A DNA stretch of 64,000 nt, taken from the NCBI RefSeq assembly GCF_025961205.1, contig NZ_JAOQNH010000001.1:2318001-2382000 (forward strand), in the 5' to 3' direction. The position numbers were made by a program, and so were the translations under genes. The DNA comes from Azospirillum fermentarium (GTDB lineage: Bacteria; Pseudomonadota; Alphaproteobacteria; Azospirillales; Azospirillaceae). The notes below the pieces were generated by a model, which was given only the letters and a program-made list of their open reading frames with translations, had not been told where the DNA came from and did not search any database. Shown here piece after piece: positions 1 to 64,000 of this stretch (within the stretch, counting starts at the first letter, position 1; the number at the start of each line of letters is the position of its first letter).

Positions 1-181
1 ATCGCTGGTGCCGGCGGAATCGGTGGCGGTGACCTTCGGGCTGTTCATCCTGGCCTATGGTGTGCTGCTGGCGGCGTTCCTGGCCTTTTTCCTGCGCATG
101 GTCGCACGGGGGCCGGGGGATGCCGACGATCCGCCCCATTTCCAGAACAAGGCCAAGGCCGCGGTGGTGGAGGAGGGCTGA
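1..181 (+). CDS. cydA: Cytochrome bd ubiquinol oxidase subunit I, C-terminal end (partial)
   Basis: Only the last 59 codons are present, read from base 2 to the TGA at 179-181. The residues form one hydrophobic helix (FGLFILAYGVLLAAFLAFF) followed by a short charged cytoplasmic tail, as at the end of CydA/CioA. The main argument for identity is context: the stop lies five bases before the start of cydB, the usual cydAB order. Subunit I carries haems b558, b595 and d and the quinol site of this inner-membrane terminal oxidase, but none of those residues lie in this fragment. The cyanide-insensitive (CioA) type cannot be told from the classical type here. Confidence 0.8.
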   Translation, partial: SLVPAESVAVTFGLFILAYGVLLAAFLAFFLRMVARGPGDADDPPHFQNKAKAAVVEEG

Positions 182-186
182 CGATC

Positions 187-1206
187 ATGGATCTGGACCT
201 GCCCCTGATCTGGAGCGCCATCATCGCGCTCGGCGTCTTCATGTACGTGCTGCTGGACGGGTTCGACCTGGGGGTGGGGATCCTTTTTCCCTTCACCCGC
301 GATGCGGGCGAGCGCGACGTGATGATGAACACCGTCGCCCCCGTGTGGGATGGCAACGAGACGTGGCTGATCCTGGGCGGGGCCTCGTTGCTGGGGGCGT
401 TTCCGCTGGCCTATTCCACCCTGTTGCCGGCGCTGTACCTGCCGGTGATGGTCATGCTGTTCGGGCTGGTGTTCCGCGGGGTGGCGTTCGAGTTCCGCTT
501 CAAGACCGCGGGCCGGCACCTGTGGTGGGACCGTGCGTTCTTCACCGGCTCGCTGGTGGCGTCCTTCGCGCAAGGGGCGCTGCTGGGCGCCTTCATCCAG
601 GGTGTTGCGGTGGAACGGGTGGCGGACGGCGGCTACCGCTACACCGGCGGGGCGTTCGACTGGCTGACGCCGTTCAGCGTGATGACCGGGGTGGGGCTGG
701 TGTGCGGCTATGCCCTGCTGGGTGCCACATGGCTGGTCTGGCGGACCGACGGGGCGCTGCAGCAGCGCGCCCTGTCCGCGGCGCGGGGGCTGACGCTGGC
801 GGTCCTGGCCTTTGTGGCGGTGGTCAGCCTGTGGACTCCGTGGGCCAACCCTCCCATCGCCCAGCGGTGGTTCGCGTGGCCCAATCTGGTGCTGCTGGCG
901 CCGATCCCGCTGGCGGCACTGGCCGCGGCGCTGGTGCTGCTGCGCGCCCTGGCCCGCGGGTGGGAGCGGATGCCGTTCCTGATGACGATGGCGCTGTTCC
1001 TGCTGTCCTATGCCGGGCTGGCGGTCAGCCTGTGGCCGTTCGCCGTGCCGCGGGTGATGACCATCTGGGACGCGGCCTCGCCGCCGGAATCGCAGATGTT
1101 CCTGCTGGCCGGGGTTGCGGTGCTTCTGCCGGTTATTCTCGCCTATACCTTCTATTCCTACCGCGTGTTCCGCGGGAAGGTCAGGGCCGGCGCCGGATAC
1201 CACTGA
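187..1206 (+). CDS. cydB: Cytochrome bd ubiquinol oxidase subunit II
   Basis: This 339-residue polytopic inner-membrane protein is subunit II of the bd-type quinol oxidase, which reduces O2 to water with quinol electrons and is typical of low-oxygen respiration. The N-terminal helix ends in the family motif LLDGFDLGVG (about residues 22-31), and GNETWLILGG follows near residue 56, both conserved in CydB. Length is closer to the short CioB form (about 335) than to E. coli CydB (379), so a CIO-type enzyme is possible. The ATG lies five bases after the cydA stop, indicating translational coupling. No CydX-like small ORF follows before the intergenic region. Confidence 0.95.
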   Translation: MDLDLPLIWSAIIALGVFMYVLLDGFDLGVGILFPFTRDAGERDVMMNTVAPVWDGNETWLILGGASLLGAFPLAYSTLLPALYLPVMVMLFGLVFRGVAFEFRFKTAGRHLWWDRAFFTGSLVASFAQGALLGAFIQGVAVERVADGGYRYTGGAFDWLTPFSVMTGVGLVCGYALLGATWLVWRTDGALQQRALSAARGLTLAVLAFVAVVSLWTPWANPPIAQRWFAWPNLVLLAPIPLAALAAALVLLRALARGWERMPFLMTMALFLLSYAGLAVSLWPFAVPRVMTIWDAASPPESQMFLLAGVAVLLPVILAYTFYSYRVFRGKVRAGAGYH

Positions 1207-1392
1207 AGGGTGAGGCGGGGGAAGGGGGCCGTGCGGCTGGACGGCGAAAGCCTGCGGCTGTGTGAAGTTAATGTTGCAGATGCATTCTTATAACGACACT
1301 ATCGAACAATGCGTTGGTAAAACTTTTCTTTTGGCAAACAACCTCCGGCCCGGACCGCCCCCCTCGCGGCCGGGGCCGCCAGGGAGATTCTT

Positions 1393-2418
1393 ATGCCCGA
1401 GCGGATCGTCGCCCTGTCCCACGCCGTGTCCGACCTTGCCACCCGCAAGATGGACGAGATCCAGGCGGTCACCAACACCACCAAGATCCTGGCCCTCAAC
1501 GCCCTGATCGAAGCCATGCGGGCGGGGGAGGCGGGGCGCGGCTTCGCCGTCGTGGCGCAGGAGGTGAAGGCGATTTCCGAGCGGATCACCGGCATCGGCA
1601 ACGAGCTGCGCATGCAGATGGCCCACCAGACCGGAGAGTTGGACACGCTGGGCCGCCGTCTGGTGGCGCAACTGCGCGGCAACCGGCTGGCCGATCTGGC
1701 GCTGAACATGATCGATATCATCGACCGGAACCTGTACGAGCGGTCATGCGACGTGCGCTGGTGGGCCACCGACAGCGCCATGGTGGATTGCGCCGCCGAC
1801 CCGACGCCGGAGCGCAGCGCCTACGCCGCCAAGCGGCTGGGGGTGATCCTCAACGCCTACACCGTCTATCTCGACCTGTGGGTGGTGGACCGGCGGGGGG
1901 TGGTGCTGGCCAACGGGCGGCCCGACCGCTACCGCCGCGCCGTGGGATCGTCGGTGGCGGGGGAGGCGTGGTTCCGCGATGCGCTCAACACCCGGACCGG
2001 CGACGATTTCGCCGTGGCCGACATCGCGGTCAACGACCTGCTGGATCACCGGACGGTCGCCACCTACGCCACCGCCATCCGGGCCGGCGGTGACGCCAAC
2101 GGGGCGGTGACGGGGGTGCTGGGCATCTTCTTCGACTGGCAGACCCAATCGGACACCGTGGTCAAGAGCGTGCGCCTGACCGAGGACGAGCGGGCCGGCA
2201 CCCGCTGTCTGCTGGTGGACCGCCGCCACCGGGTGATTGCCGCCTCCGACGGGCGCGGGGTGCTGAGCGAGACCTTTCCCCTGAAGACCGACGGGCAATC
2301 CCAGGGGTGCTACACCGACGACAAGGGCGGGGTGGTCGGCTTCGCGCTCACCCCCGGTTACGAGACCTACAAGGGGCTGGGCTGGTACGGGGTCATCACC
2401 CAGGAAGCCACGCGCTGA
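1393..2418 (+). CDS. Soluble chemotaxis-type receptor: MCP signalling tip followed by a Cache-like sensor domain
   Basis: The 341-residue protein starts with the highly conserved hairpin tip of methyl-accepting chemotaxis proteins (about residues 20-60, containing [20 protein letters not shown] and then VVAQEVK), the part that contacts CheA and CheW. Residues from about 110 to the end resemble a Cache sensor fold, with [20 protein letters not shown] and a second half ending in GWYGVITQ. No transmembrane helix is visible, so it should be cytoplasmic. The order is the reverse of a normal receptor, where the sensor precedes the hairpin, and the hairpin arms are very short. The ATG has a good ribosome site (AGGGAG at 1381-1386). 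It appears monocistronic. The ligand is unknown. Confidence 0.75.
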
Positions 2419-2497
2419 CCCGAGCCGGCTTCACGGGGCGGGGAAGGGGGGTGTAGGCTCGCGCCAGCCCTTTTCCCTTGAAAGGTTCGCCCCGGAC

Positions 2498-3835
2498 ATG
2501 AGCCGTCTTCCCACCCTGGCCTCTCTGGCCGACGCGCTGGCCAGCGGCCAGACCACCAGCACCGCCCTGGTTACCCAGGCGCTCGACCGTATCGCCGACC
2601 CGGCGGGGGAGGGTGCCCGCGCCTTCACCCGCGTGGACCGTGACGCCGCCCTGGCCGCGGCGGCGGCCAGCGATGCCTTGCGCGCTCATGGAGTGGTGCC
2701 GTCGCCGCTGGCGGGGATTCCGGTGTCGGTCAAGGATCTGTTCGACATCCGGGGCCAGACCACCGCCGCCGGTTCCCGCCTGCTGCGCGATGCCCCGCCG
2801 GCCACGGCGGACGCGGCGGTGGTGGCGCGGCTGCGCGCGGCGGGCGCGGTGATCGTGGGCCGCACCGCCATGACCGAATTCGCCTTTTCCGGCCTGGGCC
2901 TCAACCCTCATACCGGCACGCCGGGCAACCCGTTCGGCCGGGACCGGATTCCCGGCGGCTCGTCGTCGGGGGCGGCGGTGTCGGTGGCCGACGGCATGGC
3001 CGCGGCGGCGGTGGGCAGCGACACCGGCGGGTCGGTGCGCATCCCCGCCGCCTTCTGCGGGCTGGCCGGGTTCAAGCCGACGCAGGCGCGGGTGCCGCGC
3101 GACGGCGCCTTCCCCCTGTCGTGGACGCTCGACACCGTGGGGCCGCTGGGCCGTTCCGTCGCCTGCTGCGCGCTGATGGATGCGGTGATGGCGGGAGAGG
3201 CCCCGGAGGTGCCGGAGCCTGCCCCCGTTGCCGGCCTGCGGCTGGCGGTGCCGCGCTGCCACGCGCTGGATGGGCTGGACGCCACCGTGGCCGCCGCCTT
3301 CGCCCGCGCGCTGGACCGGCTGTCCGCCGCCGGGGCGCGGGTCGTCGAGATCGACGGAGCGGTGTTCGACCGCATCCCCCAAGCCAACGCCCGCATCAAC
3401 TTTTCCACGGCGGAAGCCTATGCCCTGCACCGCCCGTGGCTCGCCACCCGCAGCGGGGAGTATGACCCGCGCGTGCGGGCGCGGTTGGAACGGGCGCTGC
3501 TGGCCACCGCCCCCGATTACGTGGACCTGATGCGCGCCCGGCAGGCGCTGATGGCGCAGGCCGATGCCCTGACCCGCGCTTACGACGCGGTGGTGCTGCC
3601 GTCGGTGGCGGTGGTGGCCCCGCGGTTCGACGAACTGACCGATGACGCCGACTACGCGCGCATCAATTTGTTGGTTCTACGGAATACCAGTCTGTTTAAC
3701 TTTCTCGACCGTCCGGCGGTGTCGGTGCCGGTGGCCAGCGATGATCTGCCGGTAGGGTTGATGCTGGCCGGCGCCATGGGGGGCGACCACGCCCTGCTGT
3801 CGCTCGCCCAGGGCATCGAAGCCGTCGTTTGCTAA
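2498..3835 (+). CDS. Amidase (amidase signature family)
   Basis: The 445-residue protein belongs to the amidase signature family, which hydrolyses amide bonds with a Ser-cisSer-Lys triad. The triad is readable: K79 in SVKDLFD, cis-Ser S155 in GGSSSG and nucleophile S179 in GSDTGGSVRIP. The 24-residue spacing of the two serines equals that of FAAH. The protein is shorter than GatA, lacks the gatCB context and sits alone, so it is more likely a catabolic amidase (allophanate/indoleacetamide/AtzF-like side of the family) than the tRNA amidotransferase subunit. The substrate cannot be told. The gene ends two bases before the terminator of a small RNA on the other strand. Confidence 0.88.
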   Translation: MSRLPTLASLADALASGQTTSTALVTQALDRIADPAGEGARAFTRVDRDAALAAAAASDALRAHGVVPSPLAGIPVSVKDLFDIRGQTTAAGSRLLRDAPPATADAAVVARLRAAGAVIVGRTAMTEFAFSGLGLNPHTGTPGNPFGRDRIPGGSSSGAAVSVADGMAAAAVGSDTGGSVRIPAAFCGLAGFKPTQARVPRDGAFPLSWTLDTVGPLGRSVACCALMDAVMAGEAPEVPEPAPVAGLRLAVPRCHALDGLDATVAAAFARALDRLSAAGARVVEIDGAVFDRIPQANARINFSTAEAYALHRPWLATRSGEYDPRVRARLERALLATAPDYVDLMRARQALMAQADALTRAYDAVVLPSVAVVAPRFDELTDDADYARINLLVLRNTSLFNFLDRPAVSVPVASDDLPVGLMLAGAMGGDHALLSLAQGIEAVVC

Positions 3836-3836
3836 C

Positions 3837-3869
3837 AAAAAGAAAGGAGGCTTCGCGATCGAAGCCTCC
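3837..3869 (-). terminator. Intrinsic terminator of small RNA copy 1
   Basis: Perfect inverted repeat with arms 3846-3855 and 3860-3869 (GGAGGCTTCG / CGAAGCCTCC) around the loop CGAT. On the minus strand it is followed by TTTCTTTTTG. There is no T-run on the plus side, so it is oriented for the minus-strand RNA, although the stem may also help end the amidase transcript. Confidence 0.85.
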
Positions 3870-3898
3870 AAGAGCAAAAACAGGGAGGGTTAGAGACA
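3837..3898 (-). ncRNA. Predicted FNR-dependent small RNA, copy 1
   Basis: Read on the minus strand, a perfect FNR/FixK box (3933-3946) is followed by a -10 hexamer TAAGAA (3905-3910) and a predicted start near 3898, which places the box centre at -41.5. The short transcript would carry a single-stranded CTCTAACCCTCCCTGT motif, complementary to Shine-Dalgarno sequences, then a 10-bp GC-rich hairpin and a U-rich tail. Predicted length is about 62 nt. A second unit with the same layout lies 246 bp away. Position, spacing and conserved parts are seen in the sequence. Function as a base-pairing riboregulator is inferred, by analogy with the FNR-controlled FnrS of enterobacteria. No sequence relationship with FnrS is claimed. 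Confidence 0.7.
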
Positions 3899-3932
3899 GG
3901 ATCTTTCTTATGCCGTTCCACCAGGGCGTTCG

Positions 3933-3946
3933 TTGATCCATATCAA
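3933..3946 (-). promoter_or_regulatory. FNR/FixK-type box upstream of small RNA copy 1
   Basis: TTGATCCATATCAA is an exact match to the TTGAT-N4-ATCAA consensus for FNR/Anr/FixK regulators. Its centre (3939.5) is 41.5 bp upstream of the predicted start at 3898, the class II activation position, with a -10 element at 3905-3910. No protein-coding gene starts nearby on either strand, so its target should be the small RNA. Confidence 0.8.
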
Positions 3947-4082
3947 GCCAAAAGGCCGAAGCTCCCCGTTTTTCGTATGGCGGCTGTGACGAAATTGGGG
4001 ATGTTTAAAATATCGACCAGTAATGGCCCCGCTGGACCAATGGTCTGACCAGTCTCCCGCCCCCTCAAGGGCAACGCGACAT

Positions 4083-4115
4083 AAAAAAACCGGAGGTTCC
4101 GATCGGAACCTCCGG
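4083..4115 (-). terminator. Intrinsic terminator of small RNA copy 2
   Basis: Perfect inverted repeat, arms 4090-4100 and 4105-4115 (CCGGAGGTTCC / GGAACCTCCGG) with loop GATC, followed on the minus strand by seven consecutive T (4083-4089). This is a textbook Rho-independent terminator for minus-strand transcription. Confidence 0.9.
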
Positions 4116-4144
4116 CAAAGGCGATTACAGGGAGGGTTAGAGAT
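4083..4144 (-). ncRNA. Predicted FNR-dependent small RNA, copy 2
   Basis: This is the second, diverged copy of the unit at 3837-3898. On the minus strand an FNR-type box (4179-4192) lies with its centre 41.5 bp upstream of a predicted start near 4144, with -10 hexamer TAGAAC at 4151-4156. The transcript would contain the same CTCTAACCCTCCCTGT motif, a short linker, an 11-bp hairpin and seven U residues, again about 62 nt. The hairpin sequence differs from copy 1, but with compensating changes in both arms, while the single-stranded motif is identical. That pattern is expected of selection on RNA structure plus a conserved seed. It lies downstream of hisI on the same strand but has its own promoter. 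Confidence 0.7.
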
Positions 4145-4178
4145 GCGTTGGTTCTAACCCAAAAGGCCGATGCAGACT

Positions 4179-4192
4179 TTGACATAGATCAA
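4179..4192 (-). promoter_or_regulatory. FNR/FixK-type box upstream of small RNA copy 2
   Basis: Minus-strand reading TTGATCTATGTCAA differs from the TTGAT-N4-ATCAA consensus at one position only. Its distance to the conserved transcript motif (36 bp) is almost the same as in copy 1 (37 bp), so the duplication included the promoter. Confidence 0.72.
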
Positions 4193-4216
4193 TCGATCGC
4201 CGCATTGCAGCAGTGT

Positions 4217-4660
4217 TTATGCTTTTTGCTTGGTATCACCACCGTAAAGGGCGGCGGGGTCCATGGTGACCTCCTGAATGACCTCCAGACCGTCGCCGCG
4301 GACCGCCTGGTAGAAGCACGACCGCCGTCCGGTGTGGCATGCCACGCCCAATTGATCGACCACCACAAGCACGGTATCGCCGTCGCAGTCGATGCGGAAA
4401 TCGGCCAGCCGCTGCACCTGGCCCGAGGTTTCGCCCTTGCGCCACAGCCCCTTGCGCGACCGCGACCAGTAGCAGACCCGCCCGGTGGTCAGGGTTTCCG
4501 CCACCGCGTCGCGGTTCATCCAGGCCATCATCAGCACCTCGCCGGTGTCGGCCTGCTGGGCGATGGCCGGGACCAGCCCGGCGTCGTTGAAGCGGATGGC
4601 GGCCAGGGCCGCACCGATGGCGGCGGGGGTGGCGAAGGGGGTGGCCGTCTCGTTGCTCAT
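4217..4660 (-). CDS. hisI: Phosphoribosyl-AMP cyclohydrolase
   Basis: HisI opens the adenine ring of phosphoribosyl-AMP in the third step of histidine synthesis. The protein has the family's [29 protein letters not shown] and the metal-binding DCDGD and [11 protein letters not shown] segments. It is a stand-alone cyclohydrolase without the HisE pyrophosphohydrolase domain, as usual in alphaproteobacteria. I chose the ATG at 4660 (147 residues) because AAGGA lies a proper distance upstream. A GTG at 4678 overlapping the metC-like stop would add six residues. It is the second gene of a unit with the MetC-like lyase. The pairing has no obvious pathway logic. Confidence 0.93.
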
Positions 4661-4674
4661 CGCTTGTTCCTTGG

Positions 4675-5850
4675 TCACAGGGCCGCCGCCAGCCGGGCGA
4701 AGGCGCGTTCAAGATCGCGGATCAGGTCGTCGGGATCCTCCAGCCCGGCGTGCAGGCGGACCAGCGGTCCCGGCTCGTCCCAGCGGGTGGCGGTGCGGAT
4801 GGCGCCGGGGCGCACCGGCAGGATCAGGCTTTCGAACCCGCCCCAGGAATAGCCGATGCCGAACAGTTCGAACCCGTCGAACATGGCGCTCAGCGCCGCC
4901 TTGGGCACCGGGTGCAGCAGGGCGCTGAACAGGCCGCAGGCGCCCGTGAAGTCGCGCTTCCACAGATCATGGCCCGGATGGTCGGGGCGGGCGGGGTGGA
5001 TGACCCGCACCACTTCCGGGCGGCGGGACAGCCAGTCGGCCAGCAGCAGCCCGGATTCCTGGTGCTGCTTCAGCCGCACCCTCATGGTGCGCAGGCCGCG
5101 CAGGCCCAGATACACGTCGTCCGGCCCGGCGCAGGTGCCCAGGCTGACGGCGGCCTTCTTCACCGTGGCATAGACCTCCTCGGTGCAGACCAGAACGCCC
5201 AGCATGGCATCCGAATGGCCGACGATGTATTTGGTGGCGGCGTGCAGCGACACGTCCACCCCGTGGCGCAGCGGCTGGTAGAACAGCGGCGTGGCCCAGG
5301 TGTTGTCCATCACCACCCGTGCGCCCACGGTCTTGGCCGCCGCGGCGATGGCCGGAATGTCCTGCATCTCGAACGTCAGGGAGCCGGGGGATTCCACGAA
5401 CACCAGCGCGGTGTTGGGCCGCAGCAGAGCCGCGATCCCCGCCCCGATGGCGGGGTCGAAATACTCCACCGTCACCCCGTAGCGGGTGAGGGTTTCGTTG
5501 GCGAAGCGGCGGGTGGGGCCGTAGGCGCTGTCGGTGATCAGCACATGGTCGCCGGTCCTGGTGAAGGCCATCAGCGCGGTGGAGATGGCCGCCAGACCCG
5601 ACGCGGCGGTGACCGCGCGGTATCCGCCCTCCAGCTCCGCCACCGCCTCTTCGAAGGCGAAGCTGGTGGGGGTGCCGATCCGGCCGTAGTTCACCGTGTC
5701 GAAGGGCGCCCGGTCGCTGGCCTCCAGCGCTTCCAGGTTGGGATAGATGACGGTGGAGGCGTGGTAGACCGGCGGATTGACGATGCCGTGGTTGGCAAGG
5801 GGGTTGCGCCCGGCATGGGCCAGCACGGTATCGGGTTTGGCGTCCTTCAT
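4675..5850 (-). CDS. metC: Cystathionine beta-lyase (Cys/Met metabolism PLP-dependent enzyme)
   Basis: The 391-residue protein is a gamma-family PLP enzyme that would cleave cystathionine to homocysteine, pyruvate and ammonia for methionine synthesis. Seen motifs are [10 protein letters not shown] near residues 54-63, the phosphate-binding [10 protein letters not shown] (81-90), the cofactor aspartate in [10 protein letters not shown] (D182) and the Schiff-base lysine K207 in [18 protein letters not shown]. The [13 protein letters not shown] context and the length favour the MetC subgroup over MetB, MetZ or sulfhydrylases, but the substrate rests on similarity only. The ribosome site before the ATG is weak. 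No SAM-II riboswitch core was recognised upstream. Confidence 0.85.
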
Positions 5851-6168
5851 TCCTGAAAAGCCTGCAAATGGAAAGGGAAGGCGTCATTGTGCCCATGCCC
5901 CGCTCCCGCCCGCAAGCCGCGGCCCGGCGGCGGTTCCATGACCTCCCCGCAGCCCGGCCCTGCAAACCCCGCCCGGTGACCGTTGCCACCACGGACAGCT
6001 ACGTGATCTCCACAAGACCCGCCGATTTCGGCAATGGAGAATCGACAAAAGGGCATGGCTTGCTAAACTTGACCCATAAGGCGCGGGACGGACTGTCCGA
6101 ATTCCGGCCAAATCCGGGTTACGCCACTGTCGCGTAATCTAAGATCAAAAAACAGGGTGGAGTTTAAC
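5851..6168. other. Intergenic region between divergent metC-like and aapJ genes
   Basis: These 318 bases should hold the promoters of both divergent units. The aapJ side has a clear ribosome site (GGGTGGAG at 6155-6162) 7 bases before its ATG. The metC side is very GC-rich with no recognisable riboswitch core, terminator or operator. I see no open frame with convincing codon use. Confidence 0.6.
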
Positions 6169-7191
6169 ATGAAAGCGGTCTTTTTCGCGGCAACGGCGGC
6201 CATTGCGCTCAGCGTTGCTTCCGGTGCGGCCCAGGCCGGTCCGACACTGGATGCAATCAAGCAGCGTGGATTCGTCCAATGCGGCGTGAACACCGGCCTC
6301 GCCGGCTTCGGCAATCCCGACAGTGCCGGCAACTGGACGGGCCTGGACGTGGATTATTGCCGCGCCGTGGCGGTGGCCCTGTTCAACGACCCGAACAAGG
6401 TGAAGTTCACCCCGCTGTCGGCCCAGCAGCGCTTCCCGGCCATCCAGTCGGGTGAAGTGGACATGCTGTCCCGCAACACCACCGTCACCCTGACCCGCGA
6501 CACCTCGGTCGGGCTGAACTTCGCCCCCGTCACCTATTACGACGGCCAGGGCTTCATGGTGCCGAAGAAGCTGGGTGTGAAGAGCGCCAAGGAGCTGAGC
6601 GGCGCCACCGTCTGCGTGCAGTCGGGCACCACCACCGAACTGAACCTCGCCGACTATTTCCGCACCAACAACCTTCAGTACAACCCGGTCGTGATCGAAT
6701 CGGTGGACGAGGTGAACGCCGCCTACTTCGCCGGGCGCTGCGACGCGCTGACCACCGACGCCTCCGGTCTGGCCGGCACCCGCGCGGCGGTCGCGCCCAA
6801 CCCCGACGACCACATCATCCTGCCGGAAATCATCTCCAAGGAGCCGCTGGCCCCCGCGGTGCGTCACGGCGACGACCAGTGGTTCGACATCGTGAAGTGG
6901 ACCGTCTACGCCACCATCGCGGCGGAGGAAAAGGGCATCACGTCCAAGAACCTCGACGAATTCCTGGCCAGCAAGGATCCCGAAATCCAGCGCATGCTGG
7001 GTGTTGCCCCCGGCATGGGTGCGGCGCTGGGCCTGGATGACAAGTGGCTCTACAACGTCATCAAGAAGATGGGCAACTACGGCGAAATCTTCGAACGCAA
7101 CGTCGGCGTCAAGACCCCGCTGAAGCTGGAGCGCGGCCTGAACGCGCTGTGGACCAAGGGCGGCATGCAGTACGCCATGCCGTTCCGGTAA
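6169..7191 (+). CDS. aapJ: General L-amino acid ABC transporter, periplasmic binding protein
   Basis: The 340-residue protein has a signal peptide (MKAVFFAATAAIALSVASGA, cleavage after AQA near residue 23) and then the AapJ/BztA pattern: LDAIKQRGFVQCGVN, GLDVDYCRAVAVALF, SRNTTVTLTRD and GTTTELNLADYFR. It captures a broad range of L-amino acids in the periplasm for the AapQMP permease. The start at 6169 is supported by GGGTGGAG 7 bases upstream. An in-frame GTG at 6157 lies inside that ribosome site and is not preferred. It heads the operon, and a strong hairpin follows it, a common way to keep binding-protein mRNA more abundant than the rest. Confidence 0.95.
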   Translation: MKAVFFAATAAIALSVASGAAQAGPTLDAIKQRGFVQCGVNTGLAGFGNPDSAGNWTGLDVDYCRAVAVALFNDPNKVKFTPLSAQQRFPAIQSGEVDMLSRNTTVTLTRDTSVGLNFAPVTYYDGQGFMVPKKLGVKSAKELSGATVCVQSGTTTELNLADYFRTNNLQYNPVVIESVDEVNAAYFAGRCDALTTDASGLAGTRAAVAPNPDDHIILPEIISKEPLAPAVRHGDDQWFDIVKWTVYATIAAEEKGITSKNLDEFLASKDPEIQRMLGVAPGMGAALGLDDKWLYNVIKKMGNYGEIFERNVGVKTPLKLERGLNALWTKGGMQYAMPFR

Positions 7192-7270
7192 GCCGGCAGG
7201 CACGGCCATTCCGCGGGCAGGGGGTGATCCTCTGGCCGCGGCTTGGCCGGGACTTATGTCAAAGGAACAG

Positions 7271-7301
7271 GGCGGCCCGGCCATGCGTGCGCCGGGCCGC
7301 C
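7271..7301 (+). terminator. Intercistronic hairpin between aapJ and aapQ
   Basis: Perfect 11-bp inverted repeat (arms 7271-7281 GGCGGCCCGGC and 7291-7301 GCCGGGCCGCC) with a 9-base loop and no T-run. The likely role is an mRNA 3'-stabilising hairpin or partial terminator that raises aapJ expression over aapQMP. This is inference from position. Confidence 0.6.
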
Positions 7302-7370
7302 CCCCGTGAAAAACGTCGGGCGGCGGACTGGCCCCGCCGCAGACCTGAACGATGGAACGGAGGCCCCCCC

Positions 7371-8570
7371 GTGTCCAGCGAACACCGGGATTCCGGGCGC
7401 GCACCGCCGCGCGCGGGATTCGCTTTTTCCCTCAACGATCCGACCGTGCGGTCGCTGGCCTATCAGTTCCTGCTGATCGGCGGCATCCTGTTCATCGGCT
7501 GATATCTTATTCACAACACCCTCGACAACCTGTCGCGGCAATCGGTCGCAACCGGGTTCGGATTCCTGAACCGCGAGGCGTCGTTCGCCATCGGCGAAAG
7601 CCTGATCGACTACACGCCCCAGAACACCTATGGCCGTGCCTTCGTGGTGGGGGTGCTCAACACGGTCAAGGTGTCGGCCATCGGCATCGTCGCGGCGACC
7701 ATCCTCGGCACGTTGATCGGCGTGGCGCGGCTGTCCAGCAACTGGCTGCTGGCGCGGCTGGCCGGCGGCTATGTGGAGGTGGTCCGCAACATCCCGCCGC
7801 TGCTCCAGCTTTTCATCTGGTACGCCGTCATCACCGAAAGCATGCCGCCGGTGCGTCAGGCGCTGAACCCGCTGCCGGGCGTGTTCCTGTCCCAGCGCGG
7901 CGTGCGCTTCCCCGTTCCCGCCGCCGATCCGGTGTGGATGTGGGTGGTGCTGGCGCTGGTTGCCGGCGCCGTCCTGGCCTTCGTCCTCAACCGCTGGGGC
8001 GGCAAGCGGCAGGCGGCGACGGGCAAGCCGTACCCGGTGCTGCTGTCGTCGCTGGGCTGCGTCGTCGGCCTGCCGCTGGTGGTCTATCTGCTGGGCGGCG
8101 CGCCCACGAAGATGGACGTGCCGGAACTGCGCGGTTTCAATTTCGTCGGCGGCACGGTCATCAGCCCGGAATTCTTCGCCATCCTGATGGGCCTGACCGT
8201 CTACACCGCCGCCTTCATCGCCGAGGTGGTGCGCAGCGGCATCGTGGCCGTCAACTGGGGCCAGACGGAAGCGGCCCGCGCCCTTGGCCTTCCCGCCGGG
8301 CAGACGCTGCGGCTGGTGGTTCTGCCCCAGGCGCTGCGGGTGATCGTTCCGCCGCTGACCAGCCAGTACCTGAATCTGACCAAGAATTCGTCGCTGGCGC
8401 TGGCGATCGGCTATCCCGATCTGGTGTCGGTCGCCAACACCACCCTGAACCAGACCGGTCAGGCGGTGGAGGGCGTGGCCATGATCATGGGCACCTATCT
8501 GGCGTTCAGCCTGGCGATTTCCGCCTTCATGAACTGGTACAACAAACGCATTGCCCTGGTGGAGCGGTAG
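7371..8570 (+). pseudogene. aapQ: General L-amino acid ABC transporter permease AapQ, interrupted by an in-frame TGA
   Basis: Read from the GTG at 7371 (GGAGG at 7359-7363) the frame gives a full-length AapQ of 399 codons, but codon 44 is TGA (7500-7502), between FIG and YLIHNTLDNL. AapQ/BztB proteins normally have tryptophan at this place in the first membrane segment, so a single TGG-to-TGA change explains it. The rest is intact: the EAA-type loop with GQTEAARALGLPAGQTLRLV and the C-terminal helices are normal. Codon use before and after the stop is the same. Possible readings are a recent nonsense mutation, a sequencing error, or readthrough. If real, the transporter would lose one permease subunit while aapJ, aapM and aapP stay open. 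Confidence 0.85.
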
Positions 8571-8573
8571 GCC

Positions 8574-9686
8574 ATGACCGGAACCGTCGATAACTCCGCT
8601 CCCGCCCCGGCCATGGAACGGCCCCCCGTGGCCACCGTCGGCCCGCTGGCGTGGGTGCGCAACAATCTGTTCAACACGTGGTACAACGCGCTGCTGACGG
8701 TGATCATCGTCTGGACCGTCATCCGTGTGGTGCCGCCGCTGCTGGACTGGCTGGTCATCAGCGCCCACGGGTTCGGGGCGGCGCCCAAGGAGTGCCGGGC
8801 CGATCTGGGCGGGGCCTGCTGGGCCTTCGTGTCGGAAAAGCTGCGCTTCATCCTGTTCGGCATGTTCCCCTATGACGAACAGTGGCGGCCGCTGGCCGTC
8901 ATCATGATCTTCATCGCGCTGCTGGCCGCCAGTTGCGACCGGCGTTTCTGGCACGCGTGGTTCGGTCTGGTGTGGCTGGGCGGGCTGGCGCTGGTGGGCG
9001 TGCTGATGTGGGGCGGGGTGCTGGGGCTGACCCCGGTGGAGAACACGAGCTGGGGCGGTCTGCCGCTGACGCTGATCCTGTCGGTGATCGGTCTGGCGGT
9101 GGCCTTTCCCTTCTCCATCCTTCTGGCGCTGGGCCGGCGGTCCACCATGCCGGCGGTCAAGGCCATCTGCGTCACCTACATCGAGCTGATCCGCGGCGTG
9201 CCGCTGGTCAGCCTGCTGTTCATGGCGTCGGTGATGTTCCCGCTGTTCCTGCCCACCGGCGTGACGGTGGACAAGCTGCTGCGCGCCCAGGTGGCCTTCA
9301 TCCTGTTCGCCGCCGCCTATATGGCCGAGGCCATCCGCGGCGGGCTGCAGGCCATCCCCAAGGGCCAGTACGAGGCCGCCGACGGGCTTGGCCTGTCCTA
9401 TTGGCAGAAGATGGGCAAGGTGATCCTGCCCCAGGCGCTGGCGATTTCGATCCCGCCCCTGGTCAACACCTTCATCAGCTTCTTCAAGGACACCTCGCTG
9501 GTCATCATCATCGGCCTGTACGACCTGCTGGGCAGCGCCAAGGCGGCGCTGACCGACCCGGCGTGGCGCGGTTTCTACCGCGAGGCCTATCTGTTCATCG
9601 GCCTCATCTATTGGGCGTTCTGCTTCTTCATGTCCAAATACAGCCAGCGCCTGGAACGGGATCTGAACCGTTCGCGCCGTCACTAA
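8574..9686 (+). CDS. aapM: General L-amino acid ABC transporter permease
   Basis: This 370-residue inner-membrane permease pairs with AapQ to form the transport channel. It has several hydrophobic helices and the binding-protein-dependent permease signature YEAADGLGLSYWQKMGKVIL, which docks on the ATPase, followed by PQALAISIPPLVNTFISFFK. The long N-terminal part before the conserved permease core is typical of AapM/BztC rather than of smaller His/Glu permeases. The ATG lies three bases after the aapQ stop, so the two genes are translationally coupled. Confidence 0.95.
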   Translation: MTGTVDNSAPAPAMERPPVATVGPLAWVRNNLFNTWYNALLTVIIVWTVIRVVPPLLDWLVISAHGFGAAPKECRADLGGACWAFVSEKLRFILFGMFPYDEQWRPLAVIMIFIALLAASCDRRFWHAWFGLVWLGGLALVGVLMWGGVLGLTPVENTSWGGLPLTLILSVIGLAVAFPFSILLALGRRSTMPAVKAICVTYIELIRGVPLVSLLFMASVMFPLFLPTGVTVDKLLRAQVAFILFAAAYMAEAIRGGLQAIPKGQYEAADGLGLSYWQKMGKVILPQALAISIPPLVNTFISFFKDTSLVIIIGLYDLLGSAKAALTDPAWRGFYREAYLFIGLIYWAFCFFMSKYSQRLERDLNRSRRH

Positions 9687-9701
9687 GGGGACACCACGAT
9701 C

Positions 9702-10484
9702 ATGGCTATGGCCCAATCCCAGGCGGGCACCGCCCAGCCGGACACCGCGGCACCGGTCATCTCCTGCACCGGCGTCCACAAATGGTATGGGGAATTCCAC
9801 GTCCTGCGCGACGTGAACCTGACCGTGCGCAAGGGCGAGCGGATCGTGATCTGCGGCCCGTCCGGGTCCGGCAAATCCACGCTCATCCGCTGCCTGAACC
9901 GGCTGGAGGAGCACCAGAAGGGCTCCATCGTCATCGACGGCATCGAGCTGACCGGCAACCTGAAGAACATCGAGCTGGTCCGGCGCGAGGTCGGCATGGT
10001 GTTCCAGCACTTCAACCTGTTTCCCCACCTGACGGTGCTGGAGAACTGCACGCTGGCCCCCATCTGGGTGCGCCGCCAGCCCAAGGCGGAGGCCGAGGCC
10101 ACCGCCATGAAGTATCTGGAACGGGTGCAGATCGCCAGCCAGGCGCACAAGTACCCCGGCCAGCTTTCCGGCGGCCAGCAGCAGCGCGTCGCCATCGCGC
10201 GGTCGCTGTGCATGAGCCCCAAGATCATGCTGTTCGACGAACCCACCTCCGCTCTCGACCCCGAAATGGTGAAGGAGGTGCTGGACGTCATGATCGGGCT
10301 GGCGGAATCGGGGATGACCATGCTGTGCGTGACCCATGAAATGGGTTTCGCCAAATCGGTCGCCGACCGGGTGATCTTCATGGACCGCGGGCAAATCGTC
10401 GAGCAGAACACGCCCGACCTGTTCTTCACCAACCCGCAGTCGGACCGTACCCGGCTGTTCCTCAGCCAGATTCTCAACCACTGA
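9702..10484 (+). CDS. aapP: General L-amino acid ABC transporter ATP-binding protein
   Basis: The 260-residue ATPase energises the Aap transporter on the cytoplasmic face. All ABC motifs are present: Walker [10 protein letters not shown] (52-60), Q-loop in [10 protein letters not shown], signature LSGGQQQR (155-162), Walker [13 protein letters not shown] (from about 175) and the H-loop CVTHEMGFA. It is the last gene of aapJQMP, 15 bases after aapM, and is followed by a strong terminator. A second ATG six bases in (9708) is an alternative start. Confidence 0.97.
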
Positions 10485-10520
10485 CGTTACAGGACTGAGA
10501 CAACGGCATAATCGACGGTC

Positions 10521-10557
10521 ACGGGCCTGTGGTGCAATGCGCCGCAGGCCCGTTTTT
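10521..10557 (+). terminator. Rho-independent terminator of the aap operon
   Basis: GC-rich stem CGGGCCTGTGG (10522-10532) pairing with CCGCAGGCCCG (10542-10552), one G-T pair, 9-base loop, followed by TTTTT (10553-10557). It ends transcription about 40 bases after aapP. Confidence 0.9.
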
Positions 10558-10666
10558 CGTGTGGGCGTTTTCTGGGCTGGTCAGGATCGGTTATTTCCGT
10601 TTGAATGCAGTGCACGCCGGTTGAACCACCGGATGCGACCGTTCGATTAAGCCGCGGAGCCGCCTG

Positions 10667-11755
10667 ATGGAATTCTTGTCGCCTCGTCCCGGTATCAGCC
10701 ATATCCGCCCCTATCAGCCGGCAAAACCATCCGACGACGACGGGCGGGCGTGGATCGACCTGTCGCTGACGGTCAACCCCCTGGGGCCGAGCCCGGCGGC
10801 GCTGCACGCCTATCGCCATGCCGCATCCCGGATCCACCATTACCCCGATTCACGCCAGACCGCGCTGCGCCGCGCCATCGCCCGGCGCTACGATCTGGAC
10901 GACAGCCGCATCGTGTGCGGCGGCGGGTCCGACGACCTGCTCCAGCTTCTCTGCCAAGCCTATGCCGGGCCGGGGGACGAGGTGCTGTGCCACGAGCACG
11001 GCTACCGCGGCTTCATCAAGGCAGCCCGCCTGACCGGCGCCACCCCCATCGTCGCCGCCGAACGTGACATGGTGGTGGATGTGGAGGCGATGATCGAGCT
11101 GTCGGGCAACAAGACCCGGCTGTGCTATCTGGCCAACCCCAACAACCCCACCGGCACCTACATCCCGGCGGACGCGGTGCAGCGCCTGCGCGCCGGGCTG
11201 CCGCCCCACACGCTGCTGGTGCTCGATTCCGCCTATGCCGAATACATCCGCCGCGACAACTACGCCGATGGCGTGGATCTGGTGGAGGGCAGCGACAATG
11301 TGGTGATGGTGCGGTCCTTTTCCAAAATGCACGGGCTGGCCGGGCTGCGGGTGGGCTGGGCCTATGGCCCGCGCACGGTGATCGACGCGCTGGAGCATGT
11401 GCGCTCCCCCTTCGCGGTGTCGGTCCCGGCCCAGGCGGCGGCGGCGGCGGCCATTACCGACGCCGAGCACGAGAACGCCACCTATGACCACAACGCCGCG
11501 TGGCTGCCGTGGCTGACGCAGGAGTTGGAACAGCTTGGCCTGCGCGTATACCCCAGCGTGTGCAATTTCCTGCTGGTGCGGGTGGCGCCCGACCCGTCGC
11601 TGGGGGTACCGCAGATCCTGGACCATCTGGCCCGCCGCGGCATCCTGGTGAAAAGCTGCGTCGAATACGGCATGGCCGACGGCCTGCGCATCACCGTCGG
11701 CCTGGAAGAGGAAAACCGCGCCCTGGTCACGGCACTGGGGGAGGTGGTGGGATGA
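10667..11755 (+). CDS. Histidinol-phosphate aminotransferase family PLP enzyme
   Basis: The 362-residue class I/II aminotransferase has the HisC-type features: SLTVNPLGPSP near the N-terminus, GGGSDDLLQLLCQAYAGPGD, the asparagine/aspartate pocket in YLANPNNPTGTY and VLDSAYAEY, and the PLP lysine K220 in RSFSKMHGLAGLRVGW. HisC transfers an amino group from glutamate to imidazole-acetol phosphate in histidine synthesis. Related enzymes act on aromatic amino acids or are CobD-type decarboxylases, so the exact substrate is open. It overlaps the next gene by four bases (ATGA), forming a two-gene unit. Confidence 0.85.
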   Translation: MEFLSPRPGISHIRPYQPAKPSDDDGRAWIDLSLTVNPLGPSPAALHAYRHAASRIHHYPDSRQTALRRAIARRYDLDDSRIVCGGGSDDLLQLLCQAYAGPGDEVLCHEHGYRGFIKAARLTGATPIVAAERDMVVDVEAMIELSGNKTRLCYLANPNNPTGTYIPADAVQRLRAGLPPHTLLVLDSAYAEYIRRDNYADGVDLVEGSDNVVMVRSFSKMHGLAGLRVGWAYGPRTVIDALEHVRSPFAVSVPAQAAAAAAITDAEHENATYDHNAAWLPWLTQELEQLGLRVYPSVCNFLLVRVAPDPSLGVPQILDHLARRGILVKSCVEYGMADGLRITVGLEEENRALVTALGEVVG

Positions 11756-12084
11756 GCGGCCCGTCCACCCCCGCCGCCACGCCGGAGCCGCCCTATTACG
11801 CGGTGATCTTCACCTCCGTCCGCACGGATGATGATGACGGCTACGCCGAAACCGCCCGGGTGATGGCGGAGCGCGCCGCCCTTCAGCCGGGATACCTGGG
11901 TGTGGAATCGGCCCGGTCGGACGGGCTGGGCCTTACCGTGTCCTATTGGCGCGACCGGGAGTCCATCGCCGCCTGGAAAGCCGACGTGCAGCACCAGCTT
12001 GCCCAGGCGCTGGGGCGCGAACGCTGGTACGAACGCTATGTGACCCGCATCGCACGGGTGGAACGGGCCTACGGGTTCCCGTAA
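11752..12084 (+). CDS. Antibiotic biosynthesis monooxygenase (ABM) domain protein
   Basis: The 110-residue product has the ABM ferredoxin-like alpha/beta fold pattern: YYAVIFTSV, a long helix, GYLGVESARSD, then LTVSYWRDRESIAAWKADVQ and a helix to the end. Such small dimeric proteins include cofactor-free oxygenases and many of unknown role. The start at 11752 is set by the ATGA overlap with the aminotransferase stop. An upstream extension would lie inside that gene. The link with the aminotransferase is operonic only. Confidence 0.8.
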   Translation: MSGPSTPAATPEPPYYAVIFTSVRTDDDDGYAETARVMAERAALQPGYLGVESARSDGLGLTVSYWRDRESIAAWKADVQHQLAQALGRERWYERYVTRIARVERAYGFP

Positions 12085-12087
12085 AGC

Positions 12088-12340
12088 CCTCTCCCCGGGG
12101 GGGGATTACGCACTGCACACATCGTACAACATACTGATATAACACAACCTTTCATCGTCATCCCAGCGAAGGCTGGGATCCAGAAGGTGTTTCCATGGCC
12201 AACACCTCAGGCGATTCATATCGCCGCTGATCGCGGCTCACACCTGGATTCCCGCTTTCGCGGGAATGACGACGAAAAATTGTTTTATATTAATGAGTTA
12301 AAGATCTGTGCAGTGCGTAGCCCCTGGGGGGAGAGGGGGA
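12088..12340. repeat. Large MITE-like imperfect inverted repeat
   Basis: The gap holds nested inverted repeats with one centre. The outer pair is TACGCACTGCACA at 12107-12119 against TGTGCAGTGCGTA at 12307-12319, with CCCTCTCCCC-like flanks also mirrored. Next is an AT-rich pair around ATATAACACAA and its partner. The inner pair is CGTCATCCCAGCGAAGGC... (12156-12183) against the mirrored copy ending ...GCGGGAATGACG (12244-12271), each with its own small hairpin. The inner pair resembles the widespread proteobacterial dispersed repeat beginning GTCATCCC. No ORF is present. It separates the convergent ABM gene and the CHAT companion gene and could act as a bidirectional terminator. Confidence 0.75.
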
Positions 12341-12349
12341 TTGCGGTGG

Positions 12350-12715
12350 TCACGGGCGGAACAACTGGTCGATCACCGCGTCCGGGGTGGCGGCCAGCAG
12401 GTCGATGCCGGGGCCGGCACCGTGGGACAGGAACACCCCGTCGCCCGGCCGGGCGGCGGCGCGGATCTGGTCCAGCATCCGTTCCACCTTGGGCACAAGC
12501 TGGAAACGGTCGGCCAGCGACAGCGCGTCGTTGGCGGCACCGGGCAGGGCCAGCAGCAGCGCTGCCACCGCCAGCCGGTTTCCCCGCTCGGTCTCCGCCC
12601 CCGCGGCAACCGTCTGCGGCATCACCGCCGCCGCCAAAGCCTCCGCCACCGCCGTTTCCACCACGGCGGCAAGCCCCGCGGCGCCGGGGCCGGTGATGTG
12701 AATGGTGGCACTCAT
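12350..12715 (-). CDS. Small companion protein of the CHAT/TPR protein, function unknown
   Basis: The 121-residue protein is alanine-rich (N-terminus MSATIHITGPGAAGLAAVVE), with predicted helices rich in Ala/Leu and a C-terminal GDGVFLSHGAGPGIDLLAAT segment. I recognise no family. The initiator ATG overlaps the stop of the CHAT gene by four bases, and codon use is typical of the genome, so it is probably real and co-translated. Co-occurrence with a CHAT-NTPase-TPR protein suggests a regulatory or effector partner, but nothing in the sequence shows which. No signal peptide or clear membrane helix is seen. Confidence 0.65.
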   Translation of the reverse strand: MSATIHITGPGAAGLAAVVETAVAEALAAAVMPQTVAAGAETERGNRLAVAALLLALPGAANDALSLADRFQLVPKVERMLDQIRAAARPGDGVFLSHGAGPGIDLLAATPDAVIDQLFRP

Positions 12716-15700
12716 GCCATGCTCTCCCGGATGGACGCCTGAAGGGCGCGGATCTTTTCAACGGATGCGGTGCGTTTGAGGATGGTGAAGGCCTCGGCGG
12801 CCTGGTCGAGAACCGCGAGGGCTTCGTCCTTCAAGCCCCCGGCGGCCAGGATCTGGCCGAAGAGCTGGCCGACGATGGCGATGCCGTCGGTACGCCCGAT
12901 CGTGCGGAACAGAGAAAAGCTTTCCGCCACTTCCGCGGCGATGGTATCCGCTTCCCCCGTTTCCAGCCCACCCCGGTTCAAACGGATGGTGGCGCAGGAA
13001 AAGCGGACATGGGCAAGGCTATCGCTATCTCCCATTGCTTCGGCGACAGGCAGTCTTTCTTCCACATGGATGCGCAGAGCCTCGTCGGTCTGTCCGCGTG
13101 TTGTCAGGATGTCGGCGATTTTGCCCATGGTCACGGCACGGGAGCGCACGTCGCCGAGGCGTTCATAGACGGGGAGTTGCTCCTGGTACCGGATGCGCAG
13201 AGCCTCGTCGGTCTGTCCGCGTGTTGTCAGGATGTCGGCGATTTTGCCCATGGTCACGGCGCGTTCCCGCACGTCGCCGAGGCGTTCATAGACGGGGAGT
13301 TCCTCGTCGCGCCGGATGCGCAGAGCCTCGTCGGTCTGTCCGCGTGTTGTCAGGATGTCGGCGATTTTGCCCATAGTCACGGCGCGGGAGCGCACGTCGC
13401 CGAGGCGTTCAAAGGCCGGAATGAGATCCTCTCGGAAGATGCGCAGAGCCTCGTCGGTCTGTCCGCGTGTTGTCAGGATGTCGGCGATTTTGCCCATGGT
13501 CACGGCGCGTTCCCGCACGTCGCCGAGGCGTTCAAAGGCCGGAATGAGATCCTCTCGGAAGATGCGCAGAGCCTCGTCGGTCTGTCCGCGTGTTGTCAGG
13601 ATGTCGGCGATTTTGCCCATGGTCACGGCGCGGGAGCGCACGTCGCCGAGGCGTTCAAAGGCCGGAATGAGATCCTCTCGGAAGATGCGCAGAGCCTCGT
13701 CGGTCTGTCCGCGTGTTGTCAGGATGTCGGCGATTTTGCCCATGGTCACGGCGCGTTCCCGCACGTCGCCGAGGTCTTCGAAGCGTTTGACGGCATCCCG
13801 GAGAAGGCCTTCCGCCGTCTCTGTGTCGCCTTTTTCGAAAAGGCGTACGGCGTTGTCATACAGGGCCATGGCGGCAGCGCAGGGGTCGGTCCCTTTCGTA
13901 GCGGTGGCCCGCTTCAGAAGGCGGTCCTGTTGCCCGCCATGCCCCAGCCGTCCGGCGCATTCGGCGGCGAGGCGCAGAAGATGGAGGTCGGGCGGGATTT
14001 CCGCGGCGTCCAGGCAGGCGATGGCCCGTTCCGCCAGATCCAGCGCCTGTTTCGGTTCATGAGCGGTGTCGAACAGGAAGCGGCCCCCGAACAACCCCGC
14101 CCTCTGCACCACCGCCGGTGGCCCGCCGGCGCACAGGGCGAGGGTGGCCAGCAGGACGGCGCGCTCACCGACGGGCATATCCCCATCTTCGTCTGCCCAA
14201 GCCTCGAAAAGGGCCAGCACCACCGCCGCCGCCAGATGGGCGCGCTCGTCATCGGACAGGGCGGGAACCAGCGGGCGGGCGAGGGGGTTGACCTGGGCCT
14301 CCGTCGCCGTGCCGCGGACGGCGGTGCGGTCCAGCAGGCCCAGGCCGAGCAGGCGGTCCAGCGCCGCACCGGGGGCGCCGACACCGCCGGCCCGCCCCGC
14401 CGTTTCCAGAACCGGGCCGGGCACGGGCAGGGTGAACAGGGTGGCGGCGCGCAGCAGCGCGGTTTCGCCGGGGGTCAGCATGGCGCGGTACGCTTCCAGC
14501 GACACCCGGCGGAAGAACGTCTGCGCCGCGCTGTCGTCCGCCGGGACCGTGCCGGTGGCGCGGTAGTGTTCCACCGCCGCCACCGCGCGGGTTGCCGCGG
14601 CCAGACCGTCCGCCGGCTTCAGGGTCAACAGCGGGCGGGTCAGGATCTCCTGCAAACCGGGGTTGCCGCCCGCCACGTCGCGGATGCGGGCTTCCAGCCC
14701 ATCACGCACGGGATCGTCGCCGGGGCCGCGCAGGCGACCGGCCAGACGGGCGGCGGTGTGCATCTGCTTGGCGCGCTGGGCGGCGTCCATGGCGGGGAAG
14801 GGGATGGCAACCAGTTCCGCCGCCAGATCCCGCCCGCGGTCATCGGTCAGGGCAAAGCTGTAGCGGCTGGTCACCAGCAGGCGGGAGCGGGTGGCCCGCC
14901 CGGCATCGCGGAACGCGGCGATCACCGCCGCCACCGCCGCCTGCGCGTCCTGTGAGGCGAAGGGCGTGGCCGTCTGCCCCGGCTTGGGCGTCTCCAGGCA
15001 TTGTTCCAGATCGTCGATGATGAGCAGCACCGGGCGTGTGCCCCTGGTGCCGCTGAGCGGGCCCTTCAACAGCTTTTGCAGGACCAGTTTCAGCGCGGCG
15101 GGGGTGTGAAGAATGGTGTCCTCGTGGGTCTGCCGCACCGCCTCCTGCTCGTCTTCGGGCAGGGCGTCGAGCACGGCCAGGAACACCGCGTGGGCGTCGT
15201 AGCGCCCGTACACCACCGCCACCTCAGAGCCGTTGTGCCGGCTGGCGATCCGTTCGGCGAGGCTGGATTTGCCCAGATTGCCCATGCCCTGGACCAGAAT
15301 CCCGGTGGCTCCGGCGTTCCATTCCCGGAACGCCGCCTGGATCGGGCGGCGGCGGCCGACGAACTGTTCCGGTGCCGCCACCGGCACCCGCCGCTTCCGG
15401 GGGTCCAGATACGCCTTGTCCGCCCGGCGGGGCAGGGCGCGGGCCGGCTGTTGGGTATCGCACAGCGGCCCGCCGCCGTCCGGCCCCACCCACAGGCGGG
15501 CCAGATGCCAATGGGTGCCGGTGTCCGCCGCCGGCTTGCCCGCCGCCGCGGCAGCCCGCTCCGCCGCCCGCATCTGTTTCAGCAGATCATGGCGCGCGGC
15601 GGCGACGGCATGAGCCACCGAAGAACCGCCGGCCAGCTTGCCATAAACCACGGCGGCAAAGCGGGTGGCGTCGGTGTCATAGACCGATCCGTCCCAGCCC

Positions 15701-16554
15701 AGCGCGTTGGCCACCCCGGCCCGGATCAGCGCCTGGGTATAGGGGGCCGCCGCCCCCTCCGTCTCCGCCGTGCGGCAGGCGGACAGGAACACCAGCCGCG
15801 GCATCTGGCCGGCATCGCCCAGCGTGGTGCACAGGGCATCGGCGTCCACCGGGTCCGGCCCGCCGTCCTCCGTCTCCAGCAGCAGGTAGGGGCCGGTTTC
15901 GCCGATCTCCCCGTGGGCGGTCAGGTGCAGCACGTCGGGGCGGATCTCCTGCCTTTGCCGCAGCCGCCGGTCCAGCCCGGCGCGGCTGCCGCTTTCCTCC
16001 ACCGCCCAATGGACATCCAGCCCGGCGGTGGCGTCGAGGAAGGCCATTTCCTCCCGCTCGTAATTCAGCGTGCTCTGTCCCTCCACCTCCGCCGCCATGA
16101 ACAGCACGGCGATATCGCCGTGCGGGGGCGAATCGGTGGGGGAGGCGGGCCGGGGTTTCCCCAGCCGGCGGACCACCTGGAACAGCCGCTGCGCATCCTC
16201 CGCCAGCAGGGCGCCGCCGGGGGCCAGCACCTCCCACGGGGCATCGAGCAGGGCCTGTTCGGTTGCATCCGGTGATTGCGGGGCGCGGATTTCCAACATC
16301 ACCGGCCCGGTGCCGGCCGCCAGCCCGCGGTCGAGCCAGGAATCGCCGGCGTTCAGCCAGTCCGCCATCTCCCGCCCCACGGCGGGCAGCCTCTGGGGCT
16401 GGCGGATCAACACCGCCACGTCATAGCGCCCGGCCCAGGATTTCAACGCCTGGATGCCGTCGTCGCCCAGCGGCGTGCGGCGGGTGCCGTGGGGGCCGGT
16501 GCACAGCAGATCGCCGCCGTAAATTTCTAGGAAGAGAGGTTTCACCGCTCCCAT
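12712..16554 (-). CDS. CHAT protease - STAND NTPase - TPR repeat protein (NLR-like)
   Basis: The 1280-residue protein has three parts. Residues 1-355 form a CHAT (caspase-like, clan CD) domain with the catalytic pair H214 in LHLTAHGE and C260 in VFLSACRTAE. About 385-700 is a P-loop NTPase: FVGRRRPIQ, Walker A GMGNLGKSS (K429) and Walker B VLLIIDD (D514, D515), as in STAND/NLR proteins. From about 850 to the end are helical repeats including six near-identical 41-residue TPR units (930-1175). This is the effector-switch-sensor layout of NLR immune proteins. The ATG at 16554 has AGGGGG upstream; GTG 16581 and ATG 16575 are alternatives. A role in phage defence or regulated cell death is inferred from architecture only. 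Confidence 0.85.
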   Translation of the reverse strand: MGAVKPLFLEIYGGDLLCTGPHGTRRTPLGDDGIQALKSWAGRYDVAVLIRQPQRLPAVGREMADWLNAGDSWLDRGLAAGTGPVMLEIRAPQSPDATEQALLDAPWEVLAPGGALLAEDAQRLFQVVRRLGKPRPASPTDSPPHGDIAVLFMAAEVEGQSTLNYEREEMAFLDATAGLDVHWAVEESGSRAGLDRRLRQRQEIRPDVLHLTAHGEIGETGPYLLLETEDGGPDPVDADALCTTLGDAGQMPRLVFLSACRTAETEGAAAPYTQALIRAGVANALGWDGSVYDTDATRFAAVVYGKLAGGSSVAHAVAAARHDLLKQMRAAERAAAAAGKPAADTGTHWHLARLWVGPDGGGPLCDTQQPARALPRRADKAYLDPRKRRVPVAAPEQFVGRRRPIQAAFREWNAGATGILVQGMGNLGKSSLAERIASRHNGSEVAVVYGRYDAHAVFLAVLDALPEDEQEAVRQTHEDTILHTPAALKLVLQKLLKGPLSGTRGTRPVLLIIDDLEQCLETPKPGQTATPFASQDAQAAVAAVIAAFRDAGRATRSRLLVTSRYSFALTDDRGRDLAAELVAIPFPAMDAAQRAKQMHTAARLAGRLRGPGDDPVRDGLEARIRDVAGGNPGLQEILTRPLLTLKPADGLAAATRAVAAVEHYRATGTVPADDSAAQTFFRRVSLEAYRAMLTPGETALLRAATLFTLPVPGPVLETAGRAGGVGAPGAALDRLLGLGLLDRTAVRGTATEAQVNPLARPLVPALSDDERAHLAAAVVLALFEAWADEDGDMPVGERAVLLATLALCAGGPPAVVQRAGLFGGRFLFDTAHEPKQALDLAERAIACLDAAEIPPDLHLLRLAAECAGRLGHGGQQDRLLKRATATKGTDPCAAAMALYDNAVRLFEKGDTETAEGLLRDAVKRFEDLGDVRERAVTMGKIADILTTRGQTDEALRIFREDLIPAFERLGDVRSRAVTMGKIADILTTRGQTDEALRIFREDLIPAFERLGDVRERAVTMGKIADILTTRGQTDEALRIFREDLIPAFERLGDVRSRAVTMGKIADILTTRGQTDEALRIRRDEELPVYERLGDVRERAVTMGKIADILTTRGQTDEALRIRYQEQLPVYERLGDVRSRAVTMGKIADILTTRGQTDEALRIHVEERLPVAEAMGDSDSLAHVRFSCATIRLNRGGLETGEADTIAAEVAESFSLFRTIGRTDGIAIVGQLFGQILAAGGLKDEALAVLDQAAEAFTILKRTASVEKIRALQASIRESMA
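13030..13767 (-). repeat. Six tandem 123-bp coding repeats (TPR units)
   Basis: The phrase AVTMGKIADILTTRGQ recurs six times at an exact 123-base period, with almost no synonymous changes. The third residue triplet alternates strictly RER, RSR, RER, RSR, RER, RSR along the array, so the array probably grew by copying a 246-bp double unit. The linker of the first three units is FREDLIPAFERLG, and the last three differ (RRDEELPVYE, RYQEQLPVYE, HVEERLPVAE). Such arrays change copy number easily by recombination. Confidence 0.95.
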
Positions 16555-16744
16555 GACACCCCCTGTCCGGCCCATCAGCACGAAAGATCAACCCATGGGA
16601 TAGGGTAAATCAGCGTTCCCGCGTGTTCTACCCCCCTTGGTTCCTCAACCACCCATGCGCACCGCCCGCCGGACTTATCCCATTCGGAAAGCCACTCATA
16701 CCCCTTGCGGCAGAGAGGGGAGTGGGGTACTAAGCAATCATAAG

Positions 16745-16763
16745 AATGAGAATCACTCTCATT
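16745..16763 (+). promoter_or_regulatory. Fur box upstream of the siderophore receptor
   Basis: AATGAGAATCACTCTCATT is a perfect 7-5-7 palindrome matching the iron-box pattern of Fur. It lies 34 bases before the receptor ATG, so iron-bound Fur would block the promoter of the uptake/export operon. Confidence 0.85.
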
Positions 16764-16797
16764 AACAGCGAGAGCACACATCGGGGGTAGCAGCACA

Positions 16798-18786
16798 ATG
16801 GGATATCGTTCAACGGGACCACGCCTGACGGCGCGGGGGCAGGGCACGTTTTCGTTCAAGTTTCTGCTGCTGGCGGCGGCCATGGCGGCGTTGGTGCCGG
16901 CGGGAGCACAGGCGCAGCAGGCCGCCGCAACCGATCCGAACGCCGACGCCGGCCATCTGCTGGGGCCGGTGGTGGTGACCGCCACGGGAACGGCGCAGAC
17001 CACGCTGACCGCGCCGGCCTTCACCACCGTCATCACGTCGGAAGACATTGAAAAGAAGGGGCCGTCCAACGGCCTGCCCGACCTGCTGCGGGAAACGGTC
17101 GGGGTCAACAACAGCTCCGACAATCTGGGCCGGGACGAGGTGGTGATCCGCGGTCTGGGCGCCAACTACACGCTGGTTCTGGTGAACGGCAAGCGGGTGT
17201 CGTCGGGTGATGCCCTGTGGCGCGGCGGCGATTTCGACTATCACTCGGTGCCGCTGTCCTCCATCGACCGTGTGGAGGTCGTGCGCGGGCCGATGTCGTC
17301 GCTCTACGGCTCCGACGCCATGGGCGGTGTGGTCAACATCATCACCAAGAAGCCCACCGACAAATGGACCGGCAGCGTCGGTGCCGAATACCGCATGGTC
17401 GAACCGGGCCGCGACGGCAACCAGTACCGCGTCAACGTCTATGGCGCCGGCCCGGTGACGGACAAGGTTTCGGCCTCGGTGTCGGGGGAGTTCTACCGCC
17501 GCGATGCGTGGTACCTGGATTCCAAGGACGGCGGACGGGTGCCGTTGCTGGAAGAAAAGGATCTGAAGAACCTGCGCACCGCCCTCACCTGGGATGTGAC
17601 GCCGGATCAGGCGGTGGACGTCGCCTATGACCTGAACCACGATTCACGGCCCTATAACATCTACGACAAAACGCCGTCGTACCGGGAACAGGAAATCACC
17701 CGCAACACCGTCAGCCTGAGCCACACCGGCAAATGGGGCTGGGGCACGACGCTGCTGGAAGGCAATTACGAAGACGCCAGCATCGACGACTACAATTCCA
17801 CCTACAACGCGCCCAAGCAGCGCTCCATGTCGGAAAAGAACCTGTTCCTGCATGGGCGCACCAACTTCAAGGTGCTGGGCTTCAATTCCATCACCACCGG
17901 CGCCGAATACCGCAAGCAGAAGGTGGAGGATGCCGCCACCTACCTCGCCACCGGCGCGTTCGAGGTGGACCAGAAGGCAGCCTATCTGCAGGACGAAATC
18001 GCCGTCGGCGACGCGGTGACCCTGACCATCGGCAGCCGTTACGACAACCACGAGATCTTCGGCGGCAAGGTCACCAGCCGCGCCAACGTGGTCTACAAGG
18101 TCACCGACGGGCTGAGCCTGAAGGGCGGCGTCAGCCAGGGCTACAAGGCCCCCGACGCCTACCAGCTCAGCCGGGAGTACCGGGTCATCAGTTGCGGCGG
18201 CCGCTGCTATCTGGCCGGCAACCCCGACCTGCAGCCCGAAACCAGCACCAACTATGAAATCGGCGCCGAATACCGGCAGCGCACCTGGGACGTCAGCTTC
18301 GCCCTGTTCCGCAACAAGGTGAAGGACATGATCACCGCCGTCTACGACCCGGTGACGGTGCAGCGCAATTGGTCCAACGTCGATGAAGTCACCATCAAGG
18401 GCGTCGAGCTGAACGGCTCGGTGGACATCACCAAGGATCTCTATTTCTCGGGCAACTACGCCTATCTCTACACCCGCAACAATTCCAACATCGAGCTGGA
18501 GAACCGTCCGCGGCACAAGGTGAACGGCAGCCTGACCTACCGCTTCACCGAGATCGTCAGCGGCACCCTGTCGGCCTCCTACACCGGGTCGCAGTTCGAA
18601 GGCACCGGCAAGATGCCCGGCTACACGCTGGTCAACGTGGGCCTGACCGCCGACGTCAACGACAGCATCACGCTGCAGGCCGGGGTGAAGAACCTGACCA
18701 ACGTGCTGCTGAACGAAAAGAACACCAATTTCCTGACCCACGAGCTGGGCCGCAACTATTACGTCAGCGCGCTTTACCGCTTCTAA
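16798..18786 (+). CDS. TonB-dependent catecholate siderophore receptor
   Basis: The 662-residue outer-membrane receptor has an extended signal peptide (helix around LLLAAAMAALVPAGAQA), a TonB box-like VVVTATG near residue 60, a plug domain with LPDLLRETVGVNNSSD, VIRGLGANYTLVLVNGKRV and VEVVRGPMSSLYGSDAMGGV, and a beta-barrel ending in aromatic F (YYVSALYRF). It would import the ferric form of the siderophore made by the downstream genes. The plug and the length are closest to FepA/IrgA/CirA-type receptors. A Fur box precedes it and an intrinsic terminator follows, probably allowing partial readthrough to the exporter genes. Confidence 0.92.
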   Translation: MGYRSTGPRLTARGQGTFSFKFLLLAAAMAALVPAGAQAQQAAATDPNADAGHLLGPVVVTATGTAQTTLTAPAFTTVITSEDIEKKGPSNGLPDLLRETVGVNNSSDNLGRDEVVIRGLGANYTLVLVNGKRVSSGDALWRGGDFDYHSVPLSSIDRVEVVRGPMSSLYGSDAMGGVVNIITKKPTDKWTGSVGAEYRMVEPGRDGNQYRVNVYGAGPVTDKVSASVSGEFYRRDAWYLDSKDGGRVPLLEEKDLKNLRTALTWDVTPDQAVDVAYDLNHDSRPYNIYDKTPSYREQEITRNTVSLSHTGKWGWGTTLLEGNYEDASIDDYNSTYNAPKQRSMSEKNLFLHGRTNFKVLGFNSITTGAEYRKQKVEDAATYLATGAFEVDQKAAYLQDEIAVGDAVTLTIGSRYDNHEIFGGKVTSRANVVYKVTDGLSLKGGVSQGYKAPDAYQLSREYRVISCGGRCYLAGNPDLQPETSTNYEIGAEYRQRTWDVSFALFRNKVKDMITAVYDPVTVQRNWSNVDEVTIKGVELNGSVDITKDLYFSGNYAYLYTRNNSNIELENRPRHKVNGSLTYRFTEIVSGTLSASYTGSQFEGTGKMPGYTLVNVGLTADVNDSITLQAGVKNLTNVLLNEKNTNFLTHELGRNYYVSALYRF

Positions 18787-18797
18787 CGCTGACGGCC

Positions 18798-18837
18798 GGG
18801 GTGGGTTCGGGCGGCAGGCCGGACCCACCCCTTTTTT
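18798..18837 (+). terminator. Intrinsic terminator after the receptor gene
   Basis: Stem GGGGTGGGTTCGG (18798-18810) with CCGGACCCACCCC (18819-18831), an 8-base loop and TTTTTT (18832-18837). As entS follows in the same direction with no other obvious promoter, this may attenuate rather than fully stop transcription. Confidence 0.88.
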
Positions 18838-18864
18838 GAAACCCGCACAGGTGGAGCTCTCCCC

Positions 18865-20151
18865 GTGACGGCCAAGAAACTCTTCGTCGATACCGGCCTG
18901 TTGAAAAGCAACGCCCATTTCCGGCGGCTGCTGGTGGCGCGCATGATCTCCCTTCTGGGGCTGGGCATGCTGGCGGTGGCGGTGCCGTTCCAGGTTTATG
19001 AATTGGGCGGGTCGAGCACGCTGGTGGGTCTGGCGGTGGCGCTGGACGGCACCGGCATGTTCATCGGCCTGCTGCTGGGCGGCGTCCTGGCCGACTGCTA
19101 CGACCGCCGCCGGCTGATTGTGTTCGCGCGCAGTGTCTGCGGGCTGGGGTTCGTGGCGCTGGCGGTCAACAGCCTGCTGCCGGCCCCGTCACTGGCGGCG
19201 GTGCTGGGACTGGCCTTTTGGGACGGGTTCTTCGGGGCGCTGGGGGTGACGGCGCTGCTGGCCGCCATGCCGCACATCGTCGGGCGCGAGCATCTGATGC
19301 AGGCGCGTGCGCTGGGGATGCTGACCATGCGCGCCGCCACGGTGGCGGCGCCGGCACTGGGGGGGCTGCTGGTGGCGTCGGTGGGGCTGCACGGGGCTTA
19401 TCTGGCCGCCGCGGCGGGGACGGGGCTGACCGTGCTGACCCTGTTGGGCCTGCCGGCCATGGTGCCGCCGCGGGGGGAGAGCGGCGGACACCCGCTGACA
19501 ATGCTGGCGGATGCCGTCGCCTTTCTGTTCGGGCACCGCGTCATTCTGGGCGTGGTGGCGCTGGGGACGCTGATGACCCTGACCACGGCGATCCGCGTGG
19601 TGTTCCCGGCCCTGACGCTGGAGGTCTATGGCGGCGGGGCGCTCGGCTTGGGGCTGATGTACACGGCGGTGCCGGTGGGGGCCACGCTGGGGGCGGTGGT
19701 CAGCGGCTGGGCCACCCGGCTTGCCCGGCCCGGCGCCACCATGGGGCTGGTCTGCCTGTCGGCCTTTGCCTGCGTAGCGGTGCTGGGGGTGGCGGGGTCG
19801 CTGTGGCTGGCGCTGCCGGTGCTGGTGGCCTATGGCTACGCCACCGCCATCGCATCCCTTCTGCAATACACGCTGGTGCAGGGGCACACGCCCGACGCCT
19901 ATCTGGGGCGGGTCAACAGCCTGTGGACCGCGCAGGACGTGTTCGGCGACAGCGTGGGCGCCATCGGCATCGGGGCGCTCGCCACCCTGACCACGCCGGC
20001 CTTGGGCATCCTGGTGTTCGGCCTGTCGGCGCTGGTGCTGGGCGGGGCGGCGTGGGGGGCATCCGGGGCCATGCGCCGCGCGCCGCTTACCGATCCTTCC
20101 CTGGCCGATCCTTCCCTGGCCGATCCTGTTCTGGCGGAGGCGTCGTCATGA
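18865..20151 (+). CDS. entS: EntS-like MFS siderophore exporter
   Basis: The 428-residue MFS protein matches EntS of E. coli along its whole length: LLKSNAHFRRLLVARMISLL, AVAVPFQVYEL, GMFIGLLLGGVLADCYDRRR, LAFWDGFFGALGVTALLAAM, LLQYTLVQGHTPDAYLGRVN and SLWTAQDVFGDSVGAIG. It should move the catecholate siderophore from the cytoplasm to the periplasm. The start is GTG at 18865. The tail carries a short repeat, SLADPSLADP, encoded by a near-perfect 15-base duplication, which lies beyond the conserved fold. The last four bases overlap the adaptor gene. Confidence 0.93.
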   Translation: MTAKKLFVDTGLLKSNAHFRRLLVARMISLLGLGMLAVAVPFQVYELGGSSTLVGLAVALDGTGMFIGLLLGGVLADCYDRRRLIVFARSVCGLGFVALAVNSLLPAPSLAAVLGLAFWDGFFGALGVTALLAAMPHIVGREHLMQARALGMLTMRAATVAAPALGGLLVASVGLHGAYLAAAAGTGLTVLTLLGLPAMVPPRGESGGHPLTMLADAVAFLFGHRVILGVVALGTLMTLTTAIRVVFPALTLEVYGGGALGLGLMYTAVPVGATLGAVVSGWATRLARPGATMGLVCLSAFACVAVLGVAGSLWLALPVLVAYGYATAIASLLQYTLVQGHTPDAYLGRVNSLWTAQDVFGDSVGAIGIGALATLTTPALGILVFGLSALVLGGAAWGASGAMRRAPLTDPSLADPSLADPVLAEASS

Positions 20152-21230
20152 ACCGGGCCACGCCCTTGCTGATCGTCGCCCTGGCGCTCCTGGCCGGGGA
20201 GGCCGCGGCGCAGACCAAGGTGCAGGTGGCCGACGTGGTGGCCGCCCCCATGCGCCGCACGCTCCAGCTCCCCGGCACGGTGGTGGCGCCGCAGGCCAGC
20301 CTGCTGACCATGCGCGTGGCCGGCTCGGTCGAGGCGCTGCTGGTGGAGGCCGGCGACCGGGTGGAGGCGGGGCAGCCGCTGGTGCGGCTGGACGACACGC
20401 TGGCCAAACTGGAACAGGAACGGCTGCGGCACGGGGTGGAGGAGGCGGACCTGACCTTCCGCGATGCCCAGCGCCTGGCCCGCGAGGCGGAAGCGCTGCT
20501 GGGCAGCCAGACCGTCCCCCCATCGAAATACCGCACCCAGGTGGCCCAGGCCGCCATCGGCGAGGCGAAGGTCCGGCAATTGCGGGCATCCGCCGCCGCC
20601 CAGCGCACCGAGCTTGAGCGCCACACCCTGACCGCCCCCGTCGCCGGCGCCGTCACCCAGCGGCTGGTGGAGCGGGGGCAGTGGGTGGCCGCCGACACCG
20701 CCGTGCTGCGGCTGGTGCCCATGGACCCGCTGCGCGTGGATGTGGAAGTGCCCGAGCGCTATTACGGCACCATCGCCCCCGGTGCCGCCGTGACGGTGGT
20801 GCCCAACACCGAGGGGGGCCGGGCGTTGCCCGCCGCCGTCGGGCGCATCGTGCCGTCGGGTGATACGGTCAGCCGCACCTTCCGCCTGCATATCCCGGTG
20901 GCGAACCCCGATTGGGCGCTGATGCCCGGCCTGTCGGTGCAGGCGCACATCGCGCTGGACGGTGTCGCGGGAGAGAGCGTGCTGCAGGTGCCCGAGGACG
21001 CGGTGGAACACCGCATCGACGGCACCGTGCGGGTATGGGCCATCCGCACCGTCCCGGACAAGGGCACGGTGGCCCAGCCGGAAACCGTGCGGCTGGGGCG
21101 GCGCAGCGGGACGCTGGTGGAAATCACCGCCCCGTCCTTACGCGCCGGCGACCGGGTGATCGTGCGCGGGGCCGAGGGGCTGGACCCCGGCGAGCCGGTG
21201 ACGCCCGAAGCCTCCACCCCGGCCGGCTGA
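20148..21230 (+). CDS. RND efflux periplasmic adaptor (HlyD/AcrA family)
   Basis: The 360-residue protein has a signal peptide (MNRATPLLIVALALLAGEAA), a lipoyl-type hairpin (GSVEALLVEAGDRVEAGQPL and later TAPVAGAVTQRLVERGQWV) separated by a coiled-coil segment, then beta-barrel and membrane-proximal domains. It bridges the inner-membrane RND pump to an outer-membrane channel, which is not encoded here. No lipobox cysteine is seen. The ATG overlaps the entS stop by four bases, tying it to siderophore export. Confidence 0.9.
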   Translation: MNRATPLLIVALALLAGEAAAQTKVQVADVVAAPMRRTLQLPGTVVAPQASLLTMRVAGSVEALLVEAGDRVEAGQPLVRLDDTLAKLEQERLRHGVEEADLTFRDAQRLAREAEALLGSQTVPPSKYRTQVAQAAIGEAKVRQLRASAAAQRTELERHTLTAPVAGAVTQRLVERGQWVAADTAVLRLVPMDPLRVDVEVPERYYGTIAPGAAVTVVPNTEGGRALPAAVGRIVPSGDTVSRTFRLHIPVANPDWALMPGLSVQAHIALDGVAGESVLQVPEDAVEHRIDGTVRVWAIRTVPDKGTVAQPETVRLGRRSGTLVEITAPSLRAGDRVIVRGAEGLDPGEPVTPEASTPAG

Positions 21231-21241
21231 GGAGGGTGCTG

Positions 21242-24200
21242 ATGTTCCGTCTGATCCTTGAAAAGCCGCTGGTCTTCCTGATCGGCATCCTGATCGTCTG
21301 CCTGCTGGGGGTGGTGTCGGTCCTGCGCATCCCGGTGCAGATGATCCCCGACGTCACCCCGCGGGAGGTCAGCGTCGAAACCTCCTGGCCCGGTGCGGCA
21401 CCGGAGGATGTGGAACGCGACATCATCCTGGAGCAGGAACGCGTCCTGCGCGGCATCCCCGACCTGGAGCGGATGACCGCCACCGCCGACTTCGGCTATG
21501 GCTCCATCGTCCTGAAATTCCCTCCCGCCGTTCCCATCGCCGACGCCCTGGTGCGGGTGAACAACGCCCTGGCCGAGGTGCCGTCGTACCCCGACAACGC
21601 CGACAGGCCGCGGGTGGTGGCGGAATCCGTGTCCGATGATCCGTTCATGTACTTCAGCCTGGAGCGGCTGGCGGCGGACGGGCCGGGGGTGCAGACCGAA
21701 ACCGGCTGGGTGGAAAACACCCTGCGGCCCCGGCTGGAACGGGTGCCGGGGGTGGCGAACGTGCGGGTGATCGGCGGGCTGGACCGGCAGATCCACATAC
21801 TGCTCGACCCCGTGAAGCTGTCGGCCCGCCGGCTGACGGTGGGGGAGGTGCGCGACGCCCTGCGCGCCCGCAACCGCGACCTGTCGGGTGGCGACAGGGA
21901 TTTCGGCAAGCGCCGCTATTTCCTGCGCACCATCGGGCGCTTCGCCGATGTGGAGGCGCTGAACGGCCTGATCCTGCGCGAAGACAACGGCACCCACATC
22001 CGCCTGCGCGACGTGGGCCGGGCCGAGATGGCGGCGGAAGAGCCCCAGAGCATGGCGTTCGCCGACGGCAAGCCCATCATCCTGCTGGGCATCGCCAAAC
22101 GGGCCGGCGCCAACGTCATCGGCGTGCGCGACGCGGTGGTGGAGGCGGTGGCCGATCTGAACCCCCACACGCTCAAAGAGCGGGGCCTGACCCTGCGGCT
22201 GCTGACCGACGACGTGCGGTATGTGGAACAGTCGGTGCGCGCGGTGGTGGACGATCTGGCGCTGGGGGCGGTGCTGGCGGCGCTGGCGCTGTTCGTGTTC
22301 CTGCGCTCCCCCTCGGCCACGCTGATCGGGGCGGCGGGGCTGCCCATCTGCGTGCTGGCGGCCTTCCTGATTTTGCTGGCGGCGGGGCGGAGCATCAACG
22401 TCATCTCCCTGTCGGGCATCGCGTTCGCCATCGGCATGACGGTGGACAACAGCGTGGTGGCGCTGGAAAACATCAGCCGCCATCTGGCCATGGGCAAATC
22501 CCGCTTCGCCGCCGCCCTCGACGGTGTGGGGGAGGTCTGGCCGGCGATCCTGTCGTCCACCCTGACCACGGTCATGGTCTTCATCCCCGTGCTGTTCCTG
22601 GAGATGGAGGCGGGACAGCTCTATTCCGACATTGCGGTCGCCATTGCCGGGTCCATCGTCATGTCCATGATGGTGGCGGTGATCGTGGTGCCCATGGCGG
22701 CCAACCGCTGGCTGGCGCCGCCGTCCCCGGCGCAGCGGGCGCGGGGAGACGGGTGGTTCACCCGGCTGACCGTGCGCGCCGTGCGCTGGTCGGTGGGCGG
22801 CCTCGGCCGGCAACTGGCGATCCTGGCCGCCACGCTGGCCGCCACCGCCGCCGTCCTGCTGACCATGATCCCCGCCGCCGAATACCTGCCGGAGGGGGAG
22901 GAGGCGACGGTCTTCGGCTTCATGGCCACACCGCCCGGCACCAACATGGCGGCCATGACGGAGATGTGGCGGCAGGTCGATGGGGTGCTGACCCGTGCCG
23001 TGAACGATGAAAAGGGGGCGGAGGGCATCCCGCCCCTGTCGCTCAACCTCAGCTTCATCCGCCCCGGTTTCCTGCGCTTCGTGGCGGTTCCGCGGTCGCG
23101 GGAGGATTCCCAGGCGCTGATCGTTGCCATGACGCGGACCATGCGCGCCTTCCCCGGCGTGCGGGCCTTTGCCGCCAAGGGGTCGATCTTTTCCGGCAAC
23201 GGCGGAGGAGCCAGGGCCATCACGGTGGAACTCAGCGGCGGCCGTTCGCTGGAGGCGCTCTACACCTCATCCCTGGCGGTGCTGGACCGGGCGCGCGGAC
23301 TGTACGACGACGTACAGGTCAACAGCGACCCGTCACCGCCGACGCTGGCCCTGTCCCAGCCGGTGCTGGAGGTGCATCCGAACTGGGAACGGACCAGCGC
23401 ACTGGGCATCAGCCAGACCGAGCTGGGCTATACCCTGCGCGCGTATGCCGACGGGGCCTTCGCCGACGAATTCCTGCTGGACGACGACAAGATCGACATG
23501 ATGCTGCGGCTCGACCCCGCCGCGGGGAACGGGCGGCACGCGTTCGAAACGCTGGTTCTCTACACCGGGCGGGGGGAACCGGTGCCGGTGTCCGCCGTGG
23601 CGGAGATCCGCGAGACGGTGGGATCGTCCAGCATCACCCGCGTCGATGGCCGGCGCACGGTGACCCTGACCATCATCCCCCCGCGCTCCGTGGCCCTGGA
23701 AACCGCCATCGCCGAGATCCGCGGCACGCTGCTGCCCACCTTGCGGGCGGAGGGGGTGATCCCCGAGGGCGTTTCCACCCGTATCGCCGGGGCGGGCAGT
23801 GCTTTCGACGAGATCCGTTCGGCCCTGGCCGGCGGATTCCTGCTGGCGCTGGCCATCACCTATCTGGTGCTGGTGGCGGTGTTCGGGCACTGGGGCTTTC
23901 CGCTCATCATCATGGCGGTGGTGCCGCTGGGTGTGGGCGGCGGGTTCGCCGGTCTGTGGCTGTTCAACACGATGGGCGCGCATCTGGACCTGATCGGCAT
24001 GGCGCCGCTGAACCAGCCGTTCGATGTGCTGACCATGCTGGGGTTCCTGATTTTGATCGGCACCTCGGTCAACAACCCCATCCTGATCGTCGAGTACGCG
24101 GTGGAAAACATCAAAAAACGCGGCATGACCGCAGCGGAGGCGGTGGAGGATGCCACCCGTCTGCGTCTGCGCCCCATCCTCATCACCACCGTCGCAGCCA

Positions 24201-24406
24201 TCGCCGGGCTGGCCCCGCTGGTGCTGATCCCCAGTCCGGGAACCGAGCTGTACCGGGGGCTGGGGGTGGTGGTGATGTTCGGGCTGCTGTTCTCCACCCT
24301 GGTGTCGCTGATCGTGCTGCCGGTGGTGCTGGCGCTGGTTTTCCGCCTGCCGGCCCAGGACGGCAGCGGGGTGGCCGAGCCGGTTGAGCAGGGAGCCGCC
24401 GGCTAA
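21242..24406 (+). CDS. RND efflux pump inner-membrane subunit (AcrB/HAE1 family)
   Basis: The 1054-residue pump has the RND plan of twelve helices and two large periplasmic loops. It opens with MFRLILEKPLVFLIGILIV and has PGAAPEDVERDI in the porter domain. Helix 4 carries GMTVDNSVVALEN, keeping the proton-relay D402 but with Asn403 where AcrB has its second Asp (D408). The motif GTSVNNPILIVEYA occurs in the second half. It would extrude substrate from the periplasm or outer leaflet. Its place between entS and entC, in one unit with the adaptor, makes siderophore release the likely role, with drug efflux as the alternative. Confidence 0.9.
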   Translation: MFRLILEKPLVFLIGILIVCLLGVVSVLRIPVQMIPDVTPREVSVETSWPGAAPEDVERDIILEQERVLRGIPDLERMTATADFGYGSIVLKFPPAVPIADALVRVNNALAEVPSYPDNADRPRVVAESVSDDPFMYFSLERLAADGPGVQTETGWVENTLRPRLERVPGVANVRVIGGLDRQIHILLDPVKLSARRLTVGEVRDALRARNRDLSGGDRDFGKRRYFLRTIGRFADVEALNGLILREDNGTHIRLRDVGRAEMAAEEPQSMAFADGKPIILLGIAKRAGANVIGVRDAVVEAVADLNPHTLKERGLTLRLLTDDVRYVEQSVRAVVDDLALGAVLAALALFVFLRSPSATLIGAAGLPICVLAAFLILLAAGRSINVISLSGIAFAIGMTVDNSVVALENISRHLAMGKSRFAAALDGVGEVWPAILSSTLTTVMVFIPVLFLEMEAGQLYSDIAVAIAGSIVMSMMVAVIVVPMAANRWLAPPSPAQRARGDGWFTRLTVRAVRWSVGGLGRQLAILAATLAATAAVLLTMIPAAEYLPEGEEATVFGFMATPPGTNMAAMTEMWRQVDGVLTRAVNDEKGAEGIPPLSLNLSFIRPGFLRFVAVPRSREDSQALIVAMTRTMRAFPGVRAFAAKGSIFSGNGGGARAITVELSGGRSLEALYTSSLAVLDRARGLYDDVQVNSDPSPPTLALSQPVLEVHPNWERTSALGISQTELGYTLRAYADGAFADEFLLDDDKIDMMLRLDPAAGNGRHAFETLVLYTGRGEPVPVSAVAEIRETVGSSSITRVDGRRTVTLTIIPPRSVALETAIAEIRGTLLPTLRAEGVIPEGVSTRIAGAGSAFDEIRSALAGGFLLALAITYLVLVAVFGHWGFPLIIMAVVPLGVGGGFAGLWLFNTMGAHLDLIGMAPLNQPFDVLTMLGFLILIGTSVNNPILIVEYAVENIKKRGMTAAEAVEDATRLRLRPILITTVAAIAGLAPLVLIPSPGTELYRGLGVVVMFGLLFSTLVSLIVLPVVLALVFRLPAQDGSGVAEPVEQGAAG

Positions 24407-24407
24407 C

Positions 24408-24436
24408 GGAAGGCGAGCAGATTTCGCTTGCCTTCC
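24408..24436 (+). terminator. Hairpin after the RND pump gene
   Basis: GGAAGGCGAGC (24408-24418) pairs with GCTTGCCTTCC (24426-24436), one G-T pair, 7-base loop, no T-run. It is two bases past the stop. It may mark the mRNA 3' end and separates the export operon from the Fur box of the biosynthetic operon. Confidence 0.55.
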
Positions 24437-24455
24437 ACACTGCATACCCCTATAT

Positions 24456-24476
24456 TGCAACTAAGAATTATTCGCA
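24456..24476 (+). promoter_or_regulatory. Fur box upstream of the biosynthetic operon
   Basis: TGCAACTAAGAATTATTCGCA is an imperfect palindrome close to the TGCAAATNANAATNATTTGCA form of the iron box, and to the one at 40495-40515. It lies in a short AT-rich stretch that is the only promoter-like sequence before entC. The remaining leader to 24698 shows no other element. Confidence 0.75.
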
Positions 24477-24698
24477 TATTGGGGTGTGCGGCGGGACGTG
24501 GACTCCCATCGGGGCCGGACCCGCCGCCGCCCAGCGCGGCAAAAAAACAAACACCAGCGACGACGAATGCCCAAGAGCGGCGGGTCCAACCGCCGCATCC
24601 ATCCGTATGCGTGTTTATGCGTGACCCGATCCGAACGTCCGGGCGCATCCGCATGGCGGCTGTCCCAACCCCTTACCCGACGGTGGAGGGCTTTCCCC

Positions 24699-25898
24699 AT
24701 GGGTGTCATCCAATCCGCCACCACGGACGACGTGTCCGCCGGGGGCGATAGCGATCCCGATTTTGTCTTCTCGTCCAACGGCACGGTTCTGCGGGCCTTC
24801 GGCGTGGCGCACACGCTGGACACCGCCCTTGACGGCGATGATTTCGCCGGCGGCCGGTGGGACCGCCGGCTTTCCGGTATCTTCGACAGCCTGCGGGCGC
24901 AGGGCATGGCCAACCCGGTGGTGGTGGGGGCGGTGCCGTTCGATTGCCGCCAGCCGGCCCGGCTGTTCATTCCGCGCCGCTACAGCTTGAACAGCCTTCC
25001 CGACGGTGCCGCCGCCTCGTCCGCTCCCCCGTCCGCCGTCGCCGGGGTGCGGGAGGTGGTGGACCACAGTGCCTACACCGCCGCCGTCCGCCGCGCCATC
25101 GGGCTGTTCACCACCACGGACCTGCGCAAGGTGGTGCTGTCGCGCCCGCTGGACATCGACGCCGACGGCGGCTTTGCCCCCGCCCGTCTGGTGGACGCGC
25201 TGCTGCAGCAGAACCCCACCGCCTATGTCTTTTCCGTGCCGGTGGGGCAGGGGGAGCATCTGATCGGTGCCAGCCCCGAATTGCTGCTGCGCAAGGTGGG
25301 CCGCACCGTGCTGAGCAACCCGCTGGCCGGCTCTGCCCGCCGCGGCGGCCCGGAGCACGAGGAACAGGCACGGCTCGATGCCCTGCTGGCATCTGAGAAG
25401 GACCGGATCGAACACCGCTACGTGGTGGACGCGGTGCGCGATGCGCTGGCCCCCCATTGCCGCACGCTGTCCGTTCCCGACGAGCCGGAGGCTCTTTCCA
25501 CCCCCACCATGTGGCACCTGTCCACCCGCGTCACGGGCGAACTGGCCGACGACGGGCTGTCGCCCCTGCGGCTGGCCCATGCGCTGCACCCGACGCCGGC
25601 GGTGTGCGGCACCCCCCATGCCCTGGCCCACGAGGCCATCGGTGCGCTGGAGGGTTATGCCCGCGGCTGGTACAGCGGCATGGTCGGATGGATGGACAGC
25701 CACGGCTGCGGCGAATGGGCGGTGACCATCCGTTGCGGGCTGGTCAGCGGCACCCGTCTGCGGCTTTACGCCGGTGCCGGCATCGTCGCCCATTCCTGCC
25801 CCGAGGCGGAGTGGGAGGAGACGGCGGCCAAGCTGCGCACCATGCTGAACCTGTTCGGCCTGGGCGGCGCGGTCGCCGCCGCCGGGTGCGGGGCGTGA
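24699..25898 (+). CDS. entC: Isochorismate synthase
   Basis: The 399-residue enzyme converts chorismate to isochorismate, the first step of 2,3-dihydroxybenzoate (DHB) synthesis. It has the chorismate-binding fold with the water-activating base K144 in LRKVVLSRPL, the general acid E194 in GASPELLL, SNPLAGSARRG, the metal-binding region around HPTPAVCGTPHALA and the C-terminal GWYSGMVGWMD. Length fits EntC/DhbC (about 390). The ATG at 24699 is chosen for GGTGGAGGG upstream. A longer frame to 24486 lies across the promoter and is arginine-rich, so it is not coding. It heads the entCEBA-mbtH-NRPS-esterase operon. Confidence 0.95.
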   Translation: MGVIQSATTDDVSAGGDSDPDFVFSSNGTVLRAFGVAHTLDTALDGDDFAGGRWDRRLSGIFDSLRAQGMANPVVVGAVPFDCRQPARLFIPRRYSLNSLPDGAAASSAPPSAVAGVREVVDHSAYTAAVRRAIGLFTTTDLRKVVLSRPLDIDADGGFAPARLVDALLQQNPTAYVFSVPVGQGEHLIGASPELLLRKVGRTVLSNPLAGSARRGGPEHEEQARLDALLASEKDRIEHRYVVDAVRDALAPHCRTLSVPDEPEALSTPTMWHLSTRVTGELADDGLSPLRLAHALHPTPAVCGTPHALAHEAIGALEGYARGWYSGMVGWMDSHGCGEWAVTIRCGLVSGTRLRLYAGAGIVAHSCPEAEWEETAAKLRTMLNLFGLGGAVAAAGCGA

Positions 25899-25900
25899 CC

Positions 25901-27535
25901 ATGGCCGTGTCCTTCACCCCCTGGCCGGCGGATCTGGCGGCCCTGTACCGCGCCAAGGGCTATTGGCGCGACGATCCCCTGACCGACGTCATCGCCCGCC
26001 ACGGGGAGTCCCCGGCCCCCGCCATCGCGTGCGGGGACCGGGTGTTTTCCTACGCCGACATCAACCGGCGCACCGGCGCCCTGGCCGCGGCGTTCCAGCA
26101 GCGGCTGGGGCTGCGGCCCGGCGACACGGCGCTGGTGCAGCTTCCCAACGTGGCGGAATTCTATCTGGTGTTCTTCGCGCTGCTGAAGTGCGGCGTGGTG
26201 CCGGTCAACGCGCTCAACAACCACGGCGCCTTCGAGATGCTGGCCTATGCCCGGCAGATCGAGCCGCGGGTGGTGGTGCTGGCAGCCCCCCACCCGCTGG
26301 TGCGGGCCGATCCGCTGGGGACCGCCCCCGGCTCCCTGACCGCGGCGTTGCGGGCCATGGTGGGCGGCACCCATATGCTGCTGCTGGAGGAGGGGGGCTT
26401 CGCCGACCTCGACGGCCTGCCCCTGGCGGTGGAGGCGGACGCCCGGCCCCGCGATGCCGTCACCGTGGACGGGGTGGCCTTCTTCCAGCTTTCCGGCGGC
26501 AGCACCGGTACGCCCAAGCTGATCCCCCGCACCCACAACGATTACCTCTACAGCGTGCGGCAGAGCGTGGCGGTGTGCGGGCTGGACGCCGGGTGCCGCT
26601 TCCTCTGCGCCCTGCCGGCGCCGCACAATTTCACGCTGAGTTCGCCCGGCGCGCTTGGGGTGTTCCACGCCGGGGGCACGGTGGTCATGGCCCCGGACCC
26701 CAGCCCCGACACCTGCTTCCCCCTGATCGAAAGGCACCGGGTGACGTGGGCGGCCCTGGTGCCCCCCGTTCTCACCCTGTGGCTGGCCCACGCGCCCAAG
26801 GCCGCCCCCGGCACCCTGGACAGCCTGGACGTGGTGCAGGTCGGCGGGGCCAAGCTCAGCCCGGCGCTGGCCGAGCAGGTGCCGGGCGTGCTGGGCTGCC
26901 GGCTGCAGCAGGTGTTCGGCATGGCCGAGGGGCTGGTGAACTACACCCGCCTGGACGACGACGCCTGGACCGTCACCAACACCCAAGGGCGCCCGATGAG
27001 CGGGGACGACGCGGTGCGCATCCTCGGCCCCGACGGCCATCCGGTCCCGGCGGGGGAGGTGGGGGAACTGTGGACCCGCGGCCCTTACACCTTCCGCGGC
27101 TATTACAAGGCCGATGCCCACAACGCCCGAGTCTTCGACGGCGAGGGGTTCTATTGCAGCGGCGACCTCGTGCGCATGACACCGGACGGGAACCTGATCG
27201 TCTGCGGCCGCAACAAGGACCAGATCAACCGCGGCGGCGAGAAGATCGACGCGCAGGAGGTGGAGGACGTGCTGGCCGCCCACCCCGCCGTCCGCCTGTC
27301 GGCGCTGGTGGCCATGCCCGACCCGGTGATGGGGGAACGGGGCTGCGCCTTCGTCGTCGCCCGCACCCCGGTGCGCCCGCCGGACCTGCGCCGGTTCCTG
27401 CGCGAACAGGGCCTGGCCGACTACAAGCTGCCCGACCGCTTCGTCTTCGCCGACGACCTGCCGAAAACCGCGGTGGGCAAGATCGACAAGCAGACCCTGC
27501 GCGCCCGCCTTCAAAACGATCCGAATCTTGTGTGA
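25901..27535 (+). CDS. entE: 2,3-dihydroxybenzoate-AMP ligase
   Basis: The 544-residue adenylating enzyme activates DHB as the acyl-adenylate and loads it on the aryl carrier domain of EntB. Core motifs are LSGGSTGTPKLIPRTHNDY (P-loop, from about 197), QQVFGMAEGLVNYTR and RGGEKIDAQEVED. The aryl pocket shows APHNFTLSSPG with N243 and S248, corresponding to N235 and S240 of E. coli EntE, which recognise the DHB hydroxyls, so a 2,3-dihydroxy rather than salicylate substrate is likely. It starts two bases after entC. Confidence 0.96.
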   Translation: MAVSFTPWPADLAALYRAKGYWRDDPLTDVIARHGESPAPAIACGDRVFSYADINRRTGALAAAFQQRLGLRPGDTALVQLPNVAEFYLVFFALLKCGVVPVNALNNHGAFEMLAYARQIEPRVVVLAAPHPLVRADPLGTAPGSLTAALRAMVGGTHMLLLEEGGFADLDGLPLAVEADARPRDAVTVDGVAFFQLSGGSTGTPKLIPRTHNDYLYSVRQSVAVCGLDAGCRFLCALPAPHNFTLSSPGALGVFHAGGTVVMAPDPSPDTCFPLIERHRVTWAALVPPVLTLWLAHAPKAAPGTLDSLDVVQVGGAKLSPALAEQVPGVLGCRLQQVFGMAEGLVNYTRLDDDAWTVTNTQGRPMSGDDAVRILGPDGHPVPAGEVGELWTRGPYTFRGYYKADAHNARVFDGEGFYCSGDLVRMTPDGNLIVCGRNKDQINRGGEKIDAQEVEDVLAAHPAVRLSALVAMPDPVMGERGCAFVVARTPVRPPDLRRFLREQGLADYKLPDRFVFADDLPKTAVGKIDKQTLRARLQNDPNLV

Positions 27536-27547
27536 GTGGAAAACGTC

Positions 27548-28420
27548 ATGACCATTCAAGCACTCTCTTCCTATGCCTTGCCCACCGCCGCCGACATGCC
27601 AGCGGACAAGGTGTCCTGGACCTTCGACCCGGCCAGGGCGGTTCTGCTGATCCACGACATGCAGGATTACTTCGTGGGCTTCTACGGCGCGGGGAACCCC
27701 ACCATCGCCGCCGCCACCGAGGCCATGGTGGCCGTGCGCCGCCACCTGCGGTCCATCGGCGTGCCGGTGGTCTACACCGCCCAGCCGCCGGAACAGTCCG
27801 ACGCCGACCGCGGGCTGCTGAACGACATGTGGGGGCCGGGGCTGACCCGCCAGCCGGACAAGGCCGGCATCGTTGCCGCCCTGGCCCCGGAAGACGGTGA
27901 CCGGGTGCTGACCAAATGGCGCTACAGCGCCTTCTTCCGCTCCGATCTGGCCGAGATCATGGCGCAGGAGGGGCGGGACCAGTTGCTCATCGGCGGCATC
28001 TACGGCCACATCGGCGTGCTGCAGACGGCGGTTGACGCCTTCATGCGCGGGATCAAGCCGTTCCTGATCGCCGACGCCATCGCCGATTTCTCCCGCGAGG
28101 ATCACCTGTGGGCGTTGCGCTACGTGGCCCGCAACGCCGGGCGGACGGTGCTGTCCGCCGATCTTCTGCAGGCCGGGGCGGCGGTGCCGCTGACCAAGGA
28201 TGCCTTGCGCGCCCGCCTGCTGAGCGTCCTCGACGACGCGCCGGGGGATGGGGACAACCTGCTCGACTTCGGCCTGGATTCCATCGCCGTGATGAAACTG
28301 GTGGAGGAGTGGAAGGCGGCGGGCCTGACGGTCGGGTTCGCCGAACTGGCGATGGCGCCGACCATCGACGGCTGGTGGGCGCTGCTGGACGGCAAGCAGC
28401 GGCGGGATCGGGCGGCATGA
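27548..28420 (+). CDS. entB: Isochorismatase / aryl carrier protein
   Basis: The 290-residue bifunctional protein hydrolyses isochorismate to 2,3-dihydro-2,3-DHB and carries DHB for the NRPS. The N-terminal isochorismatase domain has LIHDMQDYFVGFY (catalytic Asp), LTKWRYSAFF (Lys) and GGIYGHIGVL, where Gly replaces the Cys of other family members, as in E. coli EntB. The C-terminal aryl carrier domain has DFGLDSIAVMKL with phosphopantetheine site S245, the same number as in E. coli. I prefer ATG 27548 over the in-frame GTG at 27536. The final four bases overlap entA. Confidence 0.96.
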   Translation: MTIQALSSYALPTAADMPADKVSWTFDPARAVLLIHDMQDYFVGFYGAGNPTIAAATEAMVAVRRHLRSIGVPVVYTAQPPEQSDADRGLLNDMWGPGLTRQPDKAGIVAALAPEDGDRVLTKWRYSAFFRSDLAEIMAQEGRDQLLIGGIYGHIGVLQTAVDAFMRGIKPFLIADAIADFSREDHLWALRYVARNAGRTVLSADLLQAGAAVPLTKDALRARLLSVLDDAPGDGDNLLDFGLDSIAVMKLVEEWKAAGLTVGFAELAMAPTIDGWWALLDGKQRRDRAA

Positions 28421-29178
28421 GCGCGGCGGACCGTTTCGACGGACAAAACGTCTGGGTCACCGGGGCCAGCCAGGGCATCGGGCTGGCGGTGGCCCGGCGC
28501 TTCCACGCGCTGGGCGCCACCGTCACCGGCTTCGACCGCACCGGCGATCCCGCTGCCGAGGTGCCGTGGCAGCGGGTGACGCTGGACATTTCCGACGCCG
28601 CGGCGGTGGCGGACACCTGCACGGCCTTGCTGGCCGCGGGGACGGGCGTGGACGTGCTGGCCAACGTGGCCGGAATCCTGCGCATGGGCGCGGTGGACGA
28701 CACGGCGGACGCCGATTGGCGGGACAGCTTCGCCGTCAACGTCTCCGGCCCCTTCCACCTGATGCGGGCGCTGATTCCGCAGTTCAAGGCACGGCGGCGG
28801 GGCTGCATCGTCACCGTGTCGTCGAATGCCGCCCATGTGCCGCGGGTGGGCATGGCCGCCTATGGCGCGTCCAAGGCGGCGCTGACCAGCCTGTGCCTGA
28901 CGGCGGGGCTGGAGTTGGCGGAATACGGCGTGCGCTGCAACGTGGTATCGCCGGGGTCCACCGACACGCCCATGCAGCGGGGCATGTGGTCCGGCCCCGA
29001 CGGCGCCGCCGGCACCATCGCCGGCAATCCGTCGGCCTACAAGCTGGGCATCCCGTTGAAGAAGCTGGCAACGCCCGAGGACATCGCCGCCGCGGTGGTG
29101 TTCCTGGCGTCCCCCGCCGCCGGGCACATCACGCTGGCCGACATGCTGGTGGACGGCGGCGCCACGCTGGGCAGGTAA
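28417..29178 (+). CDS. entA: 2,3-dihydro-2,3-dihydroxybenzoate dehydrogenase
   Basis: This 253-residue short-chain dehydrogenase oxidises dihydro-DHB to DHB with NAD+. It has the cofactor motif TGASQGIG (15-22), the LANVAGILRMG strand, the catalytic serine in VTVSSNAAHVPR and the YxxxK pair Y149/K153, followed by NVVSPGSTDTPMQRGMW, which is characteristic of EntA. It overlaps entB by four bases, completing the entCEBA set. Confidence 0.96.
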   Translation: MSAADRFDGQNVWVTGASQGIGLAVARRFHALGATVTGFDRTGDPAAEVPWQRVTLDISDAAAVADTCTALLAAGTGVDVLANVAGILRMGAVDDTADADWRDSFAVNVSGPFHLMRALIPQFKARRRGCIVTVSSNAAHVPRVGMAAYGASKAALTSLCLTAGLELAEYGVRCNVVSPGSTDTPMQRGMWSGPDGAAGTIAGNPSAYKLGIPLKKLATPEDIAAAVVFLASPAAGHITLADMLVDGGATLGR

Positions 29179-29189
29179 GGACATCCCCC

Positions 29190-29399
29190 ATGAGCAACGA
29201 GCGCAACGAGCATTACGTCAACCCGTTCGACGATGAGCGGCACGCCTTCCGCGTGCTGGTGAACGGGGCCGGGCAGTACAGCCTGTGGCCCGACTTCGCC
29301 ACCGTGCCCGCCGGCTGGACCAGCGTTTTCGGCCCCGCCCCCCGCGCGGCCTGCCTGAACCACATCGAGGCGGCCTGGACCACGCTGGTCCCGGCCTGA
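29190..29399 (+). CDS. MbtH-like protein
   Basis: The 69-residue protein has the MbtH signature: NPFDDE at the start, [16 protein letters not shown] and the [14 protein letters not shown] end. MbtH-like proteins bind adenylation domains and are often needed for their folding or activity. It sits 22 bases before the NRPS gene, equivalent to ybdZ of the enterobactin cluster. Confidence 0.95.
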
Positions 29400-29421
29400 G
29401 CGCCTTCCCCCTCTCTCTCCC

Positions 29422-36591
<7,170 letters not shown>

Positions 36592-36615
36592 CGGGGGCAG
36601 CGCCATGATGGAACC

Positions 36616-38208
36616 ATGCACCGTTTGCCTGTTTTGCTCGCCGCCCCGGTTCTCCTGATGACCGTCCTGAGCCAGCCGCTCGCCGCCCCCGCGGTGGAGA
36701 CGGATCAGCCCTTCACCGCCGATCCCGGTGATTACGTGGAGGGTGTGATGGACACCACCGCCCATGCCGACCTGTCCCTGGTGGACGGGCAGGGGCGGGC
36801 GGTGCGCCGGCTGCTGACCCGTTCCGTGGGGCGGGACAGTTTCCGGTTCGTGGCCGAGCCCGGCGTCACCCATTTTCGGATAAGGGCGGAAGGGGCGGCC
36901 ACCGTCACCATCACCCGCCGCGTCGGTGCGGGCCAGCAGATCGCTCCGCCCGCCGTCCCCCTCAGCCCGACCATCGCCGCCATGGCCGCGGCCCTGGAGC
37001 GGGGGGAGGGCACGGACGGGTTCTGGCAGCGCATGGCCGAGGCAGGAACCCCGCTGGTGGAACCGCTGAAGCCGGGAACGGTGATCCTGACCTTTCTTCA
37101 GCGCGGGGCGCAGCGCAACGTGCGCCTGCTGGGCGGCCCCACCGCCGACCACGAGATGCTGGAGCGGCTGGGCACCAGCGACATCTGGTACAAGAGCTTC
37201 ACCGTGCCGGACGGCACACGGCTGGCGTACAAGCTGGCCCCCGACGTGCCCGACTTTCCCGGCACCTGCCGGGAATGCCGCATGGCGATCCTGTCTCAGG
37301 CCCAGGCCGATCCCCTGAACCGCCATCCCTGGCCCGACGATGCCCCCGACCGCTTCAGCCGGTGGTCGGGCGTCGATCTGCCCGCGGCCCCGCCCATGCC
37401 GGGGGTGGGGGTGCCGCCGGCCCCGGTGCCGGGTACGGTGGCGGTCCACCGCTTCGCCAGCGCGCGGTTGGGCAACACGCGGGATGTGGCCATCTATACC
37501 CCGCCGGGCTTCGATCCCCTGACCCGGGATACGGTGCTGCTGGTGCTGTTCGACGGGGACGATTACCGGACCCAGGTGCCCACGCCGGCCATACTGGACC
37601 ATCTGACCGGGACCGGGCGGCTGCCGCCGGTGGTGGCGGTGTTCGTCGGCAACGTGGACGCCACCAGCCGGGCGCGGGAATTGCCGGCCAACCCGGATTT
37701 CGCCGCCATGCTGGCCGACGAGCTGGTGCCGTGGGTGGCGGCGAAGACCGGGCTGTCACCCCGGCCCGAACGCACGGTGCTGGGCGGGTCCAGCTATGGC
37801 GGGCTGGCGGCGGTGACGGCGGCGCTGGAGTATCCGCAGCGGTTCGGCAACGCGCTGTCGATCTCAGGTTCCTTCTGGTGGCACCCGGCGGGCACGCCGC
37901 CGGAGCGCGCCAACATCGTCGCGGCCTGGGCCGCGGAGCGGGAGCGGCAGCCGGTGCGGTTCTTCCTCAGCGCCGGCCTGTTCGAGAACGGAACCCCCGA
38001 CGATATCGGAATCCGCGACGCCAACCGCCACCTGCGTGACGTGCTGGCGGCCAAGGGCTATGACGTGACCCACCGCGAATACGCGGCGGGTCACGATTAC
38101 TATTCCTGGCGCGGGGTGCTGGGGGACGGGCTGCTGGCCCTGTTCGGGCGCCCGTCTCCGCCCCGGTCGTTCTCTCTTACTCTGCCGCCTGCGGCTGGGC
38201 GGCAGTGA
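36616..38208 (+). CDS. Exported enterochelin-esterase family hydrolase (Fes/IroE-like)
   Basis: The 530-residue protein opens with a signal peptide (helix VLLAAPVLLMTVLSQPLAA) and has two parts: an N-terminal Fes-type beta domain (SDIWYKSFTVPDGTRLAYKL) and a C-terminal esterase-D/alpha-beta hydrolase domain with LGGSSYGGLAAV (nucleophile S393) and AGHDYYSWR (H493). The family cleaves the serine ester backbone of tricatechol siderophores to release iron. E. coli Fes is cytoplasmic, whereas the signal sequence here implies periplasmic action, as for IroE. It starts 24 bases after the NRPS, and its end overlaps the convergent PepSY gene by 32 bases. Confidence 0.88.
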   Translation: MHRLPVLLAAPVLLMTVLSQPLAAPAVETDQPFTADPGDYVEGVMDTTAHADLSLVDGQGRAVRRLLTRSVGRDSFRFVAEPGVTHFRIRAEGAATVTITRRVGAGQQIAPPAVPLSPTIAAMAAALERGEGTDGFWQRMAEAGTPLVEPLKPGTVILTFLQRGAQRNVRLLGGPTADHEMLERLGTSDIWYKSFTVPDGTRLAYKLAPDVPDFPGTCRECRMAILSQAQADPLNRHPWPDDAPDRFSRWSGVDLPAAPPMPGVGVPPAPVPGTVAVHRFASARLGNTRDVAIYTPPGFDPLTRDTVLLVLFDGDDYRTQVPTPAILDHLTGTGRLPPVVAVFVGNVDATSRARELPANPDFAAMLADELVPWVAAKTGLSPRPERTVLGGSSYGGLAAVTAALEYPQRFGNALSISGSFWWHPAGTPPERANIVAAWAAERERQPVRFFLSAGLFENGTPDDIGIRDANRHLRDVLAAKGYDVTHREYAAGHDYYSWRGVLGDGLLALFGRPSPPRSFSLTLPPAAGRQ

Positions 38209-39781
38209 CCGTCCCGTGCTCCCGCCTGGCCGACCACACGCTGTCCGCCGGCCCGTCCTCCGCCCGGCGGGCGGCGGCGCGGGCCATCAGGGCGAAGGCG
38301 CCGGCCCCCATCAGCGCCACGGCGTCCACACCCAGCCCGGCCCCCGACACCCACAGCCCGGGTATGACGAAACCCAGCAGCGAGGTGGCGGGAATGGCCG
38401 CGGTGGCGCCGGCGGCCAGCCACAGCAGCTCGTACCCCGCCCGGCCCGCCCCACGCCAGAACGCCCAGGCGCAGGCGCCGAGGAACACGGCGTAATAGAT
38501 CACCAGATGCCCGGTGTTGATGGACTCCAGCGCGCTCAGCCAGCGCCCGGCGGCGATGGTGGCCGACAGCCCGGCGACGGCGCCCAGGCTGACACCCACC
38601 GTGGCGGCGGCCATCAGCGTCACCGCGCGGGTCTGGGTCACCGGCCCCGACGCCCGCCGCTCGGTGCGCCGCCGCGCCTCCACCCACAGCAGGTTGCCGG
38701 AATAGAACAGAAAGGCCCCGGCCAGCCCCATCAGGAAATAGCTCCACCGCACCAGATCGCCGCCGAAGCTGCCGAAGTGCAGGGCGAAGAAGGCCGATAC
38801 GGTGGCGCCCCAGTTTCCCTGGTGCCCCGGGAGATACTCGGTGCTGACCACGTTCCCGGTGGCGGGGTCGAGCGCCAGAAAGCCATGACGCCGCACCAGA
38901 TAGCGGGGATCGTCGCCCCACACCCGCACCACGGCACCGGGGGTGCCGAGGCGCTGATAGTGCAGGCTGCTGGGGATCAGCCCCGGCTCCACCGCCGCGG
39001 TTTTGGCCAGCAGGTCGGCGGGGGACAGATAGGGGCCCCTGGACACCGGGCGCGGCGGCGGATCAGCCACGGCGATCACCTTCTGCATCCGGCCGCCGTA
39101 GACCACCTCGTCCAGGGAATCATAGAAATAATCGTGCAGCCCGAACACCACCGCCGACAGGGCGATGACGATGTGAAAGGGCACGCTGATGATGCCCAGC
39201 AGATTGTGGACGTCCAGCCACAGCCGCTTGGCGCTGTTGGCCAGCCGCAGGGCAAAGAAATCCTTGACCAGCGACGGGATCAGGATGATCACCCCCGATA
39301 CCAGCGCCACCCCATAGAGTGCGCTGGCGATGCCGGTGATGACCGTGCCGGTCTCCAGATCGCCGGGCAGAATGGCGGTGCGGTGAACATCGTCCACCAG
39401 TTGGGCCACGGCCGAGGGTTCCTCCTGCCGGATATCCAGGCGCCCGTCGTGGCTCATGGCGGCGGTCCACACGGCGGTATCCTCGCGGTCCAGCCGCCAT
39501 TCCAGGCGCAGGGCGCCGGCCTGCCCGTGGCCGGGCTCAAGGATCAGAGAGAAATCCTTGGCCGCTTCGGGGCGCAGAGCCAGCAGCCGGCTGACCAGCT
39601 CGCCGCCCCGGTCCAGCGGGATCAGGTTTTCCGCCGCCCGCGGCGGGGTGACCCACGCGGCCAGCGGCTCCTTGAACATCGTCAGGGCGCCGGCATAGAA
39701 GGCGATGAACAAAATCAGCCCGGAGACGATGCCGACCCAGGAGTGGACGACCCGGTACAGGCGGACGATATCGGTGCGCAT
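38177..39781 (-). CDS. PepSY-associated membrane protein (PiuB-type, iron-regulated)
   Basis: The 534-residue inner-membrane protein has the PepSY_TM pattern: N-terminal helix LYRVVHSWVGIVSGLILFI, LDVHNLLGIISVPFHIVIAL, a large periplasmic part and a final group of helices. The conserved histidines in helices (VHSW, DVHNL) may bind haem. Members of this family near siderophore genes are proposed to reduce ferric siderophores in the periplasm (FoxB/PiuB-like). That is an inference for this protein. It is the last gene of a three-gene Fur-type unit and overlaps the esterase 3' end. Confidence 0.85.
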   Translation of the reverse strand: MRTDIVRLYRVVHSWVGIVSGLILFIAFYAGALTMFKEPLAAWVTPPRAAENLIPLDRGGELVSRLLALRPEAAKDFSLILEPGHGQAGALRLEWRLDREDTAVWTAAMSHDGRLDIRQEEPSAVAQLVDDVHRTAILPGDLETGTVITGIASALYGVALVSGVIILIPSLVKDFFALRLANSAKRLWLDVHNLLGIISVPFHIVIALSAVVFGLHDYFYDSLDEVVYGGRMQKVIAVADPPPRPVSRGPYLSPADLLAKTAAVEPGLIPSSLHYQRLGTPGAVVRVWGDDPRYLVRRHGFLALDPATGNVVSTEYLPGHQGNWGATVSAFFALHFGSFGGDLVRWSYFLMGLAGAFLFYSGNLLWVEARRRTERRASGPVTQTRAVTLMAAATVGVSLGAVAGLSATIAAGRWLSALESINTGHLVIYYAVFLGACAWAFWRGAGRAGYELLWLAAGATAAIPATSLLGFVIPGLWVSGAGLGVDAVALMGAGAFALMARAAARRAEDGPADSVWSARREHGTVTAAQPQAAE

Positions 39782-39801
39782 AAAAGATCACCCGGCAATA
39801 A

Positions 39802-40110
39802 TCAGGGAAGCGGGCCGCGGCTGAGAAGCAGCGCGGCATAAGCCAGGACGTTGGCACCCCCCAGCCACGCCCAGGCCCGCAGCCCGGTGCGGAACAGGAA
39901 GCAGCCGCTGACCACCGCCAGCCACAAGGGTGCGATCATCCACATGACGAACTGGTACTTGTTGGCCGCCAGAACGCCGCCGGGACCGGCCCAGGCGAAC
40001 AGCCCGGCCAGGGCCACCGCCAGCGTGAAGCCCAGCACGGTGCCGGCGATGGTCTTGCTCCACCAGTCGGGCCGGATCGGGCTGTTGGGATCGAGCGTGG
40101 GGGCCGGCAT
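39802..40110 (-). CDS. Small membrane protein, DUF3649-like
   Basis: The 102-residue protein has about three hydrophobic helices (TIAGTVLGFTLAVALAGLFAW, FVMWMIAPLWLAVVSGCFLF, ANVLAYAALLL). Size, helix arrangement and its place between a PepSY protein and a DUF3325-like protein match the DUF3649 "iron transporter" family found in siderophore loci. Function is not established. It lies 20 bases before the PepSY start and 3 bases after the upstream gene. Confidence 0.7.
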   Translation of the reverse strand: MPAPTLDPNSPIRPDWWSKTIAGTVLGFTLAVALAGLFAWAGPGGVLAANKYQFVMWMIAPLWLAVVSGCFLFRTGLRAWAWLGGANVLAYAALLLSRGPLP

Positions 40111-40113
40111 GGA

Positions 40114-40407
40114 TCAGGTCTTTCTCAGCAGAACGGGAACGGCGGCCACGAAGGGCAGGGCGGTCAGCACCAGCATCACCACGGTCAGTGATGTGAAAAA
40201 GGCCGTGGCCGGGTGCATCACCCCGCACCAGATGACCCAGCCCAGGTAAAGCCCGACGGCGCCACCGGCCCGGCCCGGACGCGCCGGCCATGTCTGTTTC
40301 AGCCAGATCTGCCGCGGTGCGCTGACATACAGGCACAGCGCCCCGGCGACGGTGACGGCCAGGGCCGTCAGATGCATGAGAAAGCTGACCATGGGTGGCG
40401 CATCCAT
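40114..40407 (-). CDS. Small membrane protein, DUF3325-like
   Basis: The protein (97 residues from the ATG at 40407) has three hydrophobic segments with a central VGLYLGWVIWCGVMHPATAFF, fitting DUF3325, which accompanies PepSY and DUF3649 proteins in iron-uptake operons. Start choice is uncertain: GTG 40446 would give 110 residues and ATG 40392 gives 92. None has a strong ribosome site. It is the first gene after the Fur box at 40495-40515. Role unknown. Confidence 0.65.
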   Translation of the reverse strand: MDAPPMVSFLMHLTALAVTVAGALCLYVSAPRQIWLKQTWPARPGRAGGAVGLYLGWVIWCGVMHPATAFFTSLTVVMLVLTALPFVAAVPVLLRKT

Positions 40408-40494
40408 GTTCGGGTTGGTTCGGTCGGCCCATACCGCCGGGATCACCCGGAAACGTTCAGGGCTTTTGCCCTTGTGCCTTCGTTCCGGAGAAAA

Positions 40495-40515
40495 TGCAAA
40501 TAATTCTTATTTGCT
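40495..40515 (-). promoter_or_regulatory. Fur box upstream of the PepSY operon
   Basis: TGCAAATAATTCTTATTTGCT is a near-perfect 21-base palindrome of the TGCAAAT...ATTTGCA iron-box type, within an AT-rich stretch 49-88 bases before the candidate starts of the first minus-strand gene. Confidence 0.85.
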
Positions 40516-40711
40516 TTTTATCGCTGCGTGAAGGGAGCGCCACACACTGACGGATAGTGGCACCCATATTTTCCATAACAATCATTATGTGATCTTAATG
40601 CCGCCGACGGTGGCCGTCGTGGATGGCCTGATCCAGTTGCGCTGTGGTGATGTCAAAACGGCCCGGCCCGGTGTAGAAAGGCCAGGTTTCGTGAACACGG
40701 GAGACGCCGGA

Positions 40712-41587
40712 ATGGCACCGCGGCCCACCACCGATCAGCCCTCCACCACCCTGCCCGCCTCATCTTCGGCGGCGGACGAGCGGCCCATAGACCGGCTGCT
40801 GGCCGTCATGGCGCGGCTGCGCGCGCCGGTGGGCGGTTGCCCGTGGGATCTGGAGCAGACCTACCGCACCATCGCCCCCCACACCATCGAAGAAGCCTAT
40901 GAGGTGGCCGACGCCATCGAGACCGGCGACATGGACGCGCTGAAGGAGGAGTTGGGCGACCTGCTCTTCCAGGTCGTCTATTACACCCAGATGGCCCAGG
41001 AAGACGGGCTGTTCGATTTCGACGCCGTGGCCCAGGCCATCACCGACAAGATGATCCGCCGCCATCCCCATGTGTTCGGCAGCGACGAGGTGAACAGCGC
41101 CGAAATGCAGACATCCCGCTGGGAAGAGCACAAGGCGGCGGAACGGGCGAAGAAGGCCGAACGGGGCGGGGCCACGGCACCGCCGTCGGCGTTGGATGGG
41201 GTCAGTCCCGGCCTGCCCGCCTTGACCCGTGCGATGAAGCTGCAAAAGCGCGCCGCCCGCGTCGGCTTCGACTGGACCGACGCCCGCGACATCCTCGACA
41301 AGATCGAAGAGGAAATCGCCGAGCTGCGGGCGGAAATGACCGACACCCCCGCGCCGGAACGGGTGGCCGACGAGATGGGTGACCTGCTGTTCGCCGTTAC
41401 CAACCTTGCCCGCCGGCTGGAGGTTGACCCGGAAACCGCACTCCGCGGCACCAACGCCAAGTTCGAGCGCCGCTTCCGCCATATCGAGGGGCGGCTGGCC
41501 GAACAGGGCAAGACCCCGGCGCAATCCACCCTGGATGACATGGAAGCCCTGTGGCAGGAGGCCAAGCGGGACGAGCGGGCCCCCTGA
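40712..41587 (+). CDS. mazG: Nucleoside triphosphate pyrophosphohydrolase
   Basis: The 291-residue protein hydrolyses NTPs to NMPs and pyrophosphate, a pool-cleaning and stress function. It has two MazG domains: the first with CPWDLEQTYRTIAPHTIEEA, EELGDLLFQVV and the metal-binding EExxE/ExxD set, the second with EEEIAELRAEM and DEMGDLLFAVTNLAR, as in E. coli MazG (263 residues). I chose ATG 40712 with GGGAG at 40699-40703. The frame is open to 40589, but the extension looks non-coding. An extra N-terminal low-complexity stretch of about 25 residues precedes the core. It meets the next gene tail to tail with no gap. Confidence 0.93.
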   Translation: MAPRPTTDQPSTTLPASSSAADERPIDRLLAVMARLRAPVGGCPWDLEQTYRTIAPHTIEEAYEVADAIETGDMDALKEELGDLLFQVVYYTQMAQEDGLFDFDAVAQAITDKMIRRHPHVFGSDEVNSAEMQTSRWEEHKAAERAKKAERGGATAPPSALDGVSPGLPALTRAMKLQKRAARVGFDWTDARDILDKIEEEIAELRAEMTDTPAPERVADEMGDLLFAVTNLARRLEVDPETALRGTNAKFERRFRHIEGRLAEQGKTPAQSTLDDMEALWQEAKRDERAP

Positions 41588-42421
41588 TCACCCGAACAGG
41601 TAATCGTTCAGCATGTCCCAACTGTTGCGGTCGGGTGCCGCCAGCAGCCGCCCCTCGGTGACCGTGGGGCGGTAGGGGGCTCCACCCGCCAGGGCCGTAT
41701 GCCCCCCGGCCTCCGCGTGAATCAGCACGCCGGCGGCGTGGTCCCACGGCATCAGCCGGTGATAGAGGGAGAAGTGGCTGAGACCGTCCGCCAGCCGGAT
41801 GTATTCATGGGCGGCGCTGGCCAGACAGACGATCGGACCCAGTCCGCTTTCCCGCGCTTCCAGCCGCCGGCCCATGTCGGGGCCGCAATAGCGGGTGGAC
41901 ATGGCGCCGGTCATGGCGGCCAGCGGCACGGGGGCCGCCACGCGCAGGCGCCGATCTTCCCCCTCGCCGTCTGCGCTCATCCAGGCGCCCTGCCCCGCCA
42001 CCGCCCAGGCGGTGCGGCGGTTCAGCGGGTCGTGGATCCAGCCCATGCGGGTTTCCCCGCCGGCCACCAGCGCCACGATGACGGCAAAGGCCGGGCGGCC
42101 CGACGCGAAGTTCAGCGTGCCGTCCACCGGGTCGATCACCCACACCGGCCCCGGCCCGGCCAGCCGGTCCAGCACCGCCGGATCGGCCGCCGCCGCTTCC
42201 TCCCCCACCACCGTAGAGCCGGGCAAAAGGGCGCTCAGCCGCTCCGTCAGCAGGGCTTCGGCCTCTTCATCGGCGATGGTGACCAGATCGGTGGGGCCGG
42301 TCTTCTGCCGGATGTCCCCCGATGCCAGTTGCCGGAAACGGGGGAGGATCACCGCTTGCGCCACCGCGGCCATCAGGCCGGTCACGGTGCCGGGCGCGGG
42401 CAAGGAAAGGGCGGAGGTCAC
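41588..42421 (-). CDS. Inositol monophosphatase family phosphatase
   Basis: The 277-residue Mg2+-dependent phosphatase has the family's metal-binding motifs GEEAAAA, WVIDPVDGTLNF and WDHAAGVLIHAEAGG. Substrates in the family include inositol phosphates, 3'-phosphoadenosine 5'-phosphate (CysQ) and fructose-1,6-bisphosphate. The spacing does not decide between them. It starts with GTG overlapping the stop of the proline-rich gene by four bases. Confidence 0.88.
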   Translation of the reverse strand: MTSALSLPAPGTVTGLMAAVAQAVILPRFRQLASGDIRQKTGPTDLVTIADEEAEALLTERLSALLPGSTVVGEEAAAADPAVLDRLAGPGPVWVIDPVDGTLNFASGRPAFAVIVALVAGGETRMGWIHDPLNRRTAWAVAGQGAWMSADGEGEDRRLRVAAPVPLAAMTGAMSTRYCGPDMGRRLEARESGLGPIVCLASAAHEYIRLADGLSHFSLYHRLMPWDHAAGVLIHAEAGGHTALAGGAPYRPTVTEGRLLAAPDRNSWDMLNDYLFG

Positions 42422-42951
42422 GGTTTGGCCGGTGCCTTCTTTTGTGAATCCAGGGTCATGGTGGTGCTTCCCTGCTTGGGTGGGGCGGGCACGTGGACCT
42501 TTCCCTCCAGCCCGACCTCCCGGATGGCACGGACCAGGGCCTCATAGGTGGCAAGATCCGCTTCCGGGTTGGGGGGTGGTGGCTTTCCGCCCGTGGCCCC
42601 GCCCGGTTCCGCCGGCCCGCGCGGTTCCCCCGGTTTGGGGGGCGACGGCGGCGGGGGCGGCACCTTTTCCGGTTCCGGCGGGGGTGGCGGCGGCTGCCAT
42701 TCGCGGAAACAGTCAATGAAGCTGGGTTGGGTGCAGCTCTTCAGCAAGTCCCGCGCGTCGGGTGCCAGCACCACCGGCCCCAGAGGCACCACGGCCAGGG
42801 GCTGGGGCGGGCGGGGCAGAAAGGGTTCCGGGGCCTGTTCCTCGTCCTCACCGCCATTTCCCGCATTTCCCGGAGGCTGGCCGAGAACGGGGGAAAGGAC
42901 GGCAAGGGTTCCCGCAAGGGCGGCGCAGGACAGGATCAGGAAACGGGGCAC
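42418..42951 (-). CDS. Secreted proline-rich protein of unknown function
   Basis: The 177-residue protein has a signal peptide (LILSCAALAGTLAVLSPVLG) and a middle part rich in proline (WQPPPPPPEPEKVPPPPPSP), then a short helical tail containing LATYEALVRAIREVGLEGKV. Two cysteines (SCTQPSFIDCF) could form a disulfide in the periplasm. I recognise no family. Codon use, a start GTG at 42951 and the GTGA overlap with the phosphatase gene support it as real. The ribosome site is weak. Confidence 0.7.
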   Translation of the reverse strand: MPRFLILSCAALAGTLAVLSPVLGQPPGNAGNGGEDEEQAPEPFLPRPPQPLAVVPLGPVVLAPDARDLLKSCTQPSFIDCFREWQPPPPPPEPEKVPPPPPSPPKPGEPRGPAEPGGATGGKPPPPNPEADLATYEALVRAIREVGLEGKVHVPAPPKQGSTTMTLDSQKKAPAKP

Positions 42952-43072
42952 GGGAACTCACCGCGGGAAGGCATCGGAAAACCGCGGGTATTATGACCCT
43001 ACGCCGTCCAGCCCGCTACGGACAAAAATCCGCAAGCCTCCCCTGCCCCGTGGCGTCCGCTGCCTTTCCCTG

Positions 43073-44407
43073 CTACCCTTGGGTGTGCGGTTCAACGAAA
43101 CGCTTTTCGAACCGTGCGATGTCGGCGGGGTCCAGCGCCACCTGCAGGTGGGCCGTCTCCTCCTCGTCGCGGCGGTCCAGCACCTCGCCGTTGGCGTAGA
43201 GCCAGGCCAGCGCCGCCCCGTCTCCCAGATTGACCGACAGGTCCACCACCCGCCGCCCGGCGTTCATCCGCCGGTCCAGCAGGGCATCCAGATCCGCGAT
43301 CCCCTGGCCGGTGATGGCGGACACCGCCACCGACCGCGGATCGCGGCGGGTCTGGGTCAGCACCGCCTCGCGGTCGTCGGGCTCCAGGCAGTCGATCTTG
43401 TTCAGAACCTCGATCACCCGTTCGTCGGTGTCGGGGTCCAGCTCCAGTTCCCGCAGCACGGTGTGCACGTCGTCCCGCTGCGCCTGGGTGTCGGGGTGGG
43501 AGATGTCGCGGACATGCAGGATGATGTCGGCGGCGTCCACCTCTTCCAGCGTGGCGCGGAACGCCGCCACCAGATGGTGCGGCAGGTCCGAGATGAACCC
43601 CACCGTGTCCGACAGGATCACCTTGCGCCCCGACGGCAGCGTCACCTGACGCATGGTCGGGTCCAGCGTGGCGAACAGCAGATCCTTGGCGAACACCTCG
43701 GCGTTGGCCAGCCGGTTGAACAGCGTGGATTTGCCGGCGTTGGTGTACCCCACCAGCGCCACCACCGGGTACGGCACCTTCGCCCGCGCCTTGCGGTGCA
43801 GGCCGCGGGTCCGCCGCACGTCCTCCAGCTCTTTCTTGATCTTGATGATGCGGTCGCCGATCAGGCGGCGGTCCATCTCAAGCTGCGATTCGCCGGGGCC
43901 GCCCAGGAAGCCGAAGCCACCGCGCTGCCGTTCCAGGTGGGTCCACGACCGCACCAGACGGGACCGCTGGTAGGTGAGAGCCGCCAGCTCCACCTGAAGC
44001 TGGCCTTCACGGGTGCGGGCGCGCGCCCCGAAGATTTCCAAAATCAGGCCGGTGCGGTCGATGACCTTGGCCTTCAGTGCCTTTTCCAGGTTGCGTTGCT
44101 GCACCGGCGACAGGGCATGGTCGATGATGACCAGCCCGGCGTCGTGCTCCTCCACCGCCGCGGCGATGGATTCAACGCTGCCCGACCCCAGCAGGGTGGC
44201 AGGTTGCGGACGGTTCACCCGCACGGATTCGGCGTGGACGACATCAAGCTCGATGGCCTGCGCAAGGCCGACCGCTTCGTCCAGACACGATTCCGGGCTG
44301 CGGGCACCGGGTTCGCCGGTGCGCAGATCGGGATGAACAACGATGGCGCGGCCGGCGCCGTCCGGCTGCCGGCCTTCGCCTTGGGTCACGGTATCAGTCG
44401 CCTTCAC
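43073..44407 (-). CDS. hflX: GTPase HflX
   Basis: The 444-residue ribosome-associated GTPase rescues or splits stalled ribosomes under stress. The HflX N-terminal domain carries [13 protein letters not shown], then a coiled-coil linker with [13 protein letters not shown], and the G domain has G1 [10 protein letters not shown]3 DTVGF and G4 NKID. The start appears to be GTG at 44407, overlapping hfq by 14 bases. The hfq-hflX order is the common proteobacterial one. Confidence 0.95.
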
Positions 44408-44642
44408 CTTCTTTGGCAGGCTCGAACAGTTGAATCGGATGGGCCGGCATCACGGTCGAGATCGCGTGCTTATAGACCAGTTGGCTGTGCGCGTCACGGC
44501 GCAGCAGAACAGAAAAGTTGTCGAACCACGTGATGATGCCCTGCAACTTGACACCGTTCACGAGGAAGACCGTTACGGGAGTCTTATTCTTGCGGATGTG
44601 GTTGAGGAACACATCCTGCACGTTTTGGCTTTTTTCGGACAT
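44394..44642 (-). CDS. hfq: RNA chaperone Hfq
   Basis: The 82-residue protein forms the hexameric RNA chaperone that pairs small RNAs with mRNAs. Sm1 motif [20 protein letters not shown] and Sm2 motif [10 protein letters not shown] are complete, and the start [20 protein letters not shown] is typical of alphaproteobacterial Hfq. ATG 44642 has AAGGGGG upstream. Upstream in-frame codons are not needed. Its presence makes an Hfq-dependent mode possible for the small RNAs at 3.8-4.1 kb. Confidence 0.98.
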
Positions 44643-44716
44643 TACGTCACGCCCCCTTCTTTGAGTGTTCTTGGGGCTTCCCTCGGAAGCCCTCATCCCC
44701 GAACCATGAAAACAGA

Positions 44717-45418
44717 TCACACATGGCCGGCCGCCCCAGCCTGTGCCGGGACGAATATGGTATCACCAATGCCTTTCACCAAGTCATTCAGCGATTGGCA
44801 CGACGGAAAACGGTAGCGGGGTGGGAACTGGCTAATGCCCTCCCCCCCCTTGTCACCGATCAGGATGGGTATGCAGCCGCTGGCGTGCGCGCATTCCATG
44901 TCGATATCGGCGTCACCGATGAACCAGATCTCATCGTCGGCCCCCAGCGGTGCCCCGGTCAAGGCCATCCGTACGGGCGCGCAGTCGGGCTTGTCCCGCT
45001 CGGCGTCCTGGGCGCCCACCAGATGGGCGAAATAGCGGCCCCACCCCAGCGCCTCGGCCTCCGCCCGCAGGAAACGGCCGGTCTTGTTCGACACCACCGC
45101 CTGCCACACGCCGCGTTCCGCCAGGGTTTCCAGCAGCGCCTGGGCACCCGGCAGCGGGCGCAGGTGGTCCAGGTGGTGGGCGTCGAAATAGGCATAGAAC
45201 ACATCGCGCGCATCCGTCCAGCGGTCCCCGAACAGGGTGGGGAAGCTGTCGCGCAGCGATTGGCGGATGCGCATCCGCGCCTCGTCATCCGACCACGGGG
45301 CGTGACCGAAGGTGACGAGCGCATGGTTCAGAGCGGCGACCACGGTCCCCCAGTTGTCAACAAGGGTGTTGTCCCAATCGTACAGCACCGCTGTTGGAAT
45401 TTTGTCTGGGTGGGTCAA
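44717..45418 (-). CDS. HAD-superfamily phosphatase
   Basis: The 233-residue haloacid dehalogenase-type hydrolase has the nucleophile motif [11 protein letters not shown] (both catalytic Asp), motif II VVSNK, the motif III lysine in RDKPDCAPV and motif [18 protein letters not shown]. The cap region fits subfamily I, like phosphoglycolate phosphatase, but substrate is undetermined. The start is TTG at 45418 with AGAGGG upstream. Downstream lies hfq, 74 bases away. Confidence 0.85.
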
Positions 45419-45557
45419 CGCCGGCCCTCTGCCGCCTGGGGTTTGCTCATATTTGAAACGAACTGTGAAACGAAAGCGTTAGGGCAGCCGCACGAAAAAT
45501 TCAAGCCCGTAAAGCTTCAGCCCCCCACAGCCGGGGCGCGAGGGGGGAAGGCAGCGG

Positions 45558-46934
45558 TCAAAAGAACTCCAGCCGCACGGCGAAGAGCTTTTCCACCTTC
45601 TTCACCTGCCCCACGGTGGCCAGAATGATCACCCGGTCCTTGGGGCGGATCACCGTGGCCGGGCGGGGCATGATGACCTCTTCCCCCCGCACGATGGCGC
45701 CGACGATGACGCCGGACGGCAGGCGGATGTCGCGCAACGGCATGTTGACCACGGCGGAGGTTTCCAGCGCCTCGGCCTCGATCACCTCGGCAAAGCCTTC
45801 GCGCAGGCTGTGGACGGCGCGGATGCGGCCCCGGCGCACATGCTGAAGGATGGTGGAAACGGTGATGCCCCGCGGGCTGACGATGGCGTCGATGCCCAAC
45901 GGGGCCACCATGGCGGAATAGCTGGTCTTGTTGATCAGCGTGATGGCCCGCCGGCAACCGTAGCGCTTGGCCAGCAGCGAGGCCAGGATGTTGCCTTCGT
46001 CGTCGTTGGTGACGGCGACCACGGTTTCGCTGGAGCGGATGTTGGCCTCGTCCAGGGTATCGGGATCCAGCCCGTCCCCATGGAGCACCATGGTGCGGTT
46101 CAGCCGCTGGGCCACGTACTGGGCGCGCTCGCGGTTCATCTCCACGATGCGGGCGGAGACGTGGGGGTATTTCGTCTCGATCTCCTCGGCCAGGCACAGG
46201 CCGATGTTGCCGCCGCCCAGGATGGTGATCCGCCGCGCCTCCCCCTCCTCGTGGCCAAAGGCGGCCATGCCGCGCTGCAGGTGGCGGGTGTCGCAGACGA
46301 AATACACCTCGTCCCCCGGCAGCATCTGGTCGTCGCCGGTGGGGATGATGGGTTTGTCGTTGCGGATGATGGCCACCACCTCCAGCCCCAGGCCGGGGAA
46401 GAGGCCGGTGAGCTGGCGCAGGGGGGTGTGGAGCACCGGGCAATTGTCGGTGCACAGCACCCCGATCACCCGGACGCGCCCATCGGCCAGGGGGATCATG
46501 TCCACCGCCCCCGGCACCTGCAGCCGCCGGGCGATGGCGCGGGCCACCTCGATCTCGGGCGAGATGATCACGTCGATGGGCAGGTGCTCGCGGGTGAACA
46601 GGTCGGACCAGATGGGTTTCAGGTACGACTGGTTGCGCACGCGGGCGATCTTGGTCGGGACGTTGAACAGGGAATGGGCCACCTGGCAGGCAACCATGTT
46701 CACCTCGTCCGTCTGGGTGACGGCGACGATCATGTCGCTTTCCGCCGCTCCCGCCGCTTCCAGCACGTCGGGATAGGACGCGTGACCGACCATGGCCTGC
46801 ACGTCCAGCGTATCGTGCAGCTTCTGGATCAGCGTGGGGGACTGGTCGATGACGGTGACGCTGTTGCCCTCCAGCGCCAGATAGCGGGCGATGTTGGAGC
46901 CGACCTGCCCCGCGCCGCAAACGATCACCTTCAT
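45558..46934 (-). CDS. trkA: Trk potassium uptake system, NAD-binding peripheral protein
   Basis: The 458-residue protein gates the TrkH/TrkG potassium channel on the cytoplasmic side. It contains two RCK units, each with a Rossmann nucleotide-binding site (VIVCGAGQVGSNIARYL at the start and ITILGGGNIGLCLAEEI near residue 235) and a RCK_C domain. Length equals E. coli TrkA (458). No trkH is in the window. The flanking genes run on the same strand, but the gaps suggest its own promoter. Confidence 0.95.
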   Translation of the reverse strand: MKVIVCGAGQVGSNIARYLALEGNSVTVIDQSPTLIQKLHDTLDVQAMVGHASYPDVLEAAGAAESDMIVAVTQTDEVNMVACQVAHSLFNVPTKIARVRNQSYLKPIWSDLFTREHLPIDVIISPEIEVARAIARRLQVPGAVDMIPLADGRVRVIGVLCTDNCPVLHTPLRQLTGLFPGLGLEVVAIIRNDKPIIPTGDDQMLPGDEVYFVCDTRHLQRGMAAFGHEEGEARRITILGGGNIGLCLAEEIETKYPHVSARIVEMNRERAQYVAQRLNRTMVLHGDGLDPDTLDEANIRSSETVVAVTNDDEGNILASLLAKRYGCRRAITLINKTSYSAMVAPLGIDAIVSPRGITVSTILQHVRRGRIRAVHSLREGFAEVIEAEALETSAVVNMPLRDIRLPSGVIVGAIVRGEEVIMPRPATVIRPKDRVIILATVGQVKKVEKLFAVRLEFF

Positions 46935-47163
46935 TGCCGGCCCCTTCCGATATGCACCGCCCTGTATGCCATCGGTGGGCGGGCAAGGAAAATATCACCG
47001 CCGCCGCCATGCCGCCAGAGGGGGCGGGGGCGGTTGCCGGCGCCCCTGCCCTTCCCCTCTGCGGGCTTTTCCCGCGGGGGCCGGCGCGGCATAGTCCGCC
47101 GTCCCTGTGGCCGCATGTCCGGTGCGGGGCCTTCCTCTTTTCCAGCCCGGTGGCGCGTTTTCC

Positions 47164-47904
47164 ATGATGACTCTTCTTTTGCTGGTCTCGGCCTTTGCCG
47201 CCGGAGCCCTGAACGCCGTGGCCGGCGGCGGCAGCTTTCTGACGTTCCCGGCCCTGATGATGGCCGGGGTGCCGCCGGTCAACGCCAACGCCACCAGCAC
47301 GGTCGCGGTATCCCCAGGTGCCCTGGCCAGCGCCTTCGGCTACCGGCGGGAGCTGAGGACCATCGGCCAATCCATCAACCTGCCGCTGATGATCGGCATC
47401 AGCCTTGTGGGCGGTCTGGCCGGGGCGCTGCTGCTGCTGTGGACGCCGGAGCGGCTGTTCGAGGCGATCGTGCCCTGGCTCCTGCTGTTCGCCACGGCCC
47501 TGTTCGCGGCCGGCCCGACGGTATCGGCCTATGCCCGGAAACACTTCACCATGGGCCAGACCAGCCTGATGGTTCTGCAGTTTCTGATCGCGGTGTACGG
47601 CGGCTATTTCGGGGGCGGGATCGGCATCCTGATGCTGGCGTTGCTGGGGGTGTTCGGCCTGACCGACCTGAACGCCATGAACGGGATGAAGACGCTGTTG
47701 TCGGGGTGCCTGAACGCCATCGCCGTGGTGGCCTTCGTGGCCGGCGGGGCGGTGTATTGGCACGAGGCCATCATCATGACCGTGGCGGCGGTGGCCGGCG
47801 GGTACGTGGGTGCATCGGTCGCCCGCCGCATTCCCGGCCCGGTCCTGCGCAAGTTCGTGATTGTGGTCGGGTGTCTGATGACGGTTTATTTCTTTGTAAA
47901 CTGA
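47164..47904 (+). CDS. TauE/SafE (TSUP) family anion permease
   Basis: The 246-residue inner-membrane protein has about eight helices and the two TSUP half-repeats, with AGALNAVAGGGSFLTFPALM and YGGYFGGGIGILMLALLGV as the conserved glycine-rich turns. Family members export sulfite, organosulfonates or related anions. The substrate here is open. ATG 47164 (or 47167) begins directly at the first helix. An upstream in-frame ATG at 47107 would add a non-conserved leader. Confidence 0.88.
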   Translation: MMTLLLLVSAFAAGALNAVAGGGSFLTFPALMMAGVPPVNANATSTVAVSPGALASAFGYRRELRTIGQSINLPLMIGISLVGGLAGALLLLWTPERLFEAIVPWLLLFATALFAAGPTVSAYARKHFTMGQTSLMVLQFLIAVYGGYFGGGIGILMLALLGVFGLTDLNAMNGMKTLLSGCLNAIAVVAFVAGGAVYWHEAIIMTVAAVAGGYVGASVARRIPGPVLRKFVIVVGCLMTVYFFVN

Positions 47905-48017
47905 CAACTCCGGCAGCGTGATGCGGCTGGGGGTTGAGATGTGGCGGGATATGTTCCCGAATATGCACGACCCCCTTGCTTTCCATTCATTTTCCCGCCA
48001 CATTCCCGCTCCCGGTA

Positions 48018-48093
48018 GGGCCTGTAGTTCAGCGGTTAGAACGCGCCGCTCATAACGGTGTTGTCGTCGGTTCGAATCCGGCCGGGCCCACCA
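48018..48093 (+). tRNA. tRNA with CAU anticodon, probably tRNA-Ile2 (lysidine type)
   Basis: The 76-base cloverleaf folds completely: acceptor GGGCCTG with CGGGCCC (one T-G pair), D arm GTTC/GAAC, anticodon stem CGCCG/CGGTG with loop CTCATAA, T arm GTCGG-TTCGAAT-CCGGC and an encoded CCA (48091-48093). The anticodon is CAT. The GGGCC acceptor and CTCATAA loop resemble the minor isoleucine tRNA that TilS modifies, rather than initiator or elongator methionine tRNA. The region directly downstream is disturbed by mobile DNA. Confidence 0.9.
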
Positions 48094-48190
48094 TCTTTTC
48101 AAGGGGTTGGCAGTGGCCCCAGATGGGAAAATCGGTAATGGGAAAGCAATGGGAAAGCAGGTTGGCCCATTGCTCCCCGGTCACCGCCCC

Positions 48191-48466
48191 TCACGCCGCC
48201 ATGGGCGCCCGCCGCAGCAGCGCCAGCGGGACCATCACGGCCCGCGACGATCCCTGACCAAACTTGAACGGCTTGCCGCCATCGCGCGCCCCTTCCAAGG
48301 ACAGCAGGGCGCGCCGTCCGTCGCCGCGCGCATGGCCCCAGGCCAGCAGCGTTGCCGGGCCGGTGTTGGCGATGGCGAAGAACCCAGGCCAACCGGGCGG
48401 GTCGATCAGCACACCGTTGCGCGCCAGGAACCGCCGGCAGTCGCCGGCCTCGATCATCTGGGCCAC
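48191..48466 (-). CDS. Hypothetical protein next to the tRNA
   Basis: The 91-residue frame (GTG at 48466; N-terminus MAQMIEAGDCRRFLARNGVL) has strongly GC-biased third codon positions, so it is likely or recently coding. It contains PPGWPGFFAIANTGPATLLA and no membrane helix. I recognise no family. It lies between the tRNA and transposase debris, so it may be a remnant of an integrated element. An AT-rich stretch (48480-48560) precedes it and may hold its promoter. Confidence 0.45.
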   Translation of the reverse strand: MAQMIEAGDCRRFLARNGVLIDPPGWPGFFAIANTGPATLLAWGHARGDGRRALLSLEGARDGGKPFKFGQGSSRAVMVPLALLRRAPMAA

Positions 48467-48632
48467 CGTGCTATGGGGGCTATGTTGGATTTATCATAAG
48501 TTGAATTTGTGGAAAGTTATTACAATTTCTTGGGTAAATTTCTTGGATAAGGCTGGTTTCAGCGACATTCTTCCGAGGTTGCGCCTCCCCCAAGTCCCCC
48601 CACGCCACGCCCGTGACCGCAGGGGAATCGCT

Positions 48633-48935
48633 TCAGGTTAAGGATCCGGATTGGCGGATGAGCTTTTCGAGATAATCGGGGTCGAGATTGGCCCGTTTTC
48701 GTCGAACCTTGAGACTGTGTTTGTCGATGGGTTGGCGGACGAGGTTCATGGCGATATGCCGGACGACGGCCATGTTCTGGGGACCGTGCCCGGAGCGCAG
48801 GCGGGCGAGGTCGTCGTGGAAGACGACATCAAGGATCCAATGCAGCCGGTTCTCGATGCCCCAATGGGCACGGACGGCGCGTGCGAAGGTCTCAGCGTCG
48901 AGCGGGGCGGAGGCGAGGTAATAGCGCCGCTCGGA
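48633..48935 (-). pseudogene. ISAs1-family transposase, C-terminal fragment
   Basis: The last 100 codons of a DDE transposase are readable in one frame: SERRYYLASAPLDAETFARA, VRAHWGIENRLHWILDVVFH and RHIAMNLVRQPIDKHSLKVR, ending in TGA at 48633-48635. The HWGIENRLHW motif with its catalytic Glu identifies the ISAs1 (H-repeat-associated) family. The 5' part is missing: the frame is cut at 48935, exactly where the IS256-type terminal repeat starts, and no 5' piece is found beyond the IS256 element. It cannot make an active enzyme. Confidence 0.85.
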
Positions 48936-50363
48936 TCGTGTCCCTGGCCGTGGTGTAGGAACGGAGAGGCGCTCATGGTCTCCGGCTGGTCTGGCCGGGA
49001 TGATCAGGCGGCCACGGCAGGCAGGCTGACGAGGGGGTCATCGCCGAGTGGGGCGATGGTTTCCAGGGTTATGTAGCGCGCCCTCTGGACAGCCCATTCG
49101 TCGTTCTGTTCCAGGAGGATGGCACCGATGAGGCGCGTAATCGCCTCCGGGTTGGGAAATATGCCGACCACCTCGGTGCGTCGCTTGATCTCGCCGTTGA
49201 GACGTTCAATCGGGTTTGTCGAGAGGAGCTTGGCCCGGTGCTCCTTGGGAAAGGTCATGTAGGCCAGGACGTCTTCTTCCGCTTCATCCATCAGCGCCGC
49301 CAGCTTGGGTAGCTTGGTTCGGACCTGATCAGCCACTTGCCGCCACTGCGTGCGTGCGGATGCCGCATCGTCCTGCGCGAAAGCCGTGGCGATGAAGGCG
49401 GCGACGACGCGCCTGCCGCTCTTGCCGGCATGGGCAAGGGCGGTCCTGGAGAAATGGACCCGGCACCTTTGCCACGTCGCCTGGAAGACTCGGGTGACGG
49501 CGGCCTTGATGCCACCATGGGCGTCGGAGATCACCAGCTTGACGCCGTTCAGCCCCCGGCGCTTGAGCTTGCGCAGGAACTCGATCCAGAAGGTCTCGGC
49601 CTCCGACGGGCCGATGTCCATGCCCAGGACCTCGCGGCGGCCGTCGGTGTTGACCGCCACGGCGATGGTGACGGCGACCGAGACGATACGCCCGTTCTGG
49701 CGGACCTTCACGTAGGTGGCGTCGAGCCACAGGTAGGGCCAATCGCCTTCGATGGGACGGCCCAAGAAGGTCTTCACCCGCTCGTCGATCTCGGCGCACA
49801 ACCGGCTGACCTGGCTCTTGGAGATGCCGGACATTCCCATCGCCTGGACCAGATCGTCCACCGAGCGGGTCGAGATGCCCTGGATATAGGCCTCCTGGAT
49901 CACCGCCGTCAGCGCCTTCTCGGCCATCCGCCGCGGCTCCAGAAAGCCGGGGAAGTAGGAGCCCTTGCGCAGTTTGGGAATGCGCAGCTCGACGGTCCCC
50001 GCCCGGGTTTCCCAGTCGCGGTCCCGATAGCCGTTGCGCTGGACAAGCCGCTCGGCAGACCGTTCGCCATGACCGGCGCCGGTCAGCCCCTGCACCTCCA
50101 ACTCCATCAGCCGCTCGGCGGCGAAGCCGATCATCGCGCGCAGAACATCGGCATCCGCGCCCTTCTCAAGCAGCGCGCGAAGCGCCATCATCTCGTCGGT
50201 CATCGTGGTCACCCTCGGTCGAGGTTGTGTTGTGGTGACCAGACTCGACCGAAGAACCACGATGACCGCCCGCTGTGGATAACCGGCCCGCCTACGCCAG
50301 CCATGGAAGGGCGCTGCGGCGGGCCGGTTCCCCACAGCTCCTACACCACGCAATGGGACACGA
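48936..50363 (-). mobile_element. Complete IS256-family insertion sequence
   Basis: The ends form terminal inverted repeats: 48936-48960 (TCGTGTCCC, 4 variable, CGTGGTGTAGGA) matches the complement of 50339-50363 at 21 of 25 positions. Between them is one full transposase gene. No 8-9 base target duplication is visible, and the left end lies inside an ISAs1 transposase whose other half is absent, so a deletion probably followed insertion. Confidence 0.85.
49004..50203 (-). CDS. IS256-family (mutator-type) transposase
   Basis: The 399-residue DDE transposase has the mutator-family layout: [19 protein letters not shown] (helix-turn-helix region), [11 protein letters not shown] (first Asp), [13 protein letters not shown] (second Asp) and [19 protein letters not shown] (Glu). 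Length is normal for IS256. ATG 50203 gives [20 protein letters not shown]. The frame has no stops or shifts, so the element may still be active. The long frame upstream of the ATG is within the IS end and is not coding. Confidence 0.95.
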
Positions 50364-50396
50364 CCCTTCCGTTGCGGACGGGTGGGGACACGACCC
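50355..50396. repeat. Duplicated IS tip sequence at the right end of the IS256 element
   Basis: GGGACACGACCC occurs at 50355-50366 (the outer tip of the IS) and again at 50385-50396, 30 bases further out. The outer copy may be a relic of an earlier insertion or a staggered end. The rest of 50364-50511 shows only the ribosome site (AAAGG at 50499-50503) of the next gene. Confidence 0.6.
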
Positions 50397-50511
50397 CGTT
50401 CGAACAACCGAAGATGCACCGCCAAAGAAAAGATCGGAAAAATTGCCCGCCGCCGCCGTTGCTGTAGACTGGTGTCTCTTCGACGCTCACGGCTGATCAA
50501 AGGCGCATCCC

Positions 50512-50949
50512 ATGTCCGTCACCCTCCCCGCCGCCGCCGCTTTCCTGGGGGTGGCTTCCAGCCTGACGCCGCCGGTTCCGGCCCCGCATGCTCTCCCGGT
50601 ACCGGTACCGCCGGGACAGGCGCAGGTTCAGACCCAGCCGGCCGCCCCGGCAGCACTGCCGGCCCCGCCGAAGACGGCGGCGGCCCCCGCCGCGTCCGTC
50701 ACCGGCCCCTACACGGTGCATCTGGCCTCCTACCGCAACCACGGCAACGCGGCGGACGGATGGCGGAAGCTGAGTCACGCGGCGGCCCCCCTGTCCAGCC
50801 TGCAGCCGGCCTATCGCCCGGTGGAGGTGCCGGGCCAGGGCGCGTTCGTGCGCCTGACCGCCGGGCATTTCGCCGACAAGGCCGCCGCCCAGAGCTTTTG
50901 CGACAGCATCAAGGCCGCGGTCGGCTATTGCCAGCCGCTCAAGGGGTAA
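50512..50949 (+). CDS. SPOR-domain protein
   Basis: The 145-residue protein has an N-terminal hydrophobic/Pro-Ala-rich part ([20 protein letters not shown]) and a C-terminal SPOR fold: [40 protein letters not shown] and [23 protein letters not shown] domains bind peptidoglycan stripped of stem peptides at division sites. A clear membrane anchor or lipobox is not seen, and the start may have been affected by the neighbouring IS (308 bases of IS end and debris precede it), so the N-terminus may be shortened. The 3' end overlaps tlyA by 11 bases on the opposite strand. Confidence 0.8.
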
Positions 50950-51697
50950 GCGGTTCTTCCAGGGAGCGGCGGGCGCCGATCAGGAATTCCTTGTTGCCCT
51001 CGGGGCCAAGAATGGGGCTGTCGGTCAGCCCCAGAACCTCCCAGCCCGGCAGGGTGGCGATCCAGGTGCGGATGCGCTCGCACACCTCCTCGTGAAGGGC
51101 CGAGTCGCGGACCACGCCGCCCTTGCCCACCCGGCCCTTGCCCACCTCGAATTGCGGCTTGATCAGCGCCACCAGACGGGCGCCGGGCCGTGTCAGGGCC
51201 ATGGCGGCGGGCAGAACGACTTCCAGCCCGATGAAGCTGGCGTCGCACACCACCAGATCCAGCGGGTCGGGAATTTCCGCGGCGGTCAGATGACGGGCGT
51301 TGGTCTTTTCCATCACCACCACGCGGGGATCCTGGCGCAGCTTCCACGCCAATTGTCCGTGCCCCACGTCCACGGCATAGACCTTGGCCGCCCCACGGGA
51401 CAGCAACACGTCGGTGAAACCGCCCGTGGATGCCCCCACGTCGATGGCGGTCAGACCGGCGGGATCGATGGCGAAATGGTCCAGCCCCTTGACCAGCTTC
51501 AGCCCGCCGCGGGAGACCCACGGATGATCCTGTCCCTTGATGTGCAGGGGCGCTTCGGCGGGGATCAGGTCGCCGGCCTTGTCGATTCGGCGGGTTTCGG
51601 AATAGACCAGCCCGGCCAGGATCATCGCCTGGGCCTTTGCCCGGCTTTCCACCAGCCCGCGCTCCACCAGCGCCACATCGACCCGAACCCGCGCCAT
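50939..51697 (-). CDS. tlyA: TlyA-family rRNA (cytidine-2'-O)-methyltransferase
   Basis: The 252-residue protein has an N-terminal S4 RNA-binding domain (RVDVALVERGLVESRAKAQA) and an FtsJ-like methyltransferase domain with the SAM motif IDVGASTGGFTDVLL, then VVCDASFIGL and VALIKPQFE. The K-D-K-E set typical of 2'-O-methyltransferases is present in the expected segments. TlyA modifies 16S and 23S rRNA. ATG 51697 with AAGGG upstream is preferred over a longer frame. In alphaproteobacteria tlyA usually follows dxs, as it does here after an intervening kinase gene. Confidence 0.92.
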   Translation of the reverse strand: MARVRVDVALVERGLVESRAKAQAMILAGLVYSETRRIDKAGDLIPAEAPLHIKGQDHPWVSRGGLKLVKGLDHFAIDPAGLTAIDVGASTGGFTDVLLSRGAAKVYAVDVGHGQLAWKLRQDPRVVVMEKTNARHLTAAEIPDPLDLVVCDASFIGLEVVLPAAMALTRPGARLVALIKPQFEVGKGRVGKGGVVRDSALHEEVCERIRTWIATLPGWEVLGLTDSPILGPEGNKEFLIGARRSLEEPLTP

Positions 51698-51796
51698 GCC
51701 GAAAAGACCCTTATCCGTCGTTCCGGGCCATGGATGGACCAGGGACGCCCGGCGGCGCAACCGAATTCGGCAGTGTCATGGCCGGCAGGCCGGCGG

Positions 51797-52807
51797 TCAC
51801 GGCGCCGGCAGGTCGATGACGAAGGCCACCCCCGGCCCGGTGCGGTCGATGGCAATGCGCCCGCGAAGCTGGGATACGAAGGCGCGCGTCATCTTCAACC
51901 CCATGCCCCCCTGGCGGAACGGGTCGCACTCGGCCGGGATGCCGATCCCCCGGTCCGACACCACCAACTGGCGCCCGCCGTCGGCACCGGCGCGCAAGGT
52001 GACCGACACCACGCCCCCCTCCCCCGCACCATAAGCGTGGCGGGCGGCGTTGTTGACCAGCTCGTTGATGATCAGGGCCAGGGATACGGCGGTTTCCGCC
52101 GGCAGCAGCGCCGCATCGCTTTCCGTGACCACCGGGCACCCCCGGCCCGCCGCCGTCACGTCGTTGGCCATGTCGTGAAGATAGGCGGCGAAATCCACCC
52201 GTGGCGCTCCGTGCTCCAGCCGGGCCTTCTGATGAAGCTGGGCGATGATGCCGATACGCCCGCAACAGTCCTGCAGCGTCCGCCGCACGTCGGGATGGGG
52301 CGTGGACAGGGTTTGCAGGGTCAGCAGGCTGGTGATGAGCTGGAGCGTGTTCTTGGCCCGGTGGTTGGCCTCCCTCACGGCCTGGACGTGAGCGGCTTCC
52401 GCCGCGGCCAGACGCTCGCGGCTGGTCACGTCCTGGGCGGTCAGCAGCACCCCGGCGATTTGCCGCCCACCGCCGGTCAGGGGGGAACAGGCGAGATCCC
52501 AGCAGACATCCGTGGCCGGGTCGATCACCGCGGACCATTGCTCACGCCGTCCCGACGATCCCACCGCATCGATGCCCCCGTCGGCGCACACGGCGCCGAA
52601 CACCGGGTCGGATGCCTTGAGAATCGCGTGTTCCATCAGGCACCCGCCAAAGGCATCTTCCGCCGCGGCGTTGACGCACAGGATGCGGCGGGACGGCCAT
52701 TCGGCCACCAGGGCCGGCGTGGGCATCAGGTCCAGAATGGACAGCAGAAGGGCGGGATCGGACAGATCCAACCCGGTATGCCGGAAATTTGGCTGCGGAA
52801 GGCCCAC
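51797..52807 (-). CDS. Sensor histidine kinase, PAS plus HisKA_2-type
   Basis: The 336-residue protein has a PAS-like sensor (about 20-130, with PALVAEWPSRRILCVNAAAE and LLTAQDVTSRERL), a HisKA_2-type phosphoacceptor REANHRAKNTLQ (H149) and an ATPase domain with the N box LIINELVNNAARHAY, VSDRGIGIP and GGMGLKMTRAFVSQLRG. There is no membrane helix, so it senses a cytoplasmic signal. No response regulator gene is adjacent. Such kinases often feed general stress or light/redox pathways in alphaproteobacteria. The start is GTG 52807 with AGGGGAG upstream. It interrupts the usual dxs-tlyA adjacency. Confidence 0.9.
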   Translation of the reverse strand: MGLPQPNFRHTGLDLSDPALLLSILDLMPTPALVAEWPSRRILCVNAAAEDAFGGCLMEHAILKASDPVFGAVCADGGIDAVGSSGRREQWSAVIDPATDVCWDLACSPLTGGGRQIAGVLLTAQDVTSRERLAAAEAAHVQAVREANHRAKNTLQLITSLLTLQTLSTPHPDVRRTLQDCCGRIGIIAQLHQKARLEHGAPRVDFAAYLHDMANDVTAAGRGCPVVTESDAALLPAETAVSLALIINELVNNAARHAYGAGEGGVVSVTLRAGADGGRQLVVSDRGIGIPAECDPFRQGGMGLKMTRAFVSQLRGRIAIDRTGPGVAFVIDLPAP

Positions 52808-52988
52808 GCGATACCACTCCCCTGCTCCGCCGCAGGCAGCACGCCCCGATGCAGCCTGATAATCGGGATCTTAATGATCGGCGGAGCCGGGCTCCAGATG
52901 GTCGAGCGTTATTTCCCTTACCAAATTCCGGCTATACCTTTTGCATGGTGCAATGCAATGGAACGGCCTATTTCCTATGCGGCACCCC

Positions 52989-54914
52989 TTACGCCCGAAC
53001 CCCGATGAGGGAGGGTTCGCCCAGGCCCAACGCCGCCAAAGCGGCGGCGGTGATGCCGTTGGCGCTCAGCCCCGCATCGTCGTACTGCTGCGCCGGGGTG
53101 TCGTGATCCTGGAAGCGGTCGGGCAGCGTGAGCGGGCGGATCTTCAGCCCGTGATCCAGCAATCCGGCACGGGCCAGGAAATGCAGGACCAGTCCGCCGA
53201 AGCCATTGACCGACCCCTCCTCCACCGTCATCAACACCTCATGCTCCAAAGCCAGACGGCGGATGAGATCCTCGTCCAGGGGCTTGGCGAAGCGGGCGTC
53301 GGCGACGGTGGTGGACAGGCCGCGGGCGCCCAGATCCTGGGCCGCCTTCAGGCACTCGCCCAGACGGGTTCCATAGCTGAGGATGGCGACCTTCGACCCC
53401 TCGGTCAGCACCCGGCCCCGGCCCAACGGCAGCACGCTGCCCCGTTCGGGCAGGGTGACGCCCATGCCCTCGCCGCGGGGATAGCGCAGGGCCGAGGCAC
53501 GGTCGTCGATGGCCGCCTGTGTCGCCACCATGTGCATCAGCTCCGCCTCGTCCGCCGCCGCCATTAGCACGATGTCGGGCAGGCAGCCGAGATAGGCGAC
53601 GTCGAAGGCCCCGGCGTGGGTCGCCCCGTCGGCCCCCACCAGCCCGGCGCGGTCGAGCGCGAAGCGCACCGGCAGGTGCTGGAGCACCACGTCATGGACC
53701 AACTGGTCATAGGCGCGCTGGAGGAAGGTGGAATAGATGGCGCAGAACGGCTTGAATCCCTCGGTCGCCAGCCCGGCGGCGAAGGTCACCGCGTGCTGCT
53801 CGGCGATGCCCACGTCATAGCAGCGGTCGGGAAACCGCTGGGCGAACAGGTCCAGCCCGGTGCCCGACGGCATGGCGGCGGTGATGGCCAGAACCCGCTC
53901 GTCCGCTTCCGCCTCGCGGATCAGGGCGTCGGCGAACACGCGGGTGTATGTCGGCAGGTTCGATTTCGGCTTGGCCTGGGCACCGGTGATCACGTCGAAC
54001 TTGGCGACCGCGTGCAGCTTGTCCGCCGACGCTTCCGCCGGGGCGTAGCCCTTGCCCTTCTTGGTCACCACGTGGATCAGGACCGGCTTGTCGTCCTGGG
54101 CGTCGCGGACGTTCTGGAGCACCGGCAGCAGGTGGTCCAGATTGTGCCCGTCGATGGGGCCGACGTAATAGAATCCCAGCTCCTCGAACAGGGTGCCGCC
54201 GGTCACCAGCCCGCGGGCGTATTCCTCCGCCCGGCGGGCGGCGGTGCGCAGCGGGCGGGGAAGCTGGCCGGCGATGTCCTTGGCCAGATGGCGCAGGCTG
54301 AGGTACGGCTTGGACGAGATCAGCCGCGACAGATAGGCGCTCATCGCCCCCACCGGCGGGGCGATGGACATGTCGTTGTCGTTCAGAATGACGATCAGCT
54401 TGCTGTTCATCGACCCGGCGTTGTTCATGGCCTCATAAGCCATGCCGGCGCTCATGGCGCCGTCGCCGATGACGCAGACCACGTGGTTGCCCGCCTGCTT
54501 GATGTCGCGGGCCACCGCCATCCCCAGCCCGGCGGAGATGGAGGTGGAGCTGTGGCCGGCGCCGAAGGGGTCATAGCCGCTTTCCGACCGCTTGGTGAAG
54601 CCCGACAGCCCGCCGCCCTGGCGCAGGGTGCGGATGCGGTCGCGCCGCCCGGTCAGGATCTTGTGCGGGTAGCACTGGTGCCCCACGTCCCAGATCAGCC
54701 GGTCGTCGGGGGTGTTGAACACGTAATGCAGCGCCACCGACAATTCGACCACGCCCAGCCCTGCGCCCAGATGGCCGCCGGTCACGGACACGGCGTCGAT
54801 GGTCTCAATGCGCAGTTCGTCGGCAAGCTGGCGAAGCTGGTCCGGTTTCAATCCCCGCAGGTCGGCGGGGGTGCGCACGCGGTCGAGGAGCGGCGTCTTG
54901 CTGGTCGCGGTCAC
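52989..54914 (-). CDS. dxs: 1-deoxy-D-xylulose-5-phosphate synthase
   Basis: DXS condenses pyruvate and glyceraldehyde 3-phosphate with thiamine diphosphate, the entry step of the MEP isoprenoid pathway. Motifs are [29 protein letters not shown], the TPP/Mg site [20 protein letters not shown] and the transketolase-like [16 protein letters not shown]. Length (641) is usual. I prefer GTG 54914; TTG 54923 is too close to the ribosome site GGGAGG. That site, ACAGGGAGG, is complementary to the CCTCCCTGT of the two small RNAs at 3.8-4.1 kb. It follows ispA with a 34-base gap. Confidence 0.96.
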
Positions 54915-54948
54915 GCTGGTCAAAGCCTCCCTGTCACCCGTGGGCCCG

Positions 54949-55842
54949 TCAGGACCGGCGGTGAACGACGAAATCGGCCACGGCCTTCAAAAGGCCGGCC
55001 CGGCCGTCGAAGATTTCCAGATGCTGCGCCGCCTGCGCGGCCAGAAGCCCGGCCTGGGCACGGGCGCGCTCACGGCCCAGGATCGACACGAACGTCGCCT
55101 TGCCGGCATCGGCGTCGCGCCCGACGGTCTTGCCCGTTTCGGCCTCCGTCCCTTCCACGTCGAGGAGGTCGTCCACGATCTGGAACGCCAGCCCCAGATC
55201 GTGGGCATAGGCGCGCAACGCCAGCCGCTGGGGCGGCGACGCCCTGCCCAGAATGGCCCCGGCCTCGCAGGAAAAGGCGATGAGGTCGCCGGTCTTCATC
55301 CGCTGCAGCCGGGTGATGGCGGTCATGTCGAACGTCTCGTGCTCGGCGATCAGGTCGAGCATCTGCCCGCCCACCATGCCGTGAGCCCCCGCCGCCTTGC
55401 CCAGCGCCGCCACCAACTGGCACCGCACGTTGGGGTCTTCGTGGGTGGCGGGATCGGCCAGCACCTCGAACGCATAGGTCAGCAGGGCGTCGCCGGCCAG
55501 GATGGCCGTCGCCTCGTCGAATTCCCGGTGGACCGTCGGGCGCCCGCGGCGCAACTCGCCGTCATCCATGGCCGGCAGATCGTCATGGATCAGGGAATAG
55601 CTGTGGAGCATCTCCACCGCCGCACCCACGCGCAGGGCGCAGTCGGGGTTGACCCCGAACAGCCCGGCGCTGGACAGCACCAGGAACGGGCGCAGCCGCT
55701 TGCCGCCGCCCAAGGCGCCATAGCGCATGGCCTCGAACAGGCGGGCCTCCACCAGATCGGGCAGAGGGAGCAGGCGGCCCATCACGGTTTCGACCGCTTC
55801 CGCCGCTTCGGCCAGCGCCGCCTTGAAACTGGTTTCGTCCAT
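54949..55842 (-). CDS. ispA: Farnesyl diphosphate synthase (short-chain polyprenyl synthase)
   Basis: The 297-residue enzyme makes farnesyl diphosphate from IPP and DMAPP. It shows the first aspartate-rich motif [17 protein letters not shown], the second [29 protein letters not shown] and [10 protein letters not shown], as in IspA. The ATG at 55842 gives [20 protein letters not shown]. The longer frame reaches into the xseB spacer and is not needed. It lies in the xseB-ispA-dxs operon common in proteobacteria. Confidence 0.95.
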
Positions 55843-55877
55843 GCTCGTCAATCCAAGGGGGTGATCACGTGAAGCTC

Positions 55878-56132
55878 TCAGCCGATGCGGGCAGGTTCCG
55901 TCCCGACGGAGCCGTCGGCGGCCATGGTGATCCTGTCCACCTTTTCCTGGGCCTCGCGCAGCTTCGCCTCGCAATGGCGCTTCAGCGCGGTGCCCCGCTC
56001 ATAGGAGGAAATGGCGTCGTCCAGCCGCCCGCGTCCCTCTTCAAGCTGCCGGACGATGCGCTCCAGCTCGGCCAGGGCGTCTTCGAAGCTGAGCGCTGCG
56101 ATGTCGGCGGGGATCGGCGGGGTGTCGGACAT
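55878..56132 (-). CDS. xseB: Exodeoxyribonuclease VII small subunit
   Basis: The 84-residue protein has the XseB pattern LSFEDALAELERIVRQLEEG, then LDDAISSYERGTALKRHCEA and KLREAQEKVDRI, forming a helical hairpin that decorates the XseA subunit. Start ATG 56132 (MSDTPPIPAD) is preferred over an upstream frame. It is first in the xseB-ispA-dxs unit. Confidence 0.95.
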   Translation of the reverse strand: MSDTPPIPADIAALSFEDALAELERIVRQLEEGRGRLDDAISSYERGTALKRHCEAKLREAQEKVDRITMAADGSVGTEPARIG

Positions 56133-56259
56133 GACGGTTCCGTTGTGATCGTATCGTCCCGGAAAGTAGGACTTCCCCCCCACCCAACGCAAGCCCGGAC
56201 GGCGTGCCATGGGCGGGCACACCGTCCGAAACGGGTTTTTTACCGGTCTGCGGGGCCGG

Positions 56260-57192
56260 TCAGGCCGCCATCAGCTCGCGCACATGGGCAGCACAGGCCG
56301 ATGCAAGCGACCGAAGGTTGTATCCCCCTTCCAGGACCGAGACGATGCGCGCCCCGCAATGGGTACGCGCCAGGTCACCCAGCTTGCGGGTGGCCCAGAC
56401 GAAATCGTCGTCGATCAGGTGCAGACCGGCCATGGGATCGCGGGAATGGGCGTCGAACCCCGCCGAGATCATGATCAGGTCCGGCTTGAAATGGTCGATG
56501 GCCGGCAGGATCACATGACTCATGGCGTGGCGGAATTCCGGGCTGCCCGCCATCGCCGGGAGGGTGGCGTTGACGCAATTGCCGTAATCGCCCTTTTCCG
56601 CCGGATCGCCGGTGCCGGGGTACAGCGGCGACTGGTGGGTGGAGCAATAGAGCATGTCGGGATCGGACTGGAAGATGTCCTGGGTGCCGTTGCCGTGATG
56701 GACGTCGAAATCCATCACCGCCACCCGCTGCAGCCCGTGGACCGCGCGGGCGTGGTAGGCACCGACGGCCACGTTGTTGAACAGGCAGAACCCCATGGCC
56801 TTGGCCCGTTCCGCATGATGCCCCGGCGGGCGCACGGCGCAGAAGGCGTTGCGGGAATGGCCGGTGGCCACCGCATCCACCGCCGCGATCACCGCACCCG
56901 CGGCGTGCAGCGCTGCGTTCCACGACCCCGCGGACACCACCGTGTCATCGTCCACGCCATGATGGTGGCCGGCCTCGGGCGTCATGGCCCGCACCGCCTC
57001 GATGTGCTCCATGGGGTGGGCGCGGGCGATCTGCTCCACCGTGGCGGGGGGGCCTTCCTGCCGGTCCAGAAGGTAGAAATCCTCGGACTCCAACGCCGAC
57101 AGGACGGCCTTCAAGCGGTCGGAGCATTCCGGGTGCCCCAGCCCCGTGTCGTGCTCCAGGCACGCCGGGTGGGTGAACAGTGTGGTCTGCAT
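56260..57192 (-). CDS. Histone deacetylase family protein (acetylpolyamine/protein deacetylase-like)
   Basis: The 310-residue zinc hydrolase has the family's tandem His motif RPPGHHAE, metal ligands in DFDVHHGNGTQ and SAGFDAH, and the LEGGYNLRSLA loop. N-terminal HPACLEHDTGLGHPECSDRL is typical of bacterial HDAC-like proteins. Substrates may be acetylated proteins or acetylpolyamines. This cannot be decided from sequence. The gene stands between xseB (same strand) and a TusA-like gene. Confidence 0.92.
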   Translation of the reverse strand: MQTTLFTHPACLEHDTGLGHPECSDRLKAVLSALESEDFYLLDRQEGPPATVEQIARAHPMEHIEAVRAMTPEAGHHHGVDDDTVVSAGSWNAALHAAGAVIAAVDAVATGHSRNAFCAVRPPGHHAERAKAMGFCLFNNVAVGAYHARAVHGLQRVAVMDFDVHHGNGTQDIFQSDPDMLYCSTHQSPLYPGTGDPAEKGDYGNCVNATLPAMAGSPEFRHAMSHVILPAIDHFKPDLIMISAGFDAHSRDPMAGLHLIDDDFVWATRKLGDLARTHCGARIVSVLEGGYNLRSLASACAAHVRELMAA

Positions 57193-57335
57193 GTATCGTC
57201 GTTATCGTTTGTTTTGCGAGAGCATTTCCCTCCGTCATTCTTCCCCTTCCGCCTTTAAAAGTACAGGAAGATTGCGGGTACGGATCGCCGCACGCCTCCC
57301 GGTTGCCGTGACGCGGAAGGCCGCGTACCGGCGGC

Positions 57336-57563
57336 TCAGGTCAGACGCTCGATCTCCAGCAGGTGGACGCCATCATCGCGCGTGCTCGCGGTCAGGCGGT
57401 TGCCCGTGGTCTCGCAAAAGGCGGCAAAGTCGCGGGGGGCCGCGGGGTCGGTCGCCTCCACCGCCAGAACGTCGCCGACGCTCAGATTTTTCAAAGCCTT
57501 GCGCGCGCGCAGGACCGGCAGGGGGCACAACAGCCCCTTGGCATCCAGGATGTGTCTGGCCAT
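57336..57563 (-). CDS. TusA-family sulfurtransferase
   Basis: The 75-residue protein has the SirA/TusA fold with ILDAKGLLCPLPVLRARKAL, where the cysteine in LCPLP is the persulfide carrier, and a C-terminal strand pair (DDGVHLLEIERL). TusA relays sulfur for tRNA thiolation, and related proteins act in sulfide and thiosulfate metabolism. It starts at ATG 57563 with GAGAGG upstream and is divergent from an SqrR/BigR-like regulator, with an inverted repeat (57590-57607) right before it. That context favours a role in reactive-sulfur handling over the housekeeping TusA role. Confidence 0.9.
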   Translation of the reverse strand: MARHILDAKGLLCPLPVLRARKALKNLSVGDVLAVEATDPAAPRDFAAFCETTGNRLTASTRDDGVHLLEIERLT

Positions 57564-57589
57564 GACCGCCAACCTCTCTTTCGGAAAAC

Positions 57590-57607
57590 CCGTAATTAGT
57601 TTTACGG
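57590..57607. promoter_or_regulatory. Inverted repeat, candidate operator of the TusA-like gene
   Basis: CCGTAA-TTAGTT-TTACGG, perfect 6-bp arms, 27 bases upstream of the sulfurtransferase start. AT-rich dyads of this kind are typical ArsR-family sites. Assignment to the neighbouring regulator is inferred. Confidence 0.45.
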
Positions 57608-57703
57608 ATGGTAAAGCGCGCGGCAGAGGCGGACAATCCCGCACATCTGTCTGACCCGGCATCACATTTTCCCGAAGGTTCCGGCACCACCCATCAGCGT
57701 TCC

Positions 57704-57725
57704 CTATTACGGAGATCCCTAATAG
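57704..57725. promoter_or_regulatory. Second inverted repeat in the divergent region
   Basis: CTATTA (57704-57709) and TAATAG (57720-57725), with TCCCTA repeated directly inside (57701 and 57716). It lies about 130 bases before the ArsR-family gene and may be its operator. The rest of 57564-57857 shows no ORF. Confidence 0.4.
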
Positions 57726-57857
57726 ACAGATCGGGGGACTTTTCGTAACGGTATGGTACGACCAGTTGATTGTGTGGTATGACCGCTCACGGCCCGCCTC
57801 GAGTTATCTCCCCAGATAGCATCTGAGGACCGGCAACAGCACGACGAAAGCAGATCG

Positions 57858-58208
57858 ATGAAGATTGAGGATTTGCAGGCCAACGCGCGCAAGGCAAGCA
57901 CTCTTTTGAAGGCCATGAGCAACGAACGCCGCCTTCTGATTCTGTGCTACCTCTCGACGGGGGAAAAATCCGTTGGCGAGTTGGAAGGGCTTGTCGGCCT
58001 CAGTCAGTCCGCGCTGTCGCAGCATCTGGCGCGCCTGCGCCGGGACAAGCTGGTCCGTACCCGCCGCAGCGCACAGAACATCTATTATTCATTGAGCGGC
58101 GGTGAAGCGACCGCGGTCATGGGAACGCTCCATTCCCTGTACTGCGCGACGGGAACGCCGGGCGGCGGTGACGCCGACGAACAGCCGATCGCCGCCGCCC
58201 CCTGCTGA
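57858..58208 (+). CDS. ArsR-family regulator, SqrR/BigR-like (sulfide-responsive)
   Basis: The 116-residue winged-helix repressor has LLKAMSNERRLLILCYLSTG, the recognition helix region LVGLSQSALSQHLARLRRDKL and a wing RTRRSAQNIYYSL. Two cysteines, C30 and C96, sit where SqrR and BigR carry their redox pair, which forms a tetrasulfide bridge with persulfides. A third is C-terminal. Metal-binding CxC motifs of ArsR proper are absent. With the divergent TusA-like gene this suggests control of a sulfide/persulfide response. The C-terminal tail (GGGDADEQPIAAAPC) is not conserved. Confidence 0.88.
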   Translation: MKIEDLQANARKASTLLKAMSNERRLLILCYLSTGEKSVGELEGLVGLSQSALSQHLARLRRDKLVRTRRSAQNIYYSLSGGEATAVMGTLHSLYCATGTPGGGDADEQPIAAAPC

Positions 58209-58233
58209 TACCGGCCAGCCGGAACGGTGCTCG

Positions 58234-58275
58234 GGCGTGACGGTGCTTAGGCGTGACGGTGCTTGGGCGTGACGG
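58234..58275. repeat. Short tandem repeat, 16-bp unit
   Basis: GGCGTGACGGTGCTTA (58234-58249) and GGCGTGACGGTGCTTG (58250-58265) followed by a partial third copy GGCGTGACGGC. It lies between the converging ArsR and DUF423 genes. Length may vary by slippage. No function is evident. Confidence 0.85.
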
Positions 58276-58282
58276 CGGCGGT

Positions 58283-58696
58283 TCAGCGCCGCTTCGCCGT
58301 CCATCCGGGCACCAGGGCGCCCAGCGCCAGCAGCGCCCATCCGGCAATCATCGACGATCCCCCCGCCGGGGCCGTGTTTCCCATAGGCAGGGCGATCCCC
58401 AAGGCCAGGGCGTACAAGGTGCCGCAGAACAGCAGGCTGCCCGCCAGGAACAGCCACCCCGACAGCCGCACCACCAGACGGGCCACCCCCGCCGCGCGCT
58501 CCGCCAGCACCGCGGCGGCAACCAGAGCCAGCGCGTGCCAAAGCTGGTATTGGCTGGCAAGCGTCATCCAGGCCCGCGCCTGTTCGTGCTCCGCCCCGGC
58601 AAGGGCGTGGTTGGCATAGGCTCCGGCCCCCACGGCCACCGCCCCGCCCAGACCGGCGAGCATCACCCACAGACGTCCGATCCCGCCCATTCCCAT
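58283..58696 (-). CDS. DUF423 family membrane protein
   Basis: The 137-residue protein has four hydrophobic helices and the DUF423 pattern: AGLGGAVAVGAGAYANHAL, QYQLWHALALVAAAVL, GWLFLAGSLLFCGTLYALAL and a GGSSMIAGWALLALGA end. The family (YgdD-like) is inner-membrane and of unknown function. ATG 58696 has AAGGATGA upstream. It is monocistronic. Confidence 0.85.
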   Translation of the reverse strand: MGMGGIGRLWVMLAGLGGAVAVGAGAYANHALAGAEHEQARAWMTLASQYQLWHALALVAAAVLAERAAGVARLVVRLSGWLFLAGSLLFCGTLYALALGIALPMGNTAPAGGSSMIAGWALLALGALVPGWTAKRR

Positions 58697-58911
58697 TCAT
58701 CCTTCCCATCAGCCCAGCGTCCATACGGAACAGGATAGCGGTCACGCCGCCGTCCGTCCAACAGTCACGTCCACGCTGTGGGCCGGGTTGGCCCCGCAAT
58801 TGCTTCTCATGACCGTGCGGGGCGATCCGCACCCGGAAAAGGTTCACTTTCTCAGGGTGCAGCGCCAAACTGCAGTGCAATTTGCGAATGCGTGACGGTC
58901 GGACGAGCAGC

Positions 58912-60675
58912 ATGCACATCCTCCTGAATGGAGCCGAAGGTCGGATCAACCTGTGCGACGGCATAAGTCATGCCTCGCTGGCAAGCTGGCTGTTCGATCT
59001 CGACCGCTTCTGCATGGTGGATGCGAACCCGGCCGCCGTGGAGTTCTGGGAGGCGGATTCCCGCGACGAGTTGCTGGAGCGCGATTTCGCCACCCTCAGC
59101 CCCGCCGCCCGCGCCCGTCTCCTTGACATGGGGGAACGGCTGCGCCAGGGACAGGTGGTCTATGATCTGTGGACCCTGTATCCCCGCGGGCGTCCCAAGA
59201 CCATCCAGTGCGAATGCCGGGGCGAGAAACTGGCCGACGGCCGCATCGCCATGCGCGTCACCGCCGCCGCCGCGCCGCCCCAGGTGGATTTGGGGTTGGA
59301 GGCGCTGCGCTGGACCGAGGCGTTCCGTCAGACGCCGTTGGCGATTTCCGTCTACACCCAGGATGGCGACTGTCTGATTCAAAATCCCGCGGCCATCCTG
59401 GCCCTGGGGATCAAGCCGCCGCTGCTGGATCACGTGCGCAACCGGACCGCCGCGCAAGCCGCGCTGGTCGCCCTGAGTGACGGTGAGACCACCCGCCTGA
59501 CCGCGGAGGTGATGACCCAGCGGGGGGCACGCCACCACGATCTCTATCTGCGGCGCACCCTGGACCCCGCCACCGGCCGCACGGTGATCCTGGTGCAGGA
59601 GTTGGACGTGACCGAGCGGGAGGACGCGCGCCGCCGGCTGGAACGCAGCGAGGCATTGTTGTCCGGTGTGCTGGCCGGTTCCACCGATGGGATGATGGCC
59701 TTCTGCCCCGTGACCGGGAATGACGGGACCATCCGGGATTTCGAATGCCGGCTGGCCAACCCCGCCGCCGGGCGCCTGCTGGGGGTGGATCACGCCACCC
59801 TGCCCGGCCGGACCGCCAGCGACCTTTTCGGTACCGACCCCGTTCTGCTGGACCGTTGCCTGCGGGTGGTGCAGACGGGGGAACCGCTGGAGACCGTCAC
59901 CGTGGGGCGTCTGCGGCTGAAGGCCGTCCGGCTGGACGAGGGTTTCACTCTCAACCTGTCGCCTCTCGCCTCCCTGCCCTCCCCCCAGCCACGGCGTCCG
60001 CAGGGGGGATCCCTGTCCTGCGGCAGCGGCGGCCCCGGCGAGAATGAGTGCGTGAAGCGGGGCGCTTCGCCGGTCATGGCCCTTGTGGGGGTGTTGGACC
60101 GGCTGGCCGCCACCGGGCTGACCGCGGAACAGGCGGCGCTGCTGGCCTCGGCCCGTCAGATGGCGGCCATGGCCCAAGAACAGGACAAGGAAAACCCGGT
60201 CTGTTCGGTCTGCCCCCAGCCCTGCGCCCCGGCGGCGGTTCCATCCGCCGTGGCCGGCGGCAGCCGGCTGGACCGGCTGTCGTCATGGGCGCAGCACCGC
60301 GGCGGGCGGCTGCTGGTGGTGGACGACAGCCCCACCAACCGCATGGTCACCGGGGCTGTGCTGGGAAAGGCCGGATTCACGATCGAGCTCGCCGCCAGCG
60401 GGGAAGAGGCGGTGCGCATGGTGGCCGACGCGGCGGAACCGCCCGAAGCGGTGCTGATGGACATCGCCATGCCCGGTATGGACGGGATGGCCGCCACCGC
60501 CGCCATCCGGTCCTTGCCCGGCGGGCGCGGGCAGATGCCGATCATCGCCGTCACCGCCCACGCCGACCCGGAGGACCGCGACCGGTGCCTGCAATCGGGC
60601 CTGGACGATTACCTGTCCAAACCGGTGCCCAAGGTGGAGCTTCTGGCGGCGCTGGAGCGCTGGCTCACTCCGTGA
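58912..60675 (+). CDS. PAS - degenerate dimerisation helix - receiver protein (kinase-less hybrid)
   Basis: From ATG 58912 the protein has about 587 residues. It holds a PAS-like region with FDLDRFCMVDANPAAVEFWE, a second with ISVYTQDGDCLIQNPAAILA and VQELDVTEREDARRR, a third with GMMAFCPVTGN and DFECRLANPAAGRLLGVDHA, a helical stretch VMALVGVLDRLAATGLTAEQ that resembles a HisKA dimerisation helix without its phospho-histidine, and a C-terminal receiver: LVVDDSPTNRMV, MDIAMPGMDGM (phospho-Asp) and LSKPVP. The ATPase domain is absent. A Pro/Gly-rich insert (LPSPQPRRPQGGSLSCGSGG) precedes the helix. Upstream starts at 58888 (ATG) or 58882 (TTG) are possible. Output is unknown. It overlaps the LysR gene by 11 bases at the 3' end. 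Confidence 0.8.
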   Translation: MHILLNGAEGRINLCDGISHASLASWLFDLDRFCMVDANPAAVEFWEADSRDELLERDFATLSPAARARLLDMGERLRQGQVVYDLWTLYPRGRPKTIQCECRGEKLADGRIAMRVTAAAAPPQVDLGLEALRWTEAFRQTPLAISVYTQDGDCLIQNPAAILALGIKPPLLDHVRNRTAAQAALVALSDGETTRLTAEVMTQRGARHHDLYLRRTLDPATGRTVILVQELDVTEREDARRRLERSEALLSGVLAGSTDGMMAFCPVTGNDGTIRDFECRLANPAAGRLLGVDHATLPGRTASDLFGTDPVLLDRCLRVVQTGEPLETVTVGRLRLKAVRLDEGFTLNLSPLASLPSPQPRRPQGGSLSCGSGGPGENECVKRGASPVMALVGVLDRLAATGLTAEQAALLASARQMAAMAQEQDKENPVCSVCPQPCAPAAVPSAVAGGSRLDRLSSWAQHRGGRLLVVDDSPTNRMVTGAVLGKAGFTIELAASGEEAVRMVADAAEPPEAVLMDIAMPGMDGMAATAAIRSLPGGRGQMPIIAVTAHADPEDRDRCLQSGLDDYLSKPVPKVELLAALERWLTP

Positions 60676-61618
60676 CGGCCCGGGCGGCGGCGGGGCGGGT
60701 CACCGCCGCCGGCAGCCCCGCGTCCCAGTACGGTTCCGGCCCGAAGCGGGCCGCCAGGAACGCCACCAGCGCCCGCACCTTGGACGACAGGTGGCGGTTC
60801 TGCGGATAGACGGCATGGACCGCCGATTCCGACACGTAGCAATCGAACAGCAGGCAGCGCAGCGCCCCCGCCTCCACCGCCTGCCCGCACATGAAGGTGG
60901 GCAGCACCGCGATCCCCTGCCCCGCCATGGCGGCGGCCATCAGCAGGTCGCCGTTGTTGGCCCGCAGAACCCCCGACACCCGCACCGATTTCACCTCGGT
61001 CCCCACGCGGAACTGCCATTGTTCGGCGGCGGGGGTGTTGGTGTAGAGCAGGCAGCGGTGATGGGCCAGATCCTCCGGCGCCTCGGGCGTGCCTTCGCGG
61101 TCCAGATAGGCGGGGCTGGCCACCAGCACCCGGCGAGACGGGGCCAGCCGGCGGGCGATCAGCGAGCTGTCGCGCAGCCGCCCGATGCGCACCGCCATGT
61201 CGAACCCCTCGTCCACCAGATCGACGTAACGGTCGTTCAGTTCCACATCCACCTCGATGGCCGGGTGCTGGGCCATGAAGGCGGTGATGGCCGGGGCCAG
61301 ATGCTGGATGCCGAACGACAGCGGCGCGGCCAGCTTCAGCCGCCCCCGCGGCGACGCCTGAAGGTCGGAGGCCGCCTGCTCCGCCTCTTCCAGGTCGGCC
61401 AGAATGCGCTGGCAGCGGTCATAGAACGCCTGCCCCACCTCGGTCAGGCTGAGACGGCGGGTGGTGCGGTTGAGCAGCCGGGCGCCCAGCCGGTTTTCCA
61501 GATCGGCCACCCGCCGCGACACCACCGATTTCGACAGGTTCAAACGGTCGGCGGCGGCGGTGAAGCTGCGGGCGTCCACCACCTTGATGAAGGCCAGCAT
61601 GTCGTCGAGACGGTCCAT
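60665..61618 (-). CDS. LysR-family transcriptional regulator
   Basis: The 317-residue regulator has the N-terminal helix-turn-helix FIKVVDARSFTAAADRLNLS, KSVVSRRVADLENRLGARLL and NRTTRRLSLTEVGQAFYDRC, and a periplasmic-binding-like effector domain from about 90. The helix-turn-helix is of the AaeR/DmlR-like LTTR group. ATG 61618 is chosen; a GTG at 61654 would extend it. It is divergent from wrbA across 131 bases, so wrbA and the following genes are its probable targets, perhaps with a quinone or phenolic effector. Confidence 0.92.
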   Translation of the reverse strand: MDRLDDMLAFIKVVDARSFTAAADRLNLSKSVVSRRVADLENRLGARLLNRTTRRLSLTEVGQAFYDRCQRILADLEEAEQAASDLQASPRGRLKLAAPLSFGIQHLAPAITAFMAQHPAIEVDVELNDRYVDLVDEGFDMAVRIGRLRDSSLIARRLAPSRRVLVASPAYLDREGTPEAPEDLAHHRCLLYTNTPAAEQWQFRVGTEVKSVRVSGVLRANNGDLLMAAAMAGQGIAVLPTFMCGQAVEAGALRCLLFDCYVSESAVHAVYPQNRHLSSKVRALVAFLAARFGPEPYWDAGLPAAVTRPAAARAVTE

Positions 61619-61749
61619 CGGACTGTTCCGCTGCGGAGAACAATGAAATGCCACCCTGCCGGATTACCGGGACGCCTTCAATGCATTACTTCTAGGTCAC
61701 CAACCGGCGGCACACCGCCGCCGGAACCCACACCGAAAGGGGAACAGGG

Positions 61750-62349
61750 ATGGCCAAGGTTCTGGTGCTGTACTACAGCAGCTACGGTCACATCGCGACG
61801 ATGGCCCAGGCGGTTGCCGAGGGTGCCGCGTCGGTGCCCGGCACCGAGGTGACGGTGAAGCGCGTGGCCGAGACCGTGCCGGAAGAAATCCGCGTCAAGG
61901 CCCATTACAAGGACGATCCCACCCCCGTGGCCACCGTGGACGAGCTGCCCGGTTACGACGCCATCATCATCGGCACGCCGACCCGTTACGGCAACATGGC
62001 GGCGCAGATGAAGAACTTCCTCGACCAGACCGGCGGCCTGTGGGCGCGCGGCGCGCTGAACGGCAAGGTGGGCAGCGCCTTCACCTCCACCGCCACCCAG
62101 CACGGCGGGCAGGAAAGCACCATCCTCAGCACCCACATCGTCCTGCTGCACCTGGGCATGGTGATCGTCGGCCTGCCCTATTCCTTCCAGGGTCAGATGG
62201 GCGTGGACGAGGTGAAGGGCGGTTCGCCCTATGGCGCCTCCACCATCGCCGGCGGCGACGGCTCGCGCCAGCCCTCGGCGGCGGATCTGGACGGTGCGCG
62301 CTATCAGGGCCGCCACGTGGCGGAAATCGCGGGCAAGCTGACCGCCTGA
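61750..62349 (+). CDS. wrbA: NAD(P)H:quinone oxidoreductase type IV
   Basis: The 199-residue flavodoxin-like enzyme reduces quinones by two electrons, avoiding semiquinones. It has the FMN-binding start [52 protein letters not shown] and the [12 protein letters not shown] loop characteristic of WrbA. RBS AGGGGAACAGGG precedes ATG 61750. It is first in a wrbA - glutathionyl-hydroquinone reductase - pirin unit. Confidence 0.96.
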
Positions 62350-62380
62350 TCCCTCTTCTCTTTCACAAAGGAGGCTCCCG

Positions 62381-63331
62381 ATGGGCTTGCTGATCGACGG
62401 CCGTTGGCATGACCGCTGGTACGACACCTCGACCACCGGGGGCGCCTTTGTCCGGCCCGATACCCAGTTCCGCGACCGGGTGTCCGACGACGGTTCCACA
62501 CCGTTTCCGGCGGAAGCCGGGCGCTATCACCTCTATGTCTCCTACGCCTGCCCGTGGGCGCACCGCACGCTGATCGCCCGCGCGCTGAAGAAGCTGGACG
62601 ATGTGATTTCCGTCACCGTGGTCGATCCGCTGATGCGCGAGCACGGCTGGGTCATCCCCGAGGGATCGGACCCGGTGAACAACGCCCGCTTCCTGCACGA
62701 GGTCTACACGCGGGCGGAGCCGGACTACACGGGCCGGGTGACGGTGCCGGTGCTGTGGGACAAGGAAAACGGCACCATCGTCAGCAACGAATCCGCCGAC
62801 ATCCTGCGGATGCTCAACAGCGCCTTCAACGCCGTCGGCGATGCGTCGGTGGATCTCTACCCCGAGGATCTGCGCGGCGAGATCGACGCCCTGAACACCG
62901 TCATCTATGACCGGGTGAACAACGGGGTGTACAAGGCCGGCTTCGCTACCGCCCAGGACAAGTACGAGGCGGCGTTCGACGCGCTGTTCGCCACCCTGGA
63001 CGATCTCGACGCCCGGCTGTCCACCCGCCGCTATCTGCTGGGGGACCGCATCACCGAAGCGGATTGGCGCCTGTTCACCACGCTGGTGCGGTTCGACGCG
63101 GTGTATGTGGGGCATTTCAAGTGCAACCTGCGCCGCATCGCCGATTACCCGCACCTGTCGGGGTATCTGCGGGATCTCTATCAGGTTCCGGGCATCGCCG
63201 GGACCGTCCATTTCGACCACATCAAGCGGCATTATTACGCCAGCCACACCCAGATCAATCCCACGGCCATCGTGCCCAAGGGACCGGCGCTCGACCTCGA
63301 CGCCCCCCATGGCCGCGGCCGCCTCGGGTAA
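62381..63331 (+). CDS. yqjG: Glutathionyl-hydroquinone reductase (Xi-class GST, YqjG/EcM4-like)
   Basis: The 316-residue Xi-class glutathione transferase reduces glutathionyl-hydroquinones to hydroquinones. The catalytic cysteine C57 is in YACPWAHRT. VTVPVLWDKENGTIVSNESA is the glutathione-site loop, and the C-terminal helical domain has DRITEADWRLFTTLVRFDAV and YVGHFKCNLRRI. Length fits the family (about 320). AAGGAGG lies just before the ATG. It follows wrbA by 31 bases, which makes chemical sense: quinone reduction followed by removal of glutathione conjugates. Confidence 0.94.
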   Translation: MGLLIDGRWHDRWYDTSTTGGAFVRPDTQFRDRVSDDGSTPFPAEAGRYHLYVSYACPWAHRTLIARALKKLDDVISVTVVDPLMREHGWVIPEGSDPVNNARFLHEVYTRAEPDYTGRVTVPVLWDKENGTIVSNESADILRMLNSAFNAVGDASVDLYPEDLRGEIDALNTVIYDRVNNGVYKAGFATAQDKYEAAFDALFATLDDLDARLSTRRYLLGDRITEADWRLFTTLVRFDAVYVGHFKCNLRRIADYPHLSGYLRDLYQVPGIAGTVHFDHIKRHYYASHTQINPTAIVPKGPALDLDAPHGRGRLG

Positions 63332-63343
63332 GGAACCACTGAC

Positions 63344-64000
63344 ATGATCGAGCTTCGCCCCTTCGACCGCCTTGGCCGTTTCGACGCCGATTGGCTGAAG
63401 GCCCGCTATCATTTCAGCTTCGCCGACTACCACGACCCCGCGCGCATGGGGGTGGGGATGCTGCGGGTGTGGAACGACGACATCATCCTGCCCGGCACCG
63501 GCTTTCCGCCCCACCCGCACCGCGACATGGAAATCGTCACCTATGTCCGCGAGGGCGCCATCACCCACGAGGATCATCTGGGCAACCGTGGCCGCACCGA
63601 GGCCGGGGACGTGCAGGTGATGTCCGCCGGATCGGGGATCGTGCACGCCGAATACAATCTGGACGCGGAGCCGGCGCTGATCTACCAGATCTGGATCCGC
63701 ACCGACGCCCGCGGCCACACCCCGCGCTGGGCCAACCGCCAGTTCCCCAAGGACGAGCGGGCGGGCCAGCTGGTCCCCCTCGCCTCCGGCCGCCCGGAGG
63801 ACGAGGCGGCGGGTGCGCTCCACATCAACCAGAACGCCGCGGTTCTGGGCGCCACCCTGAAGGCGGGGCAGACCATCACCCACGCCATGGCGCCGGACCG
63901 CTGCGGTTATCTGGCCGTGGCCAAGGGGGCGGTGACGCTGAACGGCCAGCCTATGGGCTTGCGCGACGGCGCGGCCATCGAGGACGAGCCGTCCCTGACC
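63344..64000 (+). CDS. Pirin family protein (partial, runs off the window)
   Basis: The visible 219 codons start at ATG 63344 (MIELRPFDRLGRFDADWLKA) and show the bicupin pirin fold with metal ligands in FPPHPHRDMEIVTYV and HEDHLGN, plus SAGSGIVHAEYN. Some pirins (YhhW) are quercetin 2,3-dioxygenases, others regulators. It is 12 bases after the hydroquinone reductase, so it is the third gene of the quinone unit. The C-terminus is outside the window. Confidence 0.93.
   Translation, partial: MIELRPFDRLGRFDADWLKARYHFSFADYHDPARMGVGMLRVWNDDIILPGTGFPPHPHRDMEIVTYVREGAITHEDHLGNRGRTEAGDVQVMSAGSGIVHAEYNLDAEPALIYQIWIRTDARGHTPRWANRQFPKDERAGQLVPLASGRPEDEAAGALHINQNAAVLGATLKAGQTITHAMAPDRCGYLAVAKGAVTLNGQPMGLRDGAAIEDEPSLT

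Follow-up and report, generated by a model that had tools for sequence, protein, structure and literature searches.

The window, by which we mean the whole 64-kb stretch of Azospirillum fermentarium DNA that was analysed, holds two short units on its minus strand, flanked by a hisI-like gene (4217..4678, minus) and, on the plus strand, by an amidase-like gene (2498-3835). The hisI-like open reading frame is the upstream neighbour of the units on the same strand, and next to it lies a metC-like open reading frame for a PLP enzyme (4675..5850, minus). All three gene names are presumptive and were assigned from the sequences. About 2.6 kb from the pair there is also a cydB-like gene (187-1206), which we take to encode subunit II of cytochrome d oxidase, a low-oxygen oxidase. 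No cydB match was present in 28 sRNA loci, most of which cover no more than a few kb around the sRNA gene.

The unit nearer to hisI, here called unit B, opens with an FNR/FixK-type box, TTGATCTATGTCAA (4179..4192, minus), and continues through a -10-like element, TAGAAC (4151..4156, minus; TA at 4156/4155), into a predicted RNA of 62 nt (4083..4144, minus). This RNA carries a conserved core, CTCTAACCCTCCCTGT (4127..4142, minus), which includes the anti-Shine-Dalgarno segment CCCTCCCT and is unpaired in the predicted fold, and it ends in a predicted intrinsic terminator with a perfect 12-bp stem and a run of T residues (4089..4116, minus). Unit A repeats this layout with the box TTGATATGGATCAA (3933..3946, minus), the -10-like element TAAGAA (3905..3910, minus; TA at 3910/3909), a second predicted 62-nt RNA (3837..3898, minus), an exact copy of the core (3880..3895, minus), and a terminator with a perfect 10-bp stem and a T-rich tail (3846..3869, minus).

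A first-pass annotation of this DNA had described two minus-strand units sharing a box, a -10-like TA, an identical core and a terminator, and had predicted 62-nt transcripts for both. Each of these elements was found again. If transcription starts at 3898 and 4144, positions that may be off by one base, the centre of each box falls at -41.5 and each transcript has the predicted length. The two boxes are the only TTGAY-N4-RTCAA sites in the window, against a chance expectation of 0.08, and the core occurs exactly at 3895-3880 and 4142-4127 (minus) and at no other site in the genome with up to two mismatches. At window position 54919, three mismatches from the core, no terminator was seen by eye. 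When folded as 65-nt sequences, the units gave z scores of -4.25 and -4.63, values that none of 200 shuffled sequences equalled; unit A taken at a length of 73 nt gave -2.93. Two covariance models, R1 and R2, were built from the transcript only, with the promoter box excluded. Unit B scores 71.4 bits with R2 and has an E value of 8.5e-20 with R1 in its own genome, and unit A scores 54.2 bits with R2. Judged by sequence, the two units belong to a single conserved family of sRNA genes.

Conservation within the genus is nearly complete. The core, with at most one mismatch, was found in 36 of 37 genomes of the genus Azospirillum and in none of 24 genomes from elsewhere in the class, while a reversed control pattern matched in 6 of the 61 genomes. 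The sole miss, G027, is also the only one of 45 genus genomes that has no clear copy with model R1 (best E value 0.004); the other 44 have one. Among 60 distinct copies in loci L001-L031, every copy has a box, which starts 50-53 bases before the core and is perfect in 58 cases and carries one mismatch in two. Information content across these copies is low in the spacer and higher at the box and at the TA, which is enriched at the same spacing as in unit B. It amounts to 0.55-1.13 bits in the three bases preceding the G of GTCTC and to 1.55-2.0 bits over the stretch that begins with this base and takes in the core. With the box centred at -41.5, this G is position +1 or one base away from it. 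The core is near-identical across copies while the remainder varies. Because conservation sets in at the predicted end of the transcript, the pattern is the one expected of a selected RNA rather than of a DNA repeat.

The terminator stem points in the same direction. In an alignment of 58 copies to model R1, pairing is kept in 93.0% of stem cells, compared with 37-54% in slid controls, although an alignment fitted to a structure is biased toward pairing. All 11 stem pairs have changed on both sides, and double-change cells number 112, compared with 10-29 in slid controls. In predicted folds of 75 distinct transcripts (53-75 nt, median 63 nt), a set restricted to copies with both box and core in the scanned loci, the core has a mean unpaired probability of 0.95 with a lowest value of 0.57, and exceeds 0.8 in 71 of the 75. 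In 13 of them, the best fold contains paired bases at the core end or ahead of it. The predicted folds present an accessible CU-rich core and an intrinsic terminator with a U-tail, as in Hfq-dependent anti-Shine-Dalgarno trans-sRNAs.

That the two hairpins differ in sequence but keep their pairing had been noted earlier as a sign of selection. The perfect stems are real and the covariation extends across species, but a recent duplication preserved by compensatory change does not account for them. We rejected a recent tandem duplication of units A and B because each unit belongs to a sibling type of its own, and both types are found again in other species of the genus. Copies were sorted into three types by the sequence 3' of the core, a rule of our own in which the box was not used, and two distinct copies were left untyped. 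Counted in rows that include some loci twice, type 1 mostly has the box TTGATCTATGTCAA, the commonest in this type, or TTGATCCACATCAA (22 of 27 rows), type 2 mostly has TTGATNCAGATCAA (20 of 27), and type 3 mostly has TTGACATGCATCAA or TTGATNTGGATCAA (11 of 15). Such distinct and recurring boxes suggest that the siblings may differ in promoter strength. The order is 1-2-3 in the five loci that hold all three types, and one further array (L016) reads 1-2-2-untyped. The window pair consists of type 1 (unit B, starting at 4144) and type 3 (unit A, starting at 3898), and type 2 is absent. In some Azospirillum genomes, sibling 1 is separated from siblings 2 and 3 by about 8 kb, and the two parts lie on opposite strands. 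The earlier description of the units as twins is incomplete because the genomes read hold up to four siblings, and the pair represents siblings 1 and 3 of an array with a set order.

The family extends well beyond the genus. Model R1 gives a match of at least 32 bits in 14 of the 37 genomes from the rest of the taxonomic family, including all five of the genus labelled g37, whereas none of seven genomes of g34 reaches this score; weak matches of about 26-30 bits occur in further genomes of the family. A search of 385 genomes of the class with R2 at E ≤1e-6 gave matches in 11 genomes, of which three fall in the same order, three in f16, three in f87, and two in f93. At E ≤1e-5, matches were found in 7 of 17 f16 genomes and 3 of 4 f87 genomes; the 10 f16 genomes with no R2 match, like the R1 results for the family and for g34, indicate a patchy spread. 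Searches at the level of orders returned the same genomes, so f16 and f87 represent two further orders. A box with at most one mismatch precedes 27 of 29 copies from outside the genus, is perfect in 24, and is centred 40.5 to 42.5 bases before the G of GTCTC; its background frequency is one match in 14,500 positions. Conservation of box, seed, and terminator in related genomes, on which the first-pass annotation had staked its reading, was found in three orders, and that reading is supported.

The two copies lacking a box are the f93 RNAs (in G282 and G450). These, together with a second match in G405 (L145), were rejected as family members because they have no box and look like a different type of anti-Shine-Dalgarno RNA. 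The RNAs at the two f93 loci (L133 and L137) and at L145 start with GTCTC, have cores reading GAGCCTCCCTGTT or AAGCCTCCCTGTT, and possess terminators, and no FNR-type box precedes them. For a second match in G326 (L146), our script did not find the GTCTC core. A pattern of box, spacer, and core occurs in 47 stretches over named genomes, which include Azospirillum, Skermanella, Azospirillaceae MAGs, a Rhodospirillales MAG, and a record labelled Roseomonas genomospecies 6. One SAR86 contig is also among the 47.

Genomic context is shared as widely. Outside the genus but within the family, homologues of hisI and/or metC adjoin the sRNA at 12 of 16 loci. A hisI homologue lies 36-79 nt upstream of the sRNA in all three f87 loci, and metC and/or aapJ lie within 5 kb of it in six of seven f16 loci. 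Synteny with metC, hisI, or aap genes therefore spans three orders, and from these shared neighbours the sRNA gene is probably older than the split of these orders.

The gene architecture, its conservation, the stem covariation, the box and its position, the accessible core, and an FNR-like protein in the genome were all computed. On this basis we consider it probable that the window holds two genes of an ancient multi-copy family, whose trans-acting anti-Shine-Dalgarno sRNAs of about 62 nt would be activated by FNR at low oxygen and would lower the translation of selected mRNAs. Low-oxygen induction, Hfq binding, repression, and the identity of targets are what we infer in the following scheme. 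When oxygen is scarce, an FNR-type regulator would bind the TTGAY-N4-RTCAA box at about -41.5, a class II position, and would activate transcription of about 62 nt from at or next to the G (an A in unit B) of GUCUC to the intrinsic terminator. The unpaired 5' part of the RNA, with CCCUCCCU, would then base-pair to selected mRNAs at their purine-rich ribosome binding sites, probably with the U-tail of the sRNA attached to Hfq, and translation of the paired mRNAs would be lowered. Points that speak against this reading are the missing copy in G027, the patchy spread outside the genus, the 13 transcripts with pairing at or ahead of the core end, and the outcome of the target search described below.

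The first step of this scheme depends on which protein reads the box. Six matches to the CRP/FNR family are present in the host genome. One of these proteins (L267) has CGACPVRSLTIC, a later TACTLC, and the helix ETVSR, and is the only one of the six to join the longer cysteine set with ETVSR. These cysteines are candidate cluster ligands, and their combination with ETVSR resembles the FNR motif. Another of the six (L270) has an N-terminal pair of cysteines, one further cysteine, and an ETASR helix. The box alone cannot distinguish FNR from other CRP/FNR relatives, and in a comparative survey FnrN and FixK are described as recognising closely similar sites (PMC4999443). It is therefore conceivable, though unlikely, that the box of the same sRNAs is read mainly by another protein of this kind, for example one responsive to nitric oxide, so that the signal is not oxygen itself. 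The distinctive motif set of L267 argues for FNR instead, as does the statement in the same survey that only FnrN-type proteins occur in the Rhodospirillales (PMC4999443). Given the type of box, its -41.5 position, the FNR-like protein in the genome, and this survey, FNR is the best candidate regulator, and control by FNR is likely. The terms "small RNA" and "hisI" do not appear in the main text of the survey (PMC4999443).

Several described alphaproteobacterial RNAs resemble the new ones in part. The alpha-r8/MmgR RNAs (RF00519) and Caulobacter SisA-D share with them a CCUCCCU-type anti-Shine-Dalgarno segment, a terminator, and multiple siblings, and SorX (RF02784) and BjrC1505 (RF02356) are likewise short RNAs with a CCUCCCU-type motif. 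Were the window units divergent members of alpha-r8/MmgR or SorX, they would already have been described. The CCUCCCU segment they have in common, which in many copies precedes ACU and a terminator, is consistent with such membership, and 10 of 12 alpha-r8 loci score 10-19 bits with R2 (maximum 18.7). The E values in this small search run from 1e-4 to 0.04, so the cores may be related to some degree. However, an Rfam scan of the window brought only a tRNA to the cut-off and no family at the two units, and no family reached its cut-off at copies in eight scanned loci. At E values up to 10, only BjrC1505, mir-4484, and P34 were listed for the window units, and FnrS, RF00519, and SorX were absent. 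The best weak match at the locus was BjrC1505 on unit A, with 21.3 bits against a cut-off of 50. A CcsR1 (RF02791) match lies elsewhere than at the sRNA and on the opposite strand.

The same genome also holds MmgR/alpha-r8 copies elsewhere. Two of them (L157:1035-1108 and L158:1089-1164) reach 59.9 and 58.6 bits with RF00519, above the gathering cut-off of 41 bits that the window units fall short of, and no FNR-type box was seen by eye in the 70-80 bases preceding 12 alpha-r8 copies. The alpha-r8 copies read in Azospirillum have GCGUUUCCUCCCUARACU cores after what by eye is an apparent 5' hairpin, whereas in the new RNAs GUCUCUAACCCUCCCUGU lies at the 5' end and an FNR-type box precedes the gene; the 65-nt predicted folds of the window units contain only the terminator hairpin. 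For SorX, the cut-off of 46.6 bits is not reached. An f16 copy scores 20.9 bits, and the box-less f93 RNA at L133 is the better match at 31 bits, also below the cut-off. With scores below threshold and models that separate the sets, we rejected membership in alpha-r8, SorX, or BjrC1505, and consider it improbable that the units are divergent alpha-r8/MmgR or SorX RNAs. RF00519 matches are themselves multi-copy, with 7 to 19 per genome at E ≤0.01 across 25 genus genomes and seven in this genome.

The proposed action of the new family as translational repressors rests on the core. CCCUCCCU is complementary to strong Shine-Dalgarno sequences, and the anti-Shine-Dalgarno role is consistent with both this sequence and its predicted accessibility. 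By analogy with Caulobacter SisA, the nearest experimentally tested precedent found, whose anti-Shine-Dalgarno 10-mer is reported to pair upstream of the start codon and to repress mRNAs with Hfq (PMC12559287), the unpaired CCCUCCCU suggests repression by masking of Shine-Dalgarno sites.

A search of 12 genomes for GGGAGGGTT-N3-12-ATG gave 109 sites, compared with 13 for the reversed pattern; this comparison is not a fair one, since any normal ribosome binding site may read GGGAGG ahead of ATG. The 78 sites examined leave out three that are antisense to the sRNA, three nested duplicates, 24 in interspersed repeats or repeat-like sequence, and G028:C50:476440. A frame of at least 40 codons is opened by 62 of the 78. 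Genes that we take to be pcaI, pcaF, an SDR gene, an OsmC-like gene, and a permease gene recur at these sites in two genomes each, and a presumed groEL occurs twice in one genome. Of 45 genus genomes, 24 have pcaI; no copy was found in the genome studied here. GGGAGGGTT lies upstream of pcaI in 3 of 25 loci and of pcaF in 4 of 24. Some of the pcaF sites nonetheless pair with the seed at -22 to -27 kcal/mol, compared with -19.7 for the best 1% of 300 random 52-mers, which are not ribosome binding sites. pcaI and pcaF, promising in a few species, were rejected as conserved targets at these frequencies, and the 12-genome site search with its pcaI and pcaF follow-up yielded no conserved target.

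This outcome, and a core that is near-constant in all copies while the remainder varies, would also fit RNAs that act mainly as sponges for RNAs with GGGAGGG-like segments rather than on the ribosome binding sites of mRNAs. Sponges directed against anti-Shine-Dalgarno sRNAs are known, as described for CrfA (PMC12559287). We regard a sponge role as improbable all the same, since the polarity of the core is anti-Shine-Dalgarno, like that of the targeting RNA SisA and unlike that of the sponge CrfA, which pairs with SisA. The idea that the units are not independent genes but 3'-UTR or terminator elements of hisI draws on the position of the first unit (unit B), which begins 73 nt past hisI in the same orientation, and was rejected as highly improbable because each unit has its own box at a near-fixed spacing, because copies in some genomes lie about 8 kb away on the other strand, and because conservation begins at the predicted +1.

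FNR-controlled sRNAs are well known in enterobacteria, and Azospirillum fixes nitrogen on roots at low oxygen. The enterobacterial FnrS resembles the new RNAs in being a short sRNA with a terminator and in its FNR-type activation at low oxygen, which for the new RNAs is presumed from an FNR-type box at about -41.5. The new RNAs differ from FnrS in that they have no Rfam match, carry an anti-Shine-Dalgarno core, occur as several siblings, and are alphaproteobacterial. According to a published review, FnrS represses genes that are dispensable without oxygen (PMC8139620), which is the role proposed here for the new RNAs. PcrZ of Rhodobacter sphaeroides is likewise an alphaproteobacterial low-oxygen sRNA that is FnrL-dependent. 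It is set apart by its description in that review as driven by PrrA, with FnrL control that is possibly indirect (PMC8139620).

The family seems to be undescribed. The first-pass annotation knew of no alphaproteobacterial pair with this seed, and this stands, as no Rfam family matched and no description was found in the open PMC literature. Neither FNR, CCCTCCC, nor hisI is mentioned in the main text of a paper on A. brasilense sRNAs in nitrogen starvation (PMC7685610), whose RNA-seq data may hold these RNAs unrecognised. What appears to be new is the joining of anti-Shine-Dalgarno sRNAs to a direct FNR-type promoter, and their occurrence in sibling arrays. If this is correct, an sRNA family with a direct FNR-type promoter, present in Azospirillum, Skermanella, and two more orders, would add a post-transcriptional layer to low-oxygen life, in contrast to the possibly indirect FNR dependence of PcrZ. 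More tentatively, and at somewhat less than even chances, the family could represent an ancestral equivalent of FnrS in the alphaproteobacteria. Anti-Shine-Dalgarno siblings arrayed in order, each with its own conserved version of the FNR box, would then impose a graded low-oxygen brake on the translation of aerobic functions in Azospirillum and its relatives, and no fewer than two other orders would have related RNAs in one or several copies.

An element, GGGAGGGTTAGGGTGGGGGCAATG, that holds the complement to part of the sRNA core, and that might titrate the sRNA if it were transcribed, is repeated in several genomes of the genus (for example, at G030:C3:23315-23338 and G022:C9:102671-102694).
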